DNA from: Methylovorus sp. MM2
Lineage (GTDB): Bacteria > Pseudomonadota > Gammaproteobacteria > Burkholderiales > Methylophilaceae
Reading direction: 5' to 3'
Assembly (NCBI RefSeq): GCF_001648895.1
Contig: NZ_LXUF01000001.1
Location: 1,471,726-1,535,725, forward strand
Length of the DNA: 64,000 bases
The notes under the pieces were generated by a model. That model searched no databases, was not told where the DNA came from, and saw only the letters and a list, made by a program, of their open reading frames with translations. The translations under genes were made by a program, and so were the position numbers. Below, one piece after another: positions 1 to 64,000 of the stretch (position 1 is the stretch's first letter; each line of letters starts with the position of its first letter).

Positions 1-1481
1 TGGGTTAAACCATTGATTTGCCCAACGGCCCCACCTTGCGTACGCACCACTACCTCACCATCTAGGATGGCATCCCTCAACTGTTGCTCCGCATATTGAT
101 GGCGCGCATAGCGGCTTGCCAGCGTAGTTTCTACATCAACCTTATCTACTAGGGCTGCACCGCGAGCGATGGCAAAGGCAGCACTTTCCAGCAATAGCTT
201 TTGCAATTCTGCGAAATTAGTGCTGAGACGCCTTTTATCTTCGATCTGTCGATGCATCTCACGGAGCAACGCAATAACAGCCTCAACACTACAATGTGGC
301 ACATCAAGCTCAACACACTGCTGGCCGATATGTTGGGCATAAGCATGATAGCTAGCCGAATCAGCAAGCAGCATATCGACAAAATCCACCTTGATCGGAA
401 AGTGTCTTGCAAAACCATCAGCTTCTTCCTGTAGCGCGTAATATTCTTCACGCGTGGCGATAAGCACCACTTTCACACTGGTTTTCAATGGGGACGGCGA
501 AAAATGACTGGTAGTGCCCTGAGATGACCCTGCACTGACTTCTTCGATCTGGATATGTCCATTACGCAAGAAACGCTGCAACTTCTCAAGAATCTGGTTA
601 CCACTTTGCTGATCAGCATTAAGATCACGTAATTGCAGCAGCAATAATCCGCCATGCGCTTTAAGTAAATGGCCCGCACGCAATCTCATAAAGTCTGCGG
701 CATTATCTCCACTATCGGCAACGCTTTCCATTCCGCCAAACAATGATGAAAATGAAGGGTCATCATCATAAATCACAGGGGCTCCAGTAAGACCGCGATG
801 GTCGACCATCAAGTTCACACGATGCCTGCCGAGAAAGTTTTCCAAAACGCCATCGGAATCATTATTGGCTTGCGCTTGAAACACCTCGATATTGTCGAGA
901 ATGTCTTGTTTGACTCTAGTTAAATATTGGTCAAATAAGTGTGAATCTACAACTTTTTCTGATGCAGCCTGCTGAATCTTGGCAAGCTGCTCTGTCACGT
1001 AGACCTCTACAGATTTTTTGGCTGTCTCGCTGACAACTTTATCAAGCGCCGCCTCAGGTGATGCGACAGATGTCGGATCAGCCAATAAGGAAGGCAAAGC
1101 TTTTGCGATATTTCTGATATAGGCGTCGATTAAACTGCGCAAGGCGAATCCAAAACCGGCACTCACATACAATACAATCGGTTTTTCAGGTGTAGCAAAG
1201 TTATGAAGCACTAGAAGATCAGGAGGCGTGGCCTGCTTGGCGGCAAAGTCCCGCATGGCCTGCAATGTCAGTGAAGTACGCCCACTACCTGGCTCACCGA
1301 GAACGATTAAGTTAAATCCAGACTGCTGCATCGCCAATCCGAATTGCGCGGCCTTTTCTGCTTGTGCCTGCCCAATCCAGCCTAGATTTTTGTCATTGAC
1401 CAGTTCAGAGGTATCAGAGAATGTCAGGTCATTTGCCGTTAAAGCGAATGTCAGCGCTTGCGAGGATAGTTTTTGTAGCAT
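1..1481 (-). CDS. Lon-like ATP-dependent protease (YcbZ/LonH type), N-terminal part
   Basis: The gene enters from the right and runs off the left edge, so only about 493 N-terminal residues are visible. The start is the ATG at 1479-1481. The protein has a Walker A-like loop GEPGSGRTSL near residue 63, with Arg in place of the usual Lys, and a long AAA-type region with the segments RVNLMVDHRGLTGAP and GGLLLLQLRDL. The last visible residues, GGAVGQINGLTH, match the point where the Lon S16 peptidase domain begins in this family. The catalytic Ser-Lys dyad would lie outside the window. Members are usually about 800 residues and are cytoplasmic. It sits 27 bases after moaE on the same strand, so it may share its transcript. 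The family assignment is good; substrate and role are unknown. Confidence 0.8.
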   Translation of the reverse strand, partial: MLQKLSSQALTFALTANDLTFSDTSELVNDKNLGWIGQAQAEKAAQFGLAMQQSGFNLIVLGEPGSGRTSLTLQAMRDFAAKQATPPDLLVLHNFATPEKPIVLYVSAGFGFALRSLIDAYIRNIAKALPSLLADPTSVASPEAALDKVVSETAKKSVEVYVTEQLAKIQQAASEKVVDSHLFDQYLTRVKQDILDNIEVFQAQANNDSDGVLENFLGRHRVNLMVDHRGLTGAPVIYDDDPSFSSLFGGMESVADSGDNAADFMRLRAGHLLKAHGGLLLLQLRDLNADQQSGNQILEKLQRFLRNGHIQIEEVSAGSSQGTTSHFSPSPLKTSVKVVLIATREEYYALQEEADGFARHFPIKVDFVDMLLADSASYHAYAQHIGQQCVELDVPHCSVEAVIALLREMHRQIEDKRRLSTNFAELQKLLLESAAFAIARGAALVDKVDVETTLASRYARHQYAEQQLRDAILDGEVVVRTQGGAVGQINGLT

Positions 1482-1508
1482 ATTGCTCAATGATTAAATT
1501 AGTACGAT

Positions 1509-1961
1509 TCAATTTTCCCAACGGCTGCGCGCTTGGGTATCCGATACTCTTGCATCGACCCATCGCTCACCATCAGATGTCTGTTCTTTTTTCCAGAATG
1601 GCGCTTCGGTTTTCAGGTAATCCATCACGTACTCACAGGCTGAAAATGCTTCGCCTCGGTGTGCTCCAATGATAGTAACCAGCACGATCTGGTCTTGAGG
1701 TGCCAAGGTGCCCACACGGTGAATGATCAACCCATCGAATATGTTCCAGCGCTGTTTTGCGTTGGTCAGGATATCCTCGAGCGCTTTTTCTGTCATGCCC
1801 GGATAATGCTCTAAAGTCAGCGCACTAACGGATGTGCCATCATTCAGGTCGCGTACTTGGCCTATGAAGGAGACAACAGCGCCGACATCAGCACGGCTTA
1901 GTCTTAACTGGCGGATCTCCGCACCCGCATCAAAATCTTCTGTTTGAATGCGCACTATCAT
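1509..1961 (-). CDS. moaE: Molybdopterin synthase catalytic subunit MoaE
   Basis: MoaE is the large subunit of molybdopterin synthase, which puts two sulfurs from the MoaD thiocarboxylate onto cyclic pyranopterin monophosphate to make molybdopterin in the cytoplasm. The 150-residue length is normal. Visible signatures are FIGQVRDLN near residue 33, LEHYPGM near 51, HRVGTL near 81 and the active-site segment LKTEAPFWKKE near 116, which carries the two catalytic lysines. The ATG follows the moaD TAG directly (TAGATG), so the subunits are probably translationally coupled. The other cofactor genes (moaA, moaC) are not in the window. Confidence 0.96.
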   Translation of the reverse strand: MIVRIQTEDFDAGAEIRQLRLSRADVGAVVSFIGQVRDLNDGTSVSALTLEHYPGMTEKALEDILTNAKQRWNIFDGLIIHRVGTLAPQDQIVLVTIIGAHRGEAFSACEYVMDYLKTEAPFWKKEQTSDGERWVDARVSDTQARSRWEN

Positions 1962-2213
1962 CTAGCCACCCGTCACAGGGGGAAAGAATGCGACTTCATC
2001 CCCATCAGCAATCACTGCATCACTTTTTACGAGCACCTGATTAATTGCTGCGCGGATGGTTTTCTTGCCACCAAACTCTTCATGCCAGACCCCGCCTCGC
2101 GCAGTCAGCACTTGAACTAGAGAAGCTACTGTTAATGCGGTGTCATGCGCGTAATCTTCCTCAGAAATACCCAAGGCCTCTCGCAGGCGAGCAAAGTAAA
2201 GCAGCTTGATCAT
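1962..2213 (-). CDS. moaD: Molybdopterin synthase sulfur-carrier subunit MoaD
   Basis: This 83-residue ubiquitin-fold protein is the sulfur carrier of molybdopterin synthase. It ends in the required Gly-Gly tail (VTGG), which is adenylated and thiocarboxylated before sulfur transfer to MoaE. The N-terminal MIKLLYFARLRE is typical of MoaD. Its ATG overlaps the stop codon of the upstream 59-codon ORF (ATGA), and its own stop abuts the moaE start, so the three genes are one translational unit. Confidence 0.96.
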   Translation of the reverse strand: MIKLLYFARLREALGISEEDYAHDTALTVASLVQVLTARGGVWHEEFGGKKTIRAAINQVLVKSDAVIADGDEVAFFPPVTGG

Positions 2214-2389
2214 TCGCTGGTGACATCCTCGTCAGTCACTGCGCCGCGTTTTCCACTGATGGCATCGCCCAGCAACTGAATAAGCTTAGACTTATAGGCA
2301 TCATCTGCCATTAGGCTGGAACTGAAAGTGATGCCGAATTTTGCAGCGTACTGCTGTACAAGCATAATGGGGATTGTTTCTTCGTTCAT
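2210..2389 (-). CDS. Small protein of unknown function (59 aa) between rmuC and moaD
   Basis: I do not recognise this product. It begins with MNEETIPIMLVQQYAAKFG and ends DEDVTSE. It is soluble-looking, has no Cys or His, and has no signal peptide or membrane segment. The case for a real gene is the packing: its ATG overlaps the rmuC TGA (ATGA) and its TGA overlaps the moaD ATG (ATGA), leaving no spare base on either side. Both overlaps fit translational coupling. It might be a small partner of MoaD/MoaE or simply a lineage-specific protein; nothing in the sequence decides this. Confidence 0.65.
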   Translation of the reverse strand: MNEETIPIMLVQQYAAKFGITFSSSLMADDAYKSKLIQLLGDAISGKRGAVTDEDVTSE

Positions 2390-3738
2390 GGCGCTTTACC
2401 TTCACTAAATAGGTCTTCGATCTCATCTGCCGATTCATCAAGAATCGGTAAAGCAAGCTCCGCTGCATCTTCCCCTTTGAGCTCAACCCGTTCGATCTGG
2501 GCGAAGCGCTGGGTGATCTTGCGGCTGGATATATGCACCTGTTCAGTCTCTTCATGCGCGAGGCGTATGCGCTCTGCCAGTTTCTTCATGCGCGTATCGA
2601 ATAGCGAGAAATCCTTGCCCAGTTTGCCAAGCTCGGTTTTGATAATATGCACTTGGCTTCTGGTCTCTACATCTTTCAATACAGCTCTAGCTGTATTGAG
2701 TACAGCCATCAATGTTGTCGGTGAGACGATCCATACACGTCGTTGTTGCGCATAGTCAACGAGGTCACGATGATAGGCATGTATCTCGGCAAACACGGCT
2801 TCGGCGGGAATGAACATCACGGCACCATCACTGGTTTCACCGGGGATAATGTATTTATTGGCAATATCATCCACATGGCGCCTAACATCGGCCTTGAATA
2901 AGGCAGGGCTGCCTCGCTCAGCGCCTTCGGCGAACATGCGTTGATAGTTCTCAAGCGGGAATTTGGAATCAACCGCGACCAAGCCTGTGGGTTCTGGCAA
3001 TTTAAGCACGCAATCCACGCGCGCGCCTTTGCTAAAAGTATATTGAAATTCAAAAGCATCTTCAGGCAACAGGTTACGTACAAGCCCTTCAAGCTGGACT
3101 TCACCAAAAGCACCGCGTGAGCGCTTATCGCCAAGCAGCTCTTGCAGGCTGACCATATTAGTAGTCAAGCCATCGATCTTCTTTTGCGCCTCATCGATGG
3201 TGGCTAATCGCGCCATCACATCAGCAAAGGTCTGGTTGGTTTTCTTAAAACCTTCATCCAAACGTTCTGACACCTTGCCACCAATCAGTTCAAGACGGTT
3301 ATCTACCGCTTTCGTCAGGGTTTCGATGGTCGCCGTCAACTGTGTGGTGGCTTTTAGCATCGTATCTTGAATCAACGACTGCTCTGCCTTGCCTTGTTCA
3401 GCCAACGTCGTATGCAACTTCTCAAGTACTGTCTCGCGCGTTTGTGCCAAGCTTTCATTCTGACTGATTTTAAGCGCCTGCATCGCATCACGCGTTTCTT
3501 TAAGCTCTTGCGCGACTGACGCTCGCAGGCGTTCACCGCTTTCACTTGAGGCCGCATTGAGGCGATCGCCCAACTTATTGAGCCCATCATTCAAATCAAG
3601 CAGCATGGCGCGGTGCTTGTCTTCTAGCTGGAGAATCAGTTGTGAAGCGCTATCTACCTTACTGGTATGCTTCCAAACCAGAAAAACCAGCAACAAACAT
3701 GCGACAACAGCAAAAATAAGTGTGAGCGTTTCTATCAT
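2386..3738 (-). CDS. rmuC: DNA recombination protein RmuC
   Basis: RmuC-family proteins limit recombination at inverted repeats and carry a restriction-endonuclease-like fold. The 450-residue protein has one N-terminal membrane helix (about residues 4-22), a long coiled coil to about residue 190, then the conserved RmuC core. The core contains LGDKRSRGAFGEVQLE, VDSKFPLENYQRM and a segment with AEIHAYHRDLVDYAQQ, followed by SPTTLMAVLNTAR. These are hallmark motifs. The ATG start gives the membrane anchor expected. The stop overlaps the start of the 59-codon ORF downstream, making rmuC the first gene of a tight minus-strand run with moaD and moaE. Confidence 0.93.
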   Translation of the reverse strand: MIETLTLIFAVVACLLLVFLVWKHTSKVDSASQLILQLEDKHRAMLLDLNDGLNKLGDRLNAASSESGERLRASVAQELKETRDAMQALKISQNESLAQTRETVLEKLHTTLAEQGKAEQSLIQDTMLKATTQLTATIETLTKAVDNRLELIGGKVSERLDEGFKKTNQTFADVMARLATIDEAQKKIDGLTTNMVSLQELLGDKRSRGAFGEVQLEGLVRNLLPEDAFEFQYTFSKGARVDCVLKLPEPTGLVAVDSKFPLENYQRMFAEGAERGSPALFKADVRRHVDDIANKYIIPGETSDGAVMFIPAEAVFAEIHAYHRDLVDYAQQRRVWIVSPTTLMAVLNTARAVLKDVETRSQVHIIKTELGKLGKDFSLFDTRMKKLAERIRLAHEETEQVHISSRKITQRFAQIERVELKGEDAAELALPILDESADEIEDLFSEGKAP

Positions 3739-3838
3739 AGTGTGAAATTATACTCCAACCGAATACAGTCCTACCTTCAAAACCTCGGCTGTTTGTGACA
3801 AACTCAACTCTCACCAGAAATATTTTGAAAGCTTACTT

Positions 3839-5557
3839 GTGATCAAACTCAGACTACTCATCGGAAAATGGCTTGCCAACGTATCCAGAAAGCTGAGAAA
3901 CAATTTCTATATCTATCTCGCCACGCTACTGACCGTCTTTGTATTGCTGGATGCGGGGATATTCCATGTCGGTGAGAATATGCGCCAAAAAGCCTTCGAC
4001 CTTATGGTCCGCAGCCGTATTCTTGTGCCTGCACCAGACCCGGATATCATCATCATCGATGTGAATGAGGCCAGCTTATCCGCTATGGCTGGCGAATATG
4101 GCAGATGGCCGTGGCCACGTCAGGTATTCGGTGAGTTTTTAGAGAATATAGAACGGCAAAGACCAAAGGCAGTCGTTTTCGACATATTATTCAGCGATGC
4201 AGATGTCTATAACCCCGATAGTGATGCCTATTTCAACGACACGATAGCAAATACGGGCAATACCTTCTTCCCCTTTCTGAGGCTGCCCGCTGAACACGAT
4301 AAGCTAAGTGAAATAAAACCCAGCATGATTCCGGGGATTGGCGAAAGTCTTCCAAACCAATCTGACCCAAACGCCACTATCGCGGTCGTGTTACCGCATT
4401 TTGAAGCAGCACTGAATTCCAAACGACTCGGCACCCATAATATCTACCCGGATAAAGACGGTATCGTCCGTGAGTATCGGCTATATAACGATGATTACGG
4501 CTGGCGCTTACCCTCTTTGCCATTAACCATTGGCAAAACATTGGGCTACGACATTCCGGATTCCCAAAATGTTTTGCTGAATTGGCGCGGTAAACCATTT
4601 ACCTACCAATACGTGACATTTAGTGATGTGATGCAAGATATCACGAGCAAAGTCAAACAGCGCCCAGAGGGTGAGTTCACCGATAAGATCGTTATCATCG
4701 GCTCAACAGCCCCTAGCCTGTTCGACCTCAAAGCAACCGCAATGGCTAAATCTCATCCCGGTGTTGAGATACTGGCAACGGCTATCGACAATGTCAAACA
4801 TGGCGATTACCTGCGTGTATGGCGCGGAGCACTACCTTATGTGCTAATCAGCCTCTTACTTATTTGGCTGACCACGGCGGCATTCTATGCAAATGCAGAC
4901 CGCGACAAATTCAACAAGATATTCAGCTTTAGCCAGATAGGTCTGCTTGTACTTTCCTATATCGGTATCAATGTCACGAATACCTATCTGGACTTTACGG
5001 GGCCGATCACTTGGGCGATCGTTTATTTCAGTATCGCTAAAATATATGCTCTGGCAACCGATCGCGCGCTGCAACGATGGCTGGCTTTTGGCGTAAAACC
5101 GGGGGAAGGCGGCACACAAGCGCTCATCATGCCGATATTGATTGAGAGCGAAGAGCCTCTAGGCGACGCAATGCTGAAAAAGATCAAATATGAGATAGAG
5201 CTGACGAGCAAAACGCCAAGCAGCATCGAGATATTAAAAGGTACGCAAAGCGGTATCTGGGGGCTGTTTGGCGACATCGTCATTGTCAGCTGGACCTATG
5301 CGAGCAATGTGACTGAATATGCAGATCAAGTGAATAAAGATGCTTCCACCATCGCAAATGGCCTGACCCGCATCATCGCAACATTAGGGCTGCCAGATAC
5401 AACAAGAGTAACGCACACATTGCAACATGGATTATTAACAGCCCACCAGCCATTGGCAAGTCAATGGCGCAACCTGTTCGCACAATCCATCATCAAGCTG
5501 GAGCCCATCGAACCACCATTTCCGGCAACTGTAGTAGAGGAGCAGTCTAAAACATGA
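3839..5557 (+). CDS. CHASE2-domain membrane sensor without an effector domain
   Basis: The 572-residue protein starts at GTG (3839). A membrane helix at about residues 26-45 is followed by an extracytoplasmic CHASE2 domain (about 50-320) with the typical segments DIIIIDVNEASL, GRWPWPRQ, PKAVVFDILFSD and DKIVIIGSTA. Three membrane helices follow (about 331-415). CHASE2 receptors normally end in an adenylate cyclase, GGDEF or kinase domain. Here the roughly 150-residue cytoplasmic tail shows no such catalytic motif, so the output is unknown. It overlaps the next gene by four bases (ATGA), and the three-gene set suggests a role in monitoring the envelope. Confidence 0.85.
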   Translation: MIKLRLLIGKWLANVSRKLRNNFYIYLATLLTVFVLLDAGIFHVGENMRQKAFDLMVRSRILVPAPDPDIIIIDVNEASLSAMAGEYGRWPWPRQVFGEFLENIERQRPKAVVFDILFSDADVYNPDSDAYFNDTIANTGNTFFPFLRLPAEHDKLSEIKPSMIPGIGESLPNQSDPNATIAVVLPHFEAALNSKRLGTHNIYPDKDGIVREYRLYNDDYGWRLPSLPLTIGKTLGYDIPDSQNVLLNWRGKPFTYQYVTFSDVMQDITSKVKQRPEGEFTDKIVIIGSTAPSLFDLKATAMAKSHPGVEILATAIDNVKHGDYLRVWRGALPYVLISLLLIWLTTAAFYANADRDKFNKIFSFSQIGLLVLSYIGINVTNTYLDFTGPITWAIVYFSIAKIYALATDRALQRWLAFGVKPGEGGTQALIMPILIESEEPLGDAMLKKIKYEIELTSKTPSSIEILKGTQSGIWGLFGDIVIVSWTYASNVTEYADQVNKDASTIANGLTRIIATLGLPDTTRVTHTLQHGLLTAHQPLASQWRNLFAQSIIKLEPIEPPFPATVVEEQSKT

Positions 5558-6066
5558 CCATCAACTTTAAAAAATCAGCCCTCGTTCTATTAGCACTTTT
5601 AATACCGTGCATATCGGTAGGCGCTGAAATGGGCACGGCACTCAAAGCGGATACCTTACGAAAAGAGCCGTATGCCGATGCAAAGACATCAGGTAGTTTT
5701 GCGCGAGGCGATAAAGTGGAGGTCATCACCAAACAAGGTGCATGGCTTAAAGTGAAGGCCGCAAAATCGACGGGGTGGGTAAGATTGCTCTCCGTCAAAA
5801 GGGGCTCCACCGCAACGGCAAATCAAACAGCAGGCATACTCAGTGTCGCGAGTGGGCGCGCTGGCACAGGTCAGGTCGTTGCCACAACCGGGGTGCGCGG
5901 ATTGACTGAAGAAGAACTCAAGGATGCAAAATTCGACGAGGCGGAAGTTAAATCCCTAGAAAGCTATACGCAATCAGCAGCGCAGGGACAAAAGTTCGCC
6001 AAGGCAGGCAACTTAAAAGCAATAAAGCTCGAATATCTACCAGACACAGGAGGGAGTGCTCAATGA
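5554..6066 (+). CDS. Secreted SH3-domain protein
   Basis: The 170-residue product has a signal peptide (about residues 1-24, ending VGA) and then a bacterial SH3 domain (about 28-80). The SH3 shows LRKEPYADAKTSGSFARGD and WLKVKAAKSTGWV, as in domains that bind peptidoglycan or protein peptides. The rest (about 85-170) is a Gly/Ala-rich tail with GVRGLTEEELKDAKFD, a motif I associate with small SH3 proteins found next to M48 peptidases. It overlaps both neighbours by four bases, so it is translationally coupled to the CHASE2 sensor and the metalloprotease. Periplasmic location is inferred from the signal peptide. Confidence 0.85.
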   Translation: MTINFKKSALVLLALLIPCISVGAEMGTALKADTLRKEPYADAKTSGSFARGDKVEVITKQGAWLKVKAAKSTGWVRLLSVKRGSTATANQTAGILSVASGRAGTGQVVATTGVRGLTEEELKDAKFDEAEVKSLESYTQSAAQGQKFAKAGNLKAIKLEYLPDTGGSAQ

Positions 6067-6947
6067 GACTTCACCTAACTCTCATCTGTGTATTCGCCTT
6101 CACAATGAATATGAACGCCGCGCAAGCATTTGATCTAAACGATGCATTAAAAACTATCGACAACATCGATAATAAGAAAAATAGTCAACCAGCCGAATCC
6201 CCTGCAAAAGAAACGGCGAACAACAACGAGCTATCGATTAATCTGATCAGCCCAACAAAAAAAGAAGAGATCGCACTTGGCAGAGAGATCGCTGGCAATC
6301 TACTTGGTGCAGCACCATTGGTAAAAGATGCTGGTCTGCAAAAATATGTCAATCAGATAGGCCGCTGGGTAGCAAGCCAAAGTGAACGTCCCGATCTGCC
6401 GTGGCATTTTGGCGTCATCGAATCCGAAGATTTGAATGCATTCGCCGCACCGGGCGGCTATGTACTTATTACAAAAGGTCTATACCGCAAACTGGATAAT
6501 GAAGCCCAACTCGCTGGCGTGCTGGGACATGAGATAGGCCATGTCGTCAAACAACATCACCTAAAAGTATTACAAAAATCTCAACTACTAAATCTGGGCG
6601 CTAATTTACTTGGCTCTAAGGTCGGTAAGGATAGCCAAACCATACAGAAAGTCATCGGTAGCGGTGCTGAGATCATGGCACGTGGTTTAGACAAGGACGC
6701 TGAATTCGAAGCAGATCGCGTAGGTCTGGTATTAGCAGCAAGAGCAGGATACGACCCCTACGGCTTACCAGAAGTACTAGAAAAAATAAGCGAAGTCAGC
6801 AGTAATGATGGTAGTGTTGCGCTTCTATTTAAGACTCACCCAACCCCAGATGATCGTCTGGAAAAGCTAGCCAATGCAGTAGGAAATCACCTCGACAAAA
6901 TAACTGATGGTCAAGCACTTCCTAAAAGACTCTATCACTTAAAATAA
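6063..6947 (+). CDS. M48-family periplasmic zinc metalloprotease
   Basis: The 294-residue protein has a signal peptide (cleavage near AAQA, residue 22) and an M48 peptidase domain. The zinc motif HEIGHVVKQHH lies near residue 157 and the third ligand region EFEADRVG near 217. Other M48 features are NAFAAPGGYVLITKGL and the C-terminal THPTPDDRLEKL. It resembles BepA/LoiP-type envelope quality-control proteases but lacks the long TPR domain of BepA. Its ATG overlaps the stop of the SH3 gene. In this operon it could process or clear misfolded envelope proteins under control of the CHASE2 sensor; that link is inference. Confidence 0.92.
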   Translation: MRLHLTLICVFAFTMNMNAAQAFDLNDALKTIDNIDNKKNSQPAESPAKETANNNELSINLISPTKKEEIALGREIAGNLLGAAPLVKDAGLQKYVNQIGRWVASQSERPDLPWHFGVIESEDLNAFAAPGGYVLITKGLYRKLDNEAQLAGVLGHEIGHVVKQHHLKVLQKSQLLNLGANLLGSKVGKDSQTIQKVIGSGAEIMARGLDKDAEFEADRVGLVLAARAGYDPYGLPEVLEKISEVSSNDGSVALLFKTHPTPDDRLEKLANAVGNHLDKITDGQALPKRLYHLK

Positions 6948-7022
6948 CTTACTAACTATTAGCTCAGTATGCAGATTAAGAAGTTATAGACAACCTAATC
7001 ATCAAAAAATTAAGTACACCTC

Positions 7023-8099
7023 ATGAAAAGAATTGAATCTCTTGATTACCTCAGGGGAGTAATGGCCTTAACCATTATGCTCTACCACTACACCAGTTGG
7101 ACCTTAGGCAACCTAGGGGGAGACTCACTATTAGGAAAGTTAGGAATTTATGGAGTAGCTATATTCTATATTCTTAGTGGAGCAAGCCTAACAATAGCTT
7201 ATCAAGGCAAAATAAGCGCTATCACCGACATTAAGTCTTACGCGGCAAAAAGGTTTTTCAGAATAGCCCCTTTGTTTTGGCTAGTCGTCACAATAACATT
7301 ACTCTTAATTTACATAAAATGCCGCCTTGATGGAACAGCCTTTAATGTCAGTAGCTACATAATTTTCTTAAATTATTCTCTACTATTTGGCTTTATAGAT
7401 CCGACCGCTTACTTCTCTACTGGGGCATGGTCAATTGGTAACGAAATCGTATTCTATGCAATTTTTCCATTTATATTGATTGCAACTAAATATAACCACA
7501 AACTAATTTGGCCAATCTTCATTTTATCAATCGCTATAGGGCTGTTCTTTGCGCTACATTTTCTTGATAAAACAACATCACTTGCTAATCAATGGCACAT
7601 ATATGTCAATCCATTCAATCAGTTATTTCTTTTTATTGGTGGCATATCAATTGTGATTTTTTCTCAAAAATACCGTCATCTTATCTTTGAGAGGCTTCCT
7701 TTAGCATGCATGTTAGTCGGCATAATCTTTTTCTATACTTTTCCAGGAGATGCCGACAATATCTCTTTAGTTTCCGGACTTGGTCGCATTATACTTTCGG
7801 TAGCATGTATCTTATTTGTGTTTGGCATGATTAACCATCATATAAAGACACCAAAACCGTTAGCAAGAATATTGACATTCTTAGGTGAGCATTGCTATTC
7901 AATTTATCTACTACACCCCATCGTTGCCATTCCAGTAGTGAGTGTCATTGCTCATTTTGGAGGATCTAAGCTCATTGCTTACATCATAAGCGCTTGCTTA
8001 ACATTTATCTTAAGTGCCTTTACTTTTAAATATATTGAAACCCCCATGATTTCTTATGGCAGCAGAATATCCAAGAAAATTTCCATAAGAACCACTTGA
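7023..8099 (+). CDS. Acyltransferase family 3 membrane protein
   Basis: The 358-residue protein is a multi-spanning inner-membrane acyltransferase of the OafA/YrhL type, which O-acylates surface polysaccharide or lipid. It begins RIESLDYLRGVMALTIMLYH, with the conserved R and the catalytic-region His, has FRIAPLFWL and STGAWSIGNEI, and about ten hydrophobic helices. It is clearly richer in A+T than its neighbours, with many ATA and TTA codons, and lacks a strong ribosome binding site. It stands alone between an envelope operon and typA, so I infer that it was acquired horizontally. Substrate unknown. Confidence 0.88.
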   Translation: MKRIESLDYLRGVMALTIMLYHYTSWTLGNLGGDSLLGKLGIYGVAIFYILSGASLTIAYQGKISAITDIKSYAAKRFFRIAPLFWLVVTITLLLIYIKCRLDGTAFNVSSYIIFLNYSLLFGFIDPTAYFSTGAWSIGNEIVFYAIFPFILIATKYNHKLIWPIFILSIAIGLFFALHFLDKTTSLANQWHIYVNPFNQLFLFIGGISIVIFSQKYRHLIFERLPLACMLVGIIFFYTFPGDADNISLVSGLGRIILSVACILFVFGMINHHIKTPKPLARILTFLGEHCYSIYLLHPIVAIPVVSVIAHFGGSKLIAYIISACLTFILSAFTFKYIETPMISYGSRISKKISIRTT

Positions 8100-8109
8100 A
8101 AGACTAAAT

Positions 8110-8138
8110 AAAAAAGCCCGCATTCAGCGGGCTTTTTT
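8110..8138. terminator. Bidirectional rho-independent terminator
   Basis: A perfect 12-bp stem, AAAAAAGCCCGC with GCGGGCTTTTTT, encloses a five-base loop. It lies between the convergent acyltransferase and typA genes and has a T tract in both directions, so it can end both transcripts. Confidence 0.93.
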
Positions 8139-8159
8139 ATTTATTCAAACTAAATGAAT

Positions 8160-9968
8160 TTAGTCTTTTGAAGCACGTTTGCGCTCATGCTCAAGCAAGA
8201 AGCGCTTACGGATACGAATAGACTTTGGTGTCAATTCCACCAACTCGTCATCATCGATAAATTCAACAGCTGATTCAAGCGTCAACTGAACTGCAGGCAC
8301 TAAGCGCACAGCTTCATCAGTACCAGATGCACGTACGTTAGTCAGTTGCTTACCTTTGATCGGGTTAACGATCAAATCGTTATCACGACTATGGATACCG
8401 ATGACCATACCTTCATAGAGACGATCACCTGGTACGGCGTACATACGGCCACGATCTTGCAGCTTCCATAAGGCATAAGCAACGGCTTCACCTTGTTCAG
8501 ATGAGATCAGTACGCCATTACGACGACCCGGCATATCGGCTTTCACTGGTGCGTATTCATCAAAGATGTGCGCCATCAAGCCTGTACCGCGTGTCAATGT
8601 CAGGAACTCACTTTGGAAACCGATCAAGCCACGTGCTGGAATCTTATATTCCAAACGCGTACGGCCATTACCGTCTGACTCCATGTTCTGTAACTCACCA
8701 CGGCGGCGGCCCAATTCTTCCATCACAGCGCCTTGTGTATCATCTTCAAGATCCACTGTCAGAATCTCGTATGGCTCACACTTCTCGCCATCGATTTCAC
8801 GATAAACCACACGTGGCTTACCCACTGCGATCTCAAATCCTTCACGACGCATATTTTCCAGCAGAATCGTTAAGTGCAACTCACCACGCCCTGAAACACG
8901 GAACACGTCAGCATCTTGTGTATCTTCAACACGCAATGCTACGTTAACCAATAATTCTTTAGTCAAACGGTCACGAATCTGGCGGCTGGTGATGAATTTA
9001 CCTTCTGTACCAGCTAATGGTGACGAATTGACCATAAAGTCCATCGTCAATGTCGGCTCATCCACACCTAGGATCGGCATGCCAACTGGATTGTCACGAT
9101 CTGTGATGGTGACACCGATACCAATCTCTTCAATACCGGAGATGATCACGATATCGCCAGCTTCAGCTTCTTCAACTGGCACGCGTTCCAGACCACGGAA
9201 ACCTAATACCTGATTGATACGGCCTTGGCCTGTTTGTTTGTCACCGGTCATTACAGCAACGGTTTGACCTGGCTTGATACGGCCATTCCATACACGACCA
9301 ACGCCAAGACGACCAGTGTAGCTTGAGTAGTCAAGTGCAGAGACTTGTAGTTGTAAAGGTGCATCGCTATCGCCGGCTGGTGGCTGCACATGTTTCAATA
9401 TAGTCTCAAACAATGGGCGCATGGTGTCAGATTCTGTTTTCAAATCCAAAGTCGCGTAACCATTCAATGCTGAAGCATAAACAACCGGGAAATCGAGTTG
9501 TTCGTCTGTAGCACCAAGATTAGCGAACAAGTCGAATGTGTGATTGATCACCCAATCGGTACGCGCACCCGGACGGTCTACCTTATTGATCACGACGATA
9601 GGCTTAAGACCTAGCGCCAAAGCTTTTTTGGTCACGAAACGTGTTTGCGGCATTGGGCCTTCAACCGCATCAACCAGCAATACAACGCCATCTACCATAC
9701 CTAATACGCGCTCTACTTCTCCACCGAAGTCGGCATGGCCTGGCGTATCCACGATATTAATATGTGTGCCTTCAAAGTTCACCGCGGTATTCTTCGCAAG
9801 AATAGTAATGCCGCGTTCTTTTTCAAGATCGTTGGAGTCCATCACGCGCTCGGTGACGGCTTGGTGGGATGCAAAAGTGCCCGCTTGTTGCAAGAGTTTA
9901 TCCACCATGGTGGTTTTGCCGTGGTCAACGTGAGCGATGATGGCAATGTTTCGAAGGTTGCGCGACAT
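8160..9968 (-). CDS. typA: Ribosome-associated GTPase TypA/BipA
   Basis: TypA is a translational GTPase of the EF-G/LepA group that helps large-subunit assembly, particularly in the cold. All G motifs are present: AHVDHGKTT (G1, residue 12), ERGITI (G2), DTPGHADF (G3) and NKVDRPGA (G4). The C-terminal domain unique to BipA follows; motifs such as [19 protein letters not shown] and [11 protein letters not shown] are clear. The 602-residue length is standard. It is followed by a shared terminator and diverges from the rhlE pair, another cold-linked ribosome function. Confidence 0.98.
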
Positions 9969-10017
9969 GTGTATTTAAGCCGATTCGTTAAAAGGGCGCG
10001 ATTTTAACACAAAACCT

Positions 10018-10045
10018 TTGACAAAATGAGGACAATCTATATACT
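10018..10045 (+). promoter_or_regulatory. Sigma-70 promoter for the rhlE pair
   Basis: A perfect -35 hexamer TTGACA (10018-10023) and a -10 hexamer TATACT (10040-10045) are 16 bases apart. Transcription would start near 10052, giving a leader of about 265 bases before the GTG of rhlE. Confidence 0.75.
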
Positions 10046-10153
10046 GCGCGCTTCGGTTACTTTATTAAGCCCTGTTTTTGCAGGTGCTGAACTAGCCGAG
10101 ATTCATCGCCCTAGCCCTCTCGAAGCCCATTGCATTTTTGTGGCTCTCTAGTT

Positions 10154-10191
10154 TTTTACCGGTTAGTGGCTATGCCCGTGCGCCGGTAAAA
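10154..10191 (+). promoter_or_regulatory. 9-bp inverted repeat in the rhlE leader
   Basis: TTTTACCGG (10154-10162) pairs perfectly with CCGGTAAAA (10183-10191) across a 20-base loop. A second small stem, TTCAAC with GTTGAA, lies at 10244-10260. Together they suggest a folded leader RNA. Confidence 0.5.
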
Positions 10192-10296
10192 TGCCTACGA
10201 AATATTTCGATTAAGAATTTTCATGGTTTGCGCCTTATGTTGTTTCAACTTGATGTTGAACACATGATTGCGTCCGCTTGCGCCCTTTTAGTAGTT

Positions 10297-10313
10297 TTTC
10301 CTTGAAAGGGAAA
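10297..10313 (+). promoter_or_regulatory. Hairpin covering the rhlE ribosome binding site
   Basis: TTTCCTT (10297-10303) can pair with AGGGAAA (10307-10313) across a GAA loop, with one G-T wobble. The right arm contains the Shine-Dalgarno sequence AAAGGGA, two bases before the GTG start. The stem would hide the ribosome binding site and is weak enough to be opened by heat, a helicase or the ribosome itself. Confidence 0.45.
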
Positions 10314-10315
10314 TT

Positions 10316-11773
10316 GTGTCTTTAGAAACTCCTAGCGTTACCCCTACATCTGATTTTGATAATCTGAATCTGAACCCTGCTATCCTCCGCGCTTTAGCCG
10401 AGGCAGGTTATAACAGCCCTACACCTATTCAAGCACAAGCGATCCCTGTTGTGCTTGAAGGCCACGATTTGATGGCTTCTGCACAAACAGGCACTGGTAA
10501 GACAGCAGCCTTTACACTTCCAGCCTTGAATCTGCTGGCAACACCTCACGCATCCAAGAGCCGTGGCCCACGTATCATGGTATTGGTACCGACACGTGAA
10601 CTGGCTGCACAAGTAAACGAAGCTGCACGTAAATATGGTAAGTTCTTGCGCGCACGCACTGTCAGTATCGTTGGTGGTATGCCTTACCCATTGCAAAACA
10701 AGTTACTGTCACAACCATTAGATATCTTGGTTGCGACACCTGGCCGTTTGCTTGATCACATGGAACGTGGTCGTATCGATATGTCCCGTTTGCAAATGCT
10801 GATTCTGGATGAAGCTGATCGTATGCTGGATATGGGCTTCATGCCAGATATCGAACGCATCTCTGCTGCATTGCCAAAAGAGCGCCAAACATTGATGTTC
10901 TCAGCGACTTTTGAAGGTGCTATCGCAAATATCGCGAAAAGCCTGCTGAAATCACCTAAAGTCATTCAGATCGCTGCACAAAAAGAAAAACATGCGAACA
11001 TCGAACAACGTTTGCATTTCGTTGATGACATGAATCACAAGAACAAACTGCTTGAGCATCTTTTGATTGCGCCTGAAGTAAACCAAGTGATCGTATTCAC
11101 ATCAACAAAACGTCATGCTGATTTATTAGCTGAAGACTTATATGCAGCTGGTCACAAGACTGCTGCATTACACGGTGACATGACACAAGGTGCGCGTAAC
11201 CGCACATTGACTAAACTGCGTCATGGCGATGTGAAGGTACTGGTTGCAACTGACGTTGCTGCGCGTGGTATCGACGTACATGGCATCACACATGTGATCA
11301 ATTATGACCTACCTAAATTCGCAGAAGACTATGTGCACCGTATCGGCCGTACAGGTCGTGCTGGTAACACTGGCACTGCTGTTTCTTTCGCTTCACACGC
11401 TGATCGTCATCAAGTACGTAAGATCGAGCAATTCACAGGTCAACGTCTTGAGCCTTCAGTAATCGAAGGGTTTGAGCCTAAACGCCCTGCCCCACGTGCT
11501 GATGCGCCAGCTGGTCGTCGTCCATCGTCATCCAATAACAATCGTAATGCGCGCCCTGGTCAACGTCCTGGCAGCAATGCTGGTGGTTATAAGTCTGGTG
11601 CGCCAAGCACTGGTGGCTATCGCGGTGACAGCAATCGCGAAGGTAATCGTGCAGATGGCAACCGTGGCAATAGCAACGGTAACCGTCATAATGAAAACCG
11701 TGGCAACACAGTAGCAAACGGCAACCCACGTAATGCTGACCGTGCTGCAAGACGTCCACGCACCTTTGCATAA
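10316..11773 (+). CDS. rhlE: DEAD-box RNA helicase, RhlE type
   Basis: This ATP-dependent RNA helicase remodels structured RNA, probably in ribosome assembly or mRNA decay. Motifs in order are a Q motif with [11 protein letters not shown] (near residue 35), AQTGTGKT (57), [21 protein letters not shown] (near 166), [15 protein letters not shown] and [10 protein letters not shown] (near 345). After about residue 385 the tail is low-complexity, rich in Arg, Asn and Gly, as in RhlE proteins that bind RNA nonspecifically. The start is GTG with AAAGGGA seven bases upstream. A second helicase gene follows after only eight bases. Confidence 0.95.
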
Positions 11774-11781
11774 TTAATAAC

Positions 11782-13152
11782 GTGACGACAGATAACATCA
11801 GTTTTTCTGACTTGGGGTTAGCGCCCGAGATACTTAAGGCGCTAACTGAGTTCGGTTATACCAAACCCACACCGATTCAAGCGCAAGCCATTCCGGTTGC
11901 ACTTGCTGGTGGCGATTTGATGGCAGGTGCGCAAACAGGCACTGGTAAGACTGCGGCTTTTGCTTTGCCATTGCTGCAAAAGATATTACCGCTTGCCAGT
12001 TCAAGCGCATCACCTGCGCGCCACCCGGTGCGAGCGTTGATTTTGACGCCAACACGGGAACTGGCGATACAGGTAGAGGAAAGCGTAAAAGTATATGCAA
12101 AACATACCGCTTTGCGCTCTCTTGTAGTCTTTGGTGGTGTCGATATCAGAACGCAAAAACCTGAGCTGATGAAAGGCGTGGAGGTGCTGGTGGCAACACC
12201 AGGCCGCCTGCTTGACCATATCGAGCAACGTACTGTGCAGTTAGGCCAAGTGCAGATGCTTGTGCTTGATGAAGCGGATCGTATGCTGGATATGGGCTTC
12301 ATGCCAGACCTAAAGCGTATCTTGGCTTTGCTGCCGAAACAACGCCAGAACCTGATGTTCTCTGCAACGTTTTCAACTGAGATCAAGAAGCTTTCCGAAG
12401 AGTTCTTGACCAACCCAACATTAATTGAAGTTGCCCGCAGTAACGCGACTTCAGACAACGTAACGCAAAAAGTCTACCTAGTAGATGCAGAAAGCAAACA
12501 TGCATTGCTTTCTCAAATACTGCGGGATAGCAAAGACGAACAGGCGATTGTATTCACCAAAACCAAATTAACGGCAAGCCGCTTGGCACGTTTATTGGTC
12601 CGTGATGGCGTCTCTGCAGATGCGATCCATGGTGATAAATCACAACAGGAACGTATGCAGGCACTTGATGCCTTCAAACAGGGCAAGCTCAAAGCCTTGG
12701 TCGCTACAGATGTAGCAGCCAGAGGTCTGGATATTGACCAGTTACCCATGGTTATCAACTACGAATTGCCAAGCACACCTGAAGATTACGTGCATCGCAT
12801 TGGCCGAACAGGTCGCGCAGGCGCATCAGGTATTGCGATATCGCTCGTATCGCCCGCTGAAGAAAAGTACCTGAAAGAGATCGAAAAGCTGATCAAGCGT
12901 GAGATCGTCCAGGAAAAATCAACTCTGGAGCAGGCATCCAAACCACGCCGCACGGAAAGTGTGCCTAAAGAGAAGGATGCTTCGGCCCGTCCGATTCCAC
13001 AACGAAAGAAACCTGCAACAGATACGTGGTTCGATAAACCCTATGAACCTGCTGCTGCATTCGTGGAACGTAGGCAAATACCACGCTCTGGCATCAATAA
13101 ACCAAAGCGTGAGATCGCAGCACTATTAGGTGGGTTGCAACGTAAAGATTAA
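11782..13152 (+). CDS. Second DEAD-box RNA helicase, RhlE type
   Basis: This is a 456-residue paralogue of the preceding helicase with the same motif set: [58 protein letters not shown] and [13 protein letters not shown]. The tail (from about residue 380) is different: basic and charged, ending with a segment around [17 protein letters not shown]. It starts at GTG eight bases after the rhlE stop with no clear Shine-Dalgarno, which suggests re-initiation or coupling. It converges on the truncated haemoglobin gene with only five bases between stops. Confidence 0.93.
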
Positions 13153-13157
13153 TAGCG

Positions 13158-13571
13158 CTAACCTGGCCGATTACGCATAAAATCTGCGACGCCCCACAAG
13201 GCTTCGGCCAGTTTCACTGTAACAGGCTCTTCGATCTGTAATAGGTGCATCGCACGCACCATGCAATACATCCATTGATCCCGCTCTGATTCACCAATCT
13301 CAAATGGCATATGCCTCGCGCGCAAACGGGGATGCCCATAACGCTCGATATAGAGCTGCGGCCCACCCGTCCAACCTGTCAGATACATAAAGAGCTTTTC
13401 ACGTGATGCAGTCAGGTCTGCGGGATGTAACGCCCTGACGCCCTCAGCTTTAACGTCAGTATCCATCACATCGTAAAAATGCTCTACTAGGGCACGTATC
13501 TGCTCAACCCCACCCAATAGCTCAAAAAAGGTCTTAGTGCTGCTGCCGGGCTCGCCAATCTTGTTAAGCAT
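13158..13571 (-). CDS. Group II truncated haemoglobin
   Basis: The 137-residue haem protein matches the trHb2/YjbI group: FELLGGVEQIRALVEHFYDVMD near the N-terminus, LHPADLTASREKLFMYLTGW, and the proximal His in RARHMPFEIG (near residue 84), followed by the conserved Trp in ERDQWMYCM. Members bind O2 or NO and are linked to nitrosative or oxidative stress. It lies two bases after purT on the same strand, so it is probably co-transcribed with it. No ligand or reductase partner is visible nearby. Confidence 0.93.
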   Translation of the reverse strand: MLNKIGEPGSSTKTFFELLGGVEQIRALVEHFYDVMDTDVKAEGVRALHPADLTASREKLFMYLTGWTGGPQLYIERYGHPRLRARHMPFEIGESERDQWMYCMVRAMHLLQIEEPVTVKLAEALWGVADFMRNRPG

Positions 13572-13573
13572 GC

Positions 13574-14773
13574 TTAAACGGTGATCGGCTTGACTAAACT
13601 CGCCGCCTTTTTTGCCCGTTGACGCGCTTCATCGGTATCATCTGCGATTGCCAGTGCAACCCCCATACGGCGGTGTACAAATGACTCAGGTTTGCCAAAC
13701 AAGCGGATATCTGCCTCTGGCACAGACAAAGCGGCCTCTAGCCCTTCGTAAATCAGATTAGCGCTATCAACACCGCCATAGATCACAGCGCTGGCACCAG
13801 GCGACTTCAAGCTGACATCCACAGGCAAACCAAGAATCGCACGCGCATGTAACTCGAACTCATTAAAGCGCTGGCTTGCCATGGTGACCATGCCGGTATC
13901 GTGCGGACGTGGGCTAACCTCGGAGAACCAGACCTTATCCCCTTTAACGAACAGCTCTACACCAAATAATCCCAAACCACCCAGATTATCCGTCACAGCT
14001 TTGGCAATGCGTTGTGCTTCTTTTAGCGCCGCAGGGTTCATCGCTTGTGGTTGCCAGCTCTCGACATAATCGCCTTTTTCTTGCACATGACCGATGGGTT
14101 CGCAAAAATGGGTTTCCACCTCACCGCTAACATTCTTGGCCCGCACAGTCAGCAGCGTGATCTCATAATCAAAATCTATCTGGCCTTCTACAATGACAAC
14201 ACCTTGATTAACGCGCCCGCCAGTGGCTGCATAATCCCAGGCTTCTGCAACCTGTTTGGCCGAAGTAATACGCGACTGCCCCTTACCTGATGAAGACATC
14301 GTAGGCTTGATAAAACAGGGATAGCCAATACCGGCATCTATTGCTTGCTGCAAAGATTCACGACTATTGGCAAATGCATAAGCGGAGGTTGGCAAAGCTA
14401 GGGTTTCTGCAGCAAGGCGACGAATACCCTCGCGATTCATGGTCAACTGTACGGCTTTCACGGTAGGCACGACCTTTGCCAAACCCTGCTCTTCAATTTC
14501 TTCAAGTGCAGCGGTATTGAGCGCCTCGATTTCGGGCACAATCAGATGCGGCTGCTCTTTTTCAACAAGGGCTCGCAATGCCTGACCATCCGTCATATCA
14601 ATCACATATGCGCGGTGTGCAACCTGATGCCCAGGGGCGTTGGCGTAACGATCGACCGCGATCACCTCAACGCCAAGGCGCTGGAGCGCGATAATGACCT
14701 CCTTACCCAGTTCACCGCTACCTAATAGCATCACGCGGGTAGCGCTAGGACTTAAAGGGGTACCAATACTCAT
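13574..14773 (-). CDS. purT: Formate-dependent GAR transformylase PurT
   Basis: PurT makes formylglycinamide ribonucleotide from glycinamide ribonucleotide, formate and ATP in purine synthesis. It is an ATP-grasp enzyme. Visible motifs are [12 protein letters not shown] (N-terminal dinucleotide-like fold), [19 protein letters not shown] (ATP-binding loop), [13 protein letters not shown] and AVIYGG. I chose the ATG at 14773 (399 residues) over the longer frame to 14851: it has GGAG five to eight bases upstream and the size matches the family. The formate dependence suits a C1-metabolising organism, but that is not proof. Confidence 0.96.
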
Positions 14774-14913
14774 ACTCACTCCGCATAAAATCTGAATAAT
14801 CCTGTTAATGATTTTATCATGCGGAGCCGTGATGACATCAGCCATGTTCATGACTAATGCGTAGATAAGAGATTTATTGCTAAGAATTTATTACTAGGAG
14901 AGGGTAAAGCTAA

Positions 14914-16365
14914 TTAAGCTTTTATACCGTGCTTTTCCATGCGGTATCGCATCGCCATACGCGTGATACCTAGCTGTCTCGCAGCTTCAGAGACGTTATT
15001 GGATGACTGCTTGAGCGCATTTTCAATCAGCATTTTTTCAGCAACATCCAAAGTCACCCGTGCGTCAGAGGCAGTAGCAGAAAACTCCATTCCGGCCATC
15101 ATAGCCGGATTATTGCTTAACAAAGGTAAGGCAAGATCGCGCGCTGTGATCTCATCTCCGGCACTCAGCAGGACAGCCCTGCTAATCTGGTGACGAAGCT
15201 CACGTACGTTACCAGGCCAGTCATAGCGCCTGATCATGTCAATAGCATCTGCAGAAAACTTGCGCTTAGGGAGTCCATAGCGACGTTCAGTCTGCATGGC
15301 GAAATGTCGGCTTAGCATGACGGCATCATCGTTGCGTTCACGCAATGGTGGCATCATAATGGTCAGTACATTTAATCGATAATACAAATCCGAGCGGAAA
15401 CGCCCTTCTAGTACCATCTCATGCAAATCACGATTAGTCGCCGCAACAAATCTGGCATGCACAGGACGTTCTTTGGTAGAACCTACACGTCTGACCATAC
15501 GACGCTCCAGCACATTCAATAACTTTGCCTGCAACACCAAAGGCAATTCACCTATCTCATCAAGAAACAAGGTGCCATCTTCTGCGGCTTCAATCAAGCC
15601 GGAGCGTGTACCTTGCGCACTGGTAAAAGCGCCTTTTTCGTGACCAAAAAGTTCACTTTCAATTAACTCTGCTGGTAATGAAGCGCAATCTACATGCACA
15701 AATGGGCGATCACTGTTTGCGCATGACTGATGCAGCAAGCGTGCAGCGACATCTTTACCTGTCCCTGTTTCACCATTGATCAGCACCGTAGGCGGGACCG
15801 ATTCACCAATCGCCACTAACTGTGCGATTCGGCCAACCTGCATACGAACACTAAGCATAGCCGGGCTTTCACCGACCATTTCAACACCCTCTGTTTCATG
15901 CGCATTACGCTGTCTGGAATAATCAAGCTGATGCTTAAGTTTAGAAGATACTTCTGCTTTTTTGATCGCCAGCAATAACTCTTCAAGATCCACTGGTTTT
16001 TTCAGGTAATCAGTCGCGCCCTGCTTCATTGCATTGACGGCATCGCTTACTTCACCAAAAGCAGTCATCACAATAACCGCGATGCCTTTTGCAATAAATT
16101 CAGCTAATAGATCAAGTCCATTTCCATCCGGCAATCGCATATCAAGCAATGCGATATCAGGCATGAATTGGCGTGCCAAGGCACGCCCATCCAAAATACT
16201 TTCTGCATGTTCACAATCGTAACCGGCTTTTTGCAAACGCTTGGATACTGCCCGTGCAAAGAGAATTTCGTCTTCAACTAGCAAGATGCGTACTTGTTGA
16301 CTCATGGAATCAAAAGTCTGCTCTTTATCTTGTATAGATAGATTTTCCTGCATAGTTGAAGACAT
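14914..16365 (-). CDS. Sigma-54-dependent response regulator (NtrC family)
   Basis: The 483-residue protein has three parts. The receiver domain (about residues 25-140) has the phospho-Asp in ALLDMRLPDGNG. The AAA+ domain (about 165-400) has INGETGTGKD (Walker A) and FLDEIGELP. The C-terminal Fis-type helix-turn-helix has NNVSEAARQLGITRMAMRYR. The sigma-54 contact loop reads GAFTSA instead of GAFTGA. The start is ATG 16365; a TTG lies just before it and a further Met sits directly ahead of the receiver domain. The gene begins 18 bases after the TonB receptor stop, so they form an operon. No histidine kinase is adjacent. Confidence 0.93.
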   Translation of the reverse strand: MSSTMQENLSIQDKEQTFDSMSQQVRILLVEDEILFARAVSKRLQKAGYDCEHAESILDGRALARQFMPDIALLDMRLPDGNGLDLLAEFIAKGIAVIVMTAFGEVSDAVNAMKQGATDYLKKPVDLEELLLAIKKAEVSSKLKHQLDYSRQRNAHETEGVEMVGESPAMLSVRMQVGRIAQLVAIGESVPPTVLINGETGTGKDVAARLLHQSCANSDRPFVHVDCASLPAELIESELFGHEKGAFTSAQGTRSGLIEAAEDGTLFLDEIGELPLVLQAKLLNVLERRMVRRVGSTKERPVHARFVAATNRDLHEMVLEGRFRSDLYYRLNVLTIMMPPLRERNDDAVMLSRHFAMQTERRYGLPKRKFSADAIDMIRRYDWPGNVRELRHQISRAVLLSAGDEITARDLALPLLSNNPAMMAGMEFSATASDARVTLDVAEKMLIENALKQSSNNVSEAARQLGITRMAMRYRMEKHGIKA

Positions 16366-16383
16366 CAAGCTTTCTTTTACTGC

Positions 16384-18744
16384 TTAGTTCGCATCAGCAA
16401 GATTGCTGCCTTTTGCACCACCGAACTCCCAGCGGAGACCTACCCAGCCAGCGCGTGGTGCACCGGGCGCACGCAAGCTGGCACGATGGTCTTCACCACC
16501 GTCATATGTCCCATTTGCAAGGAAGAAGCTTTCACCGATCATGCCGCCGCTGTTGTACTCTTTATCGAACACGTTGACAGCTTTAGCAAATACGCTCCAG
16601 CCTTTACCTATGTTGTAGCGTGTATCAAGGTTAACGATGGTATAACCGCCAAGTTTGGCGCCTTCACCCTGGTCCTTATTGTTCTCGTTTCCACGAGCGT
16701 ATTGATCTGAGAAGAGCAGTAGGTTGGTACCTATCGTCCACTTTGGTGTTACGTCAACTTGGCCACGGAACTTGATCTGATGCTGCGGAATACCTGCCAT
16801 ATGATCGCCCTTGGTGACCTGGATCTGATCGCCGTCAGAAGAGGTATTGACCTCATTACCCAAAGCAAAATCGCTTTCATACGTTGCCTTGATATAGCTA
16901 TAGCCAGCACCCCAACTAAATATGCCTGAACGCCCGGTTAGATTTGTGTCTAGACCGATCCGCTTGGTTTTACCAACGTTATCAAAATAGCCACCTGATG
17001 CATTCGCGTAGATAAATTGTATATCGTTGAAGTTCTGAGCACGATAAACACTGGCACTCCACTTCACATCTTTAGACAAGTTGCCTCGCATACCTGCTTC
17101 GTAAGTCTTGGCTACCACCTGCTTCAAAGGCGGGTCACCTGCCATGGCATTTGGTAATTTGCATGGCACCGCAGGATTAGCACAACCAAGCTCAATAGAA
17201 GTCGGTGCACGGCTACCTTCGTTATAGGAACCATAAACTGTTAAATCCTTGGTTGGTGTGAAGTTCAGCCCAATCGCAGGGTTGATGCGGTTAAAGCTAT
17301 GAACACCCGATAAAGATTCCGGGTCACCAGTTGCTATAAGGTGGTCGCTATTATCGATCTTGGTATGGTTGTAACGACTAGACAAAGTCACATGCCAAAA
17401 CTCATTGAGTGATAAGGTATCGGTTGCGAAAAGGCTCCATGTAGTGCTTTTGCCTGTTAGTTTTACAGCACCTTCATCATCAACTAAACCAACACCATCA
17501 ACCCCTCTCGTTGCATTCAGATTGCCAAATTCGGTTAACTGATTGAATCTTGTTTTGCTGTAGTCATAACCAAAACCAGCGGTGAACTGATTCTTTTTCT
17601 GGAATAGATTTTGGTTGAACGTCATTTGCGATGTAAACCCATAACCAGTCTTCTTGGCACTGGAACGATTAAGCGCGCCTCCGCACTCATCCTCAGGGGC
17701 AGCGCTACCAGTACAGTCAGCAGTAAAAACAGCATCGTCGACATCATCATTACCATCACCATTCAAGGTTTTGGTTTTGGAGTTACGCACATAGACATTA
17801 CCACTGAACATCACGTCATCATTGAACCAATGCGCACCTGAAAGATTCAGCATGGACATCGTATTCTTGGTCTGATCCGGGCGAGTCAGGATAGTGCTAC
17901 GACCTAACGTGCGCATCATTTCAGAGGGAATAAAGCCGTTACCGATCATGTCGTTATCAGCACCGGTATAGCTTAAATCGATCTTGCTAGTTTCGTTCTG
18001 CCAACCCACCTTACCAAATAACTGGCGTACATCGGTAGGTGAATGGTCACGCCAGCCATCTTCCGTGAATGAGCTTGCAGAGAAGAAGTAGTCTACTGAG
18101 CCATCTTTAGAAACACCGCCGTACTCAGCAGAGCCAGCTTTACGACCCCATGAACCTGTATAAGCCTCAACAGCGCCGCCTTGATTGGTACGGCCACTCT
18201 TGGTTTGTAAAGAAAGTGCGCCCCCCAATGTGTTAAGCCCGAATAATGGATTCGAACCTGGAATTAAAGACATGCTCTGGATCGCATTCATTGGGATTAG
18301 ATCCCAACTCACAACATCACCGAATGGCTCATTCACACGAACGCCATCAACGAATACTGATAGACCTTGTGGTGTACCTAACAATGGGGAGGCTGAATAA
18401 CCGCGAAAAGTAATATCGGGTTGAAATGGATTGTTCTGGGTATCATTGACGCTCACCCCAGCCAGATTTTGCGTCATATAGTCAGCAATAGTCAGGCTGC
18501 CCTGATTGCGCATATCTTCGCCTTTAACGACTTGGATATTAGCGGGGATAAGCTCTAGTGGTAAACCCAAGGATTGCAATGGTGTAGTACTGATCACTTC
18601 GACTTTTTTAATTTTAATGGTGTCGGTATCAGCCTTCTTAGCATCGCCCGCCCGCTCTTCAGCAAAAGCTGCATGAGGTAGAACCGCTGCGCCCACAATA
18701 ATGGCAGCAATCGCTTTTAACCTAAACTGCGAAAAATGTTGCAT
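16384..18744 (-). CDS. TonB-dependent outer-membrane receptor
   Basis: The 786-residue receptor starts at the ATG at 18744, which has GGGAG seven bases upstream and gives a good signal peptide (cleaved near AAFA, about residue 27). The plug domain (about 45-190) contains VEVISTTPLQS, a TonB-box-like stretch, then ITFRGYSASPLLGTPQG, VFVDGVRVNEPFGDV and FGLNTLGGALSL. The rest is a 22-strand-type barrel with the closing segment GWVGLRWEF. An upstream frame to 18843 is open but precedes the predicted transcription start. The ligand is unknown; no siderophore or vitamin gene is next to it, though a cobalamin riboswitch exists elsewhere in the window. Confidence 0.93.
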   Translation of the reverse strand: MQHFSQFRLKAIAAIIVGAAVLPHAAFAEERAGDAKKADTDTIKIKKVEVISTTPLQSLGLPLELIPANIQVVKGEDMRNQGSLTIADYMTQNLAGVSVNDTQNNPFQPDITFRGYSASPLLGTPQGLSVFVDGVRVNEPFGDVVSWDLIPMNAIQSMSLIPGSNPLFGLNTLGGALSLQTKSGRTNQGGAVEAYTGSWGRKAGSAEYGGVSKDGSVDYFFSASSFTEDGWRDHSPTDVRQLFGKVGWQNETSKIDLSYTGADNDMIGNGFIPSEMMRTLGRSTILTRPDQTKNTMSMLNLSGAHWFNDDVMFSGNVYVRNSKTKTLNGDGNDDVDDAVFTADCTGSAAPEDECGGALNRSSAKKTGYGFTSQMTFNQNLFQKKNQFTAGFGYDYSKTRFNQLTEFGNLNATRGVDGVGLVDDEGAVKLTGKSTTWSLFATDTLSLNEFWHVTLSSRYNHTKIDNSDHLIATGDPESLSGVHSFNRINPAIGLNFTPTKDLTVYGSYNEGSRAPTSIELGCANPAVPCKLPNAMAGDPPLKQVVAKTYEAGMRGNLSKDVKWSASVYRAQNFNDIQFIYANASGGYFDNVGKTKRIGLDTNLTGRSGIFSWGAGYSYIKATYESDFALGNEVNTSSDGDQIQVTKGDHMAGIPQHQIKFRGQVDVTPKWTIGTNLLLFSDQYARGNENNKDQGEGAKLGGYTIVNLDTRYNIGKGWSVFAKAVNVFDKEYNSGGMIGESFFLANGTYDGGEDHRASLRAPGAPRAGWVGLRWEFGGAKGSNLADAN

Positions 18745-18793
18745 ATGAAACTCCCAGACGTATAAAAATATATTTACAACATCTGGATACATC

Positions 18794-18808
18794 TCAAGTT
18801 TCATGCCA
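18794..18808 (-). promoter_or_regulatory. Sigma-54-like -24/-12 promoter of the TonB receptor operon
   Basis: On the minus strand the sequence reads TGGCATG-AAAC-TTGA, against the consensus TGGCAYG-N4-TTGC. The GG and TTG are in register and only the -12 C is replaced by A. It would start transcription about 39 bases before the receptor ATG. A sigma-54 activator is encoded in the same operon, which supports the reading. Confidence 0.5.
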
Positions 18809-18857
18809 CAAATGTATCTGCGGAAAAACATGTTTATATTCAAAAACTAAAAAGCCA

Positions 18858-18878
18858 GTGAGATGTGAAGTATCTCAC
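18858..18878. promoter_or_regulatory. Dyad upstream of the sigma-54-like promoter (possible activator site)
   Basis: GTGAGAT (18858-18864) and ATCTCAC (18872-18878) form a perfect 7-bp dyad with a seven-base spacer. Its centre is about 85 bases upstream of the predicted start, the usual distance for an enhancer-type activator site. A further TGAGAT half-site overlaps the -12 end of the promoter. Confidence 0.45.
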
Positions 18879-18888
18879 ATAAAATCAA

Positions 18889-18952
18889 AAATGGCTGTAT
18901 TTAGCCATTTATATGGTTATAAAGAACCAATTATTTGGTTATATACAGCCAT
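18889..18952 (-). terminator. Nested hairpins and terminator after the YbbP-like gene
   Basis: On the minus strand AAATGGCT and AGCCATTT form an 8-bp stem followed by TTTTTGATTTT, a plausible terminator for the ABC operon. The same right arm can instead pair at long range: ATGGCTGTAT (18952-18943) with ATACAGCCAT (18900-18891). A third stem, AACCAA with TTGGTT, sits in the middle. The two main stems exclude each other. Confidence 0.6.
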
Positions 18953-18958
18953 AATGAA

Positions 18959-21448
18959 TTAAACACTATGTAGTAATGTACGAGGCGACACGTTAAGAAA
19001 ACTGCGGATTCCTAGCCATGCTGCAATAGGCACCAAGATTGAAGCAACAAGAATAACCAGCAAACTGATCTTGAGATTGAATTGGTAATCGATAGAGAGT
19101 AATTGCGTACTGATATAAAAGGCCAGGGCGCTAGCCGTAATGGTTGCAACAATAGCAGCCAAAAGACCGATACAAAAGAATTCTATAAGTACTGCGAATG
19201 TCACCTGCCTACGTGATGCGCCTAATACACGCAATAAAGTAGCTTCGCGCACCCGATCACGCCTCGTAGCAATCAAGGCGGCATAGAGCACAGCCAAACC
19301 GGCAAGTAGGCTGAATCCAAATACATACTCTATAGCATGAGTCATCTTACCCATGATTTCCCGTATTTGCTCCAGAAGCTCAGCGATATCAATAATAGTG
19401 ACATTGGGGAAACGTTTCACCAGCTGATTCAGTGAGTTCTCATGCCCCAGAGGCAGATGAAAACTGGTGATGTAACTTGCTGAAAAGCCATCCAGTACCG
19501 CGGGTGGTGTGAGCGCAAAGAAATTGGCACGCATGCTATCCCATTCGACTTTACGTAAACTGGTAATTGTCAGATCAATCTGCGTACCGCCAATATCGTA
19601 GGTCAGCTTATCGCCTAACTTCAACTTGAGCGAATCTGCTAGGCCTTTTTCAATAGAGAGTTGGGGAGTACCTGCATCAGAGACTTGCCACCAATCACCC
19701 TCAACCAATTGGTTATCTTGCTGCATCTCGGCGGCCCATGACAAGTTGAACTCTCGCTCGGCCAAACGCTGCGCTCTATCATCATCCAACTTTTCAACTT
19801 TCAATGGCGAGCCATTCACGGCAATCAAACGACCACGCACCATGGGGAATATGCTGGCATCGCTAATGCCAATATCCCGCAAGAATACTTTTACGTCAGC
19901 CACTTGCTCTGGTTGAATATTGATCATGAAACGATTGGGCGCATCTACAGGCAATGAGGCCTGCCAATTCTGCAACAGGTCACTACGTACTAACGCCAAC
20001 AAGATAAGCGCAGTTAACCCAAGACTGAAGCCCAGCACTTGTGCGATTGCCATGCCGGGGCGCCGTTTAAGGCCAGCAAGGCCAAGTTTCCATGCGCCCA
20101 TGTTCGATTCTGGCAACAGTTGCAGCAGTTTTGCACCACCCCATGCTAGCAAGATCGCGACCAGAACCAAGCCAATAAATCCTAATAGTGCTGCACCACC
20201 TAATTTCCAATTACCTGCGTGCCAAAAGATGAGCCCAGCCATGACAAGAAAAGCTGGTAAAAAACTAAGAAAATCCACGGTGCGCATATCCCCAAGATCG
20301 CGCCGTAAGATTCGTAATGCGGGGACATTTTGTAAGCGCTGTAGATGGGGCCACACAACTGCAAGCATGGTAGCGAAACCTGCAACGAATCCGGCCAATA
20401 CAGGTGTAATACCAGCGGGCGGTAAAGTCTCAAGAAAGAGGTGCCCAGCAAGCCTAGCCAATCCAGCCTGTGCAGCAAACCCCAGCAAACAACCAAGTGA
20501 GGTACCGATCAGCGCAAGCAATAGTGTCTGCCATAGCAATATGCGGGTGATTAATTGCTTGGATGCGCCAAAACATCGCATCAGTGCATAGGTATCAAGA
20601 CTGGTCTGGATGTACGGTAAGCTAGCAAGAAACATGGCGACCATCGCGAGTATCACGCCCACCATCGCTGACAGGCCAAGAAACTGCTGCGCCTTTTCTC
20701 TAGAGCTCTTTATCTCAGGTCTTGCAGAGGCCACATCTTCTATACGCTCACCACGCCCCAATTGAGGCTTTGCCCAAGTGGAATATTCACCGACTTGATC
20801 TGGCTGTGCGGCGATAAGAAGTTGATATCTGGCACGACTGCCATACTGTAGTAAACCTGTGGAACTTACATCCGCAATATTCATCATCAAACGCGGGGCG
20901 ATGCTAAACATCTCGCCACCACGGGATGGCTCACGCTGCAAGATCGCACCGATTTGCATGCTACGCTCACCGACCTCGACGACATCCCCTACTGCCACAT
21001 TCAACAAACTGGCAAGCCGAGGGCTAATCCAGACAATACCTAGGGGTGGGATATCTTTCTCAAGATGCCCACCACCCACTACCTGCTGACTGGTTGTCAG
21101 CTCGCCTCTTAGGGGGAATTTTTCGCCCACCGCCTTGATTTCAGCCAACTGGTTAGCATCGCCATGCACCACCATGCTGGGAAACTCTAAGGTATTTGTA
21201 GTGACAAGTTGAAGGCGTTGCGCCTCTTTGAGGTATAGATCAGGCAATGCATGATCTGCCGAGATCACTACATCGGCACCCAGCAACACACCACCCTGAT
21301 TAACGATACTAGACTGTATGCGATCAGTAAAAAAAGCGACTGATGTGGTTGCGGTAACTGCCAACGTCAATGCAACCAGTAGCACCCTGACTTCACCTGC
21401 GGCCCAATGGCTGCGAAGTTGCCTTAATGCAAGTATCAAGGCCATCAT
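18959..21448 (-). CDS. FtsX-like ABC transporter permease (YbbP type)
   Basis: The 829-residue inner-membrane permease pairs with the ATPase encoded just upstream; their genes overlap by four bases (ATGA, with two ATG codons in tandem at 21448 and 21445). One N-terminal helix anchors a large periplasmic domain (about 40-250). FtsX-type helix groups follow around residues 255-375, more helices at about 400-440 and 475-495, a second periplasmic domain, and the last FtsX block at about 700-815. Motifs include ALMRCFGASKQLITRILL and VRVLGAS-like TLLRVLGASRRQVTF. The family (MacB-like, without substrate translocation) is linked to lipid or lipoprotein handling in the envelope. Confidence 0.92.
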   Translation of the reverse strand: MMALILALRQLRSHWAAGEVRVLLVALTLAVTATTSVAFFTDRIQSSIVNQGGVLLGADVVISADHALPDLYLKEAQRLQLVTTNTLEFPSMVVHGDANQLAEIKAVGEKFPLRGELTTSQQVVGGGHLEKDIPPLGIVWISPRLASLLNVAVGDVVEVGERSMQIGAILQREPSRGGEMFSIAPRLMMNIADVSSTGLLQYGSRARYQLLIAAQPDQVGEYSTWAKPQLGRGERIEDVASARPEIKSSREKAQQFLGLSAMVGVILAMVAMFLASLPYIQTSLDTYALMRCFGASKQLITRILLWQTLLLALIGTSLGCLLGFAAQAGLARLAGHLFLETLPPAGITPVLAGFVAGFATMLAVVWPHLQRLQNVPALRILRRDLGDMRTVDFLSFLPAFLVMAGLIFWHAGNWKLGGAALLGFIGLVLVAILLAWGGAKLLQLLPESNMGAWKLGLAGLKRRPGMAIAQVLGFSLGLTALILLALVRSDLLQNWQASLPVDAPNRFMINIQPEQVADVKVFLRDIGISDASIFPMVRGRLIAVNGSPLKVEKLDDDRAQRLAEREFNLSWAAEMQQDNQLVEGDWWQVSDAGTPQLSIEKGLADSLKLKLGDKLTYDIGGTQIDLTITSLRKVEWDSMRANFFALTPPAVLDGFSASYITSFHLPLGHENSLNQLVKRFPNVTIIDIAELLEQIREIMGKMTHAIEYVFGFSLLAGLAVLYAALIATRRDRVREATLLRVLGASRRQVTFAVLIEFFCIGLLAAIVATITASALAFYISTQLLSIDYQFNLKISLLVILVASILVPIAAWLGIRSFLNVSPRTLLHSV

Positions 21449-22149
21449 GTGTTATCTACCGCCGTAGGGGATTGCTGATCTACCAGTTGACCCTTCACCA
21501 GCACTAATGACCGCTCACAACGACTAGCCAAACTCATGTCATGCGTGACAAGCACCAAGGTAGTATTGGTGTCAGCATTCAAACTGAATAACAAATCGAT
21601 AATACGTTGACCTGTCACCGCATCAAGATTGCCAGTCGGCTCATCTGCAAACAGTACGGCGGGCTGCGGCGCAAAAGCACGGGCGATAGCTACGCGCTGT
21701 TGCTCACCGCCAGATAATTGTTTTGGATAATGCGTGGTGCGTTCTGAAAGGCCCACTTTAGATAAAGCCTCAAGTGCACGTGACTTGGCATTCGCCTGAG
21801 AGGCAAGTTGCAATGGCAACATCACGTTTTCCAAGGCTGTCAGTGAGGGTAGCAATTGAAAAGACTGAAAAACAAACCCCATATAACGTGCACGTGCAGC
21901 AGCGCGCCCATCTTCATCCAGATCGCTAATGTTTTCACCGTTAATCAGGATTTTTCCGCTGCTTGGGCTGTCCAATCCCGCAAGCAGGCTCAATAATGTC
22001 GATTTTCCTGAACCAGAACTCCCTACAATCGCGACTTTCTCACCATGCTTAATGGCAAGTTCAAGATTTGATAATATTGATATTTCTGTACCATTACTAT
22101 TTACGTGTTTACTTAAGCCAACCGCTTTAACCGCCAAAGGTGTGTGCAT
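21445..22149 (-). CDS. ABC transporter ATPase (YbbA type)
   Basis: The 234-residue ATPase has all signature elements: [16 protein letters not shown] (Walker A), [16 protein letters not shown] (Q loop), [15 protein letters not shown] (signature), [12 protein letters not shown] (Walker B) and VLVTHD (switch His). It belongs to the LolD/MacB/YbbA group and powers the FtsX-like permease downstream. I prefer the ATG at 22149 to the TTG before it. Its start is only two bases from the divergent tesA ATG, so each promoter must lie inside the other gene. Confidence 0.95.
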
Positions 22150-22151
22150 CA

Positions 22152-22796
22152 ATGCTCTTTCGATTAATTTTTGTGTTCTTTATTTCAAACTTTTTAAACT
22201 TCGGTTTTATTCATAGCAGCTATGCCGCAGATGCCAATATTCTTGTTTTTGGTGACAGTTTGTCAGCCGCTTACGGCATTCCTCGCGAGCAAGGCTGGGT
22301 TAGCCTATTACAAGAACGCCTGAAAACTCAGGGATATCCCTATCATGTTGTTAATGCCAGTATCAGCGGCGAGACAACAAGTGGTGGCCTCAGCCGTATC
22401 AATGCTGCGCTTAAAGAACATCAGCCTGCAATCGTATTAATCGAGTTAGGCGCAAACGATGGTCTGCGCGGACTATCAATCGATGCGCTGCAAAATAATC
22501 TATCGAAAATCATCGAAACCAGCAAAAAAGCCAAGGCGCAGGTGATTCTGGTCGGCATGCGCATCCCACCCAATTACGGCATCCGATATGCAAAAGAGTT
22601 CAGCGCGGCCTACACAAATCTCGCCAAACAGTATCAATTACCCCTAATACCATTTTTACTCGATGGCATTGCGGGAAAACCAGAACTCACTATTGAAGAT
22701 GGACTACACCCAAACGTGACTGCACAGCCGCAACTGCTGGATAATGTGTGGAAAACCCTCATGCCTGTGCTGGGGAAAGCCACACCAGCAAAATAA
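22152..22796 (+). CDS. tesA: Arylesterase / lysophospholipase TesA-like, SGNH hydrolase
   Basis: The product is a periplasmic SGNH esterase of the TesA/EstA group. A signal peptide ends near SSYA, then block I GDSLSAAYGI (nucleophile Ser), NASISGETTSGGL (block II), LGANDGLRG (block III Asn) and DGLHPN (block V Asp and His). The ATG at 22152 fits the signal peptide; an in-frame GTG lies 12 bases before it. As in E. coli the gene is divergent from ybbA. Its stop abuts the tilS stop with no spacer. Confidence 0.94.
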   Translation: MLFRLIFVFFISNFLNFGFIHSSYAADANILVFGDSLSAAYGIPREQGWVSLLQERLKTQGYPYHVVNASISGETTSGGLSRINAALKEHQPAIVLIELGANDGLRGLSIDALQNNLSKIIETSKKAKAQVILVGMRIPPNYGIRYAKEFSAAYTNLAKQYQLPLIPFLLDGIAGKPELTIEDGLHPNVTAQPQLLDNVWKTLMPVLGKATPAK

Positions 22797-24116
22797 TCAA
22801 TCGTGCCATGTGATCACAAGACCAATCTCATTTCCATGCGCCTGACAATCAGCAGATACGCCAATATTGGGCACAGCAACTAAGGTATCGTCAGCATAGA
22901 CCAGCGGCAACCGTTCGCGCTGCCAGGGCGGTATATGGGCTTCTTGCAATAAATGCTTCAAGGTACGTGTGGGACGAACGGCATCAGGCTTAAACCGCTC
23001 ACCACCTACACGATGTGAAATGCGCAGCTTATGCATGCCAAGTTTTCTAGTCGCAAGGCCTGCACCAAGTACCTCTTCGAATAACAAACGGCTTCCATCA
23101 GGCAAATGCAGCTCTCGCTCACCTTGCCATGTCATCGCCAATGGCTGGATATCGTCACCACGCTCAAGATACGCAAGGCCTTGATAACGCTTTAGCCAAA
23201 TACCATTCTCGCTATCAACGATCAGTTTTAACACCGCATCAGGCTTTGCATCCAAAAGTTGATGCAACATCTCTTGCAAACGATTGGCGCTTGGCAAAGG
23301 CAATCCCTGAGAAGTAAACCACCAACGTAATGCATTTCGTGCACGTGCATTCGATAGCGTTTTCAAACCGGATAGCTGCAATTGTTTACCATTGCCCACA
23401 AGATATTGCGCAGCATCCAATGCAGCAAGCGCATCAAGCAAACCGGCAGTTTCGGCAAGATGCACAGCAGAGCGTGCCAATGCTTCTTTTACCGCGGGGA
23501 AGCGTTCCTCAAGTACAGGCAAAATGGTGTGTCGGCAATAATTGCGATCATAGTGCTCATCCAGATTGCTTTCGTCCTCAATCCATTTAAGCTTTCTCTC
23601 TTTGGCATAAGCCTCAAGCTCCGCACGAGAAATACCTAACAATGGTCGCAACAAACGCCTCTTGATATCCACAGGTGCCATTGCTGCCAAACCTTTTACG
23701 CCAGCACCCCTGAATAGCTGTAAAAGCAAGGTCTCGGCTTGATCATCCTGATGATGTGCAAGTGCGATATAGTCAGCACCATCACCAATAAGCGCAGTGT
23801 AGCGTGCATGACGGGCAGCAGCCTCGATGCCGATTCCACTATCCAAAGGCACATGCACGCGTGCTAGTTCAAAAGGGATGGATGCGTCTTGGCAAACATC
23901 CTGACAGAACGCAGCCCACGCATCAGCGTTCGGGCTGAGGCCATGATGAACATGCATCGCACGTAGAGTGAAGTCAGACGATCGTTTCTGCGACAGGAGA
24001 ATATCAAGTAACACGCGGGAATCCAGGCCACCACTAAAAGCGACAAGCACTGAAGCCCCTGAAGGAATATGCGAATGCAGAAAATCCGCCACGTACTGGT
24101 TTAAACGACCAACCAC
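22797..24116 (-). CDS. tilS: tRNA(Ile)-lysidine synthase TilS
   Basis: TilS converts C34 of tRNA-Ile(CAU) to lysidine, changing the codon read from AUG to AUA. The PP-loop motif SGGLDSRVLLDIL lies near residue 29, followed by MHVHHGLSPNADAW, ALAHHQDDQAETLLLQLFRG and a C-terminal TilS domain with HRVGGERFKPD and TRTLKHLLQE. I place the start at GTG 24116 (439 residues); GGGAG is present but too close to be ideal, so a slightly different start is possible. It follows accA on the same strand. Confidence 0.95.
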   Translation of the reverse strand: MVGRLNQYVADFLHSHIPSGASVLVAFSGGLDSRVLLDILLSQKRSSDFTLRAMHVHHGLSPNADAWAAFCQDVCQDASIPFELARVHVPLDSGIGIEAAARHARYTALIGDGADYIALAHHQDDQAETLLLQLFRGAGVKGLAAMAPVDIKRRLLRPLLGISRAELEAYAKERKLKWIEDESNLDEHYDRNYCRHTILPVLEERFPAVKEALARSAVHLAETAGLLDALAALDAAQYLVGNGKQLQLSGLKTLSNARARNALRWWFTSQGLPLPSANRLQEMLHQLLDAKPDAVLKLIVDSENGIWLKRYQGLAYLERGDDIQPLAMTWQGERELHLPDGSRLLFEEVLGAGLATRKLGMHKLRISHRVGGERFKPDAVRPTRTLKHLLQEAHIPPWQRERLPLVYADDTLVAVPNIGVSADCQAHGNEIGLVITWHD

Positions 24117-24184
24117 ACTCCCGGATGTGCGTTGATTGGCGCTATGGGATTTTCTTTCTATTGAAACAGTTTTTCCGGGATTTT

Positions 24185-25153
24185 TTATTTGATGTTAACT
24201 TCTTTAAATTGACCATAACTCATCAAGCGGTCAAATCGTGCGGCAACCAGGTTCTCTTTAGATTTGACGGTGAGTCGTGCCAATTCATCTTTTAGCGCAC
24301 GACGCAGCGTTTGCACCATCACCTCTGGCGCACGATGCGCGCCACCCATAGGCTCTGCCACAATACGATCCACAAGCCCCATTGTTTTCAAACGGGTTGC
24401 GGTAATCGCCAGCGTTTCAGCTGCAAGAGAAGCTTTGTCTGCACTCTTCCATAAAATCGAAGCACAACCTTCAGGTGAGATGACCGAATAAGTCGAATAT
24501 TGCAACATCATCAAATGATCCACCACGCCAAGCGCTAACGCACCACCTGAACCACCCTCACCAATAATGATCCCGATAATAGGCGTTTTCAGCTCTGCCA
24601 TGACATATAGATTGCGGGCAATAGCTTCAGATTGACCACGCTCTTCAGCCCCAATGCCTGGATAAGCACCGGGGGTGTCGATCAAGGTAATGATAGGTAA
24701 ACCGAATTTTTCGGCCATGCGATATAAACGCAAGGCTTTTCGATAGCCTTCAGGGCGCGGCATACCGAAATTACGATATTGGCGCTCTTTAACATCACGG
24801 CCTTTTTGCTGTCCAATCACCATGACAGGCTCGCCCTCAAAACGTGCAAGCCCACCTACGATTGCAGGATCATCTGCATAGGCACGGTCACCATGCAGCT
24901 CTTCGAAATCTGTAAACATGGCTTGAATATAATCAAGCGTATAAGGGCGCTGAGGATGACGTGACACCTGTGATATCTGCCATGCAGTAAGCTTGCTATA
25001 GATATCCTTGGTCATCGCCTGATTCTTCTCCTGCAGGCGGTCTATCTCTTCTGAAATATCCAGCGCAGAGTCATCCTGAACATAGCGCAATTCTTCAATC
25101 TTCGCGTCTAATTCAGCGATTGGCTGCTCAAAATCGAGAAAACTCGTTTTCAT
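24185..25153 (-). CDS. accA: Acetyl-CoA carboxylase carboxyltransferase subunit alpha
   Basis: AccA with AccD transfers the carboxyl from biotin-BCCP to acetyl-CoA, the first step in fatty acid synthesis. The 322-residue protein is full length: [18 protein letters not shown] at the start, [36 protein letters not shown] (crotonase fold, acyl-CoA site) and [13 protein letters not shown]. It lies between dnaE and tilS, the same neighbourhood as in many proteobacteria. AccD is not in the window. Confidence 0.98.
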
Positions 25154-25178
25154 AATAATTACCTTTAAATCAATTGCG

Positions 25179-28100
25179 CTAATTATAGAGGATTTTTACG
25201 TTTTCTTCGCTTAACCAGCCTTTTAAGCTGCTAAGTAACTCATCGTGCAATTCTACTCGCCACTGCTCGCCAAGCATGATCTCAGCCCGCGCATCAGCGT
25301 TATGATACTCGACCTTGACTGCACAACCGCGCCGAACCTCACCCGCGCTAGCGCGGCGGAATGGAGTAAGCAACTCACCTAACTTGATTGCATCAGCCTG
25401 ACCATTGCACGATATCTTCAACAAACTCGCATAAGCACTGCGTGCCGATGCAATATCATAAAGCTTGCGCGCATTGACGCGCAGACCGCCAGAAAAATCA
25501 TCGTTACTGACACGGCCTTCGACGACCAACAACATGTCTTCCTTGAGGAATTGCTGATTCTGGTTAAGCAACTCATTGCCCACCACGATCTCAATGCGCG
25601 ATGAAGCATCATCCAAGGTTACAATGGCCATTTTACCGCGTGCAGTCATCCGCATGCGAATACCCATGACGATGCCCGCCAGCAATTGCGGTTGTTCTTG
25701 CGGCTTTAGATTTCCCAGTGTGCTACGAACAAAAGTCGAAACCTCTTTCTGGTAACCCATATAAGGGTGCCCACTGAAATAAAAGCCAAGCGCTACTTTT
25801 TCTTCACGTAATTTATCTTGCTCAGCCCATGCAGGTACTTTAGGCAAAACGTGGGCAACACTATCCGTGATCGCACCAAACAGGCTATTTTGCCCGGTTG
25901 CCGCACCGCTCTGCTCCGCAGCACTAATCGCTAGGCTAACACCAGCTAATAAGGCCGCTCTATTAGGCTCGAGCTTATCAAACGCGCCCGCACGGATCAG
26001 AGATTCAATCACTCGTCGATTCACTTTGCGTAAGTCTAAGCGCTGACAAAAATCGAACAGATCTTTGAAAGGGCCATCTTGGTTACGTGCGGCCAGAATA
26101 ACCTCGATAGCCGCCAAACCTGTACCTTTAACAGCGCCCAATCCGTATAAAACCTCTTTATTATTGATCGGCTTGAAACGGAACTCACTCATGTTGATAT
26201 CCGGCGCCAAGACCTCGACATGGTTCGCGGCACAATCATCGTAGAAGATATGCACACTGTCTGTATTATTCATGTCGGCAGACATAGTCGCTGCCAAGAA
26301 TGCAGCCGGATAATGTGTCTTCAGGTAAGCGGTTTGATAGGCAACCAGTGCATAAGCCGCAGCGTGGGACTTATTAAAGCCATAGCCCGCGAACTTTTCC
26401 ATCAGGTCGAATAAATCTGCTGCTTGACGTTCTGGCGTGCCATTCTTCATCGCACCTTCGACGAAAATAGCGCGCTGCGCATCCATTTCTTCTTTTTTCT
26501 TCTTACCCATGGCACGACGCAAAAGGTCGGCAGCGCCAAGACTATAGCCAGCGACTACCTGCGCAATCTGCATCACCTGCTCCTGATACACCATGATGCC
26601 GTAGGTTTCTTTCAGGATAGGTTCTGTCGCGGGATGCGGATATTCGACACGCTGTAAACCATGCTTACGACGGCAGAAATCCGGAATTAGATCCATCGGG
26701 CCCGGACGATACAGAGCAACAAGCGCGATAATATCTTCAAAGCAATCGGGCTTCGCCTGCTTCAACATATCTTTCATGCCGCGCGATTCAAGCTGGAACA
26801 CCGCCGTAGTATTCGCCGACTTCAACAGGTTGTAGCTAGCTGTATCGTTGATAGGCAAAGTCTCGAACGATAATGGCGCAAGCCCTTGTTCAGCGCGCTG
26901 CTTATTGGCGTTATCCAGCGCCATATCAAGAATAGTGAGCGTGCGCAGGCCAAGAAAGTCGAACTTGACCAAGCCGACTGCTTCAACGTCATCCTTATCG
27001 TACTGGCTGACGACACTTTCACCACTTGCCTGACAGTAGATAGGGGAAAAATCGGAAATCTTACCGGGCGATATCAATACACCACCTGCGTGCATACCGA
27101 TATTACGCGTGAGACCTTCTAGCCTGAGTGCGAGTGCTAGCAGCTCTTCGACCTCCTCCTCTTGTGCACGGCGCTCATTAAATTGCGGCTCTTTTTGTAT
27201 CGCATCGCTTAATGTAATGCCGAGCTCATTCGGAATAAGCTTTGCGATACCATCAACAAAGTTGAACGGCAGGTCGAGTACTCGCCCCACATCGCGGATA
27301 ACCGCCTTGGCAGCCATCGTACCGAAAGTAGCGATCTGGGATACCGAAGCAGCACCATACTTGCGTTTGACGTAATCGATCACACGATCACGACCTTCTT
27401 GGCAGAAATCGATATCGAAGTCGGGCATGGACACACGCTCTGGATTCAGGAAGCGCTCGAACAACAAGGCATACTGCAAGGGGTCAAGATCGGTAATGCC
27501 CAAACTATAAGCAACAACAGAGCCTGCACCAGAGCCTCGACCCGGGCCTACCGGCACACCATTATTCTTGGCCCAGTTGATAAAGTCCGCCACGATCAGA
27601 AAATAGCCAGGAAAGCCCATCTGGATAATGATCTTAGTCTCAAACTCCAGACGCGTCGTGTACTCAGGACGTCTGGCCTCACGGATAGAAGTATCTGGAT
27701 ACAGCACTTCAAGCCGTTTTTCCAGACCTATACGCGCCTGGCTGAGCAAATAGTCTTCAAGACTCTCACCATTCGGCGTAGGAAATTGCGGCAGATAGTT
27801 CTTGCCCAAGGTTAATGTCAGGTTACAACGTTTGGCAATCTCTATACTGTTGACAAGCGCCTCAGGAATATCAGCAAATAACTCGCTCATTTCCACCTGT
27901 GACTTGAAATACTGCTCAGGGGTAAACGTTTTAGGGCGACGGTTATCTGCAAGCACATAGCCTTCAGCAATACAAACACGCGCCTCATGTGCCTTGAAAT
28001 CTTCCGTGGTCATAAACTGCACGGGATGGGTCGCTACGACAGGCAACCCTGCATCATGCGCTAACGCCAATGCACCAGCGATATATTGCTCCTGCTGCGC

Positions 28101-28628
28101 ATGGCCAGCACGCTGTAGCTCTATATAGAACCTGTCAGGAAATAGGATATTCCATTCATTAGCCAATTGAGTCGCGAGCTTGCCATTGCCTTGCAATAAG
28201 GCTTGACCAACATCGCCCGACATAGCGCCAGAGAGCATGAGCAAGCCATCGGTACCCTGCTCAACTAACCATTGGCGCTTGATCTCTGCACGGCCACGAT
28301 GCTGATTGGTCAAATAAGCCTGAGTCAGCAACTCACATAAGCGTAGATACCCCGCTGAGGTTTGGCATATCAATAAAATCCGCGATGGTTGATCACGATT
28401 CGTCTCATTTTCAAGCCAGAGATCACAACCAAGCAAAGGTTTGATGCCTTTGCCGCGTGCAGCCTTATAAAATTTTACGGCACCAAATAGATTCGCAAGG
28501 TCAGTCAATGCCAGCGCAGGCATCTGGTCTGCATGGGCGCGTTTGACATAGTCATCGATGCGGACTGTGCCATCCACAACGGAGTACTCGCTATGGCAAC
28601 GCAGATTGATAAAAGACGGTTGTTGCAT
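25179..28628 (-). CDS. dnaE: DNA polymerase III alpha subunit
   Basis: DnaE is the replicative polymerase. The 1149-residue protein has a PHP domain at the N-terminus ([20 protein letters not shown] region), the palm with [23 protein letters not shown] split into [11 protein letters not shown] and the catalytic aspartates in [14 protein letters not shown]. The fingers include [12 protein letters not shown] and [12 protein letters not shown], and the helix-hairpin-helix region contains [13 protein letters not shown]-like [10 protein letters not shown]. An OB domain lies at about residues 980-1060. It is the first of three minus-strand genes with accA and tilS. Confidence 0.98.
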
Positions 28629-28651
28629 AGGGATGAATTTTACCCCATTCC

Positions 28652-28680
28652 AGCCCTGTCTGTTGTAAACAGAAAGGGCT
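28652..28680 (-). terminator. Hairpin between chpA and dnaE, possible terminator
   Basis: AGCCCT and AGGGCT frame an inner CTGTT/AACAG stem with a three-base loop and a two-base internal bulge on each side. It sits between the chpA stop and dnaE start. No T tract follows on the minus strand, so its use as a terminator is uncertain. Confidence 0.4.
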
Positions 28681-28715
28681 AGGGTTAAATCATTTTGAGG
28701 TTTTTAAGTGCTTAA

Positions 28716-31700
28716 TCACGCGGCAGAAGCTGTTTGTGCAAGTAGTGATGAAACTTGTGCAATCAATTCATCATCTTGCACTGGTTTACCCAAGAAGGCA
28801 TTCACGCCAAGCTCTTGTGCATGGTTCTGATGCTTTTCTGCAGTACGGGAGCTGATAATGATCAGTGGGATATCAACCAGACGCTCATCTGCCTTGATGT
28901 TTCTCACCAGCTCAAAACCATCCATACGCGGCATCTCGATATCGGTAAGGATGATATCTGGCACCATTTCCTGTAGCACTTGCAACGCATCCATACCATC
29001 TTTAGCCGTCGTGACCTTATAGTTTTCACGTTCAAGCAAACGACCCAGTACTTTACGCATCGTCAATGAGTCATCAACGACCAATATAGATGGTGTTGTA
29101 TCAACAGGTGCAGCCGTCACCGTGCTGACATGCACACTACCAATCGCCAGCAATTCACGGTTCGCCAGTTGTACAGGGTTGACGATCAGCACGATCTTGC
29201 CGTCACCCATGACCGTAGCACCAACGATACCTGGCACGCGCGCAAGCTGCGGACCGATCTGCTTCATCACAACTTCAACGCTTTCCATAATCTCATCGAC
29301 ATGCAAAGCGATATGATAGGTACCACTACGCAATAGTAGTACTGGCGTATAACGCTGCTCTTCATAAGCATGGCTACCATCACCAACCAACCGACTAAGG
29401 AAGTAAAGCGGATATTCACGACCCGACCAAGTCAACTCACCGGAGGCATAGGCCGCTGCCAGCTCTTCCTGTTTAATCTTTTGCGCTTGCTCGATCATGA
29501 CAGAAGGAATGGCAAAAACCTTATGCCCTGCCCGCACCATCACGACTTGTGACACAGAAAGCGTCACAGGCAGATAGATACTGAAAACCGCACCTTTGCG
29601 CGGCGCATTATTTACATCAATGCGACCACCCAAGGCAGTAATGTCACTGCGGACAGAATCAAGCCCCACACCACGGCCTGCAATCTGCGTAATGGTTGTA
29701 GCGGTAGAGAACCCCGGTTCAAATATAACAGAGAGCAATGCCTGTTCATTGGGTTGCTGATCAGCAGTAAACAGGCCGTTTTCAATGGCCTTTGTACGTA
29801 CACGATCAAGATTGATACCTGCGCCATCGTCAGTTACCGTGAGTACGATTTCATCATTCTCACGTAGCACTTTCAATACGATGGTACCAACGACAGGTTT
29901 ACGCGCCTTTTTTCGTTGTGCTGGCGTTTCCATGCCATGTGCAACCGCATTGCGTAACAAATGCTCCAGTGGCGCACCGATCTTTTCCAGTACGCTACGG
30001 TCAATTGCTACAGATTCGCCTTCGATGACCAATTCAACCTGCTTTTCCAATTCACGAGAGGTCTGGCGCACGATACGTTGCAAGCGCTCGCTAATGAGTG
30101 AGAACGGCACCATCCGCACATCCATCAAGCCATGCTGAAGTTCACGGTTCATGCGGTTTTGCTGTTGCAGAGCGGCTTCAGTTTCATCCATATTCTGCAA
30201 TAAACCCAGCTGAATAGTGGAAACGTCATTCACACTTTCCGCCATCATGCGGGTCAACTCTTGCAAACGCGTAAAACGGTCAAACTCTAATGGGTCAAAT
30301 GTCTCACTGACTTCCTGCAAGTATGCCAGCCGTGACTGTAGCTGACTTTCTGCCTCAATCTCCATTTCGCGCAACTGGTTACGTAGACGATGTACGCTTT
30401 CAGTCAGATCTGAGGAGAACTGCTTGAATGACAGCACCTCTCGCTCCATACGTGAACGCGCAATACTGATCTCACCCGCTTCGTTGATGAGGCGATCCAA
30501 TGTATCTTCACGCAGGCGAAGATATTGTGTTGCACGCTCAGGGACACGGGTAGGTTTAGCTTTGGCAACCTTAACTGCGGCTTTTTCATCAGCCTTATCT
30601 GTAGAAACGCTGTTATCCGGCTCTTCAACCTGATCGATACCACTGGCTTTATTCACGGCATCTTCAAGTAAGCTACCGATTTGATCCAGATCGACAAACA
30701 GCGTATCGAAATCAATATCTTTTGATTTCAAACCGCGCATCACATGATCTTCCATGCCATGCACAGTATCGGCCAGCGCTGATTGGCCAGCCATGCGAGC
30801 GCTACCTTTTAAGGTATGTAAAGCACGCTGTATCTCATCAGGATGTTCAGTTTCCACAGGCACTGCACGCCATGCACGAAGCTCATTACCTACAATGGGT
30901 ACAAGCTCACGTGCCTCTTCAACGAACATCGTAAATAGCTCGTCCTGTATCGATGCATCCAATGCCGCTTGGGCAATAATGGTTGGCTGCACAACTTTTA
31001 GCGTTGTCTCGACAATTTCGTCGATCATTAGCGCTTCAGAAACGACTGGCTCTTCTTCCGGGCCATCAGCTTCAATAACTTCCGGTTCAGGGCTTACCAG
31101 TTCAGAGTTAACTAGATCAGAATGAACTGGTTCAGCGCTATCCGGTTCACTCAAAGCACTGTCAGGTAGAGACTCTAGGTTGACCTCTTCAACATCAGCC
31201 AACACCCGGGCTTCTTCAATCTCCGCTTCGACAGCAGGTGCTTCAAGAACGATTTCTTCTACTGAAAATCCCTCTGATGGTAAGGCTTCGGCCTCTGTCT
31301 CAATCACTTCAACAGCGACAGTGCCTTCAACCGCCTCAGCTTCGGTAACTTGAGGCAAGTCGGTCGCGATCGAGGTAATCTCACCGGCTTGAGCCGTAGC
31401 TTCACGCAATGCAGAGATAAGGCTCAATATCTGCTTAGGCTGACGAAGCTGTTTTGCCTTAAGCAACATGTTATTAAGCGCAGTCACCACGCTTTCATAT
31501 AAAGTGCGCGTTTTTGGCGTCCAATATCCCTGATGCTCATCTAGCCAAAACTCAAGCTCACGTGACAAAACGCTGATAGCTGTGAACCCAGTGGTACCAG
31601 CATTGCTGGCAAGTGTATGCGCTGCACGGCGAGTATCATCAGATGGCTTGGATTGTCGCTCAAGACTAATGTCAGCGACACCAGCAAGCAACGCTGCCAT

Positions 31701-34016
31701 ATGTTCGTCTGCTTCAGTCATGAAGATATTGAATAATCCGCGGCTGATCTTATAGGTACCGCCGATTACCACTTCTTCACTTACTTTGGCGGGTTTGCTA
31801 GCTTTAGCCTCGCTCTTTAAAGACTCGGCTTCTTGTTGCCACGGCAGCGAGTCAACCTCGACTTCAGCATGCTCTCTTAATTTGGCAACCCATTCAGCAA
31901 ATGCAGCTGTTGTTTTCTCAATAAATGCTAATTGCTCGGCCGTCGGCGCCGCATCTCGCTCCATCACAAGATTAAGCAACTGTTCAACAGCCCAACCCAC
32001 CTCACCAAGGGCATTCAGACCAACGGTCCGCCCACTCCCTTTTAAGGTATGGTATCCACGACGCACCTCAACTAGGGCATCTTTATCGGTTGCATTGACA
32101 CGTAGCGCTTGCAGGTTCTGCGCGATATTGGCAAGCACCTCTTCAGCTTCGGTTAGGAAGATATCAAGAAAGTCAGCATCAAATGCACGGTCTATCACCG
32201 TTGCTTTTTCTGTTTCAACCGCTTCTATTGGCACCTCAACAAACTGCTCACTCGCAACATCGTCAACTGTATCAGGCACCTCAGCAACATCTAAAGCCTC
32301 TTGTGAAACAGGCAATGCTTCCAGCGGTAAGCCAATCAATGCCAACTGCTCGTCTAATCTTAGCAGGTTGGCTTCAAGTACCGCTTTTGACTCAGGGCGT
32401 ACACGCGGCATTTCTTCGACATAGAAACCGAGCATACTCAAGCTTTCGGCGACTAACTCGAACAATCCCTGATCAGGTGCTTTAGCACTTTCACGGAAAT
32501 GCTCGATCAACTTCAAGCTGGCTTTCGCCGTGGCGGTTGGCACTGGTAAGTCAAGCATGTCAAATGCGGCAACCACATCCAGAATCGGTTTATCTACTGT
32601 AGATAATACTGAAGCATCTGCTGGATTACGGAAGAAGGTATCCAAAGCTTGTTCGGTAATCTCCAAAGCATCTTTGATCTGCTTGGTGACAGCGGCAAGT
32701 ACATCTGAAGCCAGCTTTGTGGTCTGCGACGATTGCTGCGTTTCAACACCGCTAGCGATATCCTGCAACAAGTAAGCATGCGCATTAAGGTTCTGCGTAG
32801 CCGTTGCAGATAGTTGCGCGTAGTCACGCAATGCGTCTTCAAGCAACGTTAAACCGCTGGCGACTTCCATGAGCAAGATATCCGACAAACGGCTTCCATC
32901 ATGCCCGATTACAGTCACGATCTCATACAGGCTGCCGATCATCTCAATCACAGCGCCATGCGTCAGTTCCTGGCTTGAAGAGAATATCTCCGTGACCAAG
33001 TTAGAGAACTCATCCAGTACTTTGGTATTTTTAGTCTCTGATAACTTGCCCCACAAGTCTTTGAGGGTATCGAAGCTGTCACGCAGCGTAGCCACTTGCG
33101 CCATTTCCTCTTCACCGATCTCAATCAGTGAGACGACACTTGCTCCGGCATCCGGCAACAAGCTTTCAAGCTCGAACACATCTCTTACTTTAGCGATACG
33201 CTCAGTACGCTCTCCTGCGACTGCGATAAAATAGAGCAAATCACGCAACAAATTGCCCGATGCACGATTTGACCCATCAGCAAGGCTGCGCAACTGCTGA
33301 TCAATGCGGCGGCAAAGTCTTTTCACATGCCGATTATCAGAGAACTCAGGCTGTGAAAGCACATCAGGGAAAGCAGTCGCCACCCACCAGAAAGTTTTTC
33401 TTACCGCTTGTTGTTGTACTAACTGTACATTTTCCAAGGCGGTGCGCAGGTTATCCAATGCATCATTACTCTGGCTACGCAGCCAACTTAATAAAGACTT
33501 CTGCAATAACCGACGCTGCTCGGCAAGATATTTTGGCAACGCCTCTTCAGCAATTTGCTCAGAAGGCAGATCTTTAGGTACACGTATTGAGGTATCAGGA
33601 AAGAACAGCTCATTAGCCCCGGCAGGCTCATCCTGAATCGCCGTTAACGCTTGTAAGGCCGGATACAGCTTTAATGATTGGTCTGCACCACCATCAAGCA
33701 AGTCTTTGAGATATGCACTAAGGGTTTTGATTGCGGTTTCCAAGGCAACAATAGCCTCGGGAGAATACGGTACGGTTTTCTTTTCAAGCTTGCTTGCGAG
33801 CGTTTCAATCTCAGCACAGAAGCGCTTGCAACCCTCAAGGCCTACCATATCAAGCGCACCACTCACTTGATACAGATGCGTCTGGGAGAACTTCAGGTTA
33901 GCGACATCCTCTGGGTTGGCGGCGACCGTAGCCAGATTATCAAGCACGCTCTTGAGTGCTTGATCTATCTCATCCTTTACCCAGGTGAGCGGGCCAATAT
34001 CAAAGTCTTCAGCCAC
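28716..34016 (-). CDS. chpA: Pil-Chp hybrid histidine kinase ChpA/PilL
   Basis: This 1766-residue CheA-type kinase drives the type IV pilus chemosensory pathway. The start is GTG with GGAG before it. The N-terminal PilL-type region has a degenerate Hpt copy (VSGALDMVGLEG, no His). Three Hpt domains have phosphorylatable His at about residues 656 (HTLKGSG), 800 (HTLASNA) and 1067 (HTLKGSAR). Then come the dimerisation helices, the HATPase domain (RNAVAHGME near 1357, TDDGAGINLD, GRGVGLDSVR), a CheW-like domain (about 1500-1630) and a C-terminal receiver (DIEMPRMDG, Asp near 1691). It is last in the pilGHIJ-chpA run. Asp/Glu-rich linkers join the domains. Confidence 0.94.
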   Translation of the reverse strand: MAEDFDIGPLTWVKDEIDQALKSVLDNLATVAANPEDVANLKFSQTHLYQVSGALDMVGLEGCKRFCAEIETLASKLEKKTVPYSPEAIVALETAIKTLSAYLKDLLDGGADQSLKLYPALQALTAIQDEPAGANELFFPDTSIRVPKDLPSEQIAEEALPKYLAEQRRLLQKSLLSWLRSQSNDALDNLRTALENVQLVQQQAVRKTFWWVATAFPDVLSQPEFSDNRHVKRLCRRIDQQLRSLADGSNRASGNLLRDLLYFIAVAGERTERIAKVRDVFELESLLPDAGASVVSLIEIGEEEMAQVATLRDSFDTLKDLWGKLSETKNTKVLDEFSNLVTEIFSSSQELTHGAVIEMIGSLYEIVTVIGHDGSRLSDILLMEVASGLTLLEDALRDYAQLSATATQNLNAHAYLLQDIASGVETQQSSQTTKLASDVLAAVTKQIKDALEITEQALDTFFRNPADASVLSTVDKPILDVVAAFDMLDLPVPTATAKASLKLIEHFRESAKAPDQGLFELVAESLSMLGFYVEEMPRVRPESKAVLEANLLRLDEQLALIGLPLEALPVSQEALDVAEVPDTVDDVASEQFVEVPIEAVETEKATVIDRAFDADFLDIFLTEAEEVLANIAQNLQALRVNATDKDALVEVRRGYHTLKGSGRTVGLNALGEVGWAVEQLLNLVMERDAAPTAEQLAFIEKTTAAFAEWVAKLREHAEVEVDSLPWQQEAESLKSEAKASKPAKVSEEVVIGGTYKISRGLFNIFMTEADEHMAALLAGVADISLERQSKPSDDTRRAAHTLASNAGTTGFTAISVLSRELEFWLDEHQGYWTPKTRTLYESVVTALNNMLLKAKQLRQPKQILSLISALREATAQAGEITSIATDLPQVTEAEAVEGTVAVEVIETEAEALPSEGFSVEEIVLEAPAVEAEIEEARVLADVEEVNLESLPDSALSEPDSAEPVHSDLVNSELVSPEPEVIEADGPEEEPVVSEALMIDEIVETTLKVVQPTIIAQAALDASIQDELFTMFVEEARELVPIVGNELRAWRAVPVETEHPDEIQRALHTLKGSARMAGQSALADTVHGMEDHVMRGLKSKDIDFDTLFVDLDQIGSLLEDAVNKASGIDQVEEPDNSVSTDKADEKAAVKVAKAKPTRVPERATQYLRLREDTLDRLINEAGEISIARSRMEREVLSFKQFSSDLTESVHRLRNQLREMEIEAESQLQSRLAYLQEVSETFDPLEFDRFTRLQELTRMMAESVNDVSTIQLGLLQNMDETEAALQQQNRMNRELQHGLMDVRMVPFSLISERLQRIVRQTSRELEKQVELVIEGESVAIDRSVLEKIGAPLEHLLRNAVAHGMETPAQRKKARKPVVGTIVLKVLRENDEIVLTVTDDGAGINLDRVRTKAIENGLFTADQQPNEQALLSVIFEPGFSTATTITQIAGRGVGLDSVRSDITALGGRIDVNNAPRKGAVFSIYLPVTLSVSQVVMVRAGHKVFAIPSVMIEQAQKIKQEELAAAYASGELTWSGREYPLYFLSRLVGDGSHAYEEQRYTPVLLLRSGTYHIALHVDEIMESVEVVMKQIGPQLARVPGIVGATVMGDGKIVLIVNPVQLANRELLAIGSVHVSTVTAAPVDTTPSILVVDDSLTMRKVLGRLLERENYKVTTAKDGMDALQVLQEMVPDIILTDIEMPRMDGFELVRNIKADERLVDIPLIIISSRTAEKHQNHAQELGVNAFLGKPVQDDELIAQVSSLLAQTASAA

Positions 34017-34049
34017 GATTTCTCCGTGCTAATTTATTTTAGTGTGCTC

Positions 34050-35738
34050 TTAGGAGAGCTTGAAGCCAGCAACAGATGCGCTCAAATCTTCAGCCAAATC
34101 AGTCAACTGCCCTACCGATTGTGCTGTCTGCTTCGTGCCTTCTGTTGTTTGAGATGTAATGTTCTGGATTTCCTGCATGTTGCGGCTCACCGTCGCGGCT
34201 ACTTCTGTTTGCGCAACCGTCGCTTCTGAAATCGCCTGAATCAATCGCGCCAAGTTGTTAGTCACCGTTTCGATCTCATTCAGTGCCTGACCCGCAGCAT
34301 CGGAAAGGCGAGCCCCTTCAACCACACCCTCAGTACTCTTTTCCATCGCGGCGACCGCGCTGTTCGTATCGGTCTGAATAGTCTTCACGATCGCACTAAT
34401 CTGCTTGGTCGCCTCTGATGACCGTTCAGCAAGACGCTGAACTTCTTCCGCAACCACCGTAAAACCACGCCCCGCTTCACCGGCTGATGCCGCCTGAATC
34501 GCAGCATTCAATGCCAGAATATTGGTTTGTTCGGTAATGTCCGAGATCAACTCCACGATTTCACTAATTTCTTGTGAGCTTTCACCCAAACGTTTAATAC
34601 GTTTAGAGGTTTCCTGAATCTGTGCACGAATTTCGTTCATGCCTGAAATCGTATTCTGCACCGCCAAGGCACCTTGTGTCGCAGCTTGTAGTGATCGCTG
34701 CGCTACCTCAGAAGCTTGGCTGGCATTACTTGATACGTGAAGAATAGAGCGTGTCATATTATTGACCTCTTCACCTGTTTCAGTAATACGGCCAGATTGT
34801 TCTTCCGCAGCCACCAGCAAATCAGCGGATGTCATCTGCGCTTGCGCTGTTGCATAGTGCACCTGCTCAGTTGCGCGGTTAATTTCTGCAACCAGATCTC
34901 GAAGACTATCAATCGTGTAATTAATAGAGTCAGCAATCGCACCGGTGATGTTTTCAGTCACCAACGCTTTTACAGTCAAATCGCCATCAGCCAAGTCACC
35001 CATTTCATCCAGCAAGTGGAGAATGGCCTCTTGGTTGCCTTGGTTAGCCTGCTCAATCTCAATAAAACGTTGGCGCGCTGTGGTTACCTGACGGTATCCG
35101 ATAGAGACAAGCATAATCAGGGCTGTAAAACCTGTGAATAACGATACGCCCAAGAATGCACTAGCTTTACCCTGATCTTTATAATCATTCACTAGGCCGT
35201 GGGCAATGGCTGCGATCTCATCACTTTTTGATACGATATCGGTAATAGCTGGGCCCGAAACTGCCGTACCCTTACCAACGGCCTTCAAATGCGCATAAAG
35301 ACCTTTCCAGAGTGCATCTATCTGATTCAAGGCAGGGCCAACTTTATCACCTGGCAATAGCGTATCTGCATCAAGCCTATGCATGACCTTGCTGTCATTT
35401 TCAATACTTGCTTTTACTGTAGTTAAACGCGCTGCCGCTGCCTGATCTCCACTTAAGGCAAGTACCGTATCGCGTGCAGCTTGTTGAACAAGCACCTGCA
35501 CATCTGCTGCCGCAGTTGAAAAGTTAATGTCGCGCTCAACTTGCAGGATATTAAAAAGCAGGCTTAGTAAAGCAATAGCCGTTGCAAAAGAGAATGTTGC
35601 GATTAAACCGCGGGAGAGTCTGCCCGCGCTCACTGCATCATCCGGCATCACACTTTTGCTCGAGAAAACTGTTTTTAGTTTACCCAGCCATTGCGCCGGT
35701 ATGGTTTTAAAATCGATCGTTGAAAAATCAATTGCCAT
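34050..35738 (-). CDS. pilJ: Pil-Chp methyl-accepting chemoreceptor PilJ
   Basis: The 562-residue receptor has two membrane helices (about 46-66 and 194-218) around a periplasmic domain of about 130 residues, then a HAMP region and a coiled-coil signalling domain. The signalling hairpin reads [35 protein letters not shown] in family terms; here [15 protein letters not shown] and [14 protein letters not shown] are visible. It feeds the ChpA kinase through PilI and probably senses pilus tension or surface contact. Position 39 bases after pilI and 33 before chpA supports one operon. Confidence 0.93.
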
Positions 35739-35777
35739 TGTTATCCCCTGTATTTTCTATATCGCTAGATTCTGCAT

Positions 35778-36305
35778 CTAGGCTGCAACCTGCATGAATT
35801 CATGTTGATCTATGAGCTTTGCTACGTCGACCTCATCCCATTTTTGCCCAGTAGGGTCTTTATATTTATTCAGCACCCAAGGCGACTTGCTATCAGCCTT
35901 GGTTTTCTTTTGTATCTGCATTTCATCAACACTACGTAAACCAACCAACTGATTTACCAATAAAGCAGAATTGATGCCAAAACGCTCATGGAGCAATAGA
36001 ATCCGGCTTTGCGAAGTCAGGGGAGTGGCTTGCCCACCTAAAAATAATGACAAGTCGCTTAATGCGTATAGGTTACCACGCACATTCGCCATGCCAAGAA
36101 ACCATGGCTGCGTCAAAGGAATATGAAGTATTTCAGGCACGGCAAGCACCTCACGCACGTCACCCAACCCAAAAAGAAAGTCGGATTTATCAACCTTGAC
36201 CGCCAAACGGGTTGAGGGTGCAGCCTGACCACTCTGGGCCGAATCCCTGAGCTTATCAAGTATCTCCTGCTGATAAGCGTGAAGATTAAGCTTTTGTTTG
36301 GCCAT
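35778..36305 (-). CDS. pilI: Pil-Chp CheW-like adaptor PilI
   Basis: The 175-residue protein is a CheW-domain adaptor linking PilJ to ChpA. It has FLFGLGDVREVLAVPEI, WFLGMANVRGNLYALSDLSLFLGG and RILLLHERFGINSALLVN, all typical CheW positions. The gene overlaps the end of pilH by 20 bases, so translation is probably coupled. Confidence 0.92.
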   Translation of the reverse strand: MAKQKLNLHAYQQEILDKLRDSAQSGQAAPSTRLAVKVDKSDFLFGLGDVREVLAVPEILHIPLTQPWFLGMANVRGNLYALSDLSLFLGGQATPLTSQSRILLLHERFGINSALLVNQLVGLRSVDEMQIQKKTKADSKSPWVLNKYKDPTGQKWDEVDVAKLIDQHEFMQVAA

Positions 36306-36672
36306 ATTTGCTCAGCGCCTTGATCTTGGCAAAAAGGTCTTGTGGATTCACAGGTTTGATCACGCAATCTTTAGCGCCTTGGCGTAATGCCCATAACCTG
36401 TCGGTTGCCTGCTGTTTCCCGGTACATATAATGACCGGGATATGGGCTGTCTTTGGGTTTCTGGAAAGCGCACGGGTTGCTTGAAAGCCGTTAAGAATCG
36501 GCATAATCACATCCATCACGATAAGGTCTGGTGGATCCAACTCGACCTTATCAATGCAGTCTTGGCCATTTTCTGCGGTGCTCACTGTGAAGCCGACTTT
36601 TTCCAGCATCTCGGTCAAATAAAACCGGTCTGTTGCTGAATCATCTACAACTAGAATTTTAAATGTCGCCAT
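36286..36672 (-). CDS. pilH: Pil-Chp response regulator PilH
   Basis: This single-domain receiver begins MATFKILVVDDSATDRFYL. The acidic pair and the phospho-Asp (LIVMDVIMPILNG, near residue 53) and the Lys near the C-terminus (VIKPVNPQDL) are present. PilH usually antagonises or acts as phosphate sink for PilG and promotes retraction. I chose the ATG at 36672; an in-frame ATG three codons upstream (36681) is possible. It overlaps pilG by 14 bases and pilI by 20. Confidence 0.9.
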   Translation of the reverse strand: MATFKILVVDDSATDRFYLTEMLEKVGFTVSTAENGQDCIDKVELDPPDLIVMDVIMPILNGFQATRALSRNPKTAHIPVIICTGKQQATDRLWALRQGAKDCVIKPVNPQDLFAKIKALSKYGQTKA

Positions 36673-37087
36673 ACGTTTCATCCTCGTCTAAAGCTTCACC
36701 GCCGGGTTGCGCATAAGTAGTGATTGCTTCTAGCAGAGATTCCTGGGTAAAAGGTTTTGTAAGATATTGGTCTGAGCCTACCATGCGTCCACGCGCTCGA
36801 TCAAAAAGACCATCTTTGCTTGATAGCATAATAACGGGTATAGATTTATAGCGCGGGTTTCTCTTGATGAGCGCACAAGTCTGGTAGCCATCAAGACGAG
36901 GCATCATGATATCAACGAAGATAAGGTCAGGTAACAGATTCGATATTTTTGCCAACGCATCAAAACCATCTTCCGCCAGTATGACCTTACAGCCGGATTG
37001 TTTCAGGAATATCTCGGCACTGCGACGGATGGTGTTACTGTCATCAATCACCATCACCTTCACATCTGCCAGATTGACTTCCCCCAC
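36659..37087 (-). CDS. pilG: Pil-Chp response regulator PilG
   Basis: The 142-residue receiver starts at GTG 37087, preceded by a G-rich Shine-Dalgarno. It has VMVIDDSNTIRRSAEIFL, the phospho-Asp in LIFVDIMMPRLDGYQ and the conserved Lys in YLTKPFTQESL. A short acidic tail (EALDEDETYGD) follows. PilG usually stimulates pilus extension. It is the first gene of the cluster; its promoter should lie in 37088-37381. Confidence 0.92.
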   Translation of the reverse strand: MGEVNLADVKVMVIDDSNTIRRSAEIFLKQSGCKVILAEDGFDALAKISNLLPDLIFVDIMMPRLDGYQTCALIKRNPRYKSIPVIMLSSKDGLFDRARGRMVGSDQYLTKPFTQESLLEAITTYAQPGGEALDEDETYGDI

Positions 37088-37319
37088 CCTGCATCCCCTT
37101 TGATTTTAAGTGTGCTACTGATTACATATAAGCAAGTAGCTTGCCGTCTTTGGCATTCTATCCAGAGAACTCTAAAAGGTGCAATACTTTCGACAGCATA
37201 TATTCAGTTGTCAACCTGATAACAAAGGGGTTAAATATGGCTAGCTCTTGCAACTGAGGAGAAAAGGCTTTTATAAATTTCATTAAAACATAACAAAAAC
37301 AAGCTACTTAAAACAAAAA

Positions 37320-37333
37320 ATCAATTAATTGAT
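37320..37333. promoter_or_regulatory. 14-bp perfect palindrome between pilG and the FIST gene
   Basis: ATCAATTAATTGAT is self-complementary. It lies in an A+T-rich region about 48 bases before the FIST ATG and could be an operator for either divergent gene. It could also be chance in such A+T-rich sequence. Confidence 0.3.
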
Positions 37334-37381
37334 AATAAGCTAGCTACACCAAAGTAGCAGCAATTTATAGAGAGGAGAAAA

Positions 37382-38542
37382 ATGCTGATTAGTCAGGAGT
37401 CGCTCACGGGGAAGATGGCACTAAAAGATTTCGTGCCCACTTCTTCGCTGCCAAGCGCCAATTTGGTGCTGGTTTTTGGTTCAGTCAGGCGTTTTAGCGA
37501 ACCCAAATTACCCGCTTTTTTAAAAGACCGTTATCCTCAGGCACAGATTATTGGCTGTACGACCTCGGGCGAGATCAATACCAACGAGGTATTTGACGAC
37601 AGTCTCCAGTTGACTGCTATCCAATGGGAGAAAACCACCCAGCGCGTAACACACACAACGATGAGTGGCATGCAAAGCTCATTTGAAGCCGCGCAGAGCT
37701 TGGCTATCCAGTTAAAAACTGATGACCTTAGAACCGTTCTAGTCTTTTCTGACGGCTTGCATGTGAACGGCTCCGAATTGCTGGAAGGTTTTCAAAGTGT
37801 ATTGGGAGAAATTCCGATTGTAGGAGGCATGGCGGGTGATGCCGGTGCTTTTGTCAAAACACTACAGCTATTCAACGATACCGTTTCTGAAAATATGATC
37901 ATTGCTGTTGGGTTATATGGCAAAAACCTAGTCACAGCGACAGGTGCCTCAGGCGGCTGGAAACCTTACGGCCCGCCACGCAAGATTACAAAATCAGATA
38001 AAAACATTGTATACGAGCTAGATGGTAAACCGGCACTGCCGCTTTACCGCATGTATATAGGTGAGCATTTCGCAAAAGGCCTGCCAAGCACAGGATTGAA
38101 ATTCCCTTTCGCGATCATTGAAGAAGGTAAGCGCGAGACAGAGAAGATTCGTACTCTGCTTGCCATCAACGCTGCGGAAAACAGCCTGATCTTTGCCGGA
38201 AACGTAGAAGAAGGCGAAACCGTCAGGTTGTGTCAGACCAATCACGAACGCCTTCTGGAAGGGGCTAGCGGTGCAGCTGGCTTTATCATCAGCAGCCTTG
38301 AATCTGCAGAGTCATTTCAGCCCGGACTGGCATTATGTGTGAGTTGTGTAGGCCGTAAATTGGTCATGGCAGACCAGGTTGCGGATGAGATCAAGGCCGT
38401 GCAGAAAACACTAGGCCCCCACACCAAGATTGCTGGGTTCTACTCTTACGGCGAGTTTTGCCCCCGCCCCAATACTAACGATAGCGTACTGCATAACCAG
38501 ACGATGACGATTGGCTACTTAAGTGAAGATTTACTCGTTTAG
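37382..38542 (+). CDS. FIST-domain sensory protein
   Basis: The 386-residue soluble protein has the FIST N domain (about 25-215; motifs IIGCTTSGEIN, LVFSDGLHVNGSELL and IVGGMAGDAGAF) and the FIST C domain (about 220-365; ending CVGRKLVMADQVADE and IAGFYSYGEFCP). FIST domains are thought to bind small ligands such as amino acids and signal to other modules, but no output domain is present. It has a strong ribosome binding site (GAGGAG) and is divergent from pilG, so it may feed the chemosensory pathway; that is inference. Confidence 0.93.
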   Translation: MLISQESLTGKMALKDFVPTSSLPSANLVLVFGSVRRFSEPKLPAFLKDRYPQAQIIGCTTSGEINTNEVFDDSLQLTAIQWEKTTQRVTHTTMSGMQSSFEAAQSLAIQLKTDDLRTVLVFSDGLHVNGSELLEGFQSVLGEIPIVGGMAGDAGAFVKTLQLFNDTVSENMIIAVGLYGKNLVTATGASGGWKPYGPPRKITKSDKNIVYELDGKPALPLYRMYIGEHFAKGLPSTGLKFPFAIIEEGKRETEKIRTLLAINAAENSLIFAGNVEEGETVRLCQTNHERLLEGASGAAGFIISSLESAESFQPGLALCVSCVGRKLVMADQVADEIKAVQKTLGPHTKIAGFYSYGEFCPRPNTNDSVLHNQTMTIGYLSEDLLV

Positions 38543-38599
38543 CTACCGCAAAACATGATTTAATAATGATTAACTAAAAATTCAATCAAGGAGAATGTA

Positions 38600-39097
38600 A
38601 TGAGCGTAACCCTTAAAGGCAATCCAGTGAGCATCGGCGGCACACTGCCAAGTACTGGCAGCACAGCACCAGATTTCAGCCTTGCTGATAAAGCACGTAC
38701 AGACGTCAATCTAGCGACCTATGCAGGAAAACGTAAAATCCTAAACATATTCCCAAGCGTAGATACACCGACATGTGCGATGTCCGTACGCCAATTCAAC
38801 ACTAAGGCTAGCAAACTGGATAACACCGTTGTGCTATGCATCTCTGCTGATTTGCCATTTGCACAAACACGCTTTTGTGGCGCAGAGGGTTTGGATAATG
38901 TTGTGACCTTATCCACATTCCGCAACACAGCTAAATTCTCTGAATCATATGGCGTACAGATCAAAGACAGTAGCTTAGCTGGCCTGACTGCGCGTGCAGT
39001 TGTCGTGCTGGATGAAAACAATAAAGTATTGCATAGTGAATTGGTGTCAGAAATCGCCAATGAGCCCAACTACGATGCAGCACTAGCAATACTGTAA
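38600..39097 (+). CDS. tpx: Thiol peroxidase Tpx
   Basis: Tpx reduces hydroperoxides using thioredoxin. The 165-residue protein carries the peroxidatic Cys in [15 protein letters not shown] (near residue 60) and the resolving Cys in [12 protein letters not shown] (near 94), the atypical 2-Cys spacing of Tpx. APDFSLADK is the usual thioredoxin-fold start. AAGGAG precedes the ATG. A terminator follows the stop. Confidence 0.98.
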
Positions 39098-39112
39098 GCC
39101 GAATCTCTTAAT

Positions 39113-39141
39113 AAAAAAGCCGACACATTGGTCGGCTTTTT
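39113..39141. terminator. Bidirectional terminator between tpx and the MazG-like gene
   Basis: AAAAAAGCCGAC pairs with GTCGGCTTTTT across a six-base loop. The genes on both sides converge on it. Confidence 0.92.
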
Positions 39142-39160
39142 ATTGGCTAACGTTATTACG

Positions 39161-39520
39161 CTATTTTTCCTGATATTTAGTATATTTGGCGTTACTGCCC
39201 CGTGCTTTGTCGACAGGGTATTTCTTAGCACTCAACAATATCTTCGCATTTGCGGCATGAAGCAGGTCGATCTTCAATACTTCAGCAATGCGTAAAAGAT
39301 AAACGAACGTATCAGCAAGCTCATGGCTGACTTGTTCGCGTTTTTCAGGGGTTAGCTGATAACTGTCTTCCAAGGTATCCCATTGAAAGTGCTCAACCAG
39401 CTCTGCCGCCTCAACGATCATCGCCATGGCGAGATTTTTGGGGGAGTGAAACTGCTCCCAATCCCGCTCGTGCACGAATGCATTGATCTTTGCGCGCAAC
39501 TCAGCCAATGAATCACTCAT
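39161..39520 (-). CDS. MazG-like nucleotide pyrophosphohydrolase
   Basis: The all-alpha NTP pyrophosphohydrolase fold is visible in about 119 residues. Metal-binding acidic motifs are EAAELVEHFQW (near residue 35) and HELADTFVYLLRIAEVL (near 70). Members of this RS21-C6/dCTPase-like group clear noncanonical or damaged dNTPs. Two ATG codons (39523 and 39520) are in tandem. It shares its strand with the rRNA methyltransferase upstream, with a 15-base gap. Confidence 0.88.
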   Translation of the reverse strand: MSDSLAELRAKINAFVHERDWEQFHSPKNLAMAMIVEAAELVEHFQWDTLEDSYQLTPEKREQVSHELADTFVYLLRIAEVLKIDLLHAANAKILLSAKKYPVDKARGSNAKYTKYQEK

Positions 39521-39537
39521 CATTTATCCCTCCTGAT

Positions 39538-40701
39538 TTAGCCTTCTTTAACCGCATCTTTACGGTTTGAACCAGCCACCATCTTAATCTCAAACAATCG
39601 GCACTCTAATGGGCCATTAAATAGCGGCGTGCGCTTTGATGGCGCCAAGCGCATTAGTTTAGGCAAACGCATGTCAGTGGTGAGGAAATAGGTATTCCAG
39701 CCGGAGAATTTCCGTTTTAATGCTTCACCCATCTTAGGGTATAGCGCGGCAAGTTCCTCATCTTCACCGATACGCACGCCATAAGGTGGATTTGCAACTA
39801 AAACACCTTCACCGTGAGGTGGTATGACTTCGGTAAAATCGACTTTCGATAGCTGCACGGCCTCCATTAGGCCTGCCTGCTCAATGTTCTGCTTGGCGAT
39901 ACGCACAGCGCGTAAATCAGTATCGCTGCCGTATATCTTTTGAAAGGTAACAGGCTTGATTTTGGATTTTGCTTGCTGGCGCAGTTTGCTCCACGCAGTC
40001 TCATCAAAATTCTTGAGCTTTTCAAAACCGAAGGTGCGACCACTACCCGGCGCAATATTGAGTGCGATCATGGCAGCCTCAAGAAGAAACGTACCGCTAC
40101 CGCACATCGGATCTAGAAAAGGTGTTCCCGGTTGCCAGCCTGAAAGCTTCAGGATGCCAGCAGCGAGATTTTCGCGCAATGGCGCTTCTATGCTGGCACG
40201 GCGCAATCCGCGCTGATAGAGCGCATTACCTGAAGTATCAAGATAGAACTGGTATTCTTCAGCGGCAAGATAAGCGTGGATACGCACATCCGGCTCTTTA
40301 GTATCGATATACGGACGACTACCAACAGCTTGGCGGAACCGATCACAAACGGCATCTTTTATCCTGAGCGTTGCGAATTCCAAGCTCTTTAAGGGGCACT
40401 TCACACCAGTCACCTTGACCATAAAATCACTGCCCACATTGAACCATTGAGGCCAATCCAGTTTATAAGCGGCTTGGTACAGGTCATCTTCAGTCGCATA
40501 CCTGCCACGCCCTACTTGCCAAAGGATACGGGTTGCGATGCGGCTCTGGAGATTTGCCTGATAACACATCGGCATATCCCCGCTAAAGCCAACCCCACCA
40601 TCTGTAGGCTGGATGTTTTTAGCGCCACAGGCGGTTAATTCATCGACGAGTAAGGCTTCTAAACCACGCGGGCAAGTTGCAAAAAACTGGTGTTGGCTCA
40701 T
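39538..40701 (-). CDS. 23S rRNA (guanine-N2) methyltransferase, RlmL N-domain type
   Basis: The 387-residue protein has a ferredoxin-like/THUMP N-terminal part (about 1-160) and a class I methyltransferase domain with FLDPMCGSGTFLLEAA, YGSDTDLRAVRIAKQN and the catalytic NPPYGVRIGED. It matches the N-terminal half of E. coli RlmL, which makes m2G2445, and lacks the RlmK half that adds m7G2069. Stand-alone forms are common. Probably co-transcribed with the MazG-like gene. Confidence 0.9.
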   Translation of the reverse strand: MSQHQFFATCPRGLEALLVDELTACGAKNIQPTDGGVGFSGDMPMCYQANLQSRIATRILWQVGRGRYATEDDLYQAAYKLDWPQWFNVGSDFMVKVTGVKCPLKSLEFATLRIKDAVCDRFRQAVGSRPYIDTKEPDVRIHAYLAAEEYQFYLDTSGNALYQRGLRRASIEAPLRENLAAGILKLSGWQPGTPFLDPMCGSGTFLLEAAMIALNIAPGSGRTFGFEKLKNFDETAWSKLRQQAKSKIKPVTFQKIYGSDTDLRAVRIAKQNIEQAGLMEAVQLSKVDFTEVIPPHGEGVLVANPPYGVRIGEDEELAALYPKMGEALKRKFSGWNTYFLTTDMRLPKLMRLAPSKRTPLFNGPLECRLFEIKMVAGSNRKDAVKEG

Positions 40702-40725
40702 TAAGATTCTTTTCCGTTTGCTTAA

Positions 40726-41529
40726 TTAATCGAGCAGCAAGCGGTTGCTTGTTGCTTCGTTATGTTCTCTCAGCTTCTCGACAAATTCGAGAAACTCAAT
40801 CTTGTGTTCTGCCTCTAGGGTTTTTGCACGTTCGCGCAATGAGCTCCAGCGCAAATCATTTGGGCTTTTACGAAAGCCGATGACCACGATATTACCGGGG
40901 CGCCCTGTTGGCAGTATCAGAATACGCTGTTTAAAACTCTCTTCTATACGCTGACAATAGATATCAAAGTTCTTATCCGAACCCCAAAGATTGATTAGCA
41001 TCATGCCATCTATGGTAAGTGCGGCAGCACATTGATCGAAGAAATCCTGTGAGCATAAATCAGGTGGAATGCCTTTGCTATCAAAGGCATCAATCATCAG
41101 TACTTGAGCAGTTTCGTGATGCGTCTGCAAATAAGCAACACCGTCACCCTCTATCACGCTAAATCGCTCATCATCTTCGGGCACCATGAAGTGGCTACGC
41201 GCAATACTGATGATCTGTGGATTGATCTCAACGACTCTTGTATCGATATCCGGCAGATGATGGTAGATATATTTAGGTACTGACCCACCGCCTAAACCTA
41301 TCGCCAATAGGTTTTTTACTTTGCTGGAGAAAAGCAGAAAAGCCATCATGCCGCGGGTGTAGCGTAACTCAAGCTCAAATGGTGCCTTTACGCGCATCGA
41401 ACTTTGCACGGTATCGGAGCCAAGATGCAATGAACGTATGCCATTACTCTCGCTGACATCCACGCTGCTTTCTTCAGTGACGCGCCTATGGATACTACGC
41501 GCAAACATCCCGGCACCCAATTTAAACAT
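40726..41529 (-). CDS. Spermidine-synthase-like protein
   Basis: The 267-residue protein has the Rossmann methyltransferase-like fold of polyamine aminopropyltransferases: AIGLGGGSVPKYIYHHLP, RVVEINPQIISIARSHF and VIEGDGVAYLQTH. True spermidine synthases show GGGDGG and a catalytic Asp in a DSTDP-type motif. Here these read GGGSVP and IDAFDSKG, so a polyamine role is doubtful. Its ATG overlaps the stop of the RNase II-type gene (ATGA), coupling the two. Confidence 0.8.
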   Translation of the reverse strand: MFKLGAGMFARSIHRRVTEESSVDVSESNGIRSLHLGSDTVQSSMRVKAPFELELRYTRGMMAFLLFSSKVKNLLAIGLGGGSVPKYIYHHLPDIDTRVVEINPQIISIARSHFMVPEDDERFSVIEGDGVAYLQTHHETAQVLMIDAFDSKGIPPDLCSQDFFDQCAAALTIDGMMLINLWGSDKNFDIYCQRIEESFKQRILILPTGRPGNIVVIGFRKSPNDLRWSSLRERAKTLEAEHKIEFLEFVEKLREHNEATSNRLLLD

Positions 41530-43412
41530 CAGGCCGCAGCCTCTGTAGCAGTTTCAGCTTGCTCCTGTGCCTTGAAGCGGGTATCTAGCTCTAGCATCAA
41601 TGTATCTACGCGCTTGATCTCTAATATTACTTTCGTACCAACAGCAAGCTCCGGCATGCCATGCACTTTGGTGATGAATGGGATATGGTCAAGTCTAACA
41701 AGATTCTCACGCCAAACGGTTGCGCTCACCTCGGCAATATTTTCCTGAATCAGGTATTGCAGGCACCAGTAACGTTCCATACGCGTCTGAAACTCATTGT
41801 AAGCATTATAGGTTTGATCAAAATTACGCATCGCTACTAATAGATCATCACTGTCTTTTGGATAAGCTGGCGCTTCTGCGTTCAAAATGGAAATAACTTG
41901 CCGTTGATTGATCAAATCGACTGCACGGCGCAATGGTGAGGTGCTCCATGCATATTGCGCAACGCCCAACCCTTGATGCGGTTCGGCTTTAGTCGTCATA
42001 TACACTTTGCCGCCGCTCTGTGCACGATAGATACCGGGAATATCATGCTGCGCCAGTAATGCACCCCACTGGCTGTTGGCTTCTATCATCAGTTCAGCGA
42101 CAAGCTTATCCATCGGCGAACCACGACGGCGTGTAATGATGCTGACAATGCCGTCATCTACATAAAAATTGTAATCGAGCTGCACTGGTTTATTAGGGTC
42201 ATGCTTACCACGTGCTTTTTCCAGCGCTTCAGCCAACTGAAAGAGGAACAACAGTTTTTGCCAATAGGGATGGCCGCTATCGGCAGCCAATGTATCTTCA
42301 TTAAAATAAGGCTCAAGTGCATCATGACGCAGGTTATCTACGATATTGACCAGCTCAAGTTTGCTTTCGCGATTAGCGATCACCAGCTCGGGCGTCACCT
42401 CTAGATATAAAGACAATGCAGGCCGCCATTCGCCTGCATTCAGGCTATAAGGTTGCACGAGAGTATCAGGCAACATGGTGATCTTGTTGCCGGGCATATA
42501 GACAGTTGAGAGGCGTTGCATCGCGATATCGTCCAACGCGCTTTTCAGTGGAATACCCAAGGATGGCGCTGCGATATGAATGCCTACTCGCGTATTACCA
42601 TTGGACAACGCATGCACTGAAAGTGCATCGTCGATCTCAGTTGTCGTACTATCATCGATACTGAATGCCTCGGCATCAGAGCGCGGCAAATCTGAAACAT
42701 CGACCTGCAATTCATCGATCGCAAAACCAGTGCCGTCAGGGAAATACTCGCGTAAAAAAGCACCAAGATGATAATCATGTATTGACGCGATAGCGCCTGC
42801 AGCTTCAAGCAATTTGATATGGCTGATATGTGTATCCGCTGATGCTTGCTCTAATGCTTTCCACTCCAGGCTATTTTTATCAGGCGAATAAAACAGCATA
42901 TCGAGCTTATCGCTGAATGCTTCAGGTAATTGATTGGCTTTTAGCTGTTCTGCATATTGTGCGATTTTCTCGGCCTGCAGGCGCTTTTTCTCAAGCGAGG
43001 CCAAAGCCGCTTTTAGCGTTTCGGCAGGGGCAGCCTTGTAACGCCCCTTACCTTTGCGGTAGAAGTAAACAGGGGCACTATGCAGGCGCAAAGCAACGGC
43101 AGCCGACTCTATTGAGCTAGGCGTCTTGCCATAATACTCCCGCGCCAGCTCTTCAAACCCGAATTCAGGTTCGCCGCAACACTCCCAGAGAAACTCCGTC
43201 TCGAGGTTTTCAGCCTCTTGGTTGGAGGCATCCATAAACCCTGATAGTGCTGACTCAAAACGCATCAATACATTAGCAAGTTTGATCTTGCTGCGCTTAC
43301 CACTTAGCGACTCTATTTGTAGTGATCCCGCGCTTTCTGACATAACAGAAGCGACCTTAAACCCACCATCTTCTTCAAAAAATACATTCATTGTTTCTTG
43401 ATTCTTTTCCAA
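41529..43412 (-). CDS. RNase II-family exoribonuclease (RNB domain)
   Basis: The 627-residue protein carries an RNB catalytic domain (about 240-530). The metal-binding segment reads FSIDDSTTTEIDDALS, IHIAAPSLGIPL follows, and SPLRRAVDLINQRQV is the conserved end of the domain. It is shorter than RNase R and lacks its two cold-shock domains and basic tail, so it belongs with the smaller RNB proteins of betaproteobacteria. A C-terminal S1-like barrel is likely. It is divergent from the Fur-family gene, 54 bases apart. Confidence 0.88.
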   Translation of the reverse strand: MEKNQETMNVFFEEDGGFKVASVMSESAGSLQIESLSGKRSKIKLANVLMRFESALSGFMDASNQEAENLETEFLWECCGEPEFGFEELAREYYGKTPSSIESAAVALRLHSAPVYFYRKGKGRYKAAPAETLKAALASLEKKRLQAEKIAQYAEQLKANQLPEAFSDKLDMLFYSPDKNSLEWKALEQASADTHISHIKLLEAAGAIASIHDYHLGAFLREYFPDGTGFAIDELQVDVSDLPRSDAEAFSIDDSTTTEIDDALSVHALSNGNTRVGIHIAAPSLGIPLKSALDDIAMQRLSTVYMPGNKITMLPDTLVQPYSLNAGEWRPALSLYLEVTPELVIANRESKLELVNIVDNLRHDALEPYFNEDTLAADSGHPYWQKLLFLFQLAEALEKARGKHDPNKPVQLDYNFYVDDGIVSIITRRRGSPMDKLVAELMIEANSQWGALLAQHDIPGIYRAQSGGKVYMTTKAEPHQGLGVAQYAWSTSPLRRAVDLINQRQVISILNAEAPAYPKDSDDLLVAMRNFDQTYNAYNEFQTRMERYWCLQYLIQENIAEVSATVWRENLVRLDHIPFITKVHGMPELAVGTKVILEIKRVDTLMLELDTRFKAQEQAETATEAAA

Positions 43413-43442
43413 CTTAATTTAAGCATCAGTTGACGCCAATAT

Positions 43443-43458
43443 TGTTATCTCTGTAACG
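43443..43458. promoter_or_regulatory. Zur-like operator before the Fur-family gene
   Basis: TGTTAT-CTCT-GTAACG resembles the proteobacterial Zur box TGTTAT-N4-ATAACA: the left half is perfect and the right half matches at four of six positions. It ends eight bases before the ATG of the Fur-family gene and lies between it and the RNase II-type gene, so it may serve autoregulation. Confidence 0.42.
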
Positions 43459-43466
43459 TAGCATCT

Positions 43467-43877
43467 ATGAATGAAGCAGAACACCTAATCCTTGATGCAG
43501 GACAACGCCCTACCGCATCCCGTGTGGCCGTCCTCAATATATTAGCCAATGCCAGTAACGCACTAACGCATACTGAGATTCTGGATCAGCTGGATAATTT
43601 TGACCGCGTTACCTTATATCGTGTTCTCGATTGGCTTGTGGATGGCGGCCTCGCACACGCTATTATGGGGCAAGATCGCGCTAGACGCTTCCAGCTAACG
43701 CAGAAAAACACCGCGCATCAACATGCCCATTTTAAATGTAATCAGTGCGGCAAGGTGTATTGTCTTGATGGCGTGCATATAAAACCGCCACAACAGATCC
43801 CTAAACATTTTACCGTTGAATCAGTCGAACTCAACATCAGCGGCCGTTGCGCCGATTGCGATTCGCATAAATCTTAA
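43467..43877 (+). CDS. Fur-family metalloregulator, probably Zur
   Basis: The 136-residue repressor has the winged-helix start RPTASRVAVLNILANAS and FDRVTLYRVLDWLVDGGL (recognition helix), then the metal region HQHAHFKCNQCGKVYCLD and a second pair CADC near the C-terminus. The two CxxC pairs form the structural zinc site of Zur and Fur proteins. Zur is favoured because of the Zur-like box before the gene and a CobW-type metallochaperone 1.2 kb downstream. Fur, PerR or a broader zinc sensor remain possible. Confidence 0.85.
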   Translation: MNEAEHLILDAGQRPTASRVAVLNILANASNALTHTEILDQLDNFDRVTLYRVLDWLVDGGLAHAIMGQDRARRFQLTQKNTAHQHAHFKCNQCGKVYCLDGVHIKPPQQIPKHFTVESVELNISGRCADCDSHKS

Positions 43878-44243
43878 ATAGCCATTCAATTTAGCAATAA
43901 TGTTGTAAATAACAACCCTCCTGCTTAACCACATACGGAAGTAATCGCAAATAGCATTGGGCATGCAACTTTGGAAGCAGCTTCCGGATCCATTTCCGAA
44001 CTGGGATGCTGAACTCAATGAAGCCCAGAAAAAAGCGATAGCGGAGTACACTGAGTGCTAGTTTTAGCGAGAATAGACATTCTTGATCTTGTGCCCGTCT
44101 ACCAGTCTAGTCGTTTAAAAATGCTTGCTGCAGACCTTGTGCGAACAAGATACATGCCCCTAACCCTTTTAGATACTGAACGAATTCTTTACTGTACAAT
44201 CAACTAGAGCTTAACTATCTTAAAACCTTAAAGAGGAAAGGTC
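43878..44243 (+). other. Intergenic stretch with a short ORF fragment
   Basis: No complete gene is evident in these 366 bases. The left half carries a 32-codon frame (43963-44061) that looks like a coding remnant; the right half is the leader of the EAL gene, ending in a good Shine-Dalgarno GAGGAAAGG. A TACAAT at 44195 could be a -10 element, but I see no matching -35. Confidence 0.5.
43963..44061 (+). pseudogene. Possible remnant or 32-aa small protein
   Basis: The frame encodes MQLWKQLPDPFPNWDAELNE and 12 more residues, ending YTEC. The amphipathic, well-mixed composition with Trp and Pro looks like the C-terminal end of a real protein rather than noise. There is a stop (TAA at 43942) seven codons upstream and no ribosome binding site. 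It may be the tail of a gene lost by deletion, or a genuine microprotein. I do not recognise it. Confidence 0.3.
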
Positions 44244-45038
44244 ATGACTTCAAATTCTGTTAAAACTTCCATGAATATATCTGACCTTTCGGAAGCTCAT
44301 GGCTGCGAAGGATGTATTACGCCATCTTTTTTAGGGTTTGATTTTGAATATGCGTATCAGCCAATCGTTGATTTCTCAACCAAAAGTATCTATGCCCATG
44401 AAGCACTGATTAGAGGGGCCAATGGTGAAGGCGCTCACACCGTGTTGAGTCAAGTGCATAATGATAACGTATACAGATTTGATCAGGCATGCCGTGTAAA
44501 AGCTGTAAAAACAGCCGCAGCGCTTAATCTTCAAGGATACTTATCCATCAACTTCATGCCAAATGCGGTCTATCGACCAGAGCTTTGCATCAAAACCACA
44601 CTGGCTGCAGCCGAAAAATATCATTTCCCGATAAACAAGATCATTTTTGAATTTACAGAAGTAGAACGAATAAAAGACACCAGTCACCTTTTAAATATTG
44701 TGGCTGAATATAAGAAAATGGGTTTCAAGACCGCCATTGATGACTTTGGTGCTGGCTATGCTGGCCTTAATTTGCTTGCTCAATTCCAACCAGACATTAT
44801 CAAAATTGATATGGAGTTATTGCGAAATATAGATAAAGACAAATCTCGCCAAGCCATCTCAAAAGCCCTTATCAGCATGTGCCAAGAACTTGATGTAACA
44901 GTACTGGCAGAGGGTATAGAAACAAAGGGGGAGCGAGATTTCTTTACCGCTCATGGTGTATCTCTTATGCAAGGTTTCTTATTTTGTAAACCTGCATTTA
45001 AAGCTGCGGGCAAGATTGAAGCTGATGCCTGGAATTAA
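44244..45038 (+). CDS. EAL-domain cyclic-di-GMP phosphodiesterase
   Basis: The 264-residue protein is almost only an EAL domain. The catalytic set looks intact: HEALIRG, INFMPNA, FEFTEVER, IDDFGAGYAGLN, IIKIDMELLR, VLAEGIET and MQGFLFCKP. It should hydrolyse c-di-GMP to pGpG. A short N-terminal extension has HGCEGC, a CxxC that could bind metal or sense redox. It stands alone behind a strong ribosome binding site. With the Pil-Chp cluster nearby it may affect surface behaviour; that link is inference. Confidence 0.92.
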   Translation: MTSNSVKTSMNISDLSEAHGCEGCITPSFLGFDFEYAYQPIVDFSTKSIYAHEALIRGANGEGAHTVLSQVHNDNVYRFDQACRVKAVKTAAALNLQGYLSINFMPNAVYRPELCIKTTLAAAEKYHFPINKIIFEFTEVERIKDTSHLLNIVAEYKKMGFKTAIDDFGAGYAGLNLLAQFQPDIIKIDMELLRNIDKDKSRQAISKALISMCQELDVTVLAEGIETKGERDFFTAHGVSLMQGFLFCKPAFKAAGKIEADAWN

Positions 45039-45086
45039 ATTGGCTACCCAAGAAATAAAACAATCCATAAAATTTGAGTTTTAGTC

Positions 45087-46103
45087 ATGATAGATAATCG
45101 TATTCCCGTCACCCTGCTTACAGGCTTTCTAGGCAGTGGCAAAACCACCCTTCTCAACAAGCTATTGAACAACCCCGGCATGAAAGATACCGCCGTTGTG
45201 ATCAACGAACTTGGGGAGGCCGGGTTAGATCATATACTTGCACGCACGGTAGAAAGCGAACATATCGCTGACAATACTGTATTGCTCGAATCAGGCTGTT
45301 TATGCTGCACATTGACTAATGAGATGGCAGATACCCTGCGCGATCTATTCTTCAAGCGCGCATTAGGCGGCATTCCAGAATTCAAACGTCTAGTGATCGA
45401 AACCACAGGTATGGCGAATCCTGGGCCAATCATGGCGAATCTACTCAATGAACCCGTTATTAGCTCAACCTACAGACTTGATGCTGTAGTGGTGACGATA
45501 GACAGCATTTATGGTCTCAACCAACTGAATAGCCATAGCGAGGCGCAAAATCAGGCCGCTGTTGCTGATGTATTACTGCTGACGAAATCAGATCTGGCAA
45601 CAGAAGAACAACTATCTGCACTCAGTGAAAAACTTATAGAGATCAACCCGGGCGCGACGCAATACCGTATCACGCATGGCGAGATCAGCCCATCGTCGAT
45701 CATTGATGTGGGCCTGTTCGATATGGAAAAGAAAGCACAACCGCAACGCTGGTTGCGTGCCCCCAGTCGCTCAAAAGCAACGCGCGGGTCTTTGCCCCAA
45801 GCAGCGCACGATGATGAGATCAGCAGTTTTACCGTCACCATGCCCAAACCACTCATGTGGTCACAACTAGAACAAGTCGTTAAATGGGTGTGTGAGTCTC
45901 AAGGTGAAAAGCTACTCCGGCTTAAAGGCATCATTCATGCTGAAGATGCGCCAGCACCACTAGCCATTCACGCAGTGCAGCAAACCCTCTACCCGCCAAC
46001 ATTGCTTGAAAATTGGGAAGAAGATGAACCGATCAGTCGGATTGTATTGATTGGCAAAGGTTTGGATGAGCTAAAGATTCGTGATGCAATGATGCAGGTT
46101 TAG
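45087..46103 (+). CDS. CobW/COG0523 metallochaperone GTPase
   Basis: The 338-residue G3E GTPase has LTGFLGSGKTTLLNKLL (Walker A), the metal-binding ESGCLCCTL (CxCC, near residue 70), ETTGMANPGP and LLLTKSDLA as a modified G4. The C-terminal CobW_C domain spans about residues 245-335. Members insert or deliver zinc, cobalt or iron to client enzymes, often under Zur. The Zur-like regulator and box 1.2 kb upstream make a zinc role reasonable, but no Zur box is directly before this gene. Confidence 0.9.
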   Translation: MIDNRIPVTLLTGFLGSGKTTLLNKLLNNPGMKDTAVVINELGEAGLDHILARTVESEHIADNTVLLESGCLCCTLTNEMADTLRDLFFKRALGGIPEFKRLVIETTGMANPGPIMANLLNEPVISSTYRLDAVVVTIDSIYGLNQLNSHSEAQNQAAVADVLLLTKSDLATEEQLSALSEKLIEINPGATQYRITHGEISPSSIIDVGLFDMEKKAQPQRWLRAPSRSKATRGSLPQAAHDDEISSFTVTMPKPLMWSQLEQVVKWVCESQGEKLLRLKGIIHAEDAPAPLAIHAVQQTLYPPTLLENWEEDEPISRIVLIGKGLDELKIRDAMMQV

Positions 46104-46198
46104 GATTTACTAAACTTAGCATCGACCTATTTTACACAAGGCGTTATCACGCATATCATTCTGTCCCAACATGTTTAAGCATGACCAGAACCTAAAAA

Positions 46199-47680
46199 AT
46201 GTCTGAAACCCACATAGATATATTGCTTGTCGGCGGCGGTATTATGAGCGCCACTCTTGGCACCTTATTGCAGCAGCTTGATTCCTCATTAAAAATCATG
46301 ATGGTGGAAAGACTCGACCAAGTCGCCCAAGAGAGCTCAGATGGCTGGAACAATGCAGGCACAGGCCATGCAGGCTATTGCGAATTGAACTACACGCCAC
46401 AAAAACCCGATGGTGAAGTCGAGATCAATCGTGCACTTGGCATTAATGCGGCTTTTGAGACTTCACTACAGCTTTGGTCTTATCTTGTTGATACTAAACA
46501 TCTTTCCACCCCGAAAAGCTTTATCAACCCTACGCCTCACGAGAGCTTTGTATGGGGTGATGCCGATGTGGGATTCCTGAAAAAGCGCCATGCGCGATTA
46601 AGTGCCCACCACTTGTTTGAAAACATGGAATACAGCGAAGATCCCGATGTGTTACTTGAGTGGATGCCCTTGATAATGCAGCACCGCAAAGTCACGCAAA
46701 AAATAGCCGCTACGCGGGTGAAATATGGCTCAGATATCGACTTTGGTGCATTAACGCATCAGATGGTAGATGCATTAAAAGCATCCCCTGAGTTCCAATT
46801 ACTTTTGGGCCACAAAGTAGAGACATTGCGCCGCAAAAAAAACCACCGATGGGAAGTCAAACTTGAGAATAGACACACTGGAAAAACCAGAAAGATAGAT
46901 GCTGGCTTTGTCTTCCTTGGTGCTGGCGGTGGCGCACTACCGCTTTTGCAAAAGTCAGGCATCCCTGAAAGCAAAGGCTACGGCGGGTTCCCTGTTAGCG
47001 GGCAATGGCTGGTGTGCAATAAGCCTGAGGTCATCAGCCAGCACTACGCAAAGGTCTATGGTAAAGCGCCGCTCGGTGCCCCGCCTATGTCTGTGCCGCA
47101 TCTTGATACACGCATCATCAATGGGAAACCCGCCTTGTTATTTGGCCCTTATGCAGGTTTTACGACAAAATTTCTGAAGAAAGGCTCATTTCTTGATCTC
47201 GTGGCATCTGTTAAATCAAACAACCTGAAATCTATCTTATCGGCAGGCTTGCATAATCGTGATCTGACCCGATATCTGGTAGGTGAGGTATTCCAATCAC
47301 ATAAAGAGCGCGTAAAAGCTTTACGTGCTTTTTATCCTGAAGCAAAGGAAAGTGACTGGACACTCGCCAACGCTGGGCAACGTGTACAGATCATCAAAAA
47401 CTGTGACAAAAAAGGTGGAAAACTTGAGTTCGGTACCGAGATTGTTGCAGCTAAAGACGGGACGTTAGCCGCATTACTGGGCGCATCTCCTGGTGCATCG
47501 ACTTCTGTGCAGGCGATGCTTGAAGTATTGGAACGATGCTTCAAAGATAAAGTGGCAAGCCAGCCTTGGCAAGACAAGCTGAAAGAGATGATTCCCTCTT
47601 ATGGTGAATCTTTAATTGAGAATGCCGCGTTACTCAGAAAAGTACGTAAGAGAACGCTAAAGACACTGAAATTGAACTAG
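46199..47680 (+). CDS. mqo: Malate:quinone oxidoreductase
   Basis: Mqo is a peripheral membrane FAD enzyme that oxidises malate to oxaloacetate and passes electrons to the quinone pool. The 493-residue protein starts with the FAD motif DILLVGGGIMSATLG, then GWNNAGTGHAGYCELNYTP, FLGAGGGALPLLQKSGI and GGFPVSGQWL, all characteristic. The C-terminal segment LGASPGASTSVQAMLEVL is also typical. It is a single gene with its own leader. Confidence 0.97.
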   Translation: MSETHIDILLVGGGIMSATLGTLLQQLDSSLKIMMVERLDQVAQESSDGWNNAGTGHAGYCELNYTPQKPDGEVEINRALGINAAFETSLQLWSYLVDTKHLSTPKSFINPTPHESFVWGDADVGFLKKRHARLSAHHLFENMEYSEDPDVLLEWMPLIMQHRKVTQKIAATRVKYGSDIDFGALTHQMVDALKASPEFQLLLGHKVETLRRKKNHRWEVKLENRHTGKTRKIDAGFVFLGAGGGALPLLQKSGIPESKGYGGFPVSGQWLVCNKPEVISQHYAKVYGKAPLGAPPMSVPHLDTRIINGKPALLFGPYAGFTTKFLKKGSFLDLVASVKSNNLKSILSAGLHNRDLTRYLVGEVFQSHKERVKALRAFYPEAKESDWTLANAGQRVQIIKNCDKKGGKLEFGTEIVAAKDGTLAALLGASPGASTSVQAMLEVLERCFKDKVASQPWQDKLKEMIPSYGESLIENAALLRKVRKRTLKTLKLN

Positions 47681-47705
47681 TCACAGAAAGTTAGCCGTAG
47701 TCATT

Positions 47706-47711
47706 TATAAT
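47706..47711 (+). promoter_or_regulatory. -10 element before the DAHP synthase gene
   Basis: A perfect TATAAT lies about 52 bases before the preferred ATG. I see no good -35 at the right distance, so this is only a partial promoter call. Confidence 0.4.
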
Positions 47712-47763
47712 AGCGGCTTATTCAGAATAATTGAGTACGCCTCAATACAGATTTAGCTACAAA

Positions 47764-48846
47764 ATGAGCCCATACCAAAAAATCGCAACCGACGATATCC
47801 GCATCAAGGAGATCAAGGAACTCGCCCCTCCTTCTACCTTGCTGGAAAAGTTGCAGGCGAGTACTGCGACTACGGATAACATCGTGGCTGCCCGATCTGC
47901 TATCCACGGCATATTGCATAGCGCTGATGACCGTTTGCTGGTCATTGTCGGCCCTTGCTCGATCCATGACCCTAAGTCCGGCATCGAATACGCAAAACGC
48001 TTAGTGACACAACGCGCCCTTTTCTCAAAAGAACTGGTCATCGTGATGCGTGTATATTTTGAAAAACCACGCACGACCGTGGGCTGGAAAGGCCTGATCA
48101 ATGACCCGCACCTTGATGGCAGCTACAAGATTAATGAAGGCCTTGAGATTGCCCGCCGCTTCTTGCTGGAAGTGAATGAGCTTGGCTTGCCTGCGGCAAC
48201 CGAATTCTTGGATACCATCACGCCACAATACACAGCAGACTTAGTCAGCTGGGGAGCGATAGGCGCACGCACGACAGAATCACAGATACACCGGGAGCTA
48301 GCTTCTGGTTTATCTTGCCCGGTCGGCTTTAAAAATGGCACCGATGGCAATATCAAGATCGCAGTTGATGCGATTAAGGCTGCCGCAAGCCCACATCATT
48401 TTCTATCAGTGACCAAAGAAGGCCATTCAGCCATCGTATCAACAACGGGCAATGAAGACTGCCATGTCATATTACGTGGTGGAAAAACACCCAACTATGA
48501 TGCAGCCAGCGTTGAAGCGGCAGCGAGCGAGTTGGCAAGTGCAGGCCTGACAGCAAAAGTGATGGTAGATTGTTCACATGCCAATAGTTCACGCCAGTAC
48601 AAAATGCAGACAGAAGTCGCAAAGAACGTGGCCGATCAATTAGGTAATGGTGATGACCGTATCATCGGCGTGATGGTGGAGTCACACCTGTATGAAGGCC
48701 GGCAAGATCATACGCCCGGCTGCTCACTTGAGTACGGAAAATCTATTACTGATGCCTGTTTAGGGTGGGATGATACGCTGGTTGTACTTGAAACTTTGGC
48801 AGAAGGTGTGCGTGCTCGCAGAAGGCATGAAGAAGTGATCGAGTAA
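47764..48846 (+). CDS. aroG: 3-deoxy-7-phosphoheptulonate synthase (class I, AroG type)
   Basis: DAHP synthase joins phosphoenolpyruvate and erythrose 4-phosphate, the first step of aromatic amino acid synthesis. Motifs include VIVGPCSIHDP (metal and PEP site), RVYFEKPRTTVGWKGL, AATEFLDTITPQY, SGLSCPVGFKNGTDG and VMVDCSHANSSRQYKMQ. I take the ATG at 47764, whose N-terminus (SPYQKIATDDIRIKEIKEL) lines up with AroG; an in-frame TTG at 47731 would add 11 residues. Which aromatic amino acid inhibits it cannot be told from sequence alone. Confidence 0.95.
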   Translation: MSPYQKIATDDIRIKEIKELAPPSTLLEKLQASTATTDNIVAARSAIHGILHSADDRLLVIVGPCSIHDPKSGIEYAKRLVTQRALFSKELVIVMRVYFEKPRTTVGWKGLINDPHLDGSYKINEGLEIARRFLLEVNELGLPAATEFLDTITPQYTADLVSWGAIGARTTESQIHRELASGLSCPVGFKNGTDGNIKIAVDAIKAAASPHHFLSVTKEGHSAIVSTTGNEDCHVILRGGKTPNYDAASVEAAASELASAGLTAKVMVDCSHANSSRQYKMQTEVAKNVADQLGNGDDRIIGVMVESHLYEGRQDHTPGCSLEYGKSITDACLGWDDTLVVLETLAEGVRARRRHEEVIE

Positions 48847-48858
48847 TTCCTTTCAAAT

Positions 48859-48889
48859 AAAAAAACCGGCTCACATGGCCGGTTTTTTT
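48859..48889. terminator. Bidirectional terminator between aroG and the ferredoxin gene
   Basis: AAAAAACCGGC pairs with GCCGGTTTTTT around a seven-base loop. Both flanking genes converge on it. Confidence 0.92.
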
Positions 48890-48900
48890 ATTATCTGAAA

Positions 48901-49320
48901 CTAAAACAATTCCAGATTACGACTCTTATCCCCTTTTCGCCGCACACTTCTGCTACGTTTCTTGATACCAGTCTTTTGCTGTGATTTAGGCATCAACTCA
49001 TCATCTGAAAAAAGTAATCCTTGTGGCGCAAACATATCTTGACTGCGCTGCGAGGCTTTAAATTTAGCCAGCAATCGGCAATCCACCGTGATATCAGCAA
49101 TTGGGACACAACAACATGGCAACACCTCATCGTATGCCACAAAGGCCAGCGGCGGCTCCAAGTAGCGAACATCTCCATGCAAGAGTTTGACACGACACAT
49201 GCCACAATAGCCGCTGCGGCACTGATATTCGACCTCGTGCCCGGTGCGCTCCAACCCATCCAGCAATGTCTCATGCAGCACTAGACGAAATGATTGATCT
49301 TGTGTGGTGATCTGACTCAA
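48901..49320 (-). CDS. YfaE-like 2Fe-2S ferredoxin with a basic C-terminal extension
   Basis: YfaE-type ferredoxins reduce the diferric centre of NrdB so that the tyrosyl radical can be formed or restored. The cluster ligands are CRSGYCGMC (near residue 34) plus the downstream Cys in VLPCCCVP. The first 90 residues match the family. About 50 extra residues follow, including a basic stretch ([15 protein letters not shown]), which E. coli YfaE lacks. The start is a TTG that overlaps the nrdB stop (TTGA), so it is coupled to nrdB. Confidence 0.9.
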
Positions 49321-50450
49321 AGTTCAAAACTGTTAAGATCATCCGCCGAGACTTCTGAATCGATCTGGCCGATAAGATAAGAGCTTAATTCAACTTCTTG
49401 CGGAGCCACTTGCACGGTATCAGAGGCCAACCATGTATTGATCCATGGGATAGGGTTACTTTTTGCATTCTCGAATGCGGGCGGTAGGCCGACTGATGCC
49501 ATGCGGTTGTTTGTGATGTACTCGACATACTGGCAAAGGATGTTCTTGTTCAAACCGATCATCGAACCACCTTTGAACAGGTAATCTGCCCAGCCCTTCT
49601 CTTGTTGAGCCGCTTCCTTGAACATATCACAACATTCTTGATGCAGCTCTTGGGCGATTACCGCAAACTCGGGGTCATCCTGCCCTGAACGCATGATATT
49701 CAGCATATGCTGCGTCCCTGTCAGGTGAAGCGCCTCATCACGCGCGATAAGTCGGATGATCTTGGCATTACCTTCCATCACCTTACGTTCAGCAAAGGCA
49801 AATGAGCAGGCAAAGCTGACATAGAAGCGAATCGCCTCAAGAATATTGATGCTCATGAGGCATAGATAGAGCTTCTTTTTCAGTTCACGCAGACGAATAG
49901 ATTCCAGCTTGCCATTGATGACATGCTCCCCCTCACCAAGCTGTGAATACAGCATCATGTAACGGATCAGATCATCGTAATAAGCGGAGATATCAGAAGC
50001 TCTCGCACAGATATTGTCATTGCGCACGATGTCATCGAATACCAGTGATGGATCATTGATGATGTTACGGATGATATGCGTGTAGGAGCGCGAGTGGATA
50101 GTCTCAGAGAATGCCCATGTCGCGATCCAAGTCTCCAATTCAGGCAATGAGGCTAACGGCAGCAATGCCACATTGGGACTACGGCCTTGAATAGAATCCA
50201 ACAACGTCTGATATTTCAGGTTACTGATAAAGATGTGCTTCTCATGCTCAGGCAAATTCTGGTAATCGATACGATCTTGCGAAACATCCACCTCTTCCGG
50301 ACGCCAAAAGAATGAAAGCTGCTTTTCGATCAAGCGTTCAAATACCGGGTATTTTTGCTGATCGTAGCGAGCGACGTTGACCGGCTGTCCGAAGAACATC
50401 GGCTCTTCCATCTGCTTGTTATCTACCTTAGAAAAGATGCTATAGGCCAT
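49317..50450 (-). CDS. nrdB: Class Ia ribonucleotide reductase beta subunit
   Basis: NrdB holds the diferric-tyrosyl radical cofactor. The 377-residue protein has [19 protein letters not shown], which contains two iron ligands and the radical Tyr, and the second ligand set with [14 protein letters not shown]. Further helices match the R2 fold, and the C-terminus SFEL-type tail should bind NrdA. The gene lies 110 bases after nrdA, separated by a strong hairpin, and just before the YfaE-like ferredoxin. Confidence 0.97.
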
Positions 50451-50493
50451 GACGTTATTCTCTGGTATTTATTCGATTGATTTTTATTAGTAT

Positions 50494-50524
50494 CAGCTGC
50501 GCACCGATAAACGGTGCGCAGCTG
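50494..50524. promoter_or_regulatory. 13-bp perfect hairpin between nrdA and nrdB
   Basis: CAGCTGCGCACCG pairs exactly with CGGTGCGCAGCTG around a five-base loop. No T tract follows on the minus strand, so it is not a standard terminator. It could protect the nrdA mRNA 3' end after processing, or set the NrdA:NrdB ratio. Confidence 0.6.
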
Positions 50525-50560
50525 GCAATGCACTTGTAGTATCTAGCTAAATAAGGACGC

Positions 50561-52864
50561 CTATATCTTGCAAGCACCACTTTCACAAGATGCGTCTTCC
50601 TCTTCGCTCTCGCCTGCGCCATCACGCGTGTTGTGGTAATACAGCGTCTTGATTCCCAACTTATATGCCTGCAACAAATCTTTCAGCAATTGCTTCATCG
50701 GCACCCGACCGCCTTCAAAACGCTTAGGATCGTAATTGGTATTGGTCGAGATCGATTGATCGACAAACTTTTGCATGATGCCTACCAGCTTTAGATACCC
50801 TTCGTTATCAGGCATTTGCCAAAGCAATTGGTATTGACTACGCAGACGATCGATTTCTGGCACGACTTGGCGCAAGATACCATCCTTGGATTGCTTCACA
50901 GACACCAAACCACGTGGCGGCTCGATGCCATTGGTCGCATTGGCAATCTGGCTGGAAGTTTCAGAAGGCATGAGCGCAGTTAGCGTAGAGTTGCGCAGAC
51001 CATGCGTTGTGATATCGCCACGAAGCGCTTCCCAATCCAATTGCAACGGCTCACTGCAAACTGCATCCAGATCGCGCTTGTAGGTATCGATCGGCAAAAT
51101 GCCCTGCGCATAGGTAGTTTCATGGAATGCTTTGCAAGGACCGAATTCGCGTGATAGCTGTACCGATGCTTTCAATAGGTAATATTGGATGGCTTCAAAA
51201 GTGCGATGCGTCAGCGATAGCGCTGCTTCATCAGTATAGCCAGTGCCGTTCTTTGCCAGATAATAAGCATAGTTAATGACACCGACCCCAAGCGAACGGC
51301 GTTTCTCAGTCGCATTCAAGGCTGCTTTTACAGGGTAATCCTGATATTCGAGTAACGCATCCAGTGAGCGAACGACCAACTCTGCCAGACCTTCAAGCTC
51401 ATCCAATGATTCCAATGCACCAAGATTGAAAGCTGAAAGTGTGCATAAAGCGATCTCGCCCTCTCCATCATTCAAATCGTTCAATGGGCTTGTTGGTAAG
51501 GCAATCTCCATACACAAATTAGATTGGCGTATTGGTGCTAAAGCAGGGTTAAATGGACTATGCGTATTGCAATGATCCACATTCTGTATGTAGATACGCC
51601 CAGTGCCAGCGCGCTCTTGCATCATCAATGAGAAGAGCTCGACAGCTGGCAACGTGCGCTTGCGAACACTGCCATCGGCTTCATATTGGGTATATAACCG
51701 CTCGAACTCATCCTGATCTGCAAAGAATGCGTCATACAAACCCGGCACATCATGTGGGGAGAACAAACTGATCTCTTGCCCCTTGATGAGTCGCTGATAC
51801 ATCAGACGGTTTATCTGTACGCCGTAATCAAGATGGCGCACACGGTTCTCTTCCACGCCACGGTTATTCTTGAGCACCAATAGGGTCTCGACCTCAAGAT
51901 GCCAGATCGGGTAGAACAAAGTCGCAGCACCACCGCGCACTCCACCTTGGGAGCAAGACTTGACGGCTGCCTGAAACAACTTGTAGAACGGCAAGCAGCC
52001 TGTGTGCTGCGCTTCACCATTGCGAATCTCGCTGCCGACTGCACGGATACGCCCCGCATTGATGCCGATACCAGCACGCTGGGATACGTAACGCACGATT
52101 GAGCTCGTCGTCGCATTGATACTATCCAGACTATCATCGCACTCGATCAATACGCATGAACTGAACTGACGGGTAGGTGTACGCACACCGGCCATGATTG
52201 GGGTTGGTAACGAAATCTTGAAGTTTGAAGCCGCGTCATAGAAGCGTTTGATCAGATCAAGGCGAGTACTACCTGTATATCTGGCAAATAGACACATGGC
52301 GACCAGCATGTAGAGGAATTGCGGACTCTCATACACTTTTTTGCTGACACGATTCTGTACCAGATACTTGCCTTCCAACTGCTTGACTGCTGCATAGGAA
52401 AACTTCATATCGCGCCAGTGATCGATATAGCCATTCAATTCATCAAACTCGGCCTTTGTATAATCGCGTAGCAGGTGCGCATCGTATTTACCAAGCGCTG
52501 TCAGATTGGTGACATGGTCAAATAGATGCGGTGGCTCGAACTGGCCATAAGCGATCTTGCGCAAGTGGAATATCGACAAGCGCGCCGCCATATACTGATA
52601 GTCTGGTGTTTCTTCCGAAATCAGATCCGCGGCTGATTTGATAATGGTTTCATGGATAGCATCCGTACGAATACCATCATAAAACTGAATATGTGAGCGT
52701 AACTCAACCTGAGAAACCGAGACATTATTCAGACCTTCTGCCGCCCACTCGATCACGCGGTGGATCTTGTCTAGATTGATAGGCTCAAGGCGGCCATCAC
52801 GCTTAGTGGCTTGCATAGATTCGTAATGAAGTTGGCGAGGCGTGTTTACTGTTGTGTCGTCCAT
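50561..52864 (-). CDS. nrdA: Class Ia ribonucleotide reductase alpha subunit
   Basis: NrdA reduces ribonucleoside diphosphates. The 767-residue protein has an N-terminal ATP-cone (KRDGRLEPINLDKIHRVIEWA-type region near residue 20), the first redox Cys in SSCVLIECDDSLD, the active-site NLCMEIALPT with the thiyl Cys, and the C-terminal shuttle pair CESGAC. I prefer the ATG at 52864, which has AAGGGAG seven bases upstream, over the in-frame ATG at 52903. The cobalamin riboswitch upstream on the same strand should repress it when B12 is present. Confidence 0.97.
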   Translation of the reverse strand: MDDTTVNTPRQLHYESMQATKRDGRLEPINLDKIHRVIEWAAEGLNNVSVSQVELRSHIQFYDGIRTDAIHETIIKSAADLISEETPDYQYMAARLSIFHLRKIAYGQFEPPHLFDHVTNLTALGKYDAHLLRDYTKAEFDELNGYIDHWRDMKFSYAAVKQLEGKYLVQNRVSKKVYESPQFLYMLVAMCLFARYTGSTRLDLIKRFYDAASNFKISLPTPIMAGVRTPTRQFSSCVLIECDDSLDSINATTSSIVRYVSQRAGIGINAGRIRAVGSEIRNGEAQHTGCLPFYKLFQAAVKSCSQGGVRGGAATLFYPIWHLEVETLLVLKNNRGVEENRVRHLDYGVQINRLMYQRLIKGQEISLFSPHDVPGLYDAFFADQDEFERLYTQYEADGSVRKRTLPAVELFSLMMQERAGTGRIYIQNVDHCNTHSPFNPALAPIRQSNLCMEIALPTSPLNDLNDGEGEIALCTLSAFNLGALESLDELEGLAELVVRSLDALLEYQDYPVKAALNATEKRRSLGVGVINYAYYLAKNGTGYTDEAALSLTHRTFEAIQYYLLKASVQLSREFGPCKAFHETTYAQGILPIDTYKRDLDAVCSEPLQLDWEALRGDITTHGLRNSTLTALMPSETSSQIANATNGIEPPRGLVSVKQSKDGILRQVVPEIDRLRSQYQLLWQMPDNEGYLKLVGIMQKFVDQSISTNTNYDPKRFEGGRVPMKQLLKDLLQAYKLGIKTLYYHNTRDGAGESEEEDASCESGACKI

Positions 52865-53034
52865 GATGGCTCCCTTATGCGAGCGCGGGGATGTCCAGAC
52901 CATATCTTAAGTACAGTACAGCAAGATAAATAACTTGCAACACGCACCAGCCAATACGGACAAGCAATGAAGAAAACGCAAAGCGCGTTCTGTTCTGCCG
53001 AGGTCACCCCGCCTCAAACGTTACGAAAAATATC

Positions 53035-53218
53035 CACGGCAGGTCTCCTGGCTTTCAGCTTCACTCAGACAGCCTTCCCGGATATATCCAGTGGCATGTT
53101 GCCCGAGCGACCAGTCCTAAAACTGGTGGCTGATTACAGTTGCGGGGGCAGCCCCGGCTTTAGAATATTCATCTTTTTGAATACCCTTTACCGGATTCCC
53201 TTTTAACTCACATTTAGA
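53035..53218 (-). ncRNA. Cobalamin riboswitch of the nrdA-nrdB operon
   Basis: All core boxes are in order on the minus strand: GTTAAAAGGGAATCCGGT, GCTGCCCCCGCAACTGTAA, GCCACTGG, GGGAAGGC and the B12 box AGCCAGGAGACCTGCC (53053-53038). This match is close to the AdoCbl class consensus. It lies just downstream of the promoter and 170 bases before nrdA. B12 binding should turn off the B12-independent reductase, which implies a B12-dependent class II reductase (NrdJ) elsewhere in the genome. Confidence 0.95.
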
Positions 53219-53245
53219 AATGTCTGTGAGGACCGTAGTGGCTCC

Positions 53246-53275
53246 ACTATATCTCAGCGGGATATTATTTTGCAA
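53246..53275 (-). promoter_or_regulatory. Sigma-70 promoter of the nrd operon
   Basis: On the minus strand TTGCAA (53275-53270) and TATAGT (53251-53246) are 18 bases apart. Transcription would begin near 53239, about 20 bases before the riboswitch core. Confidence 0.65.
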
Positions 53276-53299
53276 TAGAGATTTTTGATAAAAACCACA

Positions 53300-53335
53300 A
53301 TAGGTTGATTTTTTTAAAATAAAAAATCAACCTAT
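53300..53335. terminator. Terminator-like hairpin after metE
   Basis: ATAGGTTGATTTTTT and AAAAAATCAACCTAT form a perfect 15-bp stem with a six-base loop. It lies 26 bases past the metE stop. The stem is A+T-rich and followed by mixed sequence, but its position supports a metE terminator. Confidence 0.65.
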
Positions 53336-53360
53336 ATGTGCATAAGGATTTAAGAGAAGA

Positions 53361-55634
53361 CTACTGCTGCAAGCTTGCGCGCAGGTTTCTTGCTACCTGA
53401 ACCATGTTCTGCAATGCGGTAACAGTTTCCGGCCAAGCTCGGGTTTTTAAGCCGCAATCCGGATTGATCCACAAACGCTCGACAGGAATGACTTCCATCG
53501 CACGCAGCATGAGTTTTTCCATCGCTTCGACAGTAGGTACTCTTGGCGAATGGATATCATAGACACCCGGCCCTATCTCATTTGGATATTCGAACTCCCC
53601 GAATCCATCCAGCAATTCCATCGCTGATCGTGATGTCTCGATGGTGATGACATCTGCATCCATTGCAGCGATAGATGGCAGAATATCGTTGAATTCCGAA
53701 TAACACATATGCGTGTGTATCTGCGTTGCATCATTCGCCACGCTTGCTGACAGCTTAAATGCTCGAACCGCCCAGGCAAGGTAGTGTGCCCAATTGGCTT
53801 TTTGCAAAGGTAAGCCCTCACGAAATGCCGGCTCATCGATTTGGATGACAGAGATACCCGCTTTCTCAAGATCAGCAACCTCGTCACGTATCGCCAAAGC
53901 TAACTGCAGAGCAGTAGTTTCACGTAGCTGATCGTTACGCACGAATGACCATTGCAACATCGTCACGGGACCAGTAAGCATACCTTTCACAGGCTTTTGT
54001 GTAAGAGACTGCGCATAGGTCGTCGCTTCTACCGTCATTGGCAATGGTCTGTAGACATCGCCATAGATGACGGGCGGCTTCACGCAACGGGAACCATAAC
54101 TTTGCACCCAGCCATTTTGGGTAAATGCATAGCCAGCAAGTTGCTCGCCGAAATACTCCACCATGTCATTGCGCTCCGCCTCGCCATGTACCAATACATC
54201 TAGACCCAAAAACTCCTGTTGCTTGATGGCATGACGGATATTCGCTTGCATATCAGATATATACTGCACCTCATTCAATTCACCTCTCTTAAACGCGGCA
54301 CGGCTGGCACGTATCTCAGCCGTCTGCGGGAATGAACCTATCGTCGTCGTGGGCAATAATGGCAGCTTAAGTTCTGCCTGCTGGATGACTCGCCTGGCTG
54401 CAAAAGGACTTTGGCGATCCGCATCGACTTCATGCAGTTTTTCTAAACGCTTGCTGACTTCACTGGCGTGCACCCGACTAGACGTCGAACGGGTTACCGC
54501 TGCATGATAAGATTGCGATAACGCATCAGAAACAGCATCTCTACCCTCATCTAACGCTTTCACCAATACTTGCAGCTCGATCAACTTTTCATCTGCGAAT
54601 GCAAGCCATGACTTGATTTCACTATCCAGCTTGGTCTCATGATCAAGCGTCACTGGCACATGCAATAGCGAACATGATGGGGCGATCCATAAACGATCAC
54701 CCAGCAATGCCGATACCGGCTCTAAAATATCTAAAGTCTCATTCAGGTTATTGCGCCAAATGTTACGTCCATCGACTACGCCAGCAGATAATACCCAGTG
54801 TGACGGTAATGCATGGAGCCATGGCTTCAGCTGCTCAGGAGCACGTACAAGATCGATATGGATGCCATCCACAGGCAAGCTTATGATGCTGGGTATATAG
54901 CGCGCCACATGATCAAAATAAGTCGCTAGCAATAACTTGGGGCGGTCATCACGAATGCGTGCGTAAGCATGCTCAAACGCCTCTAGCCACTGCGCATTCA
55001 GATCTAACGTCAGAATAGGTTCATCTATCTGCACCCACTCGATACCACGATATTTAAGCTCTGCCAACAATGCGGCATATTGCGCGCACAATGATGGGAG
55101 AAGGCTTACTCGATCAAAACCCTCTGCGCGACTTTTGCTCAGATACAGATAAGATACCGGACCAAGCAAAGTGGGCTTAACCGATGATCCAGTTGCCAGT
55201 GCCTCATCCACCTGAACCAGCAGTTCATGTGCATTGGCAGAGAATGCGGTCTCAGGGCCAAGCTCGGGCACAAGATAATGATAATTGGTATCGAACCACT
55301 TGGTCATTTCACTGGCAGGCTGTGATGCATTGCCACGCGCCAGAGAAAAATAATCTGTAGGTGCCAATACTTTACCGGCCAAGCCAAAACGCGCTGGGGC
55401 AGCGCCGAATAACACCGTGTGATCAAGCACATGATCATAGTAAGAAAAATCGCCAACGCTCACGAATGCCAGACCGGCGCTTTCTTGTTTTTGCCAATTA
55501 AGGTGACGAAGTTGGCTGCCAGTAGCTTCAAGCTCCTGAATACTGCTATTGCCTTGCCAGAATGACTCTAGCGCGAACTTCAGCTCACGTTTTGCGCCTA
55601 TGCGCGGATAACCAAGAATATGTGCGGTTGTCAT
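53361..55634 (-). CDS. metE: Cobalamin-independent methionine synthase MetE
   Basis: MetE transfers the methyl of 5-methyltetrahydropteroyltri-L-glutamate to homocysteine without B12. The 757-residue protein is full length: HILGYPRIGAKRELKFALE at the start, TTTIGSFPQTAEIRASRA at the second domain, QIDEPAFREGLPL, and the zinc ligands in THMCYSEFNDI and NPDCGLKTR. It is divergent from metR and shows no riboswitch of its own. Control is probably through MetR and homocysteine. Confidence 0.98.
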   Translation of the reverse strand: MTTAHILGYPRIGAKRELKFALESFWQGNSSIQELEATGSQLRHLNWQKQESAGLAFVSVGDFSYYDHVLDHTVLFGAAPARFGLAGKVLAPTDYFSLARGNASQPASEMTKWFDTNYHYLVPELGPETAFSANAHELLVQVDEALATGSSVKPTLLGPVSYLYLSKSRAEGFDRVSLLPSLCAQYAALLAELKYRGIEWVQIDEPILTLDLNAQWLEAFEHAYARIRDDRPKLLLATYFDHVARYIPSIISLPVDGIHIDLVRAPEQLKPWLHALPSHWVLSAGVVDGRNIWRNNLNETLDILEPVSALLGDRLWIAPSCSLLHVPVTLDHETKLDSEIKSWLAFADEKLIELQVLVKALDEGRDAVSDALSQSYHAAVTRSTSSRVHASEVSKRLEKLHEVDADRQSPFAARRVIQQAELKLPLLPTTTIGSFPQTAEIRASRAAFKRGELNEVQYISDMQANIRHAIKQQEFLGLDVLVHGEAERNDMVEYFGEQLAGYAFTQNGWVQSYGSRCVKPPVIYGDVYRPLPMTVEATTYAQSLTQKPVKGMLTGPVTMLQWSFVRNDQLRETTALQLALAIRDEVADLEKAGISVIQIDEPAFREGLPLQKANWAHYLAWAVRAFKLSASVANDATQIHTHMCYSEFNDILPSIAAMDADVITIETSRSAMELLDGFGEFEYPNEIGPGVYDIHSPRVPTVEAMEKLMLRAMEVIPVERLWINPDCGLKTRAWPETVTALQNMVQVARNLRASLQQ

Positions 55635-55714
55635 GATGACTCCATGCTTTTTGAAAAAAATGGAGTTTGCGTGCTATCATTAAATTAATAAAGCGACATT
55701 TTTTTAAATTAAAT

Positions 55715-55727
55715 TGAATTAAATTCA
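55715..55727. promoter_or_regulatory. MetR operator between metE and metR
   Basis: TGAA-TTAAA-TTCA matches the MetR consensus TGAA-N5-TTCA exactly. It ends four bases before the metR ATG and about 80 bases before the metE ATG. It should allow metE activation and metR autorepression. Confidence 0.7.
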
Positions 55728-55731
55728 TATC

Positions 55732-56643
55732 ATGATAGAAATCCGGCACCTAAAATCATTCAAGGCCATTTCAGAAAGTGGAAAGCTCGCGCTTGCGGCA
55801 GAGCGCGTACACCTGACACAATCCGCACTCTCCCACCAGATACGTGCTGTTGAAGAATATTACGACATCACCTTATTTCAGCGCACGGCTCATGGCTTAC
55901 GCTTCACGCCTGCTGGTGAGCGACTATTAAAACTAGCCGATATCGTGCTGGAAGCGACAGCACACGCTGAGCGTGATTTGGAACGGCTCAAGCTAGATCA
56001 ATCAGGCGAATTGCGTATCGTGCTGGAATGCCATACCTGTTTTGATTGGCTGACCCCGGTAATGGATCTATTTCGGCGTGCATGGCCAGAAGTAGAATTG
56101 GATCTCGTGGCCGGGTTCCACAGTGACCCTTGGAATCTGATCAAAGAGGGTAAGGCAGATTTTGTCATTGGCGGCTTGCCAAGCGCCTCCAAACATCTGC
56201 AACACACGCCTTTATTTAAATTCGAGATACTGGCTGTGCTTCCGCCAGACCATCCATTGCATAACAAACCTTATTTGGTACCAGAAGATTTTAATCATCA
56301 GACCTTGATCACTTATCCAGTACCCGAAGAGCGCATCGACCTTGTGCGGGAGTTGCTCGCTCCTGCGCATATCAAGTTTGAACGTCGCACCGCTGAATTA
56401 ACGGTCGCCATCATGCAGTTAGTCGCCAGCCGTCGCGGACTTGCGGCATTGCCAAGCTGGGGATTGCAGAATTACATCGAGCATGAATATGTGATCGGCA
56501 AACCTATTACGAAGAAAGGCTTGTGGTCTGAATTACATGCCGCGGGCAAGGCTGAAGTGATGGCGAAACCTTATGCTGTCGATCTCGTGCGTATCATTCG
56601 CGAAGCATGTTCAGAAAAGCTAGATGGGATTAAGCTGATCTGA
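55732..56643 (+). CDS. metR: LysR-type regulator MetR
   Basis: The 303-residue regulator begins MIEIRHLKSFKAISESGKLA with helix-turn-helix ERVHLTQSALSHQIRAVE, then an effector domain (about 90-295) with LVAGFHSDPWNLIKEGKADFV and ASRRGLAALPSWGL. The match to MetR is close and its position divergent from metE confirms it. Homocysteine is the usual co-effector. It converges on the TPR-oxygenase gene, 36 bases away. Confidence 0.96.
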   Translation: MIEIRHLKSFKAISESGKLALAAERVHLTQSALSHQIRAVEEYYDITLFQRTAHGLRFTPAGERLLKLADIVLEATAHAERDLERLKLDQSGELRIVLECHTCFDWLTPVMDLFRRAWPEVELDLVAGFHSDPWNLIKEGKADFVIGGLPSASKHLQHTPLFKFEILAVLPPDHPLHNKPYLVPEDFNHQTLITYPVPEERIDLVRELLAPAHIKFERRTAELTVAIMQLVASRRGLAALPSWGLQNYIEHEYVIGKPITKKGLWSELHAAGKAEVMAKPYAVDLVRIIREACSEKLDGIKLI

Positions 56644-56679
56644 TACTTGCAACTGGCTTTTTGACCTAAGGATGTTTAG

Positions 56680-58377
56680 TCAAGCGACCACAAATCGTGA
56701 AATCAATAAAGCATCGATCAGTTCGGAACCCATCGCACACAGCCATCCTGCTGTCAGCAGTTTTATGCCCGGCAGAAAAGACCTTGGCCTGATATCGAAC
56801 GCTACACAAATACGTTCTTCATCGGAAGTAAAAGGGATGGTTCTGTGAAAAAGCGAAGAGGGAAATAGCACGATATCACCGAGCTTAGGCGCAATCACCT
56901 TGACAGGAAAATTCGTATGCTTCTGCGGATAATGATCACCATGTGTACTGAATTCAATGCTGCCATCAGCTTGCCCGACTTTTTTCTTTGGCAATGAAAG
57001 ATACACCGACCCACTCAACCAGCCAGTCTCATGGATATGGGAAGTCAAGTGCCCGCCCGTGCGCATCTTCACATACCAGGAGCTACTGAATTCTGTTTGC
57101 TGGGGGAATGACCGCACCAACTCACAATCTGCGTCAGCAAAACGCTGTTGGTATGCCTCGACTTCTTTTTTGATAAGTTGCGAGAGCTTGATGAATGAAG
57201 CCTCTGAGCGTTTGAATAGATTACCCGCAGATTGGATACCGTGATGCAACCTCCCCTGTTTTCTTTCAGCGATCTCAGCAAATTCGATATCGCGCAGCAA
57301 ATCACTTAACAGCTCGCTATCTTCACCGGCAAGCTCACCAATGCTGTTGTGATAAACAAAATCCATCGGTGTCTTGCAGAAATCGTACGGGTCTTCAACG
57401 CCGAAGTTGGCCGCATAATGGGTAGATAAAGTCGCAAGAAACGGCGAGACATTGCGCTGCTGCAATAGCGGCTGCAGCTTTTGCTTGAATGCGTCATATT
57501 GCTCGGCTTTATATAAGCAATAGAGCTGCCTTTCCTGCCAGTCACCTAGTTTGGATTTCTCGAAATAAGCAATGGCCTGCTGGAAATCACCTGCATCATA
57601 TAAAAACTGAGCGATGTTATAACTCGCTTCTTCATGATTGGGGTCGATTGCAAGCGCTTGATGATAGCTAGCAACCGCCTCGTCCATCTTGCCCTGATCG
57701 CGTAAAGCCTCACCCAGATTGTTATGCGCCTGCACATAATTCGGATACAGGCTGATCGCCTGACGGTAAGCCGCGATCGCGTCATCCAGCTTACCTTTGT
57801 CGCGCAATGCAGTGGCAAGGTTAAAATGACCACGCGCATCAGGATTGATATTTAACGCTTTTTGATAACTGCTGATTGCCTCATCCAGCTTACCTTGTTG
57901 CTGCAATACCGTACCAAGGTTGCCATGTGCTTCAAAGAAACCAGGTTCGATAGCGATTGCACGGCGATAGCTGGCTACCGCATCTTCGAATTTCTCAATA
58001 GCCTGTTGAGAAATGCCCAGATTAAAATAAGCATCTGCATAGCTGGGTTTGATGGCGGCGGCTTTTTTATAATTGGTAACCGCCTCGTCATGGCGCCCAA
58101 GATTTGCCAGCACGGTTGCCAGATTAAAATGGAGTTCTGCTGAATTAGGCATTGCAGCCACCACACGCTTAAAACTCACGGCAGCCTCTTCAAACTTTCT
58201 CTGCCCAGCCAGACATGGCCCTAGGACGTTATGCAGGATGGGGGCGTTAGGATAAACCTGAAGCAACGCTTTAGCAGTCGCTTCAGCTTGTTGTAATTGG
58301 CCTGCGTTATACAGGTTAAGCAGTGGTTGAATCTCGTGGGCAGCAGGCTGCCTGAACTGCGCGTTTCCTTTTTTCAT
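56680..58377 (-). CDS. TPR protein fused to a putative 2OG-Fe(II) oxygenase
   Basis: The 565-residue protein starts at the ATG at 58377, with GGAG seven bases upstream; a GTG 21 bases before it is in frame. About eight TPR units fill residues 10-290 (for example YADAYFNLGISQQAIEKF and AHNNLGEALRDQGKMDEA); one unit is two residues short. The C-terminal 2OG-FeII_Oxy_5-type domain (about 380-545) has HIHETGWLSGSVYLSLP with the first metal His, LFHRTIPF with the distal His, and ERICVAFDIRP with the 2OG-binding Arg. No signal peptide. Substrate unknown; the TPR part probably selects a protein or peptide partner. Confidence 0.85.
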   Translation of the reverse strand: MKKGNAQFRQPAAHEIQPLLNLYNAGQLQQAEATAKALLQVYPNAPILHNVLGPCLAGQRKFEEAAVSFKRVVAAMPNSAELHFNLATVLANLGRHDEAVTNYKKAAAIKPSYADAYFNLGISQQAIEKFEDAVASYRRAIAIEPGFFEAHGNLGTVLQQQGKLDEAISSYQKALNINPDARGHFNLATALRDKGKLDDAIAAYRQAISLYPNYVQAHNNLGEALRDQGKMDEAVASYHQALAIDPNHEEASYNIAQFLYDAGDFQQAIAYFEKSKLGDWQERQLYCLYKAEQYDAFKQKLQPLLQQRNVSPFLATLSTHYAANFGVEDPYDFCKTPMDFVYHNSIGELAGEDSELLSDLLRDIEFAEIAERKQGRLHHGIQSAGNLFKRSEASFIKLSQLIKKEVEAYQQRFADADCELVRSFPQQTEFSSSWYVKMRTGGHLTSHIHETGWLSGSVYLSLPKKKVGQADGSIEFSTHGDHYPQKHTNFPVKVIAPKLGDIVLFPSSLFHRTIPFTSDEERICVAFDIRPRSFLPGIKLLTAGWLCAMGSELIDALLISRFVVA

Positions 58378-58550
58378 GTCATCTCCAAGCTTTTTCACTT
58401 AATGGAACGCGGCTCTTGATGGCCGTTGATCTTGCAGCTTCAAATCAATGAAGGTGTCCCAATATGAATATGTTTCAGCAGGCTAGATTATGCACGAATT
58501 ACAGAATTTTGTAACAGAATGTAAATAATGTTTTATGAATTGTAACTGCG

Positions 58551-61500
58551 CTACTTTTTAATATCCTCCCACAGCTTATCAAGGCGCTTAATCGATACAG
58601 GAAAAGGCGTCTTCAACTCCTGCGCAAATAAAGAAACCCGAAGCTCCTCAATGAGCCAGCGGTAATCATGCAAGGCTTCGCTGATATCAATATTGGCTTT
58701 GCGCAGCGCGATGACACGCTCATCCCATCGCTGCCACACCTGCTGTACTGATTGACTATTACGTGCGTCTCGCTCAATTCCACCTGGATATTTTTCAAGC
58801 CTTAACCGCAATGCCTTGATATAGCGCGGCATGTGTTGCAGACGCTCCCATGGGGTTTGGCTAAAGAAACGTTTGGGCAGCAAACGGCTAAGCTGTTCTT
58901 CGATCTCTTTCTTCAACCTCGCCATATTAGGCGCTAATGTAGCCAGTTTTTGTATGAGTAACTGGTGCTCAGCGGCTATTGCTGTCGCCAAACAGCCAGC
59001 CCCATCCACTACCGCTGGCAATCTGGTGCGTGCACGTTGCTTCAAGTTCATAAAGTCCGCATTACTACGTGGCAGATCATCTTCGCCGATAAACGCCCGA
59101 TCAGCGATGGCAGTCAGCATATCTTCGCGCAACTCATCGGGTGCCATGATATTACGTAACTGCAGTGCATATTGGTTAAACCCCGGCAAACCTTTCTCTA
59201 GCTGTTTCATCTGCTCTTTAAGCTCGAGGCGCATAAGGCGTCGCACGCCTGCACGATGGGCATTAGTAGCCGCGATTTCCGTATCAAAAAGCTTAACCGC
59301 GACCGTTTCTTTTTCGTCATCTATCGCAGGGTATCCAGTCAGTTGCCGACCTTCTCGACTAAAACTCAATGTCTTGGGCAAATCGCCAAAATCCCATTGT
59401 TTAAGGCCGGTCTTTTCTATATCAGGCGAACTATCCCGAAAAGTCAGCTGCGCTGCTTGCCCAAGCTGTAACTTCAGTACATTCCAGCTTCTGCCACTCC
59501 CTAGTTCGCGGCCTTTTTCATCAATCACACGAAAGTTCATATGTAGGTGCTCCGGCAGCGCTTCAATATTCAGCTCTTCTACCGACATCTTTAAACCGGT
59601 TTGCTTTTCAATATAAGCAATCAGCATTAGCACCACCTCCCCCTCGCCGACTTTCACCGCTTCAAGGAACCCAGTGACAAACTCGGGAACAGGCACACAC
59701 ACACGTCGTAAAGTCTTTGGCAACGCTTTGATCAAGGCAGTGATCTTTTCACGCAGCATGCCTGGCACTAACCACTGCGCACGCGTCGCACCCAATTGGT
59801 TCAGCAATGCCAAAGGTACGGTTGCAGTAACGCCATCTAAGGGGTGTCCGGGTTCAAAGCGGTATTTCAACGGCAAGGTCACGCCATCCATTTGCAATGA
59901 TTCCGGGAACTGCGCTTCAGTGACGCCCGAAGCACCATGACGCATCAAGGCATCACGCGTTAGATACAACAATTTTGGCTGGGTCTTCTCAGCCTCTTCA
60001 CGCCATTTCTCAAAACCAGCGCCATTGATGATGCCTTGAGGGATGATGGCATCATAGAATGCAAACAAGGCATGCTCATCCACCAGCACATCCTGCCGTC
60101 GGGCTTTATGCTCAAGCTCTTCGATATCAGCGATGAGTTGACGATTGGCTTCAAAGAATGGTGCCCGGGTATCGAACTCCATATTCGCGAGCGCCTCACG
60201 AATCAATATTTCACGCGATTCTTTTGGGTCGATCGGGCCATAGTGCACGCGCCGTTTTGGTATGACGGTCAATCCATAGAGGCTGACCTTTTCCCATGCA
60301 ACGACTTGTGCCAGTTTACGATCCCAGCGCGGGTCGCTATAGCTACTCTGCGTCAGGTTGCGCGCCAGCGGCTCCACCCAGTCAGGTTCTATCTTCGCCA
60401 CACAGCGGGCATATAGCTTTGTGGTTTCCATCAATTCAGCTGCCATGACCCACTTTGGTCGTTGCTTTTTGAGTGCCGACCCAGGCGCGATATTAAAACG
60501 TATCCCGCGTGCACCTTGATAACTCTCAGACTCTCCATCCTTAAAGCCGATATTGCCAAGTAAGCCAGAGAGCAAAGCGCGATGGATCTGATCGTAGGTT
60601 GCCTCTCGTTGAACTACTTCTCCCCTCGCGGGAGAAGGTTGGGATGTGGGAGAGATAAAGCCCATCTCTTCAGCGATATCACGCAGTTGCGCGTGTAGCT
60701 CACGCCACTCTTTTAAGCGCAGGAAAGACAGGAAACTCGCATGACACTTATTGAGCAAGTCCTTATTCGACTTTCTGGTTTTCAATGCTTCATCATAAAA
60801 AGCCCACAGTTTGAGATAACTCATAAAGTCTGAATTCTCACCTGCAAACTTGGCGTGCGCTTGATCAGCCGCTTCGCGTTTATCCATAGGTCGTTCACGC
60901 GGATCTTGAATACCGAGCGCACTGGCGATAATCAATATCTCACTCAGGCAGCTTTCTTTTTGCCCGGCCAAGATCATACGGCCTACACGAGGGTCAAGCG
61001 GCAGGCGTGCAAGCTGAGTGCCTAACTCCGTGATATGGCGATTGGGATCGACCGCACCCAACTCTTGCAGCAAAAGATATCCGTCCGAGATAAGCCGCGA
61101 GCTTGGTGCCTCAATAAAAGGAAATTCGTTGATATCGCCGAGGCGGAGCGCTGCCATGCGCAAAATAACAGAGGCCAGCGAAGAACGCAGTATCTCAGGA
61201 TCAGTGAATTCAGAGCGGTTATTAAAATCCTGCTCATCATACAAGCGCACGCAGATACCGCTAGATACGCGGCCACAACGCCCTGCCCGCTGCCTTGCTG
61301 CGGCTTGCGATATCTTCTCCACCTGCAACTGCTCGACCTTGGATCTTGCACTGTATCTGTTGACCCTCGCCAAGCCGGTATCAATGACATATTTGATGCC
61401 CGGTACAGTCAATGATGTCTCAGCTACATTGGTCGCCAAAATGATCCGTCGTGCACCACCAGACCGGAATATCTTCTGCTGGTCTTCAATGGATAGCCGT

Positions 61501-62636
61501 GCGAACAAAGGCAGCACTTCCACATGACGCATCTTGGGTGAACGTGCCTGATGTTTGCGCAAGTGATCTGCTGTATCGCGAATCTCACGCTCACCGGGCA
61601 AGAAAACGAGAATATCGCCGTCACCCTGCCTTAGCAGGTCATCTGCCACGTCGAGGATCGCTTCTTCCATGGCTTCTTCCGCCTCATCTTCCTCCAGCCA
61701 GCGAGATTCGATGCGCGGTTTACGCTTAACGCCCATCAGATCCTGTCCTAGCAGCTCAAGATCATCTTCATTCTCAGGGTCAAGCACTTGTTCCTTCGCA
61801 CTAAACCCGGCTTTACCTAGTGGTCGATAGCGAATCTCAACAGGATAAGTACGTCCAGAGACTTCAATCACCGGCGCACCATCAAAATGGCGCGAGAATC
61901 TATCAGCATCGATCGTCGCAGAAGTGACGATGATCTTGAGCTCAGGGCGTTTCGGCAATAACTGTTTAAGGTAACCCAGTAGAAAATCGATATTCAGGCT
62001 ACGTTCATGCGCCTCATCGATAATGATGGTGTCATATGCATTTAGAAAGCGATCACCCTGCGTTTCCGCGAGCAAAATGCCGTCAGTCATCAACTTGATA
62101 TAGCTTGATTCAGATAGCTTGTCATTGAATCGCACCTTGTAACCCACCACTTGCCCCAATGGTGAGTTCAACTCTTGTGCAATACGCGATGCCACTGAAC
62201 GCGCTGCGATACGCCGTGGCTGGGTATGGCCAATCAAACCACTGATACCACGGCCTAGCTCAAGACATATTTTGGGCAGTTGCGTGGTTTTACCAGAACC
62301 TGTCTCACCGCAAACAATCACCACCTGATGTTGACTGATCGCCTCAGCGATCTCATCTTTTCGCCCGCTAACAGGCAACTCAGCCGGATAATCTGGCTTG
62401 GGCAGCGCAACTCTACGAGACTCCAATCTGGCAATAGAGCGGCGAATCTTCTCGGCGATCTCAGCCAATGCACGATCTACAGGTTTACCTTGATCTAAGC
62501 TAGCGCGCGTCTGCTGCAGCTTGCGCCTCAACGGAAAGCGGTCGACTAGCATACAAGCAGGCAAGAGCTTTTCTAATTGGGATAGATTTTGACGGGGATT
62601 ATTATTTTCTGTGGTCACAGGCAAGGCATCGATCAT
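58551..62636 (-). CDS. hrpA: ATP-dependent RNA helicase HrpA
   Basis: HrpA is a DEAH-box helicase acting on mRNA and on stalled ribosomes. The 1361-residue protein has GETGSGKTTQLPKICLE (Walker A), TQPRRIAARSVA, IIIDEAHERSLN (DEAH), VTSATIDADRFS, LPGEREIR, ATNVAETSLTVPGI and QRAGRCGRV, followed by HA2, OB and the long C-terminal domain with PRYIKALRLRLEKY. Near residue 665 an in-frame insertion, ISPTSQPSPARGEVV, comes from a palindromic repeat element that other HrpA proteins do not have. The gene is about 60 residues longer than E. coli HrpA. Probably functional, since both flanks are normal. Confidence 0.96.
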   Translation of the reverse strand: MIDALPVTTENNNPRQNLSQLEKLLPACMLVDRFPLRRKLQQTRASLDQGKPVDRALAEIAEKIRRSIARLESRRVALPKPDYPAELPVSGRKDEIAEAISQHQVVIVCGETGSGKTTQLPKICLELGRGISGLIGHTQPRRIAARSVASRIAQELNSPLGQVVGYKVRFNDKLSESSYIKLMTDGILLAETQGDRFLNAYDTIIIDEAHERSLNIDFLLGYLKQLLPKRPELKIIVTSATIDADRFSRHFDGAPVIEVSGRTYPVEIRYRPLGKAGFSAKEQVLDPENEDDLELLGQDLMGVKRKPRIESRWLEEDEAEEAMEEAILDVADDLLRQGDGDILVFLPGEREIRDTADHLRKHQARSPKMRHVEVLPLFARLSIEDQQKIFRSGGARRIILATNVAETSLTVPGIKYVIDTGLARVNRYSARSKVEQLQVEKISQAAARQRAGRCGRVSSGICVRLYDEQDFNNRSEFTDPEILRSSLASVILRMAALRLGDINEFPFIEAPSSRLISDGYLLLQELGAVDPNRHITELGTQLARLPLDPRVGRMILAGQKESCLSEILIIASALGIQDPRERPMDKREAADQAHAKFAGENSDFMSYLKLWAFYDEALKTRKSNKDLLNKCHASFLSFLRLKEWRELHAQLRDIAEEMGFISPTSQPSPARGEVVQREATYDQIHRALLSGLLGNIGFKDGESESYQGARGIRFNIAPGSALKKQRPKWVMAAELMETTKLYARCVAKIEPDWVEPLARNLTQSSYSDPRWDRKLAQVVAWEKVSLYGLTVIPKRRVHYGPIDPKESREILIREALANMEFDTRAPFFEANRQLIADIEELEHKARRQDVLVDEHALFAFYDAIIPQGIINGAGFEKWREEAEKTQPKLLYLTRDALMRHGASGVTEAQFPESLQMDGVTLPLKYRFEPGHPLDGVTATVPLALLNQLGATRAQWLVPGMLREKITALIKALPKTLRRVCVPVPEFVTGFLEAVKVGEGEVVLMLIAYIEKQTGLKMSVEELNIEALPEHLHMNFRVIDEKGRELGSGRSWNVLKLQLGQAAQLTFRDSSPDIEKTGLKQWDFGDLPKTLSFSREGRQLTGYPAIDDEKETVAVKLFDTEIAATNAHRAGVRRLMRLELKEQMKQLEKGLPGFNQYALQLRNIMAPDELREDMLTAIADRAFIGEDDLPRSNADFMNLKQRARTRLPAVVDGAGCLATAIAAEHQLLIQKLATLAPNMARLKKEIEEQLSRLLPKRFFSQTPWERLQHMPRYIKALRLRLEKYPGGIERDARNSQSVQQVWQRWDERVIALRKANIDISEALHDYRWLIEELRVSLFAQELKTPFPVSIKRLDKLWEDIKK
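60617..60654. repeat. REP-like palindromic repeat inside hrpA
   Basis: CTTCTCCC-CTCGC-GGGAGAAG makes a perfect 8-bp stem, followed by GTTGGGATGTGGGAGAG. This is the CTCTCCC-rich dispersed repeat seen between genes in many proteobacteria. Here it lies in frame inside hrpA and adds about 13 residues. I see no other copy in the window. Confidence 0.75.
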
Positions 62637-62722
62637 GTCTTATGGCATTTTAGCATGCCGCTACTCTCACCACAGGCATGGTGAAAGTAGCGGCTAGGAT
62701 TGAACCTGAAATTAGCTAGGTT

Positions 62723-63154
62723 TTATTTCCTCACACAATCTTCAGTACCCGTATTGCCACCTTTGAATTCCGGCTCGAAGTAGAATTTATGGAAGCTAGC
62801 TTTGCCCTGCTTATTCGTCTTAAAAGTGGCTAAGCCAACTCCATAATCCTTGGTCGATTGATCGGTGAGTGCAAAATGGATTGCAAACTGGTTGCCATGC
62901 GCTGCCGCATAACCCGGGTATTTACCAAAGCCCGGCACTTCAAGGGTGAACTCATAACTCGCATAAGTAGCTGTGCTGTGTTCCGGCTTAAGTTTTAAAG
63001 TGACCTTGCCGGTGTAATCGCCTTCTTTGCTGTCTTTTCCCGTGCATTCGTAAACACCGCTGTAATCCATACCAGTAAATGCTGGCTGGGCTACGGCTTC
63101 TAGCACGAATAAACAACTCAAAATACACAATACATATAGAGAAATTATTTTCAT
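62723..63154 (-). CDS. Small secreted protein of unknown function
   Basis: The 143-residue product has a clear signal peptide (about residues 1-22, cleaved near AVAQ). The mature part begins PAFTGMDYSGVYECTGKD and is beta-rich, with two Cys (VYECTG and TEDCVRK) that could form one disulfide closing the domain. I do not recognise a family. The repeated Lys/Gly pattern and YEFTLEVPGFGKYPGYAA suggest a lipocalin-like or calycin-type fold, but that is a guess. It is divergent from the YihY-type gene. Confidence 0.75.
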   Translation of the reverse strand: MKIISLYVLCILSCLFVLEAVAQPAFTGMDYSGVYECTGKDSKEGDYTGKVTLKLKPEHSTATYASYEFTLEVPGFGKYPGYAAAHGNQFAIHFALTDQSTKDYGVGLATFKTNKQGKASFHKFYFEPEFKGGNTGTEDCVRK

Positions 63155-63418
63155 AAAAATCCTGATGAGTTAGTAATCGAATTCACTTAAACTAGGGTTT
63201 AATTAAACTTAGGCTTTAAATAGTTAACCTTGGAATGCGCAACCTTCGAGCAAATTGGCTCGGAACTGAATTAAGCCTTGCACGTCGAATTATCATACCA
63301 TCTACAAAACACAGCCTTATCGCTTGTGTATGGCTTAATTTATTTTTTAAATAGCTACATTTAATCAATAGCCTATGAATCAACAGCCTAATAATGAAAA
63401 GAAAGTCAGGAGATAGCA

Positions 63419-64000
63419 TTGATCATCAAGCATGGCCGTACCATCGTTAACCCAGTCATCAATCTGGCAACACACTATCTTAGCTGCTTAAAGATCATAT
63501 TTGCCAAGGCGACTTCAGAATGGTTCGCGCATCGGGTAAACAGCAAAGGGGCGGCTCTTGCGTTTTATACCCTGTTTTCCCTTACCCCGATACTGGTTCT
63601 GATCATTGCCGTGATGGGTTACTTTTTGGGTGAAAAAGCCGCGCATGGTGAGCTCATCGAACAGATATCAGGCCTCGTCGGCGAAAGCGGTGCGCACGTT
63701 ATTCAATCTTTGCTGGTAGCTTCGAGCAATCCAAAATCCGGCATCATTGCCACACTGGTTTCGGGCTCGCTGATATTTATCGGTGCCACCACGGTGATCG
63801 CAGAGTTAAAAGCCAGCTTGGATGAAATATGGGAAGTAAAAAAGATCGTACATAAAGGCAAACAGGCGGCATTCAAACACTTGCTGAGAACCCGCATACT
63901 CTCGTTCAGCATCATCATCGCACTGGCCTTTTTACTGCTTACATCCCTCGCATTAAGTGCTGGCCTTGCATTGGCTGAACCCTACCTGAAAGATATTTTG
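63419..64000 (+). CDS. YihY/BrkB-family inner-membrane protein, N-terminal part
   Basis: The gene starts at TTG 63419, six bases after a perfect AGGAG, and runs off the right edge; 194 residues are visible. It shows the family's SKGAALAFYTLFSLTPILVL, LVSGSLIFIGATTVIAELK and LDEIWEVKK, with three to four membrane helices so far. Family members were once called RNase BN by mistake; the true function is unknown. Full-length proteins are usually 290-420 residues. Confidence 0.9.
   Translation, partial: MIIKHGRTIVNPVINLATHYLSCLKIIFAKATSEWFAHRVNSKGAALAFYTLFSLTPILVLIIAVMGYFLGEKAAHGELIEQISGLVGESGAHVIQSLLVASSNPKSGIIATLVSGSLIFIGATTVIAELKASLDEIWEVKKIVHKGKQAAFKHLLRTRILSFSIIIALAFLLLTSLALSAGLALAEPYLKDIL

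Follow-up and report, generated by a model that had tools for sequence, protein, structure and literature searches.

The window analysed here is a 64-kb stretch (64,000 nucleotides) of the Methylovorus sp. MM2 genome; coordinates are positions in it unless another locus is named. Its minus strand carries the operon nrdA-nrdB-yfaE. nrdA (50561–52864) encodes the 767-residue large subunit of a ribonucleotide reductase (RNR) and matches NF006578 at 1487.8 bits, as well as PF02867, PF00317, and PF03477. nrdB (49317–50450) encodes the 377-residue small subunit (NF006576, 726.6 bits), and the third gene (48901–49320) a yfaE-like ferredoxin of class I RNR maintenance (NF007985, 97.3 bits against a cut-off of 75). 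All three exceed the curated NCBIfam cut-offs, and the operon is thus assigned to class Ia. By NrdA similarity, the nearest named genomes are those of Methylophilus and Methylobacillus, at 88%.

Upstream of nrdA, on the same strand, lies a cobalamin riboswitch aptamer (RF00174; 53021–53252). In a cmscan search of the whole window, RF00174 is the single Rfam family above gathering score, the cut-off being 31.5 bits. The match scores 105.1 bits and covers the model end to end, positions 1–189; its E-value of 2.8e-25 rules out a chance match. The aptamer ends 156 nt before the nrdA start codon, the A of the ATG being bp 52864. An earlier note, made from the sequence alone, had placed a cobalamin aptamer before nrdA at 52865–53260. 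The Rfam search bears this out, and the span is that of the aptamer plus the leader as far as the start codon.

Beyond the aptamer is metE, for the B12-independent methionine synthase (53361–55634, minus strand; TIGR01371, 1075.6 bits, above cut-off). It ends 108 nt from the aptamer. Because metE lies on the upstream side of the aptamer and shares its strand, it was set aside as the target; that is, the aptamer precedes nrdA and not metE, as had been claimed. No RF00174 match of metE's own was found by cmscan in the 64-kb window. Back to back with metE, in divergon orientation, is a LysR regulator gene (55732–56643, plus strand). It is called metR-like here: MetR (PRK15421) is its best NCBIfam match, although the score of 228.6 bits is below the cut-off of 382. 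The arrangement, taken with what PMC4239095 describes, suggests that MetR may control metE. Since metE lacks an RF00174 match and is back to back with the metR-like gene, different regulators for nrdA and metE are plausible. The earlier claim was that the B12-free alternatives cluster but use different regulators: the clustering stands, with nrdA beside metE, and the second part is rated as plausible only.

The host genome (2.42 Mb, 22 contigs, completeness 100) also encodes B12-dependent counterparts. The RNR barrel domain occurs in two genes, the window's nrdA and a gene for a 717-residue NrdJ (TIGR02504, NrdJ_Z; 577.7 bits against a cut-off of 399.95). NrdJ is accompanied by a 235-residue TSCPD partner, making it a split class II enzyme. 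The earlier note had predicted a B12-dependent NrdJ elsewhere, to be sought together with metH, and had named a lack of nrdJ as evidence against its reading; both genes are present, NrdJ in the form of this gene pair. An orphan riboswitch without NrdJ was accordingly set aside. nrdR is present as well. The genome has two RF00174 copies, the second of which precedes the gene of a TonB receptor. The receptor scores 114.4 bits with the B12-receptor model TIGR01779, far under the cut-off of 599.7, and the genes after it, named from their translations, look like B12 salvage genes.

The arrangement in the family and the expression platform

The family was sampled with 150 genomes; RF00174 is matched in 141 of them and PF02867 in 143. 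NrdA kinds were sorted by score and frame length from the PF02867 matches listed. Among those matches, from which low-scoring or broken NrdA genes may be absent, a full-length NrdA is found in at least 52 of the 150 genomes. Twenty-two of these are of a ~770-residue kind, the window's, with frames of 759–839 aa (706 aa in G070) and PF02867 scores of 440–456 bits. The other 30 are of a ~950-residue kind (937–1068 aa; 621–635 bits). NrdJ was told apart by its matched span (profile positions 3–522) and frame length. It accompanies NrdA in 51 genomes: 42 were identified from the listed PF02867 matches and nine by a search with the host genome's NrdJ, and in two of the 51 (G063 and G072) NrdJ is matched only in pieces.

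RF00174 lies directly upstream of nrdA in all 51 NrdA genomes that also have NrdJ. For 41 of the 52 NrdA genomes, its place beside nrdA was compared by eye from the places listed, and the leaders read afterwards agree. For the other 11, the upstream DNA was run through cmscan; 10 have RF00174, and G042 does not. metE is upstream of the riboswitch in at least 11 of 25 fetched loci, with either NrdA kind; this is a lower bound, as the fetched loci reach ~3 kb upstream.

Several genomes of the sample depart from the common form. The nrdA aptamer is 411 nt long (61.3 bits) at L128 1267–1677 (G010:C11) and at L011 5437–5847; this long form has an insert ahead of the B12 box, and the sisters' aptamers are about 220–225 nt. 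G014 and G044 (genus code g15) have no PF02867 match, i.e., no class I or class II large RNR subunit was seen in that search; G014 is 99% complete in 10 contigs. G119 has a third RNR large-subunit match beyond NrdA and NrdJ (C1:1576082–1577557, in a 1018-residue frame). The nrdA of G070 (L129 3669–4801, G070:C20) is matched as two segments whose frames differ, the break falling near codon 64, which may reflect a frameshift or an error in sequencing.

The window's aptamer is immediately followed by a P13/L13 element (GUUUGAGGCGGGGUGACCUCGGC; 52997–53019, minus strand), with L13, GCGGGG, at 53007–53012. The family form, GUUUGAGGCGGGGUGUCCUCGGC, directly follows the aptamer in the nrdA leaders, exactly in 47 of the 51 and with one mismatch in four, the window among these. 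Across the 51 leaders the mean pairwise identity is 0.97 for the 28 nt at P13/L13 and 0.31 for the next 28 nt. All 17 other family riboswitches examined have 8–13 mismatches to the 23-nt core (10 and 12 in L109 and L110). The distance from the P13 loop to the start codon is 149 nt in the window, 118–195 nt in 49 of the 50 others, and 299 nt in one. L13 is complementary to CCCCGC in loop L5 of the window's aptamer (53142–53147, minus strand), a segment located from the sequence and the cmscan alignment. By analogy with the known L5–L13 architecture (PMC10653944), this L5 segment is the predicted kissing partner of L13. The presence of the P13/L13 element after 51 nrdA aptamers points to translational control by the known L5–L13 kissing loop.

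The proposed expression platform lies next to the start codon. The Shine-Dalgarno (SD) sequence GGGAG (52870–52874, minus strand) and a short anti-SD arm, GCUC (52881–52884), were read from the sequence and pair in the folds. Immediately 5′ of the arm is a second CCCCGC (52885–52890), also complementary to L13, which is proposed to form the ON pairing. Computed with the P13 strand in its family form, one letter off the window's, the duplex comes to −25.7 kcal/mol; none of 17 background windows and none of 100 shuffles is as good. In the 51 leaders, the SD-side segment complementary to the P13 strand overlaps or abuts the anti-SD arm, and the duplex averages −15.8; background windows average −10.4 and shuffles −11.7. 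No background window equals the duplex in 33 of the 51, and the shuffles that equal it make up a median share of 0.09. Four leaders (L133, L142, L143, and L146) have poor L13 complementarity, 44–87% of shuffles being as good.

A mechanism can be proposed in which bound B12 would lead L5 of the aptamer to kiss L13, so that the P13 hairpin is held. With P13 held, the local anti-SD arm would close the nrdA ribosome-binding site and switch nrdA off, and NrdJ would then make deoxyribonucleotides in place of NrdAB. In the absence of B12, the GCGGGG strand of P13 would instead pair beside the anti-SD arm, i.e., with CCCCGC in the window, leaving the SD open for NrdAB to be made. All of these steps beyond the aptamer and P13 we infer.

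The predicted effect of P13 on the SD can be followed in the folds. Blocking P13 takes predicted SD accessibility from 0.34 to 0.15 for leaders of the ~770 kind, with a decrease in 16 of 21 and an increase in one. For the ~950 kind the values are 0.29 before and 0.20 after, with a decrease in 14 of 30 and an increase in five. The mean change is −0.13, vs. −0.03 when control stretches are blocked. Taking all leaders together, the shift is as predicted in 30 of 51 and opposite in six. In the window itself it is small, 0.13 to 0.08, and one of seven control stretches does as much. The fold of the whole leader has a z of −3.08, with none of 100 shuffles as good; for the part from the aptamer end to the start codon, z is −1.13, and 31 of 200 shuffles are as good. 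A pairing of the P1 3′ strand (CUGCCGUGG) with CCUCGGCAG after P13 was tried as an alternative. It fits the window, less so relatives with CUACCG or CGACCG, and was rejected; it is possible as an extra pairing at most.

The 156-nt leader might instead act by attenuating transcription, through an intrinsic or a Rho-dependent terminator, and not by closing the ribosome-binding site. Streptomyces nrdABS is reported, in PMC4991794, to be controlled transcriptionally; the window folds have a hairpin (about 52969–52995) after P13; and coupled Rho effects would be invisible to the tools used. Against attenuation, the consensus scan of the window found no terminator-like site downstream of the aptamer. 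The SD-proximal segment is among the leader parts that are conserved within each enzyme kind, and on average the predicted accessibility of the SD drops further when P13 is blocked than when controls are. We regard attenuation as a rather doubtful alternative and continue with closing of the ribosome-binding site.

A species without NrdJ and a candidate NrdR layer

G042 is the single informative genome for the question of what happens to the riboswitch where NrdJ is absent. The sole match to the host NrdJ in G042 is its own NrdA (2.1e-7); this genome is 99% complete in 20 contigs, so that an nrdJ could in principle sit in a gap. The DNA upstream of its nrdA has no cobalamin match, even in a permissive search. 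G042 keeps an RF00174 copy elsewhere, and metH. In the NrdA tree it is placed among riboswitch-bearing relatives with support 82/93 (3 of the 22 inner branches are starred).

The G042 nrdA leader is similar to those of sister species in three places: its 5′ end, the surroundings of P13, and the SD. It lacks both the conserved L5 block and the B12 box. L13 reads GCAAGG, and the SD-side segment reads CCUUGC. That is, the proposed ON pairing appears intact and the kissing partner appears lost, which fits a switch frozen ON. The aptamer thus seems to have decayed in the sole species of this sample where B12 cannot replace NrdAB. The coincidence of riboswitch absence with NrdJ absence would count as one event.

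Two further features of the G042 locus are recorded. metE (L119 2338–3438, G042:C16) is shortened to a 366-residue N-terminal frame, with metH kept, and a fluoride riboswitch (RF01734, 51.8 bits) at L119 567–647 precedes a crcB-like frame, as read from the sequence.

Signals for transcription initiation lie at the 5′ end of the leader. A candidate σ70 promoter, TTGCAA-18-TATAGT (53246–53275, minus strand), overlaps the 5′ end of the aptamer; the consensus scan found 2 promoter-like sites vs. 1.0 expected. In the family, a −10-like hexamer is found near the aptamer start in 48 of the 51 leaders, preceded in 32 by a −35 with at least 4 of 6 letters. Between metE and the riboswitch, the same scan found a terminator-like, 15-bp A+T-rich hairpin (53300–53335, minus strand), the one such site vs. 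0.6 expected. With this hairpin and the candidate promoter in the metE–aptamer interval, nrdA could well be transcribed on its own, though both signals are consensus matches in near-chance numbers.

NrdR sites were scored against the NrdR-box consensus. The window has a weak, degenerate site at 53295–53310 (minus strand), matching 11 of 16 letters, and 28.5% of shuffles are as good. In the relatives, the best site before the riboswitch matches 12 or more of the 16 letters in 48 of 51 leaders; as a rule, a second and weaker one lies ~32 nt away near the −10 region. The NrdR layer thus looks eroded in the window. In P. aeruginosa, two NrdR boxes per RNR promoter are described, one overlapping the −10 (PMC4409342).

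It is very improbable that the aptamer is no longer, or only weakly, regulatory and that nrdA is mainly under NrdR at the promoter: nrdR and the relatives' boxes speak for this, but the aptamer and P13 are conserved in the 51 NrdJ genomes and appear decayed in the one without NrdJ, and the weak element in the window is the NrdR-like box (p 0.285).

Two NrdA kinds behind one leader

The riboswitch leader precedes two rather different enzymes. NrdA of the ~770 kind and of the ~950 kind are 27–29% identical (five ~950-kind loci compared), and the NrdBs are 25% identical in the one pair compared. In the ~950-kind operon examined, nrdB follows nrdA, and then no same-strand frame of at least 150 aa is found in the stretch listed, a limit under which a short ferredoxin falls.

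The window's NrdA begins MDDTTVNTPRQLH-YESMQATKRDGR. Its first 13 codons, MDDTTVNTPRQLH (52826–52864, minus strand), open with MDD and are proposed to be a remnant of the start of a ~950-kind nrdA. The ~950-kind proteins start with MDD in 29 of 30 cases and with MND in one. The search pattern used to place these starts itself spells MDD, and the match is of three residues; each of the 30 start codons begins an open frame that runs into the domain, and each follows an SD-like run. The proteins behind the other ~770-kind riboswitch leaders start M[ST][KQ]Y in 20 of 20 cases, none with MDD, and that of G042 does likewise. MDD before the conserved TKR was found in none of the 36 named loci examined (of 80). 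G002 and G024 have, in their ~950-kind gene, the letters ATGGACGACAC in common with the window. At genus level, a search turned up no further genome from the window's genus.

In the leader tree, the window's leader joins the ~950-kind leaders of genus code g17 with support 96/95, a join that the tree flags as a long-branch join, often false. AU tests gave p-AU 0.056 for all ~770-kind leaders as one clade; 0.036 for the window with the g11 leaders, a group named after the tree was seen; and 0.353 for all g19 leaders as one clade. The discordance of leader and enzyme suggested by the leader tree is thus borderline.

The riboswitch leader before nrdA would be a single old lineage in the family. 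One leader lineage before two RNR operons, together with the MDD start of the window's NrdA, suggests that an enzyme was swapped behind a resident riboswitch. In the window's ancestor, a ~770-kind nrdAB-yfaE would have replaced a ~950-kind nrdAB behind the leader, the old start codons being left in place. More generally, we lean towards a view of the leader as a fixed socket for exchanged class I RNR operons, with the window's junction in the first nrdA codons, and with decay of the aptamer after nrdJ loss, a compensating change keeping the ON pairing.

The same pattern could have arisen with no in-place swap, if whole riboswitch-operon cassettes moved between species or if the P13 element converged. 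RNR genes are reported to move horizontally (PMC3019208), and the AU test does not firmly reject a single clade of ~770-kind leaders (p 0.056) or of g19 leaders (p 0.353). Convergence is unlikely, as the 23-nt core is common to both kinds and is not found in any of the 17 other family riboswitches. metE precedes the riboswitch with either NrdA kind, and the window's ~770-kind NrdA bears the ~950-kind start. Moreover, cassette transfer too requires that one leader was joined to two operons at some time. We consider transfer or convergence improbable, though by no means negligible, and retain the in-place swap behind the resident leader.

Known systems and the meaning of the switch

The arrangement was also sought in the order, in a sample of 75 genomes, of which 72 do not belong to the family; RF00174 scoring covered no more than 29 candidate places in each genome, and adjacency was judged by eye from two listings. 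Among the matches listed, at least one of the 72 non-family genomes, G189, has RF00174 no further than 2.5 kb upstream of its class I nrdA. This genome also has a second PF02867 gene (719-residue frame, with the NrdJ span), and L13 in its leader is similar. Of the 72, 37 have at least two separate PF02867 loci, counted irrespective of class. With the riboswitch seen in at least one of 72, a second RNR alone would not be sufficient for it.

B12 regulons are reportedly the subject of a study by Rodionov in 2003. Among the members of cobalamin regulons, isozymes of B12-dependent enzymes form a recognised class (PMC3766115). The earlier note stated that riboswitch control of reductase genes is known in some bacteria, and this is so for Streptomyces coelicolor nrdABS (PMC4991794). 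As here, a cobalamin riboswitch precedes a class Ia RNR operon in a genome that also has a class II NrdJ. That source describes transcriptional control in an actinobacterium, whereas the control predicted here is translational, in the Methylophilaceae, and acts on an E. coli-type nrdAB-yfaE operon through a conserved P13 element.

For E. coli btuB and for env8, the L5–L13 kissing loop is described as stabilising P13 and promoting a hairpin at the ribosome-binding site (PMC10653944). The window's L13 is likewise complementary to L5; unlike in btuB and env8, the target is a ribonucleotide reductase, and the P13 loop lies well before the start codon, at the distance given above. Silencing of a B12-free isozyme is familiar from metE cobalamin riboswitches, e.g., that of Priestia megaterium (PMC10653944 and PMC9600662); here, metE adjoins the riboswitch upstream, and the riboswitch faces nrdA. 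P. aeruginosa, like the Methylovorus host, has class Ia NrdAB and a split class II NrdJab in one genome; B12 has a small effect on its nrd expression, which PMC5962746 describes as not depending on regulation by a B12 riboswitch. The OM43 host H5P1 is reported to have just one cobalamin riboswitch, located before btuB (PMC9004378). Among the titles and abstract starts listed in our literature search, there was no report of an nrdA riboswitch in the Methylophilaceae.

The sequences show the aptamer and its position, the operon behind it, a B12-dependent NrdJ elsewhere in the genome, and the conservation of this arrangement in the family. Taken jointly with the mechanism at the ribosome-binding site and the operon replacement that we infer, a B12 OFF riboswitch on class Ia nrdA-nrdB-yfaE is, on the sequence evidence, a reading in which we have high confidence. 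The control logic is already known; what the family would add is a comparative test of unusual clarity and, possibly, an enzyme swap. The predicted circuit becomes testable in growable methylotrophs, with a natural control in the species that lost NrdJ and whose switch appears decayed. If the swap is true, a riboswitch can outlive its gene, passing the same regulation to the replacement enzyme.
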